Positions 1-35,927 of a stretch of 35,927 bases of DNA are shown here, piece by piece. Where the stretch lies: positions 1 to 35,927 of the forward strand of contig JAJZZM010000008.1 of NCBI GenBank assembly GCA_021797555.1, read 5' to 3'. The notes below the pieces were generated by a model. That model worked only from the letters and a program-made list of their open reading frames with translations. It made no database searches and was not told where the DNA came from. This DNA comes from Thermoplasmata archaeon. GTDB taxonomy: Archaea > Thermoplasmatota > Thermoplasmata > Thermoplasmatales > Thermoplasmataceae. How positions within the stretch are numbered: position 1 is the stretch's first letter; every line of letters starts with the position of its first letter. The translations under genes and the position numbers were made by a program.

Positions 1-1
1 G

Positions 2-106
2 AAGATGCTTGGATGGAATGTGGCACAGAGGAGAAATGACAGAATATACAGTGCACTGTTCTGCACAGGCACATGGCATAATTTATTCAATATGGGTAGA
101 TTGTAG
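2..106 (+). mobile_element. 3' end of a probable transposase gene (partial)
   Basis: An open frame enters from the left edge and stops with TAG at 104-106. It encodes about 34 residues, ending in ...GTWHNLFNMGRL. The basic and aromatic tail, the lack of any downstream partner, and the sequence GTGTCCCACACCCT just after the stop (a possible terminal inverted repeat) suggest the end of an insertion sequence. The family cannot be named from so little, and it could instead be the end of an unrelated protein. The matching left end would lie outside the window. Confidence 0.35.
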
Positions 107-269
107 AATAGTGTCCCACACCCTATTTTATGAAATGTAAATTCTTATGATTTATTGAAAATATTTCTAGTAAAAACATTTATCTGGATATTTTTAATTA
201 GAATTTATATAAACTAAAATTTTTATATTCAATAGAAAAATCTATTTATTATATTATAATATAAAAGGC

Positions 270-452
270 ATGTATAATAAAAATGATACCATAACAAAAA
301 AGCAGCTGTCCTTTGTAAATGATTTATTGAAAAGAGATGATAATAACGAAAAAATAGTCAATGATTATGTAAAATCATTGAAGAAAGGTTCTGTAGAAGA
401 GTTAACAAAAAAAGAAGCATCAACATTATTGGATAAATTATTAAATAAATAA
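270..452 (+). CDS. Small basic helical protein, function unknown
   Basis: This 60-residue highly charged protein ends in KKEASTLLDKLLNK. The pattern is a KQLSFVNDLLK helix, a spacer, then an ELTKKEAS..LDKLL helix. It resembles the short helical tail module seen at the C-terminus of various archaeal and phage proteins (TEKQ...LTKEEAS.LID type). That is resemblance by eye, and no function follows from it. A long TATA-like run (about 240-268) precedes the ATG and no Shine-Dalgarno motif is evident, as expected for a leaderless gene. It lies 32 nt upstream of tyrS in the same direction and may share transcripts with it. Confidence 0.6.
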   Translation: MYNKNDTITKKQLSFVNDLLKRDDNNEKIVNDYVKSLKKGSVEELTKKEASTLLDKLLNK

Positions 453-484
453 AAATTAATAAAATAAAATAATATATGCTATAA

Positions 485-1474
485 ATGGATAAAATTGAAT
501 TGCTTAAAAAAGATACATCAGAAATAGTTACCGAAGAGGAAGCCAGAGAACTTTTGAATGGGAACCCTGAAGCCTACATAGGTTTTGAACCATCAGGATT
601 GCCACACATTGCAACACTGTTGTGGGTAAATAAGATAAATGATTTAGTAAATTTAAACATGAATGTTACCGTTTTACTCGCGGACTGGCACGCAATGGTA
701 AATGATAAATTCAACGGCGATTTAAATAAAATAATAGAAAGTGGCAATTTTTTTAAAAAAACTATGATTGCTTCTGGATTAAGTGAAAAAGTTAAATTTA
801 TATGGGCACATGATCTGGTTTCAAATAATGATTACTGGGAATTATTGTTAAAAACCGCGAAAGCATCATCTTTATCAAGAATACGCAGATCATTGCCAAT
901 AATGGGAAGAACGGAAGATGATGCCGATAGAGATTTCAGCAAATATATATACCCGTTAATGCAGGTAACCGATGTTTTTTATTTAAACTCTGATTTTGCG
1001 CTTGGAGGCACAGATCAGAGGCATGCATATATGCTTGCAAGGGATATAGCTGAGAAGATGGAAAGGAAAAAGCCAGTTCTAATTGAGGGGCCTTTAATAT
1101 CAAGTTTAAAGGGAACTGGCAGAATGGATGATTTTAAAAAAATGTCAAAAAGTGATCCGGATTCTGCAATATTTTTAAGTGATACTAATGAAGATATAAA
1201 AAGAAAAATCAAAAATGCTTTTTGCCCTATGGGAATCACAGAAAATAATCCTATAATTGATATAATTAAATATATTATATTTCCATATTATAAAACTGAG
1301 ATAACTATTAACCGGCCAGACTCACACGGGGGACCTTTTACAGTTAAATCCTTTAAAGAGTTTAATGAGTTATATTTAAACTCAAAAATACATCCAATGG
1401 ATCTAAAAAATGCAGTAAGTAATATATTAATTGAAATAATATCACCTATAAGTAGTAAATTAAAGGGTGATTAA
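485..1474 (+). CDS. tyrS: Tyrosyl-tRNA synthetase, archaeal/eukaryal type
   Basis: Class I aminoacyl-tRNA synthetase that charges tRNA-Tyr. The 329-residue length fits the compact archaeal enzyme. The Rossmann fold opens with YIGFEPSG at 31-38. The HIGH-like motif is PHIA at 40-43, and the KMSKS loop is at 219-223. Other family landmarks are LLADWHA (64-70), IYPLMQVTD (155-163), GGTDQR (174-179) and the C-terminal HPMDLKNAV. The line-up with the Methanocaldococcus jannaschii TyrRS, from memory, is close throughout, so TyrRS is preferred over the related TrpRS. An AT-rich TATA-like run precedes the ATG. The next gene starts at the base after the stop codon, so the two form a tight operon. Confidence 0.93.
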   Translation: MDKIELLKKDTSEIVTEEEARELLNGNPEAYIGFEPSGLPHIATLLWVNKINDLVNLNMNVTVLLADWHAMVNDKFNGDLNKIIESGNFFKKTMIASGLSEKVKFIWAHDLVSNNDYWELLLKTAKASSLSRIRRSLPIMGRTEDDADRDFSKYIYPLMQVTDVFYLNSDFALGGTDQRHAYMLARDIAEKMERKKPVLIEGPLISSLKGTGRMDDFKKMSKSDPDSAIFLSDTNEDIKRKIKNAFCPMGITENNPIIDIIKYIIFPYYKTEITINRPDSHGGPFTVKSFKEFNELYLNSKIHPMDLKNAVSNILIEIISPISSKLKGD

Positions 1475-1756
1475 ATGCCATGGATGCCAAAGAAAGCAGT
1501 TGAAAAAACTGCGTATAGTTCATCATTGAAGATGGATAATAATAGAATAATAACATTAAAAACACATAAGAAGGATAGAATAGTCAGCATAAAAAAAACA
1601 GTTGAAGGATATGAATTAACAGAAGATGGCTTTAAAAATGAGATTTATAAAACAAATGATGAAAAGGAATTAAAAAAATTATTGAAAGACCTTATAGAAA
1701 TAGAATTTCCAAGAAGCCACGAAATATTGGTTACAAATCAGGAATATAAGAAATAA
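1475..1756 (+). CDS. Conserved-looking small protein downstream of tyrS
   Basis: This 93-residue basic protein starts MPWMPKKAV and I do not recognise its family. It alternates short beta-like and charged helical stretches (RIITLKTHKKDRIVSIKKTVEGYELTEDG...), suggesting a small soluble alpha/beta domain. It has no signal or membrane segment and no cysteines. TAA of tyrS and the ATG are directly joined (TAAATG), and GGTGA lies 4 nt before the start inside the tyrS 3' end, so it is translated from the tyrS message. Its stop lies one base from the stop of the convergent fen1 gene. A role tied to translation is a guess from position only. Confidence 0.75.
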   Translation: MPWMPKKAVEKTAYSSSLKMDNNRIITLKTHKKDRIVSIKKTVEGYELTEDGFKNEIYKTNDEKELKKLLKDLIEIEFPRSHEILVTNQEYKK

Positions 1757-1757
1757 T

Positions 1758-2777
1758 TTAAAAGAATTTATCCAGATTTGATTGATTTGCGTTTGAATAA
1801 TTTTTTTCTATAGAATCTATAATAGAATTTATTCTATTTTCAGAAAATCCATGTTCATTACATAAATAATCAATAATTTTTTCCCTATCTAGAGGCTTAA
1901 ATTCTAATTTATCTATATTCTCAACAGGAGGATTTTTAAAGAAATTTTTTATTTCATCCAGATTTTCAATATTTTTATTTTTAGCTTTTAATATCTCATA
2001 TATATTATTATATTTTTTTATAAGAGATAATGCAGTTTTTGCACCTATGCCACGTATTCCCGGATTAAAATCTGTACCTACAAGTATACCTATATCTATT
2101 AATTGATCCTGGCTTATTCCATTGTAATCCAAATTTTCATTCAATTCTATTATTTCAGGAACAATATTTATAAATTTGCCTGTTCCTGATATTCTTCTCC
2201 TGCCATACATTGTAAAATTTCTTAAAACCCTCTTCGCGCCGAATAATAAACAATCATAATCCTGTGATACCGTAGAATCAACTATGCCAGTTTTGCTCAT
2301 ATAGGATGCCTGAGCCTCGCCCTCAGACGGTGCCTGTACCCACGGTATTCCCATATAATCCAGTAGCTTTTTTGCCTCATTTACTATATCATCAGTAATA
2401 TAATTTATCCTTGAAGATAATGATTTTATTCTATTTACATCATTATTCTTTATTGCAATATTTAATTCCTCTATATTTTTTTCTTTTATTACTTTTCTTT
2501 CTTTTAGTGTTTCAAATTTTAAATAAAATGGTTTTCCATCAAAGGAGTATACAGGTTTTATATTATTTTCCAGTAATGTTGCCGTCCTGTAAAAAATTCC
2601 CGATAAATGCGATGTTATATTTCCATTACTATCTTTTAATGGTTCACCATTTTCTCCTCTTATGCTGCTAAGGAACTGGTATATGATATTATATGCATCA
2701 ATAGCAACCTTTGTTCCGGAATTTTCTTTAATGCTTGTTTGGTGCTTTAACATTATATTAGATATATCTACTCCCAT
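1758..2777 (-). CDS. fen: Flap endonuclease FEN-1
   Basis: Structure-specific 5' flap nuclease of the XPG/Rad2 family, acting in Okazaki fragment maturation and repair. Metal-binding acidic residues sit in the expected places: MGVD at the N-terminus, IDAYN, SFDGKP, the PSEGEAQA helix and SQDYDCLLFG, followed by GTDFNPGIRGIGAKTAL with the helix-hairpin-helix. The last eight residues, QSNLDKFF, are a textbook PIP box for binding PCNA. An in-frame ATG lies two codons upstream at 2783. I chose 2777 because the product then begins MGVD, as the family requires (the N-terminal Gly-Val-Asp lies near the active site), and GAGGT sits 6 nt before it. It is the second gene after radB; the upstream ATG overlaps the radB stop as ATGA. 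Confidence 0.95.
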   Translation of the reverse strand: MGVDISNIMLKHQTSIKENSGTKVAIDAYNIIYQFLSSIRGENGEPLKDSNGNITSHLSGIFYRTATLLENNIKPVYSFDGKPFYLKFETLKERKVIKEKNIEELNIAIKNNDVNRIKSLSSRINYITDDIVNEAKKLLDYMGIPWVQAPSEGEAQASYMSKTGIVDSTVSQDYDCLLFGAKRVLRNFTMYGRRRISGTGKFINIVPEIIELNENLDYNGISQDQLIDIGILVGTDFNPGIRGIGAKTALSLIKKYNNIYEILKAKNKNIENLDEIKNFFKNPPVENIDKLEFKPLDREKIIDYLCNEHGFSENRINSIIDSIEKNYSNANQSNLDKFF

Positions 2778-2779
2778 AA

Positions 2780-3490
2780 TCATACCTCACATGACAATCC
2801 ATTATTTACTATTTTAAACTCTGTAAATGAATTTTCAGGTATTGATCTGTGTTTTACTACAGTAAGTTTTCTTACTCCATTATTTTCCTTATCTATCCTG
2901 AAAATTGCCTTCATTGAATGGTCTATAAAAAATCCCCCAAATGGTTCCAATGATTTATTCTCAACATCTTCATATATCTGGTTAGTTATTATAACTGGTA
3001 TTCTATATTTTGATGCGATACCGGACAGTATATTTAGTTGCTTTTCATAGCCTTCCATTCTTGCGGATGGGTCATTTCCTGTCTCCATTCTGAAAAAATT
3101 TGTGAACGAATCAACAACCAAAAGGCCTATATTTTTATTTGAGTTGTATTTTTCTTTTATCAGTTTTTCAGCCCTTATTATTCCAAGATACTGATCATCC
3201 AGTGACTTTACTCTGTATAGGTTCATATCCTTAAATATGTTATCATCATTATCTGCTATCTGTGAAAACCTTTCTATAGAAAAACCCTCTGTATCAATAT
3301 ATATTATGGGTTTCCCACTTTTTATCACAGAGTATGAATATACCATTGCAATATTAGTTTTTCCTGCCCCTCCTTCACCGTAGAATTCCGTTATTATTTC
3401 AGGTTCTATGCCTCCACACATTAAATCATCTATACATTTATAATTGCTTTGAATTTTTTCAATTCTATCAGTAAATTTAATTTTTTCCAT
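2780..3490 (-). CDS. radB: RadB, RecA/RadA-family recombination protein
   Basis: RadB is a euryarchaeal RadA paralogue that assists homologous recombination. The 236-residue length is typical: a RecA core without the N-terminal helix-hairpin-helix domain of RadA. The start is IQSNYKCIDDLMCGGIEPEI, followed by Walker A GEGGAGKT. The Walker B-like strand is GLLVVDSFTNFFR, then PVIITNQIYEDV, and the end is a short VVKHRSIPE..FTEF segment. The TATA-like stretch TTATATTATATAAT lies just upstream of the ATG. It is co-transcribed with fen1 and pairs a strand-exchange mediator with a flap nuclease, a sensible repair operon. RadA itself is not in the window. Confidence 0.92.
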   Translation of the reverse strand: MEKIKFTDRIEKIQSNYKCIDDLMCGGIEPEIITEFYGEGGAGKTNIAMVYSYSVIKSGKPIIYIDTEGFSIERFSQIADNDDNIFKDMNLYRVKSLDDQYLGIIRAEKLIKEKYNSNKNIGLLVVDSFTNFFRMETGNDPSARMEGYEKQLNILSGIASKYRIPVIITNQIYEDVENKSLEPFGGFFIDHSMKAIFRIDKENNGVRKLTVVKHRSIPENSFTEFKIVNNGLSCEV

Positions 3491-3807
3491 TTATTGTGTA
3501 TTATATAATATAAAAAAATGTTTCCTAATTAATCAATTTTAGATCATAACTACTTTAATCTAAAGAGAAGATGTGTATAACTGTATTAATAGCAATATAA
3601 CATCATGAAACAGGGTCTCAATTGTTTACATGGAATTAACTAAATGCTATTCCATTATATTGCCTTATCAATAAAAAACTGCATATGGGATATTTCTATA
3701 ATACTGGCTAATAAGTACAATTTTATATATACTGAAATATGCATACTATGCACCATGATTAATTTTATTTAGATAAGTTATTTATAATAAATTTGTATAC
3801 AAGTTTG
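3491..3807. other. Intergenic region between divergent radB and a membrane-protein gene
   Basis: About 317 bp without a convincing gene. It holds the radB promoter at its left end, and at its right end TTTATAATAA (3781-3790) as a TATA-like box for the plus-strand gene. The centre has only tiny ORFs, such as a 14-codon one starting near 3631, and a weak inverted repeat TGGAAT...ATTCCA at about 3630-3653. I see no RNA gene. Confidence 0.5.
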
Positions 3808-4248
3808 ATGGCGAATACATATCTTGTTCTTGGTTTAATCGTTTTAGTTGTCAGTATATTTGCATTTTTGCTTAATGTAATATTTCTCGGTGTTCCTTTA
3901 TTTATTGTATTTTTAGTATTTATGTTTTTATTTTACAGGACATCAACTGCAAGGGTTAATAAAAAAGTATCAAATATAACCTATGATGGTATAATACATA
4001 CAGGTATTTCAAAGATAAAACGCGGCACATTTTATATAAATCAGGATAAATTTATAAGCACTATGGAAAAAATAAGCGATATTGTATCATCACAGGGCAA
4101 TATGCCAGAATTTGGCATTGATGCACTATATCTTAACTTTAATACACAGGCCAGAGCGGAATCTGTTGCAAAGGCTATAAATGAAAGGGGTGTGAAGGCA
4201 TCTCCATTACAGGAAAGATCAACATGGAAAGTAAAAATAGATTTTTAA
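3808..4248 (+). CDS. Small membrane protein with two transmembrane helices and a cytosolic domain
   Basis: About 146 residues from the ATG. Two hydrophobic helices sit at the N-terminus, roughly residues 5-26 and 28-44 (TYLVLGLIVLVV..., VPLFIVFLVFMFLFY). A soluble part follows with NITYDGIIHTGISKIKRGTFYI, IDALYLNF and AESVAKAINERGV. The frame extends to a TTG at 3793. The ATG at 3808 is preferred because TTTATAATAA at 3781-3790 lies about 20-25 nt upstream, the spacing for a leaderless transcript, and because the product then begins at the first helix. I do not recognise the family. It stands between radB and an MFS transporter, with no close operon partner. Confidence 0.75.
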   Translation: MANTYLVLGLIVLVVSIFAFLLNVIFLGVPLFIVFLVFMFLFYRTSTARVNKKVSNITYDGIIHTGISKIKRGTFYINQDKFISTMEKISDIVSSQGNMPEFGIDALYLNFNTQARAESVAKAINERGVKASPLQERSTWKVKIDF

Positions 4249-4339
4249 CAGTTGTTTTTATTATATTATTAATAGTTTTTTATTGAAACAAATTATACAG
4301 ACACTGTAATATCCGTGATAATAGAATAGTTTAATTTTA

Positions 4340-5545
4340 ATGGTGCAATATAGTTTTATGAAAGATTACATTAATGCTACCATATCCTCAACAGCTGCAT
4401 GGACAGGCAATATTTATGATCTAACAATATTAACATATGTATATATTGAGCTTGAAAAGTATTACCACATTACATTGGTGGATGTATCCCTGTTGTTTGC
4501 TTTGGGTTTAATAGGAAGATTTTTTGGTGGTGTGTACCTTGGCAACATGAGCGATAAACACGGGAGCAGGCATATAATGATAATAAGTACTTTAGGTTAT
4601 GCACTGTTTGCAGGCGTAATGGCATTTTCTCCTGACGTTATAATATTATTCACTGCACGGTTTATTCAGGGAATATTTATGGGTGGTGAATGGGCATCCG
4701 GTTCAGTTCTTGGATACGAGTTTGCCCCTCAAAATAAAAGAGGAATCATATTCGGTATAATTCAGAGCGGTTATGGCATAGGTTATGCTTTAACAGGTGT
4801 AACATATTTGCTGTTTTTGCCAACAATAGCTGTTAACTGGAGATATTTCCTTATCACCGGTGCAATTCCATTGATAATTGCACCATATACATTATTTAAG
4901 GTTCCTAAAGGCATTATTAAAAACAACAAAGAAAAGATAAAATTAATGGATTATAAAAGGCCCTTGATTAAATCCATGGTAATGCTATCAGGATTCTTTG
5001 CAGCCTATTTTTCAATATTTTCCTTCTACCCGACAATAGCACCCTCTTTCGGTATATCGCCATCTACAGTTGGTTATATGATGATAATAACAAGCCTTGT
5101 TATAACGGGTGCTTTTATAATTTTCGGTAATCTTGCCATGAGAATAAGTAAAAAGATATTGTTAATTTCAGGTGCAGCTGTTGCATTGATATTTGCATGG
5201 TTTGCAATGCCGGTTTTCCACGTTTTAAGTCCATTCTCATTATTTGGTTTAGTTATATTTACTATAGGAATAGGATCAATGCCAATAGTTCCATTATTAC
5301 TGATGGAACGCATAAATCCAGTAGCCAGGGGAACCATATCTGGAATTTCATATAATTTTGGTGCATTATTCGGCGGCGTTATTTCCGTTATAATCGGATT
5401 TGTTGGAGATTATATAGTTTACAGTGCATTGATTATTGTAATAGATATAACCACACTATTATGCTTAATATCAGTTATACTAACAGCATCAACAATAAAA
5501 AAACGTGCGGATACCGATAATTATAAAATTGTTAATGACGCATAA
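4340..5545 (+). CDS. Major facilitator superfamily transporter
   Basis: A 401-residue integral membrane protein with about 12 hydrophobic segments. MFS motif A appears after the second helix as GNMSDKHGSRH. RFIQGIFMGGEW followed by APQNKRG is the pattern of the metabolite:H+ symporter/sugar-porter branch (organic acid, shikimate and sialic-acid type carriers). RFIQG in the fourth helix is highly conserved there. Substrate cannot be read from sequence. In an acidophile such carriers often use the steep proton gradient, which is inference. No catabolic operon surrounds it; the PGI/PMI gene follows 49 nt downstream but has its own AT-rich promoter-like sequence. Confidence 0.88.
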   Translation: MVQYSFMKDYINATISSTAAWTGNIYDLTILTYVYIELEKYYHITLVDVSLLFALGLIGRFFGGVYLGNMSDKHGSRHIMIISTLGYALFAGVMAFSPDVIILFTARFIQGIFMGGEWASGSVLGYEFAPQNKRGIIFGIIQSGYGIGYALTGVTYLLFLPTIAVNWRYFLITGAIPLIIAPYTLFKVPKGIIKNNKEKIKLMDYKRPLIKSMVMLSGFFAAYFSIFSFYPTIAPSFGISPSTVGYMMIITSLVITGAFIIFGNLAMRISKKILLISGAAVALIFAWFAMPVFHVLSPFSLFGLVIFTIGIGSMPIVPLLLMERINPVARGTISGISYNFGALFGGVISVIIGFVGDYIVYSALIIVIDITTLLCLISVILTASTIKKRADTDNYKIVNDA

Positions 5546-5594
5546 GTTGTTCCCAAAATGAAAAAAATAATAAACTATTTATTATTATCTATAT

Positions 5595-6512
5595 ATGAAT
5601 TTTCTAGATGAACTTAAAAGTTTAAAGGACCAGATAAAAGTTAAAAATAAATTTGATATTAATTTTGATTTTGATAATATTGTTATAAGCGGCATGGGTG
5701 GTTCCGGTGTTGTTGGCAATATATTCCAGGAATATTACAGCAAAAAGCCAGTTATAACAGTAGGAGATTACGGCATACCAGATTTTGTAAACAATAAAAC
5801 ATTATTTATTGGCATAAGCTATTCAGGAAATACCGAGGAAACATTGAACAATATAGAGGAAGCAAAAAATAGGGGTGCACATGTGTTTGGAATAACCTCC
5901 GGTGGCAAACTGGAAACAATAATTGAAAATAAGATAATAATACCCTCAGGCATACAGCCAAGATCGGCTTTAGGTTATATGTTAATGCCATTATATAATA
6001 CTTTTAATTTAATTAACGATGATCAGATAGATAGTATTTATAAAATTTTAGATGCAATAGACCAGAACCATGAAGAAATGAAAAACGAGGCATTTAAAAT
6101 ATATGGAAATAGCTATATACCTATAATATTTGGATCACGGCCATACAAATCAGTTGCATATAGATGGAAAACCCAGTTCAATGAAAATGCAAAAACATTT
6201 GCATTTTATAATTATTTTCCAGAATTAAACCATAATGACACAATGCCATTGAAGAGTGCATATAGAAAAGATGAATATTTATATTATGTATTTGAATCAG
6301 ATAATCAGAGAGTAAATCAGAGAATAAGAATAACACAGGAAATTACGGGATCACAGTTTAATATTATAAAACCGCCATCAGAGGATTATTTTAATAAATT
6401 ATTTTATTTAATACACTATGCAGATTATTTAACATACCAGCTTGCATTGATAAGAAATATTGATCCTAACGATGTATCAACAATAGAGGACCTGAAGCAA
6501 AAATTAGCTTAA
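5595..6512 (+). CDS. Bifunctional phosphoglucose/phosphomannose isomerase
   Basis: Cytosolic enzyme interconverting glucose 6-phosphate or mannose 6-phosphate with fructose 6-phosphate. It feeds central metabolism and mannose/dolichol-sugar synthesis. The 305-residue length matches the crenarchaeal and Thermoplasma PGI/PMI family, which has two SIS domains. Visible sites are GMGGSG, the phosphate-binding SYSGNTEET loop, PRSALGYML with the conserved arginine, FNENAK with the catalytic glutamate, and PELNHND with the histidine. The C-terminus TIEDLKQKLA carries the conserved lysine. The last 9 bp overlap the 3' end of the convergent NFACT gene. A TATA-like AAACTATTTATTA lies about 20 nt before the ATG. 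Confidence 0.93.
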   Translation: MNFLDELKSLKDQIKVKNKFDINFDFDNIVISGMGGSGVVGNIFQEYYSKKPVITVGDYGIPDFVNNKTLFIGISYSGNTEETLNNIEEAKNRGAHVFGITSGGKLETIIENKIIIPSGIQPRSALGYMLMPLYNTFNLINDDQIDSIYKILDAIDQNHEEMKNEAFKIYGNSYIPIIFGSRPYKSVAYRWKTQFNENAKTFAFYNYFPELNHNDTMPLKSAYRKDEYLYYVFESDNQRVNQRIRITQEITGSQFNIIKPPSEDYFNKLFYLIHYADYLTYQLALIRNIDPNDVSTIEDLKQKLA

Positions 6513-8348
6513 TTCCTTTATTTCCTTATATGTTTCTGTGATTATTGATCCTCCCGGTGGTAATATAGATTCTATTTCTATTTTATCAATTCCAAGTATT
6601 TTTGCTATTTTTTCTGCTGCTACCGACCTCTTTTCATTGCCTGGCTTTATTACAACCCATTTATCTGAATTTACCTTTGTTTTTGATGGGGATATCATGG
6701 GTATCTCATTATCTTTGTAGGTTATAATAGATATTTTTAATTCCAGTGATAAATTTAAAATATAATTTCTTTTGCCACGTACAATCCATGAACCTTTGGA
6801 TACAAACTCACCGGATTCCGGTGTTTTACTAACCTGTGAAGGATATACCCAGTATGCTGTACTCGATCCTATCCCGGCAGGCCATGCCCTTGAAAATGAT
6901 ATTGCAAACTGGCACGCCTCATTTATTGTTTCTTCAGTTATTTCTATATTATCATATTTTATTACTGTACTTGGTGCTCCATATAAATCGGCATGAACAT
7001 AAATATCATTGTCGTCCATATGTTTTTTCACAAGTTTTTCATTTGTTTTTGCATCCCTCCCAGATAAAATAGTATTGCCATTGGATGATATAAACCAATG
7101 ATACGTCTCGAACCAGTATTTCGCCCTTTTCTTCTTATTCACCTTTTTGGATTCCTTCAATATTAATTTCTTTGTTTCTTCTATAGCCTTCTCAGCGCCT
7201 TCTATTTTACTTTTATATTCCTTTGATTCATTGAATATTTTATTTACATTTTCTCCTGGTGATTCCATGTAATTTAATGTTATCTTGGTATTATTATAAT
7301 TTACTGCAAATGTCTTTTTTCCCGGATTTATATCTGTTATTTCAAGTTCATTATATTTTATATCTGCAGTATTACTGTTTCTAACATTGTTTGATATTAT
7401 GTTTAGAAGTTTTTTTAATGAAGGAAAATTCATTTTTAAATAATTGCCAAATTCAGAGTATATATTCATTAATTTATTAAATTCCTCTATCGATTTCCTC
7501 TGTGATTCTATCCTTCTTTCCGTACTTGATTTATTCTTCTCTGTTTCGGGATAATTTTTTAAATAATATACTATTCCTTCATTTAAATCATTAAACGTTT
7601 CATCAGGGTCTTTTTTAAGATTTGTTAAAATTACAGGAGATAATAAATCATCTTTATAATAATATGCCTTATCTTTTTTAGATTCTTCCATTATTAATTT
7701 TATATTATTATAAACATCATTGTATTTATCCTTTATTTCTGATGGCATTTTATCTTTATCTATATTTAATCTATATAATATTTCTTCTGCGATTTCTCCA
7801 CCCAAATTAACTCTTGTTGCCAAAGTCTTTACAATAGATGCTTTGCTGTTATCCACAACATTTTTAAATGTATCAAAATTTTCAACCGGGTTTATAATTG
7901 CAGGAGGTATATATTCCTCATTGGCCAATATTTTTCTTGTTCTATAAACATGCTGATCCATTGCAAAATTTATTTTATTATTCTCAGTAAGTATTAAATT
8001 GCCCCCGCCAAACAATTCCAGAATTATTTCCTGACCTGTATGCAACGTTATTTTTATCACTCTATCAAAGTTTATCTGTTCTATTTTTATTATTCTTTTT
8101 TCAGATAACTGTTTTCTAAACAACATTGCCAGCTGTGATGCTTCATCAGGTTTATCGGCATCATAGAATGCTATTCCCTTTGATAAGGATACAAAAAATT
8201 CCCTTTTTTTAATATCGGATCTGTATATCTGGAATACAAATTCATTTGAGTTTACCTGATATATCTTCTTTATAAATGAGTTTTCTATTTCATCCTTGTA
8301 AATGTTTACAAATGCATAGAAATCCAGCGATGATTCTTTAAGTTTCAT
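6504..8348 (-). CDS. NFACT/Rqc2-family ribosome quality control protein
   Basis: A 614-residue homologue of eukaryotic NEMF/Rqc2 and bacterial RqcH/FbpA. These bind nascent-chain-blocked large ribosomal subunits and tRNA; some members recruit tRNA to add C-terminal tails. Domain order matches the family: NFACT-N (about 1-220; MKLKESSLDFYAFVNIYKDEI and LELFGGGNLILTE), a coiled-coil arm (about 265-420, rich in Lys and Glu), then NFACT-R with KKHMDDNDIYVHADLYGAPS and STAYWVYPSQVSK. Archaeal members are usually 600-700 residues. The C-terminal NFACT-C domain of eukaryotes is absent, as usual in archaea. It is convergent with and overlaps PGI/PMI by 9 bp. Confidence 0.93.
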   Translation of the reverse strand: MKLKESSLDFYAFVNIYKDEIENSFIKKIYQVNSNEFVFQIYRSDIKKREFFVSLSKGIAFYDADKPDEASQLAMLFRKQLSEKRIIKIEQINFDRVIKITLHTGQEIILELFGGGNLILTENNKINFAMDQHVYRTRKILANEEYIPPAIINPVENFDTFKNVVDNSKASIVKTLATRVNLGGEIAEEILYRLNIDKDKMPSEIKDKYNDVYNNIKLIMEESKKDKAYYYKDDLLSPVILTNLKKDPDETFNDLNEGIVYYLKNYPETEKNKSSTERRIESQRKSIEEFNKLMNIYSEFGNYLKMNFPSLKKLLNIISNNVRNSNTADIKYNELEITDINPGKKTFAVNYNNTKITLNYMESPGENVNKIFNESKEYKSKIEGAEKAIEETKKLILKESKKVNKKKRAKYWFETYHWFISSNGNTILSGRDAKTNEKLVKKHMDDNDIYVHADLYGAPSTVIKYDNIEITEETINEACQFAISFSRAWPAGIGSSTAYWVYPSQVSKTPESGEFVSKGSWIVRGKRNYILNLSLELKISIITYKDNEIPMISPSKTKVNSDKWVVIKPGNEKRSVAAEKIAKILGIDKIEIESILPPGGSIITETYKEIKELS

Positions 8349-8509
8349 ATGTAATTAATAAATTGATGTTATTTTAAGATTCTTATTTTATTACTATAGA
8401 ATTAAAATATCTTAATATTATTTTTATTGCAAAATTAAGAATTTATTTTATAAATTATATTCAGCATCAATTTTAGTGGAATTTTAATATTATAATTAAA
8501 TTATGGAAT

Positions 8510-9124
8510 ATGGAAGTAAATGAGAATACTATAGATTTAAATGGAAAAAAATTATTTTATTTATCCTATGAACGTGGGAATCAGAGGAGTTTTATTTTAC
8601 TGCATGATTCAAAAACAACATCACAGTCGTGGGCAAATATAGATGCATTGAGAAAGATAGGCCAGTGGGGATATAATGTTTACGCCGTGGATTATCCGGG
8701 TTTTGGTAAATCGGAGGAAAACATTTTATATAATTTCGGTTCTGATCCTGCCAAGGGTGCAAAATTTATAAAAGATTTTTCTGAAAAACTTTATTTATAT
8801 TCATTATACCTGATAGGGCCATCTATTTCTGCAGGATCTGCATTGAAGGCCGTAATAGATTACCCTGATATAGTCAATACGGCAATAATAATAGGTGGCC
8901 TTGGCATAGATCATATATTAGATCAATTGAATAAAATAAGTAAACCAATTTTGATACTCTGGGGAGGCAATGATAACATTGTTCCAATAAATCATGGAAT
9001 AAGATATCATGATTTAATAGCCTCATCAAAATTTATAAAAATAGACAATGCAAAACACTGTGTTCAATTGGACAAACCTGAACAGTTCTTTAACACATTA
9101 AAAAAATATTTATCGGAAATATAA
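8510..9124 (+). CDS. Alpha/beta hydrolase
   Basis: A 204-residue single-domain alpha/beta-hydrolase without a lid. The oxyanion region is FILLHDSKTTSQSW. The nucleophile elbow is GPSISAGSA, in the GxSxxAG variant form. The acid lies in WGGNDNIVP and the histidine in NAKHCVQLDKP. YAVDYPGFGKSE is a standard family stretch. No signal peptide is present, so it is cytosolic. The substrate is unknown; carboxylesterase-like chemistry is likely. Another ATG at 8503 is in a different frame that closes after six codons. It is separated from NFACT by about 160 bp carrying both promoters and is convergent with the S2P gene. Confidence 0.87.
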   Translation: MEVNENTIDLNGKKLFYLSYERGNQRSFILLHDSKTTSQSWANIDALRKIGQWGYNVYAVDYPGFGKSEENILYNFGSDPAKGAKFIKDFSEKLYLYSLYLIGPSISAGSALKAVIDYPDIVNTAIIIGGLGIDHILDQLNKISKPILILWGGNDNIVPINHGIRYHDLIASSKFIKIDNAKHCVQLDKPEQFFNTLKKYLSEI

Positions 9125-9137
9125 ATTATTATATATA

Positions 9138-10685
9138 CTAATATATATAAGGTACAATTATTATATACATTAATAGCATGAAAACAAATAAGCCTATTAT
9201 ATAATATATTTTTGTTATGTTCTGTGGATCTTTCAAGAATTTTAAGTGTTTTCTTCTTGATGCTATTGCCAAGGAATCTTTAAAGTACTGGCCACCATCA
9301 AGTATTGACAATGGCAGTGCATTGAATATCCCCAAAAGGAAATCGAACCAGAATAGCCAGTATAATGTATTTACAATCCCAAAGAATATATATGAATTAA
9401 ATGGTGAGGAAAATAAATTTGATAAAGTTGTGGGTATAGGAGATAAACCCAATATTGGCAAACCAAGTGTATCGTAGAATCCAGGACCTGCCAGTAAACC
9501 ACCGAATTCCAGACTGTGCATATAATCTATAGATTCGTATCCTATTCCGGAATATGTTATACCAACCCCTATAAAACTCTCATTTTTATATATATTTTTA
9601 TTTGCTGTGGGGTCATCCTTTGCATAATAGCTATATGTTGATACTGTTTTCATAGTATAATTGTGATATGTTATGGAATTTCCAAATATTATAGTTTCCA
9701 TTGTTATGTTTTTGCCAGGTGCTATTTTATTAAGTATATTGCCTAAAGTATTGATATTATATACAGTTTGATTGTTAATTTTATATATTATTGAATCAAC
9801 AGGAACCTTATGCTGTTCTGCAGGAAAACCCGAAATCAAGTCACTGATAACAACCCCCGTAGGCACAGTTTCATTTTTATATATTTTACCGTTAAAAAGT
9901 TCCACATTTTCCATTCCTGGAGTTAAACTGGATGTTACCTCTAAATTATTTAAAGCATTGCCACTTATATTTCCGTATCTTACTATTTCATAACCCTTTG
10001 GTATTACATGGCCAGGGTCAATTGTTGTTGTATCCTCAACATATATACCGTTATGTATAGGCGCAGATGCAGGCATCATTACAAATATTAGCAATAATAT
10101 GCATATTACCGCTATTATTAAATTTATTCCCGGCCCTGCAGCTATTATTCTTCTCCGTACAACCGGATCGGCTGCCATTATCTCATTTTGGTCAGGTTCT
10201 ACAAAAGCACCTACAGGAATTACAAAGAATAATGCACCAACACTATTTACCTTTATTCCATGTTTCCTTGCTACTATGCCATGAAACATTTCATGTATTA
10301 CCACTGCAAAAACTAATGTTGCTGTTCCATAACCTAATGGTATAAATGGGTTCACAACAGGTATTGCCAGGTCATCAAGAAGTGATGGAGCCTGGCTTGA
10401 TGGTATATGCACCATAGTAATTAATATGGCTTCATACAAAAGCATTATAAATGCTGTTAATCCGCCCAAAACAACGAGTATTGTTGATAATTTTCCAATA
10501 GTCCTTGCAGGCAGATGTTTTGATACTGAATCTAAGGTACCGTGATTTTTTGTAGCCCGAACCATCAAGGCAGGCCCCATTGTTGCAAAATGCTTTGTTT
10601 TATTTATTTTTGGTGCAAGAGATAAAATAATAAATATCCACGAAAAAACGATTAGTATCACTAAATATAGATAATTATAGTTCAT
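9138..10685 (-). CDS. Membrane metalloprotease, M50 site-2 protease family
   Basis: A 515-residue multispanning membrane protease. The zinc-binding HEMFH is at 131-135 in a transmembrane helix (FAVVIHEMFHGIVARKHG). The second metal site, NALPLSILDGGQYF, is in a C-terminal helix and supplies the third ligand (LDG). A PDZ-like segment lies between about 225 and 345 (GFPAEQHKVPVDSIIYKINNQ). Such proteases cut substrates within or near the membrane, often anti-factors or membrane-tethered regulators. The substrate is unknown here. The N-terminal helix may be a signal anchor. A TATA-like TTATAATTAAT lies about 25-30 nt before the ATG, consistent with leaderless expression. Confidence 0.92.
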   Translation of the reverse strand: MNYNYLYLVILIVFSWIFIILSLAPKINKTKHFATMGPALMVRATKNHGTLDSVSKHLPARTIGKLSTILVVLGGLTAFIMLLYEAILITMVHIPSSQAPSLLDDLAIPVVNPFIPLGYGTATLVFAVVIHEMFHGIVARKHGIKVNSVGALFFVIPVGAFVEPDQNEIMAADPVVRRRIIAAGPGINLIIAVICILLLIFVMMPASAPIHNGIYVEDTTTIDPGHVIPKGYEIVRYGNISGNALNNLEVTSSLTPGMENVELFNGKIYKNETVPTGVVISDLISGFPAEQHKVPVDSIIYKINNQTVYNINTLGNILNKIAPGKNITMETIIFGNSITYHNYTMKTVSTYSYYAKDDPTANKNIYKNESFIGVGITYSGIGYESIDYMHSLEFGGLLAGPGFYDTLGLPILGLSPIPTTLSNLFSSPFNSYIFFGIVNTLYWLFWFDFLLGIFNALPLSILDGGQYFKDSLAIASRRKHLKFLKDPQNITKIYYIIGLFVFMLLMYIIIVPYIY

Positions 10686-10831
10686 TTATAACATGATAAT
10701 TAAACATTAATTATAATCTTTTTTGTTTAACATAAAATTTAACTATTACGATAAGGGCTTCTTTCTGAAGGTAATTATTCCATATATGTGTGCATCCTTA
10801 AAGTTAAATTGGGTCTGTGGAAATAAATTGC

Positions 10832-11257
10832 CTATTGTATGTTTTCCTCTATTTTTTTAAGAAAATCCAGTATATTGCATTTTTCTTCATCGTCAAAGTT
10901 TTTTAATGAATCATCTATAAATTTTAAATGAAGTGCCTCTATCTTTTTAAAGAATATTTTTCCCTTTTTTGTTATATTTATATTTATAACCCTCCGGTCA
11001 GTTTCACTGCGCTCCCTTTTAACATAATTTAATTTTTCAAGTTTGTCAATTACTCCTGTAATCCAGCCCTGTGTTACCATATTTATATTTGCCAGTTCTA
11101 TCATAGGCAAAGTGCCACGTTCATTTAAATTTTTTAATATTCTGTATTCGACTGTTGAAATTCCCTGAGACATTAAATTCTTTTCAGATGCACGATACCA
11201 AGTTTTCCAAGTTTTAATGAATTCACGCCATACATCGTAACTACTGACTTTCTCCAT
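10832..11257 (-). CDS. MarR-family transcriptional regulator
   Basis: A 141-residue winged-helix DNA-binding protein, normally a dimer. The recognition region is ELANINMVTQGWITGVIDKLEKLNYVKRERSETDRRVININITKKG, where the DRR wing is diagnostic of MarR. The N-terminal and C-terminal helices that form the dimer interface are present. Such proteins usually repress their own promoter and a divergent or neighbouring gene and respond to small phenolic or oxidant ligands. A 9-bp inverted repeat lies in the divergent region at 11320-11352. The divergent neighbour is a 48-codon ORF at 11407. Confidence 0.92.
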   Translation of the reverse strand: MEKVSSYDVWREFIKTWKTWYRASEKNLMSQGISTVEYRILKNLNERGTLPMIELANINMVTQGWITGVIDKLEKLNYVKRERSETDRRVININITKKGKIFFKKIEALHLKFIDDSLKNFDDEEKCNILDFLKKIEENIQ

Positions 11258-11319
11258 CTATATCATCTACCAATGATAAATTAATATTTTAAAGTTTCTA
11301 TATAGTAAATTATTCTCAA

Positions 11320-11352
11320 TTAAACTATTTATCAGTAAAAATTATAGTTTAA
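11320..11352. promoter_or_regulatory. Candidate operator: 9-bp inverted repeat in marR divergent promoter region
   Basis: TTAAACTAT (11320-11328) and ATAGTTTAA (11344-11352) are perfect inverted arms separated by 15 nt. They lie between the marR start (11257) and the divergent small gene (11407), close to TATA-like sequence on both sides. The arms are AT-rich, so chance is not excluded. The position fits autoregulation by the MarR protein. Confidence 0.45.
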
Positions 11353-11406
11353 ATTATTATAATTATTATATAAAAAATATTTATACTAAGTAAATATCAG
11401 TAATAC

Positions 11407-11553
11407 ATGGGACTTGGAAAAAGAGATTTAAACAGAAAAAAGAAAAGTATTGAAATGAAAATAGACGAACTTGAACAGAAAGCCAGAAAAAATCCTATGG
11501 ATAAAAGCATTCAGGACGAAATAAACCAGCTAAAAAAGAAAATGGATAAATAA
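11407..11553 (+). CDS. 48-residue charged coiled-coil micro-protein
   Basis: This short ORF runs from ATG at 11407 to TAA at 11551-11553. It encodes MGLGKRDLNRKKKSIEMKI... ending DEINQLKKKMDK. It is almost wholly Lys, Glu, Arg, Asp and Asn with leucine/isoleucine at heptad-like spacing, so a single helix or coiled coil is likely. TTATATAAAAAATA at about 11369-11382 sits roughly 30 nt upstream, right for a leaderless transcript, and the codon usage resembles neighbours. It ends one base from the stop of the convergent 79-residue gene. The family is unknown. The MarR regulator could control it through the shared promoter region. Confidence 0.6.
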   Translation: MGLGKRDLNRKKKSIEMKIDELEQKARKNPMDKSIQDEINQLKKKMDK

Positions 11554-11554
11554 A

Positions 11555-11794
11555 TTAATAAGGTGGCATTGGCTTTAAAACTTTGCCATCAATAAGTTTT
11601 GGCTTATAATCAACCGGATTTATTTCCACATATCTCACCGGTTTAGATTCCTGGTTTATCAATACTCTCTCTATTGAATCGTTTTTATCATTTGCTATAA
11701 TACATATGTTTTTTATCTCATCCTCTGTCAATGGTCTTTCGCTACCATCCACATACCTAACTCTTATAACCTTTATTTTAGAGCAATCATACAT
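11555..11794 (-). CDS. Small protein of unknown function
   Basis: A 79-residue soluble protein beginning MYDCSKIKVIRVRYVDGSERPLTEDEI. The pattern of strands and a helix (RVRYVDG, ICIIAND, RVLINQE, RYVEINP) suggests a compact alpha/beta or SH3-like fold. I cannot assign a family. It lies 20 nt after the AK6-type kinase in the same direction but has no Shine-Dalgarno motif, and TTAATAATATTAATTTT precedes the ATG. It may therefore also have its own promoter. It is convergent with the 48-residue gene. Confidence 0.65.
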   Translation of the reverse strand: MYDCSKIKVIRVRYVDGSERPLTEDEIKNICIIANDKNDSIERVLINQESKPVRYVEINPVDYKPKLIDGKVLKPMPPY

Positions 11795-11814
11795 AATTCA
11801 TAAAATTAATATTA

Positions 11815-12267
11815 TTAATTAACTTTTTTATCCAGTGATAATATAAGATTAAATATTTCATTGAAAACAGAATTTATATTCCTGGAATTTTCATTTATGA
11901 TAAAAATATGATTCTCTGGTAAATGTTCCAGAGCCTCATAATAAATTGTATCTGATCTCTGTGCATCCAGATTCTCATTGATTTTTGAATCATTATATCC
12001 ACGTTTTTTCATACGTTTTATTAATTTATCCTCATCATCCTTTAATATTATAACGTAACTGCAATTAATTAAATGTGAATAATGCGATTCAACAATATCA
12101 TAATTTATATAGATCTTTTTTAATGAATCTATATCTACAGTATCATTATCAATGATCTTATTTTCATAAGCTATATCATTTAAATTTATGCATTTTAAAT
12201 TATTGTCGTTTAACATTTTACATATTGTTGTTTTACCTGTACATGGAATTCCACTTATACAAATCAT
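11815..12267 (-). CDS. Fap7/AK6-type nucleotide kinase
   Basis: A P-loop kinase of the adenylate kinase 6 (Fap7/hCINAP) family. It transfers phosphate between NTP and NMP, and in archaea and eukaryotes it is linked to small-subunit ribosome maturation. Visible features are Walker A GIPCTGKTT near the N-terminus, the NMP-binding IVESHYSHL, and the AK6-type RGYNDSKINENLDAQ segment. The frame extends to 12297, but ATG 12267 gives the usual MICISGIPCTGKTT start and has GGTGA 5 nt upstream. With that start it overlaps the tiaS 3' end by 35 bp, so translation is coupled. At about 150 residues it is slightly shorter than many homologues. Confidence 0.88.
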   Translation of the reverse strand: MICISGIPCTGKTTICKMLNDNNLKCINLNDIAYENKIIDNDTVDIDSLKKIYINYDIVESHYSHLINCSYVIILKDDEDKLIKRMKKRGYNDSKINENLDAQRSDTIYYEALEHLPENHIFIINENSRNINSVFNEIFNLILSLDKKVN

Positions 12268-13561
12268 TAAATTCACCAAAGTAACTCGATAATTCAACAG
12301 GCATTGATAAATGTCTTCTCGCTATAACAGGCACTTCATAATATCCAGGTTTTATTTTTCTTTTAACCTCATAAATATTGGGATTTTTATACCTTATTTT
12401 ACACACCGGGCATCTGTAATCCATATTCCCCTTGTTCTTCGTTTTTACGTGGCATACGGTGCATATAGGTGCCTCTTTTTTAAATAGCTTTGAAACTGAA
12501 ATTACCATTAATTTTTCAAGTTTTAATGTATTATAAACATATGAACCATATGCTCTTACAATATCACCCGGAATTAATAAATCTATAATTTTTCTAAATT
12601 CCTTTGTTGGCTCAAATGCAGATAATTTTAAATTAACATTTTTATATTCCATATTTATGAAATGATGCCCTCCCTGAATTGTATATGGGTATGATGATAT
12701 TACACCTGTTATTGCATAGGAACTTAAATCAGATAAAAATTCAGGATCATTTATTATATGGTCATCTGTTCCTTGATTTGTTTTATATATAACATATCGT
12801 TCATCATTTAAATTATAATTATTTTTTATTTCATTATATGCATTTATTAAATCATTGTCATTTGTTCCCCTTATGCCGAATATAACAGGTGTTTTAGGTT
12901 TTGGAAACACTGCAGGATAGTTATTATTTATATCTATATTATTAAAAGTTGTATTATATTTTTCAGGTATTTTAGCTATTTCCATTTTTACATTCTTATT
13001 GATATAGCCATAATGTGGATATTTATAGTCTAATAATTCATATGTTACCCTTCTTCTATTCCATGCTAAAGATGCAGCCGAACCTATTATGCCATGCCCG
13101 GTTTTTATCTTTTTATATATGGCCCTATCCTTAAGGTAATTTTCAATAAAGTCTATGCTTATGTCTTCTTCCAATGCTCTGTAATATAGGTCTTCATTAA
13201 ACCTGTTTTTTGATATTACTATACCTGGATTTGTTTTTATATCTGTTTTAACATAATAATCATTTACAATGCCATATATAAAATCCATCAAATCATTTTC
13301 ATCAGGTTCTTCAGCTAATTTTTCATATGAATATATATATTTATTATCAATTTTGCCTATAATATTTTTTTTGCCTTGACCTTTTCCAAGATTTATATTC
13401 AATGCACCATTGCCACGTGTTTTATAACTTATATTTGGATTTAACCTTACCAGTTCAGGATTTCCTATAATATCATATTTACTCCTGCTCATAATTTCTG
13501 ATATTATATATGTAGTGCACATATTATCCATGCTATCTGTATCATCAACTGCAACGTACAT
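12233..13561 (-). CDS. tiaS: tRNA(Ile2) 2-agmatinylcytidine synthetase TiaS
   Basis: An archaea-specific enzyme that attaches agmatine to C34 of tRNA-Ile(CAU), so that it reads AUA rather than AUG. The N-terminal YVAVDDTDSMDNMCTTY signature is characteristic. The central SAASLAWN and RGTNDNDLINAY segments and the C-terminal zinc ribbon (CTVCHVKTKNKGNMDYRCPVC) match the family, as does the 442-residue length. The ATG overlaps the stop of the prenyltransferase gene by one base (TAATG). AUA is common in this AT-rich sequence, so the modification should be essential. The CAT tRNA at 30551 is an elongator Met, not the TiaS substrate. Confidence 0.93.
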   Translation of the reverse strand: MYVAVDDTDSMDNMCTTYIISEIMSRSKYDIIGNPELVRLNPNISYKTRGNGALNINLGKGQGKKNIIGKIDNKYIYSYEKLAEEPDENDLMDFIYGIVNDYYVKTDIKTNPGIVISKNRFNEDLYYRALEEDISIDFIENYLKDRAIYKKIKTGHGIIGSAASLAWNRRRVTYELLDYKYPHYGYINKNVKMEIAKIPEKYNTTFNNIDINNNYPAVFPKPKTPVIFGIRGTNDNDLINAYNEIKNNYNLNDERYVIYKTNQGTDDHIINDPEFLSDLSSYAITGVISSYPYTIQGGHHFINMEYKNVNLKLSAFEPTKEFRKIIDLLIPGDIVRAYGSYVYNTLKLEKLMVISVSKLFKKEAPICTVCHVKTKNKGNMDYRCPVCKIRYKNPNIYEVKRKIKPGYYEVPVIARRHLSMPVELSSYFGEFNDLYKWNSMYR

Positions 13562-14352
13562 TATTTACCAAACCTCCTTTTCCTTGATTGATATGAATGT
13601 ATTGCCCTTAAAAAATCTAATTTTTTCAGTTCAGGCCAGTTTACATCTGCAAAATACAGTTCAGAATATGCTGACTGCCATAATAAAAAATTTGATATTC
13701 TTTCCTCTCCACTGGTTCTGAATATTAAATCTGGATCAGGCAAAGAACCATCGTATAGATAATTTCTTACGGTATTCTCATTAATATCATCTACTGATAT
13801 TTTATTCTTGCATACATCTATTGCTATGCTTTTAACAGCATTTATAATCTCCTGCCTGCCACCGTAACCTATTGCAAGGTTAAATCTAAATTCATTAAAC
13901 TCCTTTGTTGTTTCCTCAACACTTCGTATGGTTTCCCTTAAATAATCTGGCAACCCATTTAAATCGCCTATAATCTCAACCCTAATTTTATATTTATATA
14001 CCCTATCATCTTTCAATAAACCATTTAATGAGTCATTTATCAAATCAAATAAAAATTTTACTTCATTATCATCTCTTTTAAAATTTTCCGTTGAAAATGC
14101 ATATACAGTAACTATTTTTATTCCAACTTCCCTGGCCCAGTTTAGGACCTCGTCTAATTTATCCTTGCCCTTCGCATGGCCCTGGTTCTCGGACAAACCT
14201 ATTGATCTGGCATATCTTCTATTGCCGTCGGTTATTATGCCTAAATGTAATGGTACATCATATTTTTTAATTTCTTCAAGAAGTGTAGTTTCATAAAGCC
14301 CTGATGCGATATCACCTATTTTATTGGCTATACTTTTTTCTGGCACACTCAT
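13561..14352 (-). CDS. uppS: cis-prenyltransferase (undecaprenyl/dolichyl diphosphate synthase family)
   Basis: Adds isopentenyl units in cis to make the long polyprenyl diphosphate used as glycan carrier lipid at the membrane. The 263 residues contain the family regions in order: HLGIITDGNRRYAR with the catalytic aspartate, GHAKG, VTVYAFSTENFKR, IGYGGRQEI and DLIFRTSGEERISNFLLWQSAYSE, then SRKRRFG at the C-terminus. In archaea the product is usually a dolichol-type C45-C60 lipid, so the exact chain length is not predicted. TATTATATATAC lies about 30 nt before the ATG, suggesting a promoter for the uppS-tiaS-kinase unit downstream of trm5. Confidence 0.93.
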   Translation of the reverse strand: MSVPEKSIANKIGDIASGLYETTLLEEIKKYDVPLHLGIITDGNRRYARSIGLSENQGHAKGKDKLDEVLNWAREVGIKIVTVYAFSTENFKRDDNEVKFLFDLINDSLNGLLKDDRVYKYKIRVEIIGDLNGLPDYLRETIRSVEETTKEFNEFRFNLAIGYGGRQEIINAVKSIAIDVCKNKISVDDINENTVRNYLYDGSLPDPDLIFRTSGEERISNFLLWQSAYSELYFADVNWPELKKLDFLRAIHSYQSRKRRFGK

Positions 14353-14391
14353 TTATTAATAATTGTAATTAAGTATATATAATAATTTTTT

Positions 14392-15318
14392 CTATATTTT
14401 TTTTATCTCTATAGAATACATGCTCATATATTTTGAAAATCCATGCACTATTCTTTTATAAACTATTTCAAAGCCAGAATTTTTGAAAAATTCCATTCTT
14501 TTTTCCAGTGTATCGAGGCCACATATTTCATAATAATTTATAATGCCTTTAGTTTTTAATGCCTTAAATGCAACATCTAAAAAGTCATATGCATTATGCG
14601 GCAAATTCATAATTATCCTATCAACATTATTATAATTTTTTACTAATTCTCCGGAATCCCCATTTAGCGGCGTTATATCTCCTTTTAATTTATTTAATTT
14701 TATATTTGCCCTTAATAATTCAATAGCGTCAGGGTTTTTATCCATTGCTATTATATTGCATTTTGTCTTTTTTGCAATTAAAATGGAGAAAGGTCCTATG
14801 CCACAGAACATATCTATTATATATTCATTTTCATTTATTTCATTTGATATTCTTAATCTCTCCGTTGATAGTCTTGGAGAGAAATATGCTTTATCTATAT
14901 TTACCATTAAGTTTATTGAATTCTCATGATACAATGTTTCCTTTTTGTCATTGCCATAAATTAATTTAAGTGATCTTGTCCTGAACTCGCCAGAAATGCC
15001 TGTGTCCAGGTAAATTCTATCTATATTTTTCCTTTTTATAAGTTCCTTAGCTAAATAATTAACTTCATTTTCTGTTTTGCCTTTTATTATTGCCATATCC
15101 CCGATAACATCATATGAAAATGATATCTTTGTATTATTATCATCTTTTCTATTGCCATCAATATCTATTATCTCATAATTTTTTAATGGCATTTTAACCG
15201 GAATATAAACATAATTATTATCGTGTTTTATTAAATAATTAGCATCTATAACATTATCTTCCCTTAATTCATTAATTGTTTTCTGGGCCAGTTTTTTATT
15301 AATTTTTATATGAATCAA
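14392..15318 (-). CDS. trm5: tRNA (guanine37-N1)-methyltransferase Trm5
   Basis: A class I SAM methyltransferase making m1G37, which prevents +1 frameshifting. The D1-like N-terminus is followed by VYIPVKMP, then SFSYDVIGDMAIIKG and TGISGEFRTRSLKLIYG. Next come SPRLSTERLRI, the SAM site DMFCGIGPFSI, and the NLPHNAYDF motif. An ATG exists at 15360, but TTG at 15318 is preferred: GGTGA lies 5 nt before it, and MIHIKINKKLAQKT then aligns with the start of M. jannaschii Trm5 as I recall it (...LKINKKHGEQT). It overlaps the hel308 3' end by 20 bp, implying translational coupling to hel308. Confidence 0.9.
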   Translation of the reverse strand: MIHIKINKKLAQKTINELREDNVIDANYLIKHDNNYVYIPVKMPLKNYEIIDIDGNRKDDNNTKISFSYDVIGDMAIIKGKTENEVNYLAKELIKRKNIDRIYLDTGISGEFRTRSLKLIYGNDKKETLYHENSINLMVNIDKAYFSPRLSTERLRISNEINENEYIIDMFCGIGPFSILIAKKTKCNIIAMDKNPDAIELLRANIKLNKLKGDITPLNGDSGELVKNYNNVDRIIMNLPHNAYDFLDVAFKALKTKGIINYYEICGLDTLEKRMEFFKNSGFEIVYKRIVHGFSKYMSMYSIEIKKI

Positions 15319-17371
15319 GGCTATCACCTTTATAATATCTTTTTGTAATTCTTCTGGCATTTTCTATTACATCATTTGCAAGTTTACTGGAGAATCCAAA
15401 TATGTTTGATATATCATTTTTACTGGCATTTGCAATTTTTTCCAGTGAAGTATAGCCATTGTCATACAATCTGCGGGCCCTTACACGGCCAATCTGTGGT
15501 ATTTCTATTAATTTTATTATATCTTCCTTTACTCCTTCCTTTATTCTTTCATTAAATTCTAATAATTTATGTTCCATTAATTTATCAAACATCGAAGATA
15601 ATCTATATAATGAATATGATATCCAGTCTGCCGAGGAGGCTTTTGACTGTATGTCTCCGGGGCCAATGTCAAAATTTTCTGCTATGGTATTTACAGGCAC
15701 CTCATTTATCCACTCATTCAATACTATCGCTGTTTTGGCAGCCCTCATGGATTCATCACTGAAATCATTTATATTAAACCTATCCAGAAATTCTTCAATA
15801 TAATCATAATCCTTTTCACGGAAATTAAATGGGAGCATGTCCGGTGTCTTTGATATAAAATACAAATATAATTCCTCAGAGAAATCATATTCAAGAGCCT
15901 TTTTCAATATTAATGAAGTAACCGGGTCTATATATAAATCAGAAGTTAATTTCCCGAATCTTGTTGCATCATAATTATTATTGTTTTCCTCAATGAATTT
16001 ATTATCTTCAAGAAAATACAGTGCACTCTCAAATGTTAATTCTAAATCTGAAACATCCTTCTGTATGGCCAGCAATGTTTTTTTGTAAAATTCTTCTATA
16101 TTATTAATATTCCTGGCTATGCCTGATGAAATTAATGCCAGTATATTAAATCTTATAAGGCTATTGGAATCCATTTTTGATATTACTGGCTCAATTTCTC
16201 CATTTAAATATGATTTTGCAACATTAAACATTGATTGTGATGATGCATAAATATAGCCATAACCCCTCTTATCGTACTTTGGTCTCCCGGCACGTCCCAG
16301 CATCTGCTGTATCTCTATATTCGATATTGGCTTGCTGTATCCATCTGAATACCTTGTTATATCCCTTATTACTACTGTTCTTGCAGGTAGATTGACCCCG
16401 GCAGCCAGTGTTGGTGTTGCAGTTATTACCTTTATATCTCCATTTTTAAATAATTTCTCAATAACCGATCTCTGTTCATTTGATAATCCTGCATGATGAT
16501 ACATAACACCGTGTGAAATCATATTGATCATTTTATCATTAAATGCATCCAATGGTATATCCAAAGATTTAACATCAAGATTTAAATTAAATGAATTCAT
16601 TAAAATTTCTGTGTATTTTTCGGTGCTTCTTCTTGAATTCCTGAATACCAGGGCCTGGCCATCCAAGTCTATGCTTTCCTTTATTAATTTTAATTCATCT
16701 TCCACACCTAAATTAATTTTTTTATCATTCATTATTAGCTGATGTTTATATACAATCCCATTTTCCAGCGGGACTGCCCTGAAATTTGATATTATTGCTT
16801 TTGCATTCATCCACTCTGCTAATTCCTTTACATTTGAAACCGTGGCAGATAATCCCAATAATACAATATCCGGGTTTAGATATAACAGAGATGATATTAC
16901 CGTTTCAAGCCTTGGTCCTCTTGATGCATCTGAAATCATATGTATTTCATCGATAATAAATAATCCAAACTCATTTAATATATCAGGGTCTCTGTGAAGC
17001 ATTGAATCCGCCCTTTCCGAGGTTGAGACAATAACGTCATAGTTTTTTACAAAAGACGGAGGGACATCATAATCTCCTATGGATATTGTTACCTTTATTC
17101 CAAGTGATTTCAAATTTAATAATTCATTATATTTTTCCATTGCCAAAGACCTTAAAGGAACAATATACATTGATTTTTTATGGTTTAAAAATGTTTTATA
17201 TATTGCTATATATGCTATCAAAGTTTTGCCTGATGCCGTGGGAACTGCAACTATTACGTTATTATTTTTATTTAATTCATTTACTGCTTTTTCCTGATGT
17301 TCATATAAATTAAAATCATTATTGTCTGTAATTTTAAGAAAATCCTTAGGTACTATTTCACTTAATTTCAT
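15299..17371 (-). CDS. hel308: Hel308-type superfamily 2 DNA helicase
   Basis: An ATP-dependent 3'-5' DNA helicase that acts at stalled replication forks. The 690 residues carry motif Q (YEHQEKAV), motif I PTASGKT (44-50), motif II DEIH (141-144), LGLSATVSN, HAGLSNEQR, AGVNLPARTVVIR, and QMLGRAGRPKYDKRG (motif VI). The winged-helix and ratchet domains follow, ending in a helix-hairpin-helix, IEIPQIGRVRARRLYDNGY. The motifs fit Hel308 rather than other Ski2-like helicases. It heads an operon with trm5. The upstream region has a TATA-like AAGTATAAATAATAAAG just before the ATG. Confidence 0.95.
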   Translation of the reverse strand: MKLSEIVPKDFLKITDNNDFNLYEHQEKAVNELNKNNNVIVAVPTASGKTLIAYIAIYKTFLNHKKSMYIVPLRSLAMEKYNELLNLKSLGIKVTISIGDYDVPPSFVKNYDVIVSTSERADSMLHRDPDILNEFGLFIIDEIHMISDASRGPRLETVISSLLYLNPDIVLLGLSATVSNVKELAEWMNAKAIISNFRAVPLENGIVYKHQLIMNDKKINLGVEDELKLIKESIDLDGQALVFRNSRRSTEKYTEILMNSFNLNLDVKSLDIPLDAFNDKMINMISHGVMYHHAGLSNEQRSVIEKLFKNGDIKVITATPTLAAGVNLPARTVVIRDITRYSDGYSKPISNIEIQQMLGRAGRPKYDKRGYGYIYASSQSMFNVAKSYLNGEIEPVISKMDSNSLIRFNILALISSGIARNINNIEEFYKKTLLAIQKDVSDLELTFESALYFLEDNKFIEENNNNYDATRFGKLTSDLYIDPVTSLILKKALEYDFSEELYLYFISKTPDMLPFNFREKDYDYIEEFLDRFNINDFSDESMRAAKTAIVLNEWINEVPVNTIAENFDIGPGDIQSKASSADWISYSLYRLSSMFDKLMEHKLLEFNERIKEGVKEDIIKLIEIPQIGRVRARRLYDNGYTSLEKIANASKNDISNIFGFSSKLANDVIENARRITKRYYKGDSLDSYKN

Positions 17372-17493
17372 ATAATACTTTATTATTTATACTTTTAAAT
17401 AGATATCGATATTCTATTTTTCCATTTTTATACTATAAATATAGTTAACAAAAGCGATAATTATATATTAAAGTATATGATAATTTATTAACA

Positions 17494-17910
17494 ATGAAAA
17501 CAAAGGAAGTTTTGAATCCGTTGCAGATAGCAAGAAAGACACTTCATGTCTATGCAAAAGATAGAAGAATAAGATACACCGTGATGTCAAGCAGGATGTA
17601 CAATTACAATGAGGAGGATATTTACAAGATTCTGAATAAGTATGTAAAAAGGAAAACTGTTATATATGCAAGGGTTTCAACAAATAAACAAAAAAATGGT
17701 TTGCAGAATCCTATCCAGCAGTGGTGCTTCATGAATGGAAATACAATCAATGCAATATATTCCGATGTAGCATCAGGAATATCATTTGAGAAGAGAGGAT
17801 TCTTGGGGCTGCCTGATGAGAACATGGGTCATAAAGTGGAAAGGGTAATAGGATTATACCTGAGAAGTTTAAACATTAAATGGATGGTAGCTTCTAAAGG
17901 TGGATGTTAA
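17494..17910 (+). pseudogene. IS607-type serine recombinase (TnpA), internally deleted remnant
   Basis: A 138-residue frame resembles the small serine recombinase of IS607 elements. The N-terminal MerR-like helix-turn-helix region (about 1-55) leads into TVIYARVSTNKQK, carrying the catalytic serine, then SDVASGISFEKRG. Normal TnpA is near 200 residues and has a HKVERVI...YKDRL(S/T)R...F stretch. Here HKVERVI runs directly into GLYLRSLNIKWMVASKGGC and stops, so a segment with conserved residues is missing. No tnpB follows: the MscS gene starts 42 nt later. It is probably a dead remnant, though the helix-turn-helix part could still bind DNA. Confidence 0.75.
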
Positions 17911-17951
17911 TGTGGTTAACAGAAACCATAACCTAACAAAAGGATATAATA

Positions 17952-18839
17952 ATGCTAAATTATATAAATAATATATTTTCAATAATATTATCATCACCAT
18001 ATTTTGCGCCTGCGTATAAATCCATAATTGCAATAATAATCGGTTTAATAATAAATTATATTATATCAAAATCTATTTCAAGAATAAAAACACAGGAATT
18101 TAAATACACATTTAAAAAAATATTAAGAGCGGTAATAGGTTTTATAGTTTTTATTGTAATAATAACAATATGGGTAAAGGATTTATCTATATTAATAGTT
18201 GCAATAGGATTATTCTCCGCAGGCCTTGCATTTTCCCTACGGGACCCAATAACAAGTATTGTTGGCTGGTTTTCAATAATAGTATTAAGACCATTCAAAA
18301 CAGGTGATAGAATAAAAGTAAATGAAAATGAGGGTGATGTTATAGATTTTGATATTTTTTATACGTACATAATGGAAATAGGTGCATGGACAAAGGCCAA
18401 TTTATATACAGGTAGGGTAATTGTTGTTCCTAACTCAATTCTTTTTACATCCGGAATAATAAATTATTCAAAAGATCTCAATTATTTATGGGATAATATA
18501 ACAATAACAGTAAATTATAGTGAGGATTTAGAAAAGGCACAGAATTTAATGATAGAATCTGCAAATGAAATAACAAATGATTTTATGGAAAAAGCAAAAC
18601 TTGAATATAATAAATTTAAAAGTAAATATTATATTAAACTTGGAACAATTGCAGCAAGAACTTTTATAAGTATAACAGATAATTTTGTTAAAATAGATTT
18701 AAGGTATATAACTGATTACCGCGTTAGAAAGGATACAAATTCAAAAATATATTTATTGATATTAAAGAAATTCAATGAAAACAATATAAAAATAGCATCA
18801 TCATCAATGAATATAACATTAAAGGATAATAAAAAATAA
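17952..18839 (+). CDS. mscS: MscS-family mechanosensitive ion channel
   Basis: A 295-residue membrane channel that opens under membrane tension to release solutes during osmotic downshock. Three hydrophobic segments occur at about 20-40, 55-76 and 78-102. The pore-lining third helix is GLFSAGLAFSLRDPITSIVGWF, followed by the hallmark RPFKTGDRIKV and the beta domain VVVPNSILFTSGIINYS. A mixed alpha/beta cytoplasmic part ends the protein. It matches the minimal MscS architecture. Its ATG lies only 42 nt after the decayed recombinase, so the IS insertion may have altered its promoter. AAAGGATATAATAATG provides both an A/T-rich box and a weak GG motif. Confidence 0.9.
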   Translation: MLNYINNIFSIILSSPYFAPAYKSIIAIIIGLIINYIISKSISRIKTQEFKYTFKKILRAVIGFIVFIVIITIWVKDLSILIVAIGLFSAGLAFSLRDPITSIVGWFSIIVLRPFKTGDRIKVNENEGDVIDFDIFYTYIMEIGAWTKANLYTGRVIVVPNSILFTSGIINYSKDLNYLWDNITITVNYSEDLEKAQNLMIESANEITNDFMEKAKLEYNKFKSKYYIKLGTIAARTFISITDNFVKIDLRYITDYRVRKDTNSKIYLLILKKFNENNIKIASSSMNITLKDNKK

Positions 18840-18968
18840 CTTCAGTATCATTTCTAGGATATAGGTAATCTCTTATAGCATTCAAAATATTACACACAAC
18901 CTTTAATTTATCAGTAAACTATTTATTAATATTATTATCGATATATATATCAAAGTATTAATATTGTT

Positions 18969-19301
18969 ATGGATAAAAAAATGTTTATATCAATAATAAT
19001 TATTATTCTTATGATAACGATAGGATTCTACGGTTTAATATATTATAATTATGAAAGCAGATTTAATAGCAATGAACCATTCATATCAAATTCTATTACA
19101 AGTATTAATAATACTCCCCTCCATAAAATGGGACCTTATGGGCACTACTACCGGGGTTGGGGAAATCTAGTAAAGAGTATTAAATTATGGACACCAGTAA
19201 TTTTATTAAATTCACCATATAAGGGATGCGCAAAAGCTTCCTCAGATCAGTCATTTAATACCAAATATGATATAGCGAGTCATATTAATAAAAATGCCTA
19301 A
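18969..19301 (+). CDS. Short membrane-anchored or secreted protein, possibly truncated
   Basis: A 110-residue frame with one N-terminal hydrophobic helix (about 5-26, FISIIIIILMITIGFYGLIYY) after MDKKM, a signal anchor or uncleaved signal peptide. The rest is Ser/Asn-rich, with GPYGHYYRGWG and a single Cys (SPYKGCAK). It is not a family I know. TATATATATCAAAGTATTAAT precedes the ATG, so it could be expressed leaderlessly. The end lacks any recognisable domain finish and nothing downstream continues it, so it may be a truncated remnant of a larger exported protein. Confidence 0.45.
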   Translation: MDKKMFISIIIIILMITIGFYGLIYYNYESRFNSNEPFISNSITSINNTPLHKMGPYGHYYRGWGNLVKSIKLWTPVILLNSPYKGCAKASSDQSFNTKYDIASHINKNA

Positions 19302-19351
19302 TTTAGATTTATTAATAACTAAATTCTTATTAACATATAATTAAATTAATG

Positions 19352-19591
19352 TTATTCTCCATGCTCAAATCCTCCCTCTGCCCCAGAAATCTCTTCTGCT
19401 TCTCCAGCATCAACAGCCGAATTCTCATTCTCTTCAGATACAATTATTTCTTTTCTCTCCTTTATATATTTTTTCTGCTGCTTCATTTCTTCTTTTTCTT
19501 TCTTTTTTTCTGAACCCATATTTTTCACCATTAATTTTTGTATAACATCTTTTATTTCTATATAAATATTTATAATAATATTTTTATCCAT
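19352..19591 (-). CDS. Small highly charged protein, unknown function
   Basis: 79 residues at the longest. A Lys/Glu-rich central helix (GSEKKKEKEEMKQQKKYIKERKE, about 27-49) is followed by a very acidic, low-complexity Ala/Glu/Gly tail. The start is uncertain. ATG at 19591 leaves only 40 bp to the divergent MazG-like gene. ATG at 19531 gives MVKNMGSEKKK..., and the TATA-like CTATATAAATATTTA (19559-19573, read in reverse) lies about 30 nt upstream of it. That fits a leaderless start and is my second choice only because the longer frame is open. No family is recognised. It could be an RNA- or protein-binding tail module. Confidence 0.5.
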   Translation of the reverse strand: MDKNIIINIYIEIKDVIQKLMVKNMGSEKKKEKEEMKQQKKYIKERKEIIVSEENENSAVDAGEAEEISGAEGGFEHGE

Positions 19592-19631
19592 AATAATAAA
19601 AATATTTATTTAATAATTCCATAAACTGATA

Positions 19632-20003
19632 ATGACAGATATTAAGGAATTACAATCAATAGCTAAAGATTTTATAGATAAACGTGACTGGAGACAATTT
19701 CAAACTTTAAAGGATTTAGCCATGAATTCATCAATAGAATCAAATGAATTGATGGAGATATTTTTATGGCACGATAAAAATTTTGAGGAAAATATTATCT
19801 CCGGCAACGACAAGGAAACTTTAAACAAAATAAAAAATGAAATTTCAGATATATTATTTTCATGCCTGGCAATAGCAGATCATTTAAATTTTGATATTTC
19901 TGAGGCATATAAAAATAAGATGTCCGAGCTTGAGAAGAGATATGATGTAAATAAAGTAAAGGGTAAATTAATAAAAATACCATCACCTGACCATAAAAAG
20001 TAA
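19632..20003 (+). CDS. MazG-like nucleotide pyrophosphohydrolase
   Basis: A 123-residue all-alpha NTP pyrophosphatase of the MazG/RS21-C6 (dCTPase) type. It splits a nucleoside triphosphate into monophosphate and pyrophosphate, cleaning the nucleotide pool. The EExxD-type metal-binding set is visible: ESNELMEIF supplies ExxE, and NEISDIL about 20 residues later supplies ExxD. RDWRQFQTLKDLAMN at the N-terminus and AYKNKMSELEKRYDVNKVKG at the end are standard for the small RS21-C6-like proteins. The substrate is not predicted precisely. Its stop directly abuts the stop of the convergent ABC gene. Confidence 0.88.
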   Translation: MTDIKELQSIAKDFIDKRDWRQFQTLKDLAMNSSIESNELMEIFLWHDKNFEENIISGNDKETLNKIKNEISDILFSCLAIADHLNFDISEAYKNKMSELEKRYDVNKVKGKLIKIPSPDHKK

Positions 20004-21713
20004 TTACAACATTAATTTATTCTGATTGTATAATTCATAGAAATAACTATGATTTTTTATTAATGTATATGGTTCTCCATCCTCAATGATTTTACCATTC
20101 TTAACATAAAATAAATAATCTGAATTCATTATTGTATTTAAATGATGTGCAATTATAATAACTGTTTTGTTTTCCATAATTTTATAAATAGCATTCTGTA
20201 TATTTGCCTCGTTTATTGAATCTAACTGAGACGTTGCCTCATCCATTATAATTATTTCAGGATTGTTGATAACGGCTCTAAGAATAGAAATAGCCTGCCT
20301 CTGGCCTTCTGATAGGTTAGAACCTCTTTCTCCTACTTCGGAATCAAGCGATAATTTGCTTAATATTTCATTAAGACCTGTATCTATTATTTTTTGATTT
20401 ATATAATCTTCAGTTATATTTTCATTTGCAAATTTTATATTGTCCAGTATTGTCCCCTCAAACAGAAAGGGATCCTGAAGTATGACGCCAAATAATTTAC
20501 GGTAATTCTCTGTATTTATATCGTTTATATTTATATTGTCCATTGTTATCGAACCGGAATCCGGTTTATAAAATTTTAACATTAAATTTGTTATTGTTGT
20601 TTTGCCTGCTCCGGTTTTACCTATAAATGCTACTTTCTGGCCTTTCCTTATTGTAAAAGATATATTATTTATTGTATCAGTTTCACCGTATGAAAATTTT
20701 ACATTATTAAATGAGATATTGTCATTGAAGTTTATATTATCATATTTATAATTATTTTTATCCTTCTCTTCATCTATAATTTTATATATCCTCTCAACCG
20801 CAATTGATGATGACTGGTAGGAATTATAAAACTGGGATAACTGAACTATTGGGTTAAAAAAGCTCTGAACATAAACCACAAATGATACTAAAATACCTAT
20901 GCTTAAAATTCCAGAAAATACCTCTGTGCCCCCCTCGTACAGGACTATCATTATTCCAAATCCTTCTATTACCTGGACTATAGATGAGAATAGCGATGTT
21001 AATCTCACTGCCTTTACATTTGCATTATAATTATTATTATTTACATTTTCAAAGCTTTCATTAAAAACATCCTCGGTTCCTGAGCTTTTTATAGCCTTTA
21101 CACCATTAATTGATTCGCTGACATTGCCAGTCAACTCTGCTATTTTTTGTCTTACACTGATATAATTAAATTTTATCTTTTTATTCATTAAAAAAACAGT
21201 TGCCAGAAGCATTGGTATTATTAAAACTGCATAAACTGTTAATCTATAATCTAAATATGTCATTATAAATAATGATGCTATTATTCCGGCTATTCCTGAA
21301 ACAACCTGCGGTATCTGGAAGGTTAAAAAATCACCCAAGGTTTCTGCATCGTTTGTAATCCTGCTTATTATTTTTCCGGAATTTTTAGTAGAATAATATT
21401 TTAATGGCACATACTGTAGATTTTCAAATGCTTTATCCCTTAATTGCTTTATTACCATCTGAGATGTATTCATCATGTATAATGTTCTTCTATTCTCAGA
21501 AAAATAATTTATTATATATATTATTATGTAAAAACTGCCAAGATATATTAATAATGTAAACTTTAATGATATTATTGAATCTGTTGCAATACCAATTAGA
21601 TAGGGCCCAATCATTGCAATTACAGATGATAATAATATTGAAAAAATGATAATTGATGAATTTCTTCTGTATGATAATATTTCTTTTATTAGTCTTATAA
21701 AATATTTATTCAT
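20004..21713 (-). CDS. ABC exporter half-transporter, subunit with intact catalytic glutamate
   Basis: A type IV (MsbA/Sav1866-like) half-transporter of about 569 residues with six N-terminal membrane helices and a C-terminal ATPase. Walker A is GKTGAGKTT, the signature is LSEGQ rather than LSGGQ, Walker B is IIIMDEATS with the catalytic Glu, and the H-loop is IIIAHHL. The frame extends to GTG 21722, but ATG 21713 has GGTGA 5 nt upstream, giving an 8-bp overlap with the partner gene. The overlap, similar length and complementary motif changes show that it dimerises with the 21706-23418 product. Lipid, drug or peptide export is possible; the substrate is unknown. Confidence 0.92.
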   Translation of the reverse strand: MNKYFIRLIKEILSYRRNSSIIIFSILLSSVIAMIGPYLIGIATDSIISLKFTLLIYLGSFYIIIYIINYFSENRRTLYMMNTSQMVIKQLRDKAFENLQYVPLKYYSTKNSGKIISRITNDAETLGDFLTFQIPQVVSGIAGIIASLFIMTYLDYRLTVYAVLIIPMLLATVFLMNKKIKFNYISVRQKIAELTGNVSESINGVKAIKSSGTEDVFNESFENVNNNNYNANVKAVRLTSLFSSIVQVIEGFGIMIVLYEGGTEVFSGILSIGILVSFVVYVQSFFNPIVQLSQFYNSYQSSSIAVERIYKIIDEEKDKNNYKYDNINFNDNISFNNVKFSYGETDTINNISFTIRKGQKVAFIGKTGAGKTTITNLMLKFYKPDSGSITMDNININDINTENYRKLFGVILQDPFLFEGTILDNIKFANENITEDYINQKIIDTGLNEILSKLSLDSEVGERGSNLSEGQRQAISILRAVINNPEIIIMDEATSQLDSINEANIQNAIYKIMENKTVIIIAHHLNTIMNSDYLFYVKNGKIIEDGEPYTLIKNHSYFYELYNQNKLML

Positions 21714-23418
21714 GGGCATCACCTGTTAATTGCTTTGAAAACATGGATGAGAAATAATTGCTCTTATAAATAAGGTTTTTAATTTGTCCATGTTCTATAA
21801 CTTCACCATTATCAATAACATAAACATAATCTGCAAGTAAAACTGATGATAACTTATGGCTCACCATTATCATAGTTCTATTTTTTATATATTCTTTTAT
21901 TGTTTTTATAAATTCCATTTCTGTATCAGCATCCAGGCTCGATGTTGAATCGTCAAATATAATTATTTCTGGGTCTCTTATAATAATCCTTGCTATTGCC
22001 AGCCTCTGCTTCTGGCCACCTGATAATGTAATTCCACGTTCACCTACTATTGTATTATATTTGTCTGGCAAACTTTCGATAAAATCATCAATTTTGGCTA
22101 AATGCGATGCATTTTTTATAGCATTTTCATCATAATGCCTTCCCATTGTTATATTATAACTTATTGACCCTGAGAATAAAATGACATCCTGTGAAACTAT
22201 GCCTATTTTTTCCCTTATTATACTATCATTTATATCCTTTAATTCATTATTATCTATATATATGTGCCCTTCATAATTTTTATATAAACCAGACATTATA
22301 TTTATTAATGTTGTTTTGCCAGATCCAGTTTCTCCAACTATTGCTAGTTTATCATTACTTTTAATATCCATATTTATATTCTTAAGTATGTAATTATTAT
22401 TTATTTTATATGATAAATTTTCTATTTTAATATTGCCCTTTATTTCGGGATTTAACTTACCAGTGTATTCATAATCATTATCATTTATTGAATTGATTCT
22501 ATCAAGGCTTGCCATGCCATTTTCATAGAATGATATGTACCTCCCATAGAATCTAACCGGCCTTAATACTAATGTAAATATATTAACTGCTGCTATTACA
22601 CTGCCGATTGAAACAGTTGAAAATATACTTTCATATCCTCCATAAATTAAAACAAATCCAACTGCTAAATTTAATAGAAGCAATAATAATGGATTATATA
22701 AAGACCTGATGCCTGCTATATTTTTATAATCATCATAATAATCATCGGTAATATTATTAAATCTATTTACCTCTTTATCTTCAGCGGTAAAACTTCTAAC
22801 TACCCTGTTGCCCAAAATATTCTGGTTTAATATTCCATTCATTCTGCCATATTTGTCTCTTAAAGACCTCCAGAATCTTCTCTGTGACCTCTGCATTACC
22901 AGTGTAAAGTATATTACAGGTATTATCACTGCAAAAAATATTATTGTAAAGCCATAATATAGTTTGCTTAACTCCAGTGCTGCAATAATTATTAAAAATG
23001 TAACACTAAAGAGGTTTGATAAACTCATATTTACTAATCTTCTTAAGGTTTCTATGTCCATTGTAAATTTTGATAATATATTGCCGGTAGAATTTTTATT
23101 AAAATATTCATAATTCTTTGATAATAATTTTTTAAATTCATTTTTTCTTAAATTATAAACAAATTTCTGGCTTGCTTTATTGGCATAGTAATCTATTGCA
23201 AAGTCAAATATTGCCGATCCGGCAGTAACAATCAGTATTAAAAGTGCATATTTTAAAATTATTGAATAATTTTTACCCACTAAATCATCTACAGAATCAC
23301 CTATATACAATGGAATTAAAATTCTCAAATACGCATAAAGTATTGATGCTATGATAACAACTATTATCAAGTACCATACATTTTTTATATTTCTAAATAT
23401 GATAGAATACCTGCCCAC
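21706..23418 (-). CDS. ABC exporter half-transporter, subunit with degenerate Walker B
   Basis: The 570-residue partner subunit has six membrane helices and an ATPase domain. Walker A is GETGSGKTT and the signature is a normal LSGGQKQR. Walker B reads IIIFDDSTSSLD, so Asp replaces the catalytic Glu. The H-loop is VSHKLSS. In heterodimeric exporters such as TM287/288, one site uses this Asp with the non-canonical signature of the other subunit and hydrolyses poorly. The start is GTG at 23418; no better ATG is near, and a TATA-like AATAATATATAC lies upstream. It is the first gene of the two-gene operon. Confidence 0.93.
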   Translation of the reverse strand: MGRYSIIFRNIKNVWYLIIVVIIASILYAYLRILIPLYIGDSVDDLVGKNYSIILKYALLILIVTAGSAIFDFAIDYYANKASQKFVYNLRKNEFKKLLSKNYEYFNKNSTGNILSKFTMDIETLRRLVNMSLSNLFSVTFLIIIAALELSKLYYGFTIIFFAVIIPVIYFTLVMQRSQRRFWRSLRDKYGRMNGILNQNILGNRVVRSFTAEDKEVNRFNNITDDYYDDYKNIAGIRSLYNPLLLLLLNLAVGFVLIYGGYESIFSTVSIGSVIAAVNIFTLVLRPVRFYGRYISFYENGMASLDRINSINDNDYEYTGKLNPEIKGNIKIENLSYKINNNYILKNINMDIKSNDKLAIVGETGSGKTTLINIMSGLYKNYEGHIYIDNNELKDINDSIIREKIGIVSQDVILFSGSISYNITMGRHYDENAIKNASHLAKIDDFIESLPDKYNTIVGERGITLSGGQKQRLAIARIIIRDPEIIIFDDSTSSLDADTEMEFIKTIKEYIKNRTMIMVSHKLSSVLLADYVYVIDNGEVIEHGQIKNLIYKSNYFSSMFSKQLTGDAHE

Positions 23419-23711
23419 AATAATACTTTATTATTTGATATTATTTTTATTTTTTGTATATATTATTTATTAAAAAACTATTTTCCGGGTAAATAAATTT
23501 TTAAAGGGTACTAATTGATTATTTTATAATGTTTGATAATATAAAAATTAATTAAATGTCTGACACAATAAAAAATATATGTTAAAAATGTTTTTTCTTT
23601 AAAATAGCTTTTAATAAGACAATATTTAAATTTATATATAATTTTTATTGTATTATAAGCTGAATAGATAATGTTATATATTGTCATTGATTTATTATCA
23701 TTGGGATAACA

Positions 23712-24317
23712 ATGAGTGGTGAAAGGTATTATTATTACTATAAATTAATAAATAATTCACCTTCGGAATCTGTTATGGAGTATTTTTTGGACTTATCCCA
23801 GCAGCTTGAAAACGACAATGAACTGTATGACAATGAAAGGTCAAATTTAGAGGCATTAATAGCTAAATGTATAAATGGTAATAGCAAAGCTTATGTAAAG
23901 GTGATAAACTCTGTAACCGGCATGGAGGAAGAGCCGCCAAAAACATCTGTTGATGAGTTTGGTGGAAACGCAATTTTTATTGGCAGGGAGCTAAAATATG
24001 GAATAGAATGGAATGTTTATGAGCCCAGGGCAAATAACAATCTATTCTTCAAAAAATGGTATTATAATGAGAGAATTTCTTCGGTGCTTGATAAAATATT
24101 TATTAATATTGTCCCAGGAAAATTAAGTAATTACTTTGATATACCTCCATGGATATTTGGAAATTTTTCATACAGAGGCATAAATTATAAACCTTTACGG
24201 GAAATAATAGATAAGGCAATAGAAAATGAGATTATACCAAACAAATATTATCTTGTAACAAAAGGCATTCCAAAAGAATTGCTTGATAATATAAATGAAA
24301 GTGATATGTGGTTATAA
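23712..24317 (+). CDS. Conserved-looking protein of unknown function, 201 residues
   Basis: A soluble acidic protein starting MSGERYYYYYKLINN. It has an N-terminal helical part (SVMEYFLDLSQQLENDNELYDNERSNLEALIAK, written here as positions about 19-51), then FGGNAIFIGRELKYGIEWNVYEP (strand-rich, about 82-104). A C-terminal part has FDIPPWIFGNFSYRGINYKPLREIIDKA. I recognise no domain, signal or metal motif. The gene has its own upstream AT-rich region of about 290 bp shared with the divergent ABC operon and is followed at 17 nt by the DtxR operator. Coding is likely, judged by length, balanced composition and codon use. Function is not inferred. Confidence 0.75.
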   Translation: MSGERYYYYYKLINNSPSESVMEYFLDLSQQLENDNELYDNERSNLEALIAKCINGNSKAYVKVINSVTGMEEEPPKTSVDEFGGNAIFIGRELKYGIEWNVYEPRANNNLFFKKWYYNERISSVLDKIFINIVPGKLSNYFDIPPWIFGNFSYRGINYKPLREIIDKAIENEIIPNKYYLVTKGIPKELLDNINESDMWL

Positions 24318-24333
24318 TAAGTGATTAATTATT

Positions 24334-24351
24334 TATCTGTAAATACAGATA
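24334..24351. promoter_or_regulatory. Perfect 18-bp palindromic operator, candidate DtxR-like site
   Basis: TATCTGTA, two spacer bases, then TACAGATA: the two 8-bp arms are exact inverted complements. The site ends two bases before a TATA-like box and 31 bp before the ATG of the DtxR-family regulator at 24383, so bound protein would overlap the BRE/TATA zone. Autoregulation is inferred from position and symmetry. Confidence 0.65.
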
Positions 24352-24352
24352 T

Positions 24353-24363
24353 CTTTATATATT
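24353..24363 (+). promoter_or_regulatory. TATA-like box of the DtxR-family gene
   Basis: CTTTATATATT, centred about 25 bp before the ATG at 24383, is at the distance expected for a leaderless archaeal transcript. It follows directly on the palindromic operator. Confidence 0.55.
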
Positions 24364-24382
24364 TTAGTAGAATACTAACATT

Positions 24383-24778
24383 ATGGAAGGTAATATTACA
24401 AAAAAGGAGAGGGATTGCATAATAGCATTGCATGACCACATTAGTTTACCTGTAAGGCTATTTAACATAGCCGAAATGCTTAATATTAAGGCTCCAACAG
24501 CCCATGAACTTGTAAACCGGTTAATCTCAAAAGGTGTTATAGAAAAGAATAATGGTGTTATTTCATTAACGGAATATGGAAACAAGGTTTACGGTGATAT
24601 TATAACAGCACACAGGACTATGGAAATAATATTTACAAAAAGCGGTGTAAATTCTGATGAGGCCTGCTCCGAAATAGGTAAAATAGACTATTTAATGGAT
24701 GAAAAATCTATTGAAAAATTACTTTTAAATATAGGCAATCCTGAAAAATGCCCGCATGGAAAACCGGTTAAGCCATAA
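24383..24778 (+). CDS. DtxR/MntR-family metal-responsive regulator, short form
   Basis: A 131-residue repressor with an N-terminal winged helix (about 4-70; NIAEMLNIKAPTAHELVNRLISKGVIEKNNGVISLTEYG, positions 28-66) and a dimerisation/metal-binding helix region (71-125). Landmarks are HRTMEII (H77, E81), EAC (C95) and NPEKCPHG (C123, H125), all typical of the family. The classical Cys-x-x-Glu-His is here C-S-E-I-G, so one histidine ligand is absent. The C-terminal SH3-like domain of DtxR/IdeR is also missing, as in MntR-sized archaeal members. It probably controls iron or manganese genes. The perfect palindrome upstream fits autorepression. It overlaps the convergent phosphatase by 11 bp. Confidence 0.88.
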   Translation: MEGNITKKERDCIIALHDHISLPVRLFNIAEMLNIKAPTAHELVNRLISKGVIEKNNGVISLTEYGNKVYGDIITAHRTMEIIFTKSGVNSDEACSEIGKIDYLMDEKSIEKLLLNIGNPEKCPHGKPVKP

Positions 24779-25340
24779 AAATTTTTTTTATTCTTTCTGT
24801 TACAAGCAAAGACCCTATGGATAAAATCTTTTTTTTCTTTGCATTTATAAAACTCATTGATGCATATCTTATATCTATTCCAAAACTTTCCTCTTCATTT
24901 AAATCAAGGTAATATGATAATGCACATCTTATAGGAAATGCATGGCTAACAACTATGTAATTTCCATTATAAGAATTTATAAGGTCTATCATCCTATTTT
25001 TCTGTGATTCAAAGGACTCCATTCCAAGTTCCTCCCTTTTTTTATCCGGTATTTCTTCTATTCTTTTGCCGTTATACTCACCAAAATCTGATTCTATAGC
25101 CCTATAATCTATTTTTATTTCTGAATTTAGATACTGAGATATTATATTTGCAGTTTGTATCGCACGCAAAACCGGACTTGAAATAATTCCATCAAATTTT
25201 AACCCTTTTAATTGTTCCCCTGTAAATGTAGCCTGATCTACACCAGTCTCAGTTAATCTATATTTATTTAATTCACGGGATAGTATGCCCGTCCTATTAG
25301 TATAACTTTCACCATGCCTTATTAATAAAGTATAATTCAT
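24768..25340 (-). CDS. Histidine phosphatase (phosphoglycerate mutase-like)
   Basis: A 190-residue histidine-acid phosphatase of branch 1. The catalytic RHGES is at 8-12, SSPVLRAIQTA is the next conserved arginine region, and the second histidine lies in VVSHAFPIR. The family includes cofactor-dependent phosphoglycerate mutase, but also many small phosphatases (fructose-2,6-bisphosphatase, CobC/alpha-ribazole phosphatase types). At this length, without the mutase-specific insert, phosphatase activity is more likely than glycolytic mutase. The substrate is unknown. The protein is cytosolic. It is convergent with the DtxR gene; the two 3' ends overlap. Confidence 0.87.
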   Translation of the reverse strand: MNYTLLIRHGESYTNRTGILSRELNKYRLTETGVDQATFTGEQLKGLKFDGIISSPVLRAIQTANIISQYLNSEIKIDYRAIESDFGEYNGKRIEEIPDKKREELGMESFESQKNRMIDLINSYNGNYIVVSHAFPIRCALSYYLDLNEEESFGIDIRYASMSFINAKKKKILSIGSLLVTERIKKIFMA

Positions 25341-25501
25341 ACACTAATATATTATTATAATGTTTATAATTTTATTGAATTTTGATTATAGGGATATGAT
25401 AAATTAATTTATTTTTTATTAAATAATAGAGAACATGATTAATAATGGTATTTGCTTTTAGAAATACAATAATTTTGTATATATATATTTAATCATAAAT
25501 A

Positions 25502-27412
25502 ATGAATAAACTAAAAAATGAAAAAAGTCCATATCTGCTTGAACATTCAAATAATCCAGTGGAATGGTATCCATGGGGTGATGAGGCATTTAATAAGGCT
25601 AAAAGTGATGACAAACCTATATTTTTGAGTATAGGCTATTCAACATGCCACTGGTGCCATGTTATGGAAAACGAAAGTTTTTCGGATAAGGATGTTGCAG
25701 AAAAACTTAATAATACATTTGTCTGTATTAAAGTAGACAGGGAAGAAAGGCCGGATATAGATAATATTTACATGACAATGAGCCAGATGATGACCGGCAG
25801 CGGCGGATGGCCGTTAAATATTATATTAACACCAGATAAAAAGCCTATATTTGCATTTACATACATACCAAGAAATTCAAGGAATAACATGATAGGAATT
25901 ATAGATTTATGCGATAATATAAATTATCTATGGAAAAATAAGAGAGATGAACTTGAAGAAAATGGCAATAAGGTTATCACTGCACTGGAATCACATGAAA
26001 ATATAAAATATGAAAATAAAGAAATAAATTATGAAGATATAATACAGAAGACATTTAAATCATTAAAAAACAATTATGATAATGAGTATGGTGGTTTCGG
26101 ATCATCCCCAAAATTCCCATCATTCCATCATTTAATATTTCTAATGAATTATTATAAAAAATATGATAACAGAGAAGCATTAAATATGGTTGAAAATACA
26201 CTGAGAAAAATGTATCTTGGTGGTATATATGACCATGTCGGATATGGTTTCCATAGATATTCAACTGATTCATTATGGAGAATCCCGCATTTTGAGAAGA
26301 TGGGCTATGATCAGGCAATGGCCATAATGGCATACACTTATGCATATTACATTACAGGGGATAACTTTTATAAAAACATTGTTTACCAGACATTCACATT
26401 TTTAAAAAATGAAATGTTTAACCATGCATTTTATACTGCCATAGATGCCGATTCAGAAAATGAGGAGGGCAAATATTACACATGGACCTACGATGAAATA
26501 AATAGGATTACCGATGATGAATTCATTAATTTATTCAATGTAACACGTGAAGGTAATTTCTTTGATATTAATTACAGGGCAACAGGCAAAAATATACTAT
26601 ATTTAAAGGAAAATACGGATATAATATATAATAAAAAGATAGGTGAAGATCTAAAGAAATTATATAATGAGAGGAATAATAGGATAAAACCATTGAAGGA
26701 TGATAAAATTTTATCCGATATTAATGGTTTAATAATAAAATCATTATCACTGGCATCTATGGTATTTAATGATAAGGAAATGTTAAATTATGCAGAAGAA
26801 GCAGCTGATTTTATAATGAATAATATGTATAAAAATAATATATTATACCACAGATACCGTGATGGTGATGTTTCAATACCTGGTTTTTTAGATGATTATG
26901 CATTCCTATCATCCGGTTTATTATATCTATATGAGGCAGATTTAAATGAAATATATTTAAAATATGCAAAGGATTTAAACATTTATGTGAAAGATAATTT
27001 TTATGATAAACTAAACGGTGGCTTCTATGAGAGCAGTGATAACATAATAGTAAAATTAAAGGAAACCTATGATAATGCAATACCATCTGGATTTTCTGCC
27101 GAAATAGACAACCTTGTAATATTGAACTATATGGATCCAAATTATCAGGATATTATAGGCAAATCATTAAAAAGCATATATAATGACCTGAACAGGGAAT
27201 CTATGTTCTTTTCTAACACAGTTTCGGCATTTTTTAAAATTATTGATTATTATAAAATAGCAACAGGCAATGAAGAGATTATAAACTATCTAAAAGAAAA
27301 GTATCCATATAATTATTATTTTATTAAGGACAATAATAATGAAATAAATGTATGTGATAAAAACAAATGCTTTATAATAAAGGATATAAATGAATTAAAA
27401 AAATTAATATAA
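25502..27412 (+). CDS. YyaL/DUF255 thioredoxin-domain protein (SSP411 family)
   Basis: A 636-residue protein of the YyaL/spermatogenesis-associated protein 20 family. The N-terminal thioredoxin-like domain begins [21 protein letters not shown], with a CHWC centre at 49-52 and [15 protein letters not shown] after it. The larger C-terminal part is an alpha/alpha toroid like the N-acylglucosamine epimerase/glycosidase fold ([29 protein letters not shown]-like segments and [10 protein letters not shown]). The biochemical role is poorly known; disulfide chemistry and a sugar-related activity have both been proposed. TTTGTATATATATTT lies about 20-25 nt before the ATG, suggesting a leaderless start. 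Full length; no truncation seen. Confidence 0.92.
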
Positions 27413-27465
27413 TAATTTAAAAATTATTTCTCAATAGTTAAATATCCCATTGCAATATTTAAACA

Positions 27466-28458
27466 ATGAAATGTATAGTATGTGGCATAAACGATGCATA
27501 CAAATTCGGCCGATGCAGGGATTGTTTATCCAATGAAATTAAATTAAAAACAGAAAAAATGGAAATTACAGAATGTCCTAAATGCGGGTCTGTAAGATTG
27601 AATAAAAAATGGTATTATAACAATATTGATGAGAATATCAAAAGAAATGCTATATCTCACATAAAAACAGAAAAAACAGACAAAATAAAATCAGTAAATA
27701 GCCTTAAAATTCTGGACGATAATATATTAATGGATTTAATTGTTGATGATAGGAATCTTGGTGAAATAGAAAAAGAGATAAGTATTGATTTGAAGGTAAC
27801 CAAAGAAAGTTGCCCGGTATGCAATAAGGTTACCGGATCATATTATGAGGGAGTAATACAGTTAAGGACATTTACAACTGAATACGATAATGTAATTGAC
27901 GATGCAAAAGATAAAATTATAGATTTTATAAAAAATATAAATAAAACTGATCCAAATTCTTTCGTTTCGAAGGTAGATAAGCTTAAGGAAGGTCTTGATA
28001 TTTATCTTGGCAAAAAGGAAGATGCAATAAAAATAGATAAAATTATGGAGGAAAATTATTTCTCAACGGTAAAGATAACAAAATCCATTGCAGGGAGAAA
28101 AGATGGAAAGGATTTATTCAGGTATACCCATTTAATAAGAATACTTGACCTTATGGCAGGTTCTGTAATTTATGATAAATTATATTATATGGTAAAAGCA
28201 ATAACACCCAATAACATTGAATTGCTTGATATTAAAAATAATAGTTTACTGAATTTAAATTCTAAAGATTTTTTCAGGAAATCATTTAATGTAATACATA
28301 GAATTCCAGAAAAGGATAAATTCATAGTTATATCAAATAACGGCAATGAAACACAGTTAATGAACTCTAAAAATTATAAAATAATAACGGTAAGGCAGTT
28401 ATTTAATTCACCGGAAATTTATTTATATAAATATAATGAAAAATATTTTTCTTTGTAA
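27466..28458 (+). CDS. nmd3: NMD3-family ribosome biogenesis protein, archaeal form
   Basis: A 330-residue archaeal homologue of eukaryotic Nmd3, which binds the large ribosomal subunit and adapts it for export. Archaea have no nucleus, so a late 50S assembly role is likely. The N-terminus has the diagnostic zinc-binding cysteines: CIVCG (3-7), CRDC near 17-20, CPKCG near 38-42, and CPVCNK near 117-122. Downstream are LRTFTTEYDN and the AGRKDGKDLFRYTHLIRI region. Its partners would be ribosomal proteins and the tRNA-like eIF6-binding zone. It lies 53 nt downstream of the YyaL gene and 33 nt upstream of arginine deiminase; co-transcription is possible. Confidence 0.9.
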   Translation: MKCIVCGINDAYKFGRCRDCLSNEIKLKTEKMEITECPKCGSVRLNKKWYYNNIDENIKRNAISHIKTEKTDKIKSVNSLKILDDNILMDLIVDDRNLGEIEKEISIDLKVTKESCPVCNKVTGSYYEGVIQLRTFTTEYDNVIDDAKDKIIDFIKNINKTDPNSFVSKVDKLKEGLDIYLGKKEDAIKIDKIMEENYFSTVKITKSIAGRKDGKDLFRYTHLIRILDLMAGSVIYDKLYYMVKAITPNNIELLDIKNNSLLNLNSKDFFRKSFNVIHRIPEKDKFIVISNNGNETQLMNSKNYKIITVRQLFNSPEIYLYKYNEKYFSL

Positions 28459-28491
28459 AAAGATTTTTAACAACAAAGTAATTACTTTATA

Positions 28492-29736
28492 ATGAGAATA
28501 AAAGCTGAATGGGACAAATTAAATGAGGTTATAATGCACAGACCAGGTACGGAGATAACGTATGCTATGTTCGCACCAAAAGCATTTCTATTTGAGAGGT
28601 CATTTAATTATAATAAGGCAATAAATGAACACAAAAATCTTGAAAATATTTTAAAAGAAAATGGTGTAAAAACACATTTATTAAGTGATTTAATAGTAAA
28701 AACTGCTGATAATTCAAATGATTTCCGGCGTAAACTTGAAAAAAAGGTTTTATCATTAATACATTTCTATGGTACAAAAGAATCCATGGAAATAGCAAAT
28801 AATGATTTAATAAAAAATATAGATTATATAGATTCTGAATCATTATTTCAGGCACTGATACTTGAACTATCAATAGATTTGAAGGAATATGTTTCAGGCA
28901 TAGAATATCCTACTGTATATTCAAACATACCTTTGGCCAATTTATATTTTATGAGGGATCAACAGGCAATTTCAAATGGTGCTTTGATAGGAAATATGAG
29001 AATGAATCAGAGAAAAAAAGAAACTGATATCACATCATTTGTTTTCAAGGAAATTTTTAATGAAAACATTCAAAAAATAGAGGATGGATATTTCGAAGGC
29101 GGGGATTTTATGCCTGCAAAGGATTTTGCATTGATAGGGATGGGCAACAGGACAAATGAACAGGGTGCATTGTCTGCTATAAAATCTGGAGTTATTAATT
29201 TTGATGAAATAGCATTAGTGTATAATCCCATTTATAATTTTATGAAAAATGAAGATTTAATGGTAAATATGCATTTAGATACATATTTTAATATTCCTGC
29301 AGATGGTATTGCAATAACATCAATTGAGTTATCGAAAATTGCAAAAGTTAAGGTATATTCAAAAAGAAATGATGGTTATGATTATTCAAATGAAATGACA
29401 TTATATGATTATTTAAAAAATAAGGATTATAATATAATAGATCTGGGCATAAGTGAGCAGCTGTCATATTCATCAAATTTTTTAACAGTATCAAACAATA
29501 AAATTATAGCCATTGATTCCGGGAAAGTTATAAAAAAATTATTAAAAGAAAATATATTTGATAAAGAAACAAAGAGCAGAATCTTGAAAGACATAGACAT
29601 AAAAAATAATAAATTATTTCCGGAAAATAAGGGAATAAAGGATTATGGCATAGATTTTATAAAAATAGATTTAAGCGAATTAACCGGAGGCTATGGCGGG
29701 GCACACTGTATGACATCCGCAATAAACAGGATATGA
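28492..29736 (+). CDS. arcA: Arginine deiminase
   Basis: Hydrolyses L-arginine to citrulline and ammonia, the first step of arginine fermentation and a source of alkali in acid-living cells. The 414-residue length and motifs fit ADI of the guanidino-modifying superfamily. LNEVIMHRPG starts the fold. NLYFMRDQQ corresponds to the usual FTRDP stretch. EGGDFMPA holds the acidic residues, NMHLDTYF the catalytic His-Asp, and GGAHCMTSA the nucleophilic Cys (residue 406). The first gene neighbours are NMD3 and S3Ae. No ornithine transcarbamoylase, carbamate kinase or antiporter gene is nearby, so the rest of the pathway must be elsewhere if it exists. Confidence 0.92.
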   Translation: MRIKAEWDKLNEVIMHRPGTEITYAMFAPKAFLFERSFNYNKAINEHKNLENILKENGVKTHLLSDLIVKTADNSNDFRRKLEKKVLSLIHFYGTKESMEIANNDLIKNIDYIDSESLFQALILELSIDLKEYVSGIEYPTVYSNIPLANLYFMRDQQAISNGALIGNMRMNQRKKETDITSFVFKEIFNENIQKIEDGYFEGGDFMPAKDFALIGMGNRTNEQGALSAIKSGVINFDEIALVYNPIYNFMKNEDLMVNMHLDTYFNIPADGIAITSIELSKIAKVKVYSKRNDGYDYSNEMTLYDYLKNKDYNIIDLGISEQLSYSSNFLTVSNNKIIAIDSGKVIKKLLKENIFDKETKSRILKDIDIKNNKLFPENKGIKDYGIDFIKIDLSELTGGYGGAHCMTSAINRI

Positions 29737-29913
29737 AATTTAATATATTTATTAATTTTACCTTAATAAATATTATACAGAATTAAATCTATAATATCTA
29801 ATGCTAAAAAATTATGGCAGGCATATTTTATCTATAAATTCGAAAATGTTATAAATTTATAAGTAATAATGTATTTCACTAATAAGTTAAATTTAATATA
29901 TAAGAGGGATTGA

Positions 29914-30543
29914 ATGGTAGATAAGAGAAAATCAAGCACTAAGGATAAGTGGAAGGAAAAATCATGGTACACGATAGTTGCACCTTCGTATTTTGGTGAG
30001 AAAGAGATAGGGTTAAGTCCAAGTTCTGACCCCAAGTATATAGTAAACAGAACAATTGCTGTTCCTATATCGGATTTTACAGGCAACTTTAAAAAATCAA
30101 GCTCAATGGTTATTTTTAAAATTGATGATGTTATAGGCAAAAAATGTTCAACTGTTTTTATAGGGCACGAGGTAAGTGAGGATACCATAAGAAGGATGGT
30201 AAGAAGAAGAAAGGAAAGAATTGATATTATAACCAACATTAGAACAAAGGATTTATATAAAATCGCTGTAAAGTTTGTACTTGTTGCAGATGCAAAATTA
30301 ACTGAAGCTAAGAGATCTGAAGTGAGAAAAACTATTAAAGATTATATCACACAGAAATCATCAACCATGGAACTCGGGGAATTTGCATTGTATGTTATAG
30401 GCGATGAAGTCTACAATGAACTTGTAAATTCTTTAAAAAATGTTTATCCAATAAGAAAAATAGAAGTTAGAAAAACAGAAGTTCTTGGAAAAGAAGCTCC
30501 AGAAATTGTTCAGAATGAAGCCGAAGAACCGGTTTCTAACTGA
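29914..30543 (+). CDS. rps3ae: 30S ribosomal protein S3Ae (eS1)
   Basis: A 209-residue archaeal/eukaryal small-subunit protein with no bacterial counterpart. The basic N-terminus (MVDKRKSSTKDKWKEKSWYTI) and APSYFGEKEIG are family features, as are GHEVSEDTIRRMVRRRKERID, LYKIAVKFVLVAD and VYPIRKIEVRKTEVL. It ends in a glutamate-rich tail (EAPEIVQNEAEEP). The start is well fixed: GAGGGAT lies just ahead of the ATG and TTTAATATATAAG about 24 nt before it. The tRNA-Met gene follows 7 nt after the stop, so mRNA and tRNA probably share a transcript and the tRNA 5' end is made by RNase P. Confidence 0.95.
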   Translation: MVDKRKSSTKDKWKEKSWYTIVAPSYFGEKEIGLSPSSDPKYIVNRTIAVPISDFTGNFKKSSSMVIFKIDDVIGKKCSTVFIGHEVSEDTIRRMVRRRKERIDIITNIRTKDLYKIAVKFVLVADAKLTEAKRSEVRKTIKDYITQKSSTMELGEFALYVIGDEVYNELVNSLKNVYPIRKIEVRKTEVLGKEAPEIVQNEAEEPVSN

Positions 30544-30550
30544 TTTATGA

Positions 30551-30638
30551 GCCGGGGTGGCTCAGTTGGAAGAGCGTCGGACTCATAAGTTTATACTGAG
30601 AAATCCGAAGGCCTCGGGTTCAATCCCCGACCCCGGCA
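30551..30638 (+). tRNA. trnM: tRNA-Met (CAT), elongator type, with a 15-nt intron
   Basis: The parts are GCCGGGG (acceptor 5'), D arm GCTC...GAGC, anticodon stem TCGGA/TCCGA, loop with CAT at 30584-30586, variable AGGCC, T arm TCGGG TTCAATC CCCGA, acceptor 3' CCCCGGC and discriminator A. CCA is not encoded. The acceptor G1:C72 excludes an initiator. A CAT tRNA modified by TiaS would be Ile2, but the body matches archaeal elongator Met as I recall it. The intron at 30588-30602 lies between positions 37 and 38. Confidence 0.92.
30588..30602 (+). other. tRNA-Met intron in a bulge-helix-bulge context
   Basis: The intron AGTTTATACTGAGAA follows A37. Outer helix TCGGA/TCCGA, 3-nt bulge AAA on the 3' side, 4-bp helix CTCA/TGAG, 3-nt bulge TAA on the 5' side, then a GT/AC minihelix closing a four-base loop. 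This is a minimal strict bulge-helix-bulge for the archaeal splicing endonuclease, with cuts after the second base of each bulge. Confidence 0.85.
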
Positions 30639-30660
30639 CACTTTCAATGTTTTTATTGAC
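30639..30660 (+). terminator. Possible T-rich terminator after tRNA-Met
   Basis: CTTTCAATGTTTTTATTG follows the mature tRNA end and contains a run of five T. Archaeal transcription often ends in such T tracts. No hairpin is seen, so this is tentative. Confidence 0.3.
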
Positions 30661-30749
30661 ATTTTAAATTAAATATTCATTTAATAATATTTTAATTATA
30701 GCAATATTAAAATTTTTGACTTTAACAATGATCAGTGCGATTGCCGAGA

Positions 30750-30760
30750 TTTAGCCTAAA
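30750..30760. promoter_or_regulatory. Palindrome TTTAGcCTAAA upstream of the integrase gene
   Basis: A 5-1-5 palindrome within the most GC-rich part of the intergenic region. It runs into CTAAAGGTTTAATA, the likely BRE/TATA zone some 25-35 bp before the integrase ATG. It could be an operator for the recombinase gene or part of a recombination site; symmetry and position are the only evidence. Confidence 0.35.
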
Positions 30761-30791
30761 GGTTTAATACGTTTCAAAACAATAGATTATT

Positions 30792-32012
30792 ATGGGAATA
30801 TATTCAATAGAGCAGGATCTAAAAGCAGAATATAGTAGATTAAATAAAATACCTCAAAATGAAAGGAATAAAATAATAGATTTTGTAAAGGAAATAAAAA
30901 TAACAGGAATAACAGAATATAGAGAGTATTTTTATCTAGTAAGGTTAAGAATGATCTATTCATATTTAATGGATAAATTCTTAAATCCTGAAAAATCTGA
31001 TATAATAGACATGATTTTAAAATTTAAAGAAAAATACACAGACAAAACAATGATAGACTATGAAAGTGTAATGAAGAGATTTTATAAATGGCTTTACGGT
31101 CCATTGCCTGATTTTATGAATATAAAATTCAATCACAAATCAAGCCATGACAAGAAAATGGATCTAATAACAAGATCGGATATGGATGAATTAATAGGTG
31201 CATGCAATAATACCAGGGATAAAGCATTAATATCATTATTATACGATTCGGGATGCAGAATCGGTGAGATATTATCATTGAGAATGAATGATGTAATCTT
31301 TGATGAATATGGATTAATATTAAATGTGCATGGTAAAACAGGAAATAGAAGTGTAAGGATAGTAGGCGATTCAATAGCCTATTTAAAGGATTATTTAAAA
31401 TCAAAGGATGATAGGGATGAAAGCCTGTTTACAGGATTGCAAAAGCAGAATATGCACAGGCAAATGAAATACTATGATGCAAGGAAATTATTATTAAATT
31501 TAAAAGCAAGGACCGGAATAGAGAAAAGAATATACCCGCATTTATTCAGGCACACCAGGGCATCAATATTAGCATCAAAGGTTCCTGAATCACCTTTAGA
31601 AAATCAAATGGGGTGGGTCCATGGTTCTAAAATGACATCAGTATATGTGCATTTATCAATGAGGGATCAGGACAATGCAATTTTAAAAGCATATGGTATA
31701 AATGTTAATGAGAAGAATGAAATTGAGGAAAAACCTAAAAAATGCCCAAGATGTGATTATCTAAATCCGAGCAATGCTAAATACTGCCATAACTGCTGGC
31801 TTCCATTTGATGAGAAGTTAGCACTGGAATATGAAAATAAGGAAAAGGAAATAGAGGAAAAAATAGAGAATTCCGGGGCAATACCAGGAATAGCAAAGAA
31901 GATGATAGAGAATGCACCTGAAACATTTAAATCAAAATTAATAGAAAATGTTTTAGAGGAAATATTGAAGGATCCTGGCCTGTTAGAGAAATTCAGGGAT
32001 GAAATCAAGTAG
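30792..32012 (+). CDS. Tyrosine recombinase/integrase with C-terminal zinc ribbon
   Basis: A 406-residue site-specific recombinase. All catalytic residues can be placed: R156 (SGCRIGEIL), K182 (HGKTG), H250-x-x-R253 (HLFRH), H277 (GWVHG) and nucleophile Y285 (TSVYVHL). A SAM-like N-terminal domain precedes (about 20-110). After the catalytic domain comes CPRC-x10-CHNC (318-335), a zinc ribbon, then a helical acidic/basic tail (about 340-406). Cellular XerA is under 300 residues without this ribbon, so a mobile-element integrase is more likely. It begins 150 bp after tRNA-Met, a classical integration neighbourhood. I found no duplicated tRNA end in the window. Confidence 0.9.
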   Translation: MGIYSIEQDLKAEYSRLNKIPQNERNKIIDFVKEIKITGITEYREYFYLVRLRMIYSYLMDKFLNPEKSDIIDMILKFKEKYTDKTMIDYESVMKRFYKWLYGPLPDFMNIKFNHKSSHDKKMDLITRSDMDELIGACNNTRDKALISLLYDSGCRIGEILSLRMNDVIFDEYGLILNVHGKTGNRSVRIVGDSIAYLKDYLKSKDDRDESLFTGLQKQNMHRQMKYYDARKLLLNLKARTGIEKRIYPHLFRHTRASILASKVPESPLENQMGWVHGSKMTSVYVHLSMRDQDNAILKAYGINVNEKNEIEEKPKKCPRCDYLNPSNAKYCHNCWLPFDEKLALEYENKEKEIEEKIENSGAIPGIAKKMIENAPETFKSKLIENVLEEILKDPGLLEKFRDEIK

Positions 32013-32055
32013 GTCTTATAAGAAATAGAAAAAATTTTATGTAGGCAGAAATTAC

Positions 32056-32514
32056 ATGCAAATGGATAAAAAAATCAGATTACGGGGCGGTTATAGATAT
32101 ATCAAAAAAACAGATCAAGGAACAATTATCTCAGGAAATCAGGCAATGGATAGTATAAGCTTAGAAGACCTTTATAACATATCTTTGAAAGATAATAACA
32201 TAATTATAATAGTTAAGGAGGAAAAGAAAAAAACGGTTGCGTTTATGGAGATTATTAAAAATAGCACTTTTCATGTGGAATTAATTTCTGTTGATCACCG
32301 ATTTCAAAAAAGGGGACTCGGTACATCCATGCTTCACTTGGCAGAGAAAATTGCATCAAAATACGGTTTTACAGAAATTAGGTTGGATGCCGTTGAAGAC
32401 AAGGTTGAATTTTATAGAGATCTGGGCTATATAGAATATGGAGAAATGTTTTATGATTATGAATGGGGCAACCTACAGCCAATGAAGAAAAAAATAAAAA
32501 ATTATAAATACTAA
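32056..32514 (+). CDS. GNAT-family N-acetyltransferase
   Basis: 152 residues with the GNAT acetyl-CoA core: strand FHVELISVDHRF, then pyrophosphate-binding QKRGLGTSML (Q/RxxGxG/A), helix HLAEKIASKYG, strand EIRLDAV and the typical end FYRDLGYIEYG. The first 50 residues are less conserved. The acetyl acceptor (protein, small molecule, tRNA or toxin target) cannot be told. ATG codons at 32056 and 32062 both give similar products. It lies 43 nt after the integrase and 25 nt before the RHH gene, in a probable element-borne cluster. A paired GNAT-RHH toxin-antitoxin is conceivable: GNAT toxins (TacT/AtaT type) usually follow an RHH antitoxin, but here the order is reversed. Confidence 0.85.
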   Translation: MQMDKKIRLRGGYRYIKKTDQGTIISGNQAMDSISLEDLYNISLKDNNIIIIVKEEKKKTVAFMEIIKNSTFHVELISVDHRFQKRGLGTSMLHLAEKIASKYGFTEIRLDAVEDKVEFYRDLGYIEYGEMFYDYEWGNLQPMKKKIKNYKY

Positions 32515-32539
32515 TACACAATATAAAATAGGTAATACT

Positions 32540-32779
32540 ATGGTAGTAAAAAAAATATCAATTTCAATAGATGTGGAAGTGGATAAGGCCCTAAACATAC
32601 TTGCTGATGGGGAAATGATGAGTAAATCAAGATTAATAGAAAGCATAATATTGCACGACAAAAATATAAAAATGATTATAAACGCACAGAGGCATGATAC
32701 CGCTTCCGGAGTTTATGCAGTTCCAGGGCACAGGGAACACATTAACAAAGAAAAAGATAAAAAACAAATATTTCAATAA
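32540..32779 (+). CDS. Ribbon-helix-helix (CopG-like) DNA-binding protein
   Basis: 79 residues. The N-terminal 45 form an RHH unit: strand KKISISIDVEV, helix DKALNILADGEMMSKS, helix RLIESIILHD. The C-terminal part (HDTASGVYAVPGHREHINKEKDKK) is polar and probably a tail that contacts another protein or is disordered. RHH proteins bind palindromic operators as dimers and act as plasmid copy-number regulators, antitoxins or viral repressors. It sits immediately after the GNAT gene and could be its partner. The start ATG has GTAATACT before it, with no clear Shine-Dalgarno motif. Confidence 0.8.
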   Translation: MVVKKISISIDVEVDKALNILADGEMMSKSRLIESIILHDKNIKMIINAQRHDTASGVYAVPGHREHINKEKDKKQIFQ

Positions 32780-32872
32780 ATTGCTATTAATATTTTATCA
32801 GGCCTGGAATTAAAAAATTGAAATTGAAGATTATAATACATTCCATAATTCTGTTATAGAGTATAATCTATA

Positions 32873-33067
32873 TCATTTAATTCCAAGGGCCTCATAGATT
32901 ATTTTTCTTATATTGTCATCCATATCAAGTTTTTCAATTTTTTCCTTATCATTTTGTGTTAGGTTAAAACGTTTTATAATTGCATATGCAAGTGCATATT
33001 CCGGATTTATGTAGCCCTTATGTTTAATTGAATTTAAAGATATCATGATAAATATATCTGAAAGCAT
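32873..33067 (-). CDS. Small protein of unknown function (64 residues)
   Basis: An open frame on the minus strand, rich in I, K, N and Y (ISLNSIKHKGYINPEYALAYAIIKRFNLTQNDKEKIEKL, about 9-48, then DMDDNIRKIIYEALGIK). It reads as a genuine compact helical protein rather than noise, with repeated aliphatic heptads. An internal ATG at 33046 could be the true start; GATATATTTATC just upstream of that site could be a TATA box. No family is recognised. It is convergent with the RHH gene, whose stop is about 94 bp away. Confidence 0.5.
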   Translation of the reverse strand: MLSDIFIMISLNSIKHKGYINPEYALAYAIIKRFNLTQNDKEKIEKLDMDDNIRKIIYEALGIK

Positions 33068-33328
33068 TATACAAATTTTGGCAGTTAATTAGATATCAGG
33101 GATTAATTTAAAGACAATAAATAAAGTATATTAATAGATGGCATGGCACATGGCCAGAGGTTTAGCATGGCAGTTCTTTAATTAATTTATCTATCGATAG
33201 AGGGGGTAAGGGGGTGACCTGCCTAAAATAATTATGATTATTAATAAAAAATCATTGAAAATGCTGGATTTTAAATATAAAATAAAGCTTATATCCATTT
33301 AAATTAATATTAAAAATCAAGGTTTTCT
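33068..33328. other. Intergenic stretch with G-rich element and palindrome
   Basis: No clear gene. CTATCGATAG (33191-33200) is a perfect 10-bp palindrome joined to AGGGGGTAAGGGGGTGACCT (33201-33220), two G5 tracts 2 nt apart. Upstream, ATGGCATGGCACATGGCC (33138-33155) is a short repetitive stretch; GCATGGCA recurs at 33165-33172. The 16-codon ORF it contains (33138-33185) is not convincing. Confidence 0.5.
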
Positions 33329-33565
33329 ATGAAGGAAAAAATTCAAATTGAGTATTCGTTGAACGATGATGAATATGAGATATTATCAATACTGGAAAAA
33401 TCAGGCGTTGTAATGACCGTTCACCAGATTTATATTATATTAAAATTCAGGAATAGGGAAATTAAGCCAATGAAAATATGGGTTATACTTAACTCACTTA
33501 CAATTCTTGGACTGGTTAAAAAATACATGAAAAACTCAAGGATCTATGAATATGAAAAGGCATGA
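33329..33565 (+). CDS. Winged helix-turn-helix protein, small regulator
   Basis: 78 residues fitting a winged helix: helix 1 NDDEYEILSILEKSG, helix 2 VHQIYIILKFRNRE, recognition helix IKPMKIWVILNSLTILGL, and the wing VKKYMKNSRIYEYEKA. Such stand-alone wHTH proteins are common in archaeal plasmids and viruses. The ATG is preceded by CAAGGTTTTCT, and near-identical AAGGTTTTCTA and AAGGATTTCAC stretches precede short ORFs at 34372 and 34641. No partner gene is obvious; it is convergent with the next minus-strand gene, with stop codons 1 nt apart. Confidence 0.65.
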   Translation: MKEKIQIEYSLNDDEYEILSILEKSGVVMTVHQIYIILKFRNREIKPMKIWVILNSLTILGLVKKYMKNSRIYEYEKA

Positions 33566-33566
33566 T

Positions 33567-34025
33567 TTATTTGTTGAAAATAAGCCTGATTAACTCATCT
33601 GTGAATGTTTCATTTTCCTTTTTGTTTTTATCCAGATAACGCTTTAAACTTGATGATATTGCCAGTGTTGTTTTCATTCTATCATTTAGATCGATTTCAC
33701 TGGGTATTTTATCAATTTGATTATTATTTATTGTTTCCTGGTTAATGGATTTAGGGGTAATATCCGGTTTTTCAGGTTCAACGGATCTAACTGTTTCCTG
33801 GTTATCTTTAACTCTCTGGGCCTGCATTTTTCTGTGATATTCAATTAACTCCTGGTATTCCGAGCGGTAATAATATGAAAGGTAAAGGCCAATAAAAAGG
33901 AATGCTATGGAAATGAACCAGTATTTTTTGATGAAGAAAAATACAGATGCTGCCATGGCAATAAACGGAATTGAAACCAGATACCAGTGTTTTAAAAAGA
34001 ATACATAATATTTTACATTGGACAT
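33567..34025 (-). CDS. Membrane protein with two TM helices and a C-terminal RHH-like domain
   Basis: A 152-residue protein whose first 55 residues form two hydrophobic helices (about 14-32 and 36-53, with a K-K-Y turn). The middle (about 60-115) is a polar Pro/Gln-rich linker. The last 36 residues, MKTTLAISSSLKRYLDKNKKENETFTDELIRLIFNK (positions 117-152), resemble the VapB/AbrB-neighbour RHH class: strand, then helix LKRYLDK, then ETFTDELIRLIF. A membrane-tethered DNA-binding protein would be unusual. The DNA-binding part is inferred from sequence pattern, not demonstrated. Confidence 0.6.
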   Translation of the reverse strand: MSNVKYYVFFLKHWYLVSIPFIAMAASVFFFIKKYWFISIAFLFIGLYLSYYYRSEYQELIEYHRKMQAQRVKDNQETVRSVEPEKPDITPKSINQETINNNQIDKIPSEIDLNDRMKTTLAISSSLKRYLDKNKKENETFTDELIRLIFNK

Positions 34026-34371
34026 AAAATCATATATGGAATCAGAGCTATATAAGGTTTTATAACAATTTCAAAGAATTATAATGACATTATAATATGC
34101 ATGCATATTTTTATAAAATCATTATAGGATATAGGAAATTACAGGATTACTGTTAAAAATTAATGAAAAATATGAGATTATGGCCTTATTTTTTATGCAA
34201 AATTACAATGAAATTTTAAAAGAATAGTCCGGCAATACGTATTTAAAAAATCACAAAACCGATTGAAAAATTAGAATATTATGGATTCATATAACAGTGA
34301 CATAGATATTTTATAAGCTGTTATAATTTTGGTATAATCTTTATAAGACATATAAAAACAAAGGTTTTCTA

Positions 34372-34421
34372 ATGTTAAAAATTTTAAAATTGTTATAATG
34401 TCTTTAAAATATAGAAAAACA
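34372..34421 (+). repeat. 50-bp direct repeat, copy A
   Basis: Aligns without gaps to 34641-34690 with 39 of 50 positions equal by my count. It begins with an 8-codon ORF (MLKILKLL then TAA) preceded by AAAGGTTTTCTA. Confidence 0.5.
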
Positions 34422-34640
34422 CATGAAAATAAAGGAAAACTAACATTTATTATATTATAATTTAATCGGATTAAAAATATGCATTTTTATGCATTCCTTT
34501 AAAATGTGATAATTAAGACAAATACAATTTTAAAAAAATCACATGCCTATACCGTAATAATAAGGGTTTTATAGCAATAATATAAGAAAATATGAAATTG
34601 AAACAATTGTTATAAAACACAGTAAATTAAAGGATTTCAC

Positions 34641-34690
34641 ATGTTGCAAATTTTAAAATTATTGTGATTCATTTATAACATAGGAAAACA
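34641..34690 (+). repeat. 50-bp direct repeat, copy B
   Basis: Aligns with 34372-34421. Its 8-codon ORF reads MLQILKLL then TGA and is preceded by AAAGGATTTCAC. Confidence 0.5.
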
Positions 34691-34721
34691 AAGGCTCTAA
34701 ATTTAAAATATTAATATAAGA

Positions 34722-35003
34722 ATGGCATTAAAAAATGGTATTTTTGAAATTTTGAAATGGATATGGCACAAGAGAGAGAGGTATAAGGGGATAGGCTTTT
34801 TTTGGAAAATTTTTCATGGAATATTTAAGGGATGCTTTTCAATTTTATATTTTGGAAGGATCCATCGAACTTATCAGTTAGAATATACCAATGGCCAGTC
34901 ATGGACCAGGGCAAAAGATTGCCAGGAGATAAGATCTGATATCAGATTAATATCAGATATATGGAAATGCAGAAAAATCAGGGGTTATATACCTAAAATC
35001 TGA
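34722..35003 (+). CDS. Small basic, aromatic-rich protein (intact copy of a duplicated unit)
   Basis: 93 residues. The N-terminal half is amphipathic and rich in W, F, I and K (MALKNGIFEILKWIWHKRER...FFWKIFHGIFKGC), so it may associate with membranes. The C-terminal half is polar and ends SDIRLISDIWKCRKIRGYIPKI. That ending recurs in the decayed frame at 35059-35298 (SDIRRVSDIWGHRKIKDEIVKI). The middle RTYQLEYTNGQSW may be a degenerate version of RTVCLNCDG in the other copy. I do not recognise the family. Coding is uncertain because its most conserved DNA overlaps CTGATAT palindromes. Confidence 0.4.
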   Translation: MALKNGIFEILKWIWHKRERYKGIGFFWKIFHGIFKGCFSILYFGRIHRTYQLEYTNGQSWTRAKDCQEIRSDIRLISDIWKCRKIRGYIPKI

Positions 35004-35030
35004 TATGGCGGCTGCTGCTTCCTATTATTA
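34934..35030. repeat. 97-bp direct repeat, copy 1, with CTGATAT palindromes
   Basis: Ungapped match to 35229-35325 at a constant 295-bp offset, 69 of 97 identical by my count. Identity is concentrated in four blocks: ATCTGATATCAGA, TATCAGATATATGG, AAAATCTGATAT and TTCCTATTATTA. ATCTGATATCAGAT at 34934-34947 is a perfect 14-bp palindrome. Confidence 0.7.
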
Positions 35031-35058
35031 TATACATAGGAATAAAATAGTGTTTCAC

Positions 35059-35298
35059 ATGAAAATCAATAGTTTTAATCCGCAAAAATTTAGCAATAAA
35101 TTAAAGCAGTGGTTTAAAGGATTATCGCTAAAAATTGCAAATGCAGGATATTATAACAATATTTAGGCCTGAAGAACTGTATGCCTGAACTGTGATGGGA
35201 TATCAATACTAAAACAGATAGGATATAAATCTGATATCAGAAGAGTATCAGATATATGGGGACACCGTAAAATTAAGGATGAAATCGTGAAAATCTGA
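35059..35298 (+). pseudogene. Decayed paralogue of the 34722 small gene
   Basis: A single frame begins MKINSFNPQKFSNKL..., reaches a TAG at 35164-35166 and a TGA two codons later. It then continues RTVCLNCDGIS...SDIRRVSDIWGHRKIKDEIVKI to TGA at 35296-35298. Total length is about 80 codons, similar to the 93-codon intact copy, and the C-terminal 22 residues align with it. Two in-frame stops make it a broken gene. The first 35 codons could still be translated as a short peptide, after the GTGTTTCAC just upstream of the ATG. Confidence 0.45.
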
Positions 35299-35325
35299 TA
35301 TAGTGATGTTGATTTCCTATTATTA
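35229..35325. repeat. 97-bp direct repeat, copy 2
   Basis: Second copy of the repeat at 34934-35030. It keeps a 12-bp palindrome TCTGATATCAGA. Between the conserved blocks the sequence has diverged, including beyond the stop codon of the overlapping frame. Confidence 0.7.
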
Positions 35326-35348
35326 ATTAATAAAGAATAAAAAACAAA

Positions 35349-35648
35349 GTGAACATCCCGTGAACACTTACAGATATCGTGAAATAAATGATTTAAAAGT
35401 AAAGTGTTCACGTTCACTCATATTTCATGTGTAATATTAACTAATTAAGAATTAAAAACTAGGTGTTCCATTTTGATAAATTTCTTAAATCTCATATAGA
35501 TATAGTATTTTACTACATTGGCATTATAATTTTAGGTGTTCCACCTGAAAATTAGTATTTTTCTATACCTCTAATAGATTTTAAAAACAATGAAACACTT
35601 AAAGACATGGTAATTTAAAGGCTTGGCATTTAAAATTTAAGTGTTCCA
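35349..35648. repeat. Iteron cluster GTGTTCCA / GTGTTCAC
   Basis: GTGTTCCA occurs at 35463-35470, 35536-35543 and 35641-35648, each preceded by RG or AA. GTGAACA occurs at 35349 and 35360, 11 bp apart. GTGTTCAC is at 35404-35411, with GTTCAC directly after it. Looser GTGTTTCA copies are at 35050-35057 (plus) and 35591-35598 (minus). Orientation is mixed. Possible replication, partition or repressor sites. Confidence 0.65.
35359..35412. repeat. 11-bp perfect inverted repeat around a 32-nt AT-rich centre
   Basis: CGTGAACACTT (35359-35369) and AAGTGTTCACG (35402-35412) are exact inverse complements. They lie within the iteron cluster and could form a cruciform or bind a dimeric initiator or repressor. 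Confidence 0.75.
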
Positions 35649-35775
35649 TTTCAACCTCTATTTCCTTATATATAATTATAAAGGCAATGTAAAATTATTT
35701 TGCCCAATGCTCATAAAAATTTGAGAACCATATAACTATAAGAGTATAAAAAATATTAATACAGAAATCATATGG

Positions 35776-35927
35776 ATGAATATGATAGATAGCATTAAAC
35801 TTCGTTCTCCATATACAAGAAATATAAAAAGGTACTTAAACAAAGATTTTGGATCTGATGATGTTTATATGAACAATATAAAACTAGATGAATATATTAA
35901 ATTTGGAAAATATGATAAACATGACGT
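35776..35927 (+). CDS. Start of a gene running off the window (partial)
   Basis: ATG at 35776 opens a frame without stop to the window end, about 50 residues: MNMIDSIKLRSPYTRNIKRY then LNKDFGSDDVYMNNIKLDEYIKFGK. An out-of-frame ATG at 35772 closes after six codons. GAGTATAAAAAATATT at about 35741-35756 lies some 25-30 nt ahead, a good leaderless promoter. The fragment is soluble and charged. The family is not recognised; its domains lie beyond the window. Its position just after the iteron cluster fits a replication, maintenance or defence gene of the element, by context only. Confidence 0.6.
   Translation, partial: MNMIDSIKLRSPYTRNIKRYLNKDFGSDDVYMNNIKLDEYIKFGKYDKHD

Follow-up and report, generated by a model that had tools for sequence, protein, structure and literature searches.

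A duplicated site in an integrated element of a Thermoplasmatales archaeon as a candidate replication origin with element-specific recognition sites

The window, i.e. the whole stretch of 35,927 nucleotides that was analysed, is the entire contig C20 of an assembly that shares its genus with Ferroplasma acidarmanus Fer1. Towards its right end, a tRNA gene is followed by genes for a tyrosine integrase, a GNAT acetyltransferase, an RHH-like protein and a winged-helix protein, all upstream of a duplicated site located 0.6–1 kb from the contig end. The genes that matter for the following analysis are:

30551–30638: tRNA gene
30792–32012, + strand: tyrosine integrase with zinc ribbon
32540–32779, + strand: RHH-like protein (PF01402, E = 0.004, below the curated cut-off), the weaker candidate reader of the site
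33329–33565, + strand: small winged-helix protein (wHTH; winged helix predicted by AlphaFold2, pLDDT 93.6), candidate reader of the palindrome

A tyrosine integrase beside a tRNA gene is a hallmark of an integrated element, bearing out the original prediction that the duplicated block belongs to such an element. When the window's own genome was searched for another occurrence of the tRNA region (attR), the matches beyond the tRNA itself were all short and weak. Several of the contigs studied, including the window, end inside the element. Another integrating element is present in this genome (L094, G000:C19:32149-39785); the C-terminus of its integrase is closely related to that of the window element, and it also has a 1039-aa Prim-Pol and a homologue of the winged-helix protein. 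No core of the kind described below is recognisable on its contig. At 33190–33218 of the window, a G-rich stretch GGGGGTAAGGGGGTGACC comes after the palindrome TCTATCGATAGA; this was noted together with L067, L056 and L057, and stretches resembling GGGGTAAGGGG are present near several other core-bearing sites.

The site consists of two copies of a 97-bp block starting at 34934 and 35229, a spacing of 295 bp. They align without gaps and are identical at 69/97 positions, reproducing the count of the original prediction, whereas no 97-bp self-match exceeds 56/97 when the window's last 3.9 kb are dinucleotide-shuffled 60 times. The identities are clustered (16 runs, P = 0.024), and the unchanged blocks are exactly the four named earlier, with lengths of 13, 14, 12 and 12 bp. 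The homology exceeds the 97 bp, extending over about 125 bp at 74% identity (34924–35047 versus 35220–35342). The features of the site are:

34768–34795, + strand: purine-rich block CACAAGAGAGAGAGGTATAAGGGGAT upstream of copy 1, kept in L065 and L066
34934–34947, no strand: copy 1 dyad S2, ATCTGATATCAGAT, a perfect palindrome and putative element-specific recognition site, offset -64/-57 from S4
34951–34957, - strand: copy 1 inverted half-site S3, TATCAGA, offset -46
34999–35006, + strand: copy 1 half-site S4, TCTGATAT, abutting the core
35007–35022, + strand: copy 1 GC-rich triplet part of the core, type A, GGCGGCTGCTGCTTCC
35023–35034, + strand: copy 1 AT triplet block TATTATTATATA, putative unwinding element; only 0.3% of the 13-bp windows within 1 kb melt easier
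35230–35241, no strand: copy 2 dyad S2, TCTGATATCAGA
35246–35252, - strand: copy 2 half-site S3, TATCAGA
35294–35301, + strand: copy 2 half-site S4, TCTGATAT
35302–35317, + strand: copy 2 triplet part of the core, type B, AGTGATGTTGATTTCC, the same type as in L069, L059, L081 and L057b
35318–35329, + strand: copy 2 AT block TATTATTAATTA; 1.1% of the windows within 1 kb melt easier
35347–35419, no strand: inverted repeat AAGTGAACATCCCGTGAACACTT ... AAAGTGTTCACGTTCACTC, directly 3' of copy 2 and kept in L055 (231-bp match, 83%)

The inverted repeat is possibly part of the same site as copy 2. With up to one mismatch, TCTGATATCAGA has no further occurrence anywhere in the window. Upstream of the site, in the same intergenic region, a second repeat pair was noted (34341–34421 and 34610–34690; 81 bp, 75%, spacing 269 bp) built around AATTTTAAAATT palindromes, with partial recurrence in L065/L009.

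A DNA search of 40 relatives returned two close homologues (L055 in genome G005 and L065 in genome G003) and, in several genomes, a short piece of the block (window 34995–35045) in unrelated surroundings. A sequence-only profile of this piece matched many genomes of the same family at E ≤ 0.1. With a core profile at E ≤ 0.001, matches were obtained in 19/117 genomes of the order, belonging to nine genera, one of which is a weak match in another family. The site is present in at least eight genera of one family of acid-loving Thermoplasmatales archaea, with one weak match elsewhere in the order, and occurs once or twice per element in many integrating plasmids and proviruses. Public plasmids gave no DNA or protein match, and IMG/VR no exact pattern match. 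Judged by titles, abstracts and passages of the literature, no published description of this site is apparent and it is, to that extent, previously undescribed.

As a whole, the putatively cis-acting site spans about 130 bp and has two halves, i.e. element-specific motifs resembling binding sites and a near-constant core. The motif positions are fixed to the base pair, at -76, -64/-57 (the dyad), -46 and 0 (S4), and are identical in most loci; the dyad of copy 1 sits where other elements place their own palindromes, and at -46 unrelated elements have their own sequence. Besides the dyad S2, the inverted half-site S3 and the half-site S4, a motif S1 is present in several elements. S4 is an 8-mer adjoining the core; its sequence varies between elements, and within each element its own motif reappears upstream. 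The element motifs are:

TCTGATATCAGA: window, L055 and L065
TGGGATATCCCA: L053
TGTAATATTACA: L057, with a similar motif in L067
TATGATATCATA: L068
TGTCATGTGACA: L056 and L058
TGGCATGTGCCA: L069 and L081

The pair TCTGATATCAGA/TCTGATAT of the window has its counterpart in TGGGATATCCCA/TGGGACAT of another element. The free sequence between these fixed positions corresponds to the strongly differing bases that had been remarked upon between the two window copies.

This covariation was counted in 17 loci picked to avoid near-duplicates, including loci that do not conform, with the S4 boundaries set by eye prior to counting. The S4 5-mer of a locus reappears upstream 31 times, versus 12.1 times on average and at most 29 times in 100,000 permutations (P ≤ 1e-5), a P value that is optimistic since several loci share ancestry, the signal being carried by the motif changes among those loci. 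At -58, 3.8 of 6 dyad positions are complementary, versus a background of 1.45 ± 0.36. Two loci retrieved later by the core model alone, L079 and L081, conform to the dyad rule. In each element, the intact palindrome is almost confined to the site, the exceptions being one copy with one mismatch in G020b and a few one-mismatch matches in G020a, the latter at chance level for an AT-rich motif. A further variant of the site, with a CCACAA/TTGTGG repeat beside a core such as ATGACGATGTCTCCTATTATTATATA, was observed in L080, L082 and L068:3323-3348.

The core, GGCGGCTGCTTTCCTATTATTATATA, abuts S4 without a gap and is composed of a GC-rich triplet block, TTTCC and the AT triplet block TATTATTATATA. 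Two types occur, A (GGCGGCTGCT, copy 1) and B (AGTGATGTTGA, copy 2), and the A/B pairing of the window is also seen in L057 and L064. Conservation covers about 35 bp including the GC triplets, with TTCCTATTATTA as the best-kept part; TATATA is absent from copy 2, L076 and L079. In 16/16 loci, the AT block ranks within the easiest-melting 1.1% of the 13-bp windows in the surrounding 2 kb (1 kb each way), a property calculated from sequence, and is adjoined by the stable GC block. The lower strand of the core reads 3'-GAT AAT AAT AT-5', or 3'-GAT AAT AAT-5' in most cores.

Two other explanations for this conservation were rejected. A conserved RNA structure is not apparent, as the tRNA is the sole Rfam match in the window and RNAalifold finds three pairs without covariation in the 85-column core alignment. 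A conserved short open reading frame is contradicted by 1-bp and 5-bp indels in W1, L065, L067, L063, L076 and L079, which break every frame; an LLLY-like frame is mostly synonymous where kept, yet it is not kept throughout the loci. The site is therefore not coding. The suggestion that the blocks are preserved protein-binding sites rather than coding sequence is in this way supported by the sequence, since the blocks are kept in relatives and the reading frames are broken. A mixture of coding and binding constraints at the end of a small ORF had also been proposed. This is not supported, nor is the overlap with the ORF end meaningful: in a relative (L009/L065), several stop codons interrupt the homologous stretch when read in the frame of ORF 34722–35003.

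The carriers are integrating elements with integrases and replication genes of the Prim-Pol/D5, MCM-like or DnaA-like ATPase type. Gene calls given here without a profile search, such as MCM-like or the absence of ParA, relaxase, HUH and Orc1 genes, come from reading the sequences. A Prim-Pol/D5-type group comprises L057, L064, L065 and L068. In a provirus-like group, a gene for a zinc-ribbon DnaA-like ATPase is followed by the core and then by an ArdC-like gene; in six loci (L053, L058, L061, L062, L063 and L069) the ATPase gene ends about 73–89 bp before the core match. This ATPase has relatives in the DnaA-like family represented by PHROG 5484 and by the lemon-shaped Haloferax virus LSV-48N. 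A PDB sequence search with it gave no significant relative, and PHROG profiles run on the other element genes returned nothing useful. The MCM-like carrier is a provirus-like 29.4-kb unit present in 1.64 head-to-tail copies at the end of a single-contig genome (G005:C1:1810703-1859109; L089, L054 and L053). The integrase gene runs across its repeat junction, about 11–12 kb from the core. This head-to-tail arrangement, with the integrase gene spanning the junction, suggests that the unit exists as a circular or tandem form, and that its attachment site lies inside the integrase gene. The site itself was rejected as the attachment site, given this junction and the position of the window integrase beside the tRNA gene. 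It was also rejected as the host oriC, as the strong core matches of complete genomes sit in integrase-bearing regions.

Based on these results, each 97-bp copy can be read, with a probability of roughly 55%, as belonging to a site that resembles a replication origin, on an integrating element of the plasmid type. By analogy with known origins, and with about the same confidence, the site would combine element-specific initiator sites with a shared unwinding core. A DNA-binding protein encoded by the element might recognise its own triplets at S1–S4 and form a rigid complex there; acting with a helicase or ATPase of the Prim-Pol/D5, MCM-like or SSV1 B251-type 'DnaA-like' kind, this complex might open the AT block, where replication would start. 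An origin is favoured because the elements, which have replication genes of their own, combine an element-specific address with a core that is shared and prone to melting. The original prediction had left the choice between a repressor and an initiator array; the initiator half fits better, and the repressor half is disfavoured by the near-confinement of the palindrome, the lack of a consistent following gene and the constant low-stability core next to it. Several observations count against an origin. No single replication protein is common to the carriers, and the distance from the site to the replication gene varies widely. No reader protein is shared by all carriers either. In L064 and L079 the inner palindrome differs from S4, and in L066, L060, L057b and L056b the core lacks matching palindromes, these loci perhaps being remnants or variants. 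In the 29.4-kb unit, no GC-skew turn is seen at the core, the skew being uninformative.

For the window, the wHTH protein (33329) is a better candidate reader than the RHH protein (32540), judging by their distribution. The RHH protein is present near L055 and absent near L065, and is therefore not general. Members of a winged-helix family of 76–90 aa with divergent recognition helices occur in the window, the 29.4-kb unit, G053 and two G020 elements; the family is absent from genome G003, whose element carries the window's identical palindrome. A fold search with the wHTH protein identified the generic winged-helix class only. Autoregulation as a route to the reader was rejected, as the palindromes lie almost only at the site.

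A promoter/operator or small-RNA start, with the AT block as TATA box and the palindromes as operators of an element-specific regulator, is rather unlikely. The TTATATA of the AT block resembles an archaeal TATA box, an AT-rich minimum would suit a promoter as well, and dyads are typical of operators. However, the best-kept part of the core is not TATATA, which some cores lack, and the conserved 35 bp with its GC triplets is far more than promoters usually keep. The ArdC-like gene downstream of the core has its own TTTAAATA box. The genes after the site differ between loci, so that it has no consistent position before a gene, and in L065 no same-strand gene start is recognised for 2.8 kb. Moreover, the palindrome is not found at other promoters apart from the G020b copy and the chance-level G020a matches, and its near-confinement to the site disfavours a dispersed operator. 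A centromere-like partition site or a multimer-resolution site, bound by the small winged-helix or RHH proteins, would agree with one dedicated site of element-specific sequence per element and small DNA-binding proteins nearby. It is nevertheless improbable, as no ParA-type ATPase was recognised by eye among the element genes, a conserved core prone to melting is not required of a centromere, and the core is not an inverted pair, unlike the crossover site of a tyrosine recombinase.

Quite improbable is a start for packaging or transfer (pac or oriT), possibly serving plasmids that travel in helper virus particles, as pSSVx does. In provirus-like elements the core follows a B251-type ATPase, and carriers without the provirus-like module have the site as well. 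According to PMC9608457, this ATPase family is implicated in replication and packaging. Against this, the triplets differ between elements of one genome (TGGGATATCCCA and TCTGATATCAGA in G005), so that plasmids do not seem simply to share the sites of a helper; reading by eye revealed no relaxase; and LSV-48N, with its related ATPase, has no such site behind the ATPase gene. Finally, two tandem copies in AT-rich intergenic DNA, with a second repeat pair nearby (34341/34610), could be an ordinary duplicated remnant without function, such as a transposon end or a decaying gene. This is very improbable for the window and contradicted for the site family as a whole by the fixed geometry and covarying sites in unrelated elements and by a core shared across genera. 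No transposase was recognised next to the block, which also lacks terminal inverted repeats. It had been put forward that loss of the blocks in relatives, or their recurrence as a transposon end in unrelated contexts, would speak against binding sites; the blocks are kept in L055 and L065, and in unrelated contexts the site reappears with its geometry unchanged and another palindrome in place, and not as a transposon end.

The proposed origin is comparable to several known systems. Iteron-type plasmid origins consist of repeats bound by Rep and an adjoining AT-rich unwinding element. As in these, repeats that are specific to the replicon and fixed in their spacing adjoin an AT block of low stability (the covariation and offsets given above; a putative unwinding element in 16/16 loci), on mobile replicons with their own replication genes. 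Candidates for a cognate Rep were found, none of which accompanies every site. Where iteron origins have direct repeats, the present site has a dyad, a half-site in inverted orientation and a single half-site that abuts the core; moreover, the hosts are archaeal and the core is conserved across elements with unrelated replication proteins. Rolling-circle double-strand and geminivirus/nanovirus origins, with their variable binding locus and constant nic site, also place element-specific recognition sites at a fixed distance from a conserved action site, but here there is no conserved hairpin or known nick motif and no HUH endonuclease was recognised in the carriers by eye. The pRN1-family origin of Sulfolobus likewise belongs to archaeal plasmids with a Prim-Pol replication protein. 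As described in PMC4234260, pRN1 has a stem-loop of about 100 nt just downstream of the replication gene and no iterons. In contrast, the present site has iteron-like motifs, no conserved core fold and a variable distance to the Prim-Pol gene, which in L065 starts 2.8 kb after the core. Within the same order, plasmids pPO1 and pTA1 have a repeat-rich, AT-rich intergenic region proposed as origin and Orc1/Cdc6 as presumed initiator (PMC3177234), and a repeat- and AT-rich intergenic candidate is the common point. The carriers described here differ from these plasmids, pPO1 being compared by its description, in having Prim-Pol, MCM-like or DnaA-like ATPase genes; no Orc1/Cdc6 gene was recognised among the element genes, several of the contigs being incomplete.

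The bacterial basal unwinding system (BUS) consists of DnaA boxes and DnaA-trios with a (.A.)x3 pattern, according to PMC8287927. The order of a recognition site, a GC-rich stretch and trinucleotide AT repeats is alike, at least three (.A.) trinucleotides follow in most cores, and the lower strand 3'-GATAATAAT-5' fits the trio pattern, a resemblance to be taken as a lead. However, the host is archaeal, the recognition sites vary by element and none is a DnaA box (TTATCCACA-like), and in length the GC spacer comes close to the upper limit for BUS. DnaA is not known from archaea. A new class of archaeal origin, in which each element would have its own address of covarying triplets, fixed in position to the base pair, next to one shared GC/AT-trinucleotide unwinding core opened by an archaeal AAA+ ATPase, in parallel to the DnaA-trio system, is unlikely and is put forward as a speculation.

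To our knowledge, few genetic tools exist for Thermoplasmatales, and an origin candidate would be a direct route to vectors. Hardly any replicons of this order are characterised, and a compact origin candidate would mark replicating elements in genomes. Two sequenced plasmids were known in 2011, as stated in PMC3177234. With covarying addresses on a constant core, exchanges of a few bases could also probe a specificity and incompatibility code.

Among the carriers, a conserved provirus-like block was observed in several Thermoplasmatales genera (L053, L058, L060, L061, L062 and L069). It encodes a very long secreted-type protein, small membrane proteins, the DnaA-like zinc-ribbon ATPase and the ArdC-like protein, and possibly represents an undescribed group of spindle-shaped viruses. 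The Prim-Pol elements L057, L065, L068 and L079 encode a small LSM/Hfq-like protein, identified by weak Pfam matches in L057 and by similarity in the others.

Follow-up and report, generated by a model that had tools for sequence, protein, structure and literature searches.

The data presented here indicated that positions 34934-35685 of the window form a compound and probably orphaned control region. On balance, we considered it probable that this region is an iteron and AT-tract origin module of mobile elements that encode a DnaA-like ATPase. The window, which is the whole stretch of DNA that was analyzed, is the complete 35,927-bp contig C20 of an acidophilic, Thermoplasmatales-type archaeon, and the source genome consists of 24 contigs and is 99.6% complete. 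The region sits within an integrated mobile element, which is marked by a tyrosine recombinase gene beside a tRNA gene and by accessory genes, as listed below.

30551-30639, plus strand: tRNA-Met gene with an intron (ARAGORN match, CAT anticodon), the probable integration site
30792-32012, plus strand: intact tyrosine recombinase (integrase) gene (Pfam PF00589, E = 5.5e-23; phrog_1)
32056-32514, plus strand: GNAT acetyltransferase gene, an accessory gene (Pfam)
32540-32779, plus strand: gene for a ribbon-helix-helix (RHH)-like protein of 79 aa (weak RHH_1 Pfam match, E = 0.004, below the cut-off)
33567-34025, minus strand: gene for a putative membrane protein of 152 aa, with a colinear counterpart in G067:C81 (L070:7759-8256)
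35782-35927, plus strand: start of an accessory gene, 48 codons (146 bp) before the contig end, without similarity to initiators

The first-pass annotation had placed an integrase and accessory genes upstream of the repeats, and the recombinase, GNAT, and RHH-like genes at 30792-32779 bear this out. It had also suggested looking downstream for a Cdc6/Orc1, Rep, or ParA-like gene. A replication or partition function of the downstream gene was not upheld: the open reading frame (ORF) at 35782 is the N-terminus of an accessory gene that is interrupted by the contig end, and the idea that it encodes Rep or ParA was ruled out. The ORF is 91% identical to G094:C1:486185-486322. In G094, the homologue precedes an acetyltransferase-like ORF that lies in another frame and was recognized by eye (without a Pfam match); an RHH-type ORF and a type IIG-like restriction-modification gene lie beyond it.

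The control region itself was divided into four modules, as follows.

34934-35047, plus strand: module A, with dyad TCTGATATCAGA, an inverted half-site at 34950-34957, a half-site at 34999-35006, TGGCGGCTGCTGC, and then AT tract TTCCTATTATTATATA at 35019-35034
35229-35342, plus strand: module B, a diverged tandem copy of module A that retains the half-sites and has lost the GC stretch, with an AT tract at 35314-35325
35349-35455, plus strand: module B', with GTGAACA at 35349 and 35360, GTGTTCAC at 35404, GTTCACGTTCAC at 35406-35417, and an AT tract at 35421-35455
35463-35648, plus strand: module C iterons, with GTGTTCCA at 35463, 35536, and 35641 (plus strand) and GTGTTTCA at 35598-35591 (minus strand)
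35661-35685, plus strand: AT tract TTTCCTTATATATAATTATAAAGGC, the end of module C and a candidate unwinding element

The TCTGATAT modules at 34934-35047 and 35229-35342 are stronger than the repeats that had been noted before, and they had been overlooked. Because these two modules lie upstream, the region is compound (A, B, B', and C), with each module closed by an AT-rich tract. Modules A and B are two copies of one pattern located 295 bp apart; the order is dyad TCTGATATCAGA, inverted half-site, about 50 nt, half-site, TGGCGGCTGCTGC, and AT tract CCTATTATTATATA. The word is TCTGATAT in modules A and B, GTGAACA/GTTCAC in module B', and GTGTTCCA in module C. A KSDMAAAASYYY reading frame at 34994 was considered as a transposase remnant and rejected; we judged it non-coding, given that the DNA is conserved among relatives but in differing frames.

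The individual repeats were found much as they had been described. Specifically, there are three exact plus-strand copies of GTGTTCCA (35463-35470, 35536-35543, and 35641-35648), two GTGAACA copies about one helical turn apart (35349 and 35360; 11 bp), the adjacent GTTCAC repeats in GTTCACGTTCAC, and a perfect 11-bp inverted repeat, CGTGAACACTT/AAGTGTTCACG, with arms at 35359-35369 and 35402-35412. The two looser copies had been described as flanking the others, and this was half right: the GTGTTTCA copy at 35050-35057 (plus strand) exists, but the second copy (35591-35598, minus strand) lies inside the cluster. The window contains seven copies of GTGTTYCA versus 1.31 expected, five of which are within the cluster region, and none of 100 shuffles of the window reached seven copies. 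In addition, the word-repeat statistic for 35340-35660 exceeded that of all 200 dinucleotide shuffles. When up to one mismatch to AGTGTTCCANNTGAAA was allowed, the 1.94-Mb genome contained just two sites resembling AGTGTTYCANNTGAAA, at 35049 and 35535. A short word is present in at least three copies in non-coding DNA, as in iteron-type origins, and the cluster is genuine: it is a compound array of DNA repeats of the kind that proteins bind.

To the left of module A, the stretch at 34321-34720 is noncoding, carries diverged repeats (AAAACA..AAAGG and ATGTTAAAAATTTTAAAATT), and is partly common to G094 and G067:C81. The G094 locus (L013, G094:C1:478001-498000) is a partly colinear island in another genus; it is located near a tRNA-Phe gene, lacks the entire iteron region, and carries an integrase remnant and GNAT, RHH, acetyltransferase-like, and type IIG-like restriction-modification genes. 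The possibility that a 0.9-kb mobile piece was inserted in the window relative to G094 was rejected because the flank and module A are contiguous in G067:C81, so it is more likely that G094 lost the region.

A counterpart of module C that is 73% identical was found in a genome of the same genus (G067:C46, L069:3008-3238; record JAKADL010000017.1), where it starts at the stop codon of a gene for a 333-aa P-loop ATPase of the helix-turn-helix (HTH) type. The layout is that of the window, namely forward, forward, inverted, forward, and AT tract, and the TTTCCTTATATATAATTATAAAGGC tract aligns with the ends of the regions behind the ATPase genes in G067 and G060. For module B', a stretch that is about 83% identical is present in G068 (L068:8537-8767). 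Modules with other words lie directly 3' of the same ATPase gene in about 10 more elements: the word is ATGGGATAT in G068; TGGCATGT in G105, G092, and G070; TGTCATGT-like in G078, G114, and G111; of the GTGTCCTC or TGTCCCC type in G080 and G082; and GTGTCCCA in G060. The word changes between elements and repeats within each element, and the layout around the AT tract is retained. The ATPase family is present in 25 of the 117 genomes of the order, and the relatives that were found by name are Thermoplasmata or Thermoplasmatales metagenome assemblies. The same iterons do occur near a putative initiator gene in a same-genus element, a check that the first-pass annotation had called for.

This recurrence also bears on whether the repeats are simply chance or decayed AT-rich repeats that have no function. 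The surroundings are gene-poor, AT-rich, and degenerate, and the ATPase is missing from this genome. However, the shuffle tests, the conserved half-sites, and the recurrence of the same layout and gene position in other genomes all point the other way. Chance is excluded because the layout recurs in other genomes, and we considered the lack of any function to be very unlikely.

The first-pass annotation had named the absence of an initiator gene within several kilobases as a refuting result. The contig covers 279 bp beyond the last iteron and ends inside the element; in the relatives, including G067, a DnaA-like ATPase gene is located directly upstream of the iterons. A search of this genome at E ≤ 1e-15 detected no relative of the ATPase, and a tblastn search of the window detected no significant remnant of it. 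Most probably, then, the module in the window is orphaned or a remnant, or depends on an ATPase that another element supplies.

Orphan modules are not confined to the window. TCTGATAT modules without an adjoining ATPase gene occur in the window (two), in G068, and in G067:C81, and modules of the same type without the ATPase are also present in G048, G060/61/62, G064, and G071. In the orphan TCTGATAT modules, 27 of 28 half-site columns are invariant versus 44 of 91 columns elsewhere (Fisher, 1.4e-6). Thus, the orphan modules seem to be under selection or recent. G067:C81, the closest colinear element to the window, has the order integrase, membrane protein, module A, 391-aa gene, and PrimPol-D5 replicase. 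It also carries a second iteron cluster (L070, reverse-complement 8740-9020, beside L070:4505-5680): seven exact copies of TGCGAAAA/TTTTCGCA lie 3' of the 391-aa gene, and none were found elsewhere in 15 kb. The uncharacterized 391-aa protein may be another initiator. The orphan TCTGATAT module in G068 (L068, G068:C1:1416001-1435000) has GTGAACA iterons, and a GNAT gene, an RHH gene, and a gene for a Cas3-like helicase are located a few kilobases away.

All 14 of the ATPases that were scanned matched phrog_5484, a family of DnaA-like replication initiation proteins (best E = 1e-12), and the label of this family derives from the B251 type of fusellovirus SSV (arCOG07960) (PMC4158269, PMC9608457). 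A homologue (E = 6e-16) that is annotated as DnaA-like is encoded by the Haloferax lemon-shaped virus LSV-48N; no clear iterons were found behind it. The DnaA-like label denotes a putative role, based on remote similarity and on the annotation of SSV B251, whose own role is likewise putative. The AlphaFold model of the ATPase was of low confidence (mean pLDDT 44), and a PDB sequence search with the protein returned only weak Walker A or zinc-finger matches. Like SSV1 B251, to whose family they belong or are remotely related, the ATPases are encoded in integrating archaeal elements. Unlike it, they have a C-terminus with zinc ribbons or an HTH, and an iteron cluster lies directly behind their gene; the publications consulted on B251 report no cognate site for it (PMC4158269, PMC9608457, PMC4124505).

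In G067 and G060, the ATPase ends in an HTH; members of the G068/G105/G078 group instead carry a single zinc ribbon or two at the C-terminus, and a third group has no recognizable DNA-binding domain. Repeats that exceeded shuffles at p ≤ 0.05 were located 3' of the gene for 9 of the 15 ATPases with a C-terminal DNA-binding domain and for none of the 9 without one. The ATPases at five loci (L095, L097, L118, L112, and L119) have zinc ribbons or an HTH, yet no significant repeats were found. The core of the G067 ATPase is 51-57% identical to those of the group that lacks both the domain and iterons, and G067 has both. G092 and G078 share 96% identity in the ATPase core, and the words are different; the TGGCATGT and TGTCATGY groups are separated by only four protein columns, three of which fall in a five-residue stretch of zinc ribbon 2. 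In this small sample, the iteron word thus appears to track the C-terminal DNA-binding domain of the ATPase. The iterons lie next to the C-terminal codons, so such covariation could also arise from linkage through recombination.

An AT tract follows the last half-site at a fixed distance in modules A, B, B', and C and in the relatives, as in origins, and its role in unwinding is putative. A different reading of the same feature is that the region is an operator-promoter, in which the ATPase or another regulator of the element, such as the RHH protein, would bind the words as operators and the TATTATTATATA tract would serve as the TATA box of a transcription unit. A TATA-like tract at a constant distance from the last half-site fits this idea, the elements hold small RHH-like genes, and operators also occur as dyads. 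However, the next gene in G105, G078, G092, G070, G114, and G111 has its own TTTAAATA promoter about 50-60 bp further on, the next gene in G071 is convergent, and no gene starts near modules A, B, and B' in the window. The repeats also follow the C-terminal domain of the ATPase. We rated an operator-promoter as rather unlikely.

It is distinctly unlikely, in our estimate, that the ATPase works as a motor for packaging or segregation, with the iterons as its pac or centromere-like site. Both replication and packaging have been proposed for SSV B251 (PMC9608457), which another review lists as a Lon-type protease (PMC4124505), and the G068 and G105 elements encode large, virus-like proteins with Ig/PKD repeats. 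On the other side, the ATPase has no terminase-type or FtsK/HerA Pfam match, and packaging does not need an AT tract at a set spacing, a feature that is typical of origins.

The Ig/PKD-repeat-like proteins are very large (1602 and 1419 aa; L085:254-5062 and L088:15587-19846); they have a hydrophobic segment at the C-terminus, and their PHROG matches are weak and Hoc-like. The elements that encode the DnaA-like ATPase may be proviruses of an unrecorded virus group. Scans of viral contigs with the integrase and with the ATPase yielded nothing or ClpX-like false positives, and plasmid searches for related elements yielded nothing useful. Two copies of one element segment with identical flanking ORFs are located 29.4 kb apart in G068 (L085 and L086; G068:C1:1828410 and 1857841), possibly as a tandem or recent integration or as an assembly effect at the contig end. 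Beside the ATPase element of G067:C46, L069:6185-12000 contains defense-like cargo: Dam-like methyltransferase-like, radical-SAM-like, and cytosine methyltransferase-like ORFs and a GmrSD-type restriction gene.

The earlier suggestion that the cluster resembles origin recognition boxes (ORB) implies a host-type origin that is bound by the chromosomal Orc1/Cdc6. One site reads GTTCCACCTGAAAA, with TTCCA-nnn-GAAA spaced like the core of archaeal ORB sites. But the TGAAA half is missing from most copies, the word is element specific and varies between elements, and nothing here matches, within three mismatches, the ORB-like sequence TTTCCACAGGAAACTGTGGG of a relative. No Orc1/Cdc6 gene was found among the window ORFs that were scanned; the orc1 gene is on another contig. 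The ORB reading is unsupported because no ORB-like or repeated words adjoin this chromosomal gene, and we regarded it as extremely improbable. The earlier proposal, that an integrated plasmid or virus has its origin or control region here, gained support in kind from the iterons 3' of DnaA-like ATPase genes in relatives; the ORB resemblance and the downstream initiator were dropped.

Plasmid origins were compared as well. Iteron origins share with these modules the direct and inverted short words, the AT tract, the adjacent candidate initiator gene, and the element-specific word. The differences are that the candidate initiator here is a P-loop ATPase and not a winged-helix Rep, and that the copies are few and widely spaced; the origin role here is putative. 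The origin of the Sulfolobus plasmid pRN1 provides an experimental precedent in an archaeal plasmid for an origin 3' of a replication gene (PMC4234260). It relies on a PrimPol-helicase and a 100-nt stem-loop, whereas the modules here have loopless dyads and iterons, and a pRN1-like stem-loop origin was ruled out given that dyad TCTGATATCAGA is loopless. The relative G067:C81 does carry a PrimPol-D5 gene.

The recurrent architecture, its position behind the ATPase gene, the variation in the word, the constraint on the half-sites, and the correlation with the C-terminal domain suggest that the iteron clusters behind DnaA-like ATPase genes are a family of putative, element-specific replication origins. 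In the origin reading, which we favored, an iteron module consists of a short word repeated in both inverted and direct orientation, a short gap, and an AT-only tract. The ATPase would bind its own iterons via the C-terminal HTH or zinc ribbons and assemble on them with ATP, the assembly would open the adjacent AT tract, and the opening would start replication of the excised element. We also put forward, tentatively and as a possibility that falls well short of probable, a broader idea: SSV-type DnaA-like ATPases would be true origin-binding initiators, which in Thermoplasmatales elements would have at the C-terminus a reading head, either an HTH or twin zinc ribbons, that can be exchanged, a specificity patch at zinc ribbon 2 would change together with the word, and the orphans would be selected origins served in trans by the initiator of another element, in a satellite or incompatibility role.

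In the literature that was searched, we found no description of an element-specific iteron word directly 3' of SSV-type DnaA-like ATPase genes and no paper that combined Thermoplasmatales and iterons. The gene for the SSV-type DnaA-like ATPase recurs in spindle-shaped viruses of archaea and in integrated elements, and its putative role was proposed in 1992. The modules described here place a candidate cognate site behind the ATPase gene in many elements, and the natural variants make binding and replication directly testable. The iterons could help detect such elements, and the modules could supply origins for vectors in acidophilic archaea.
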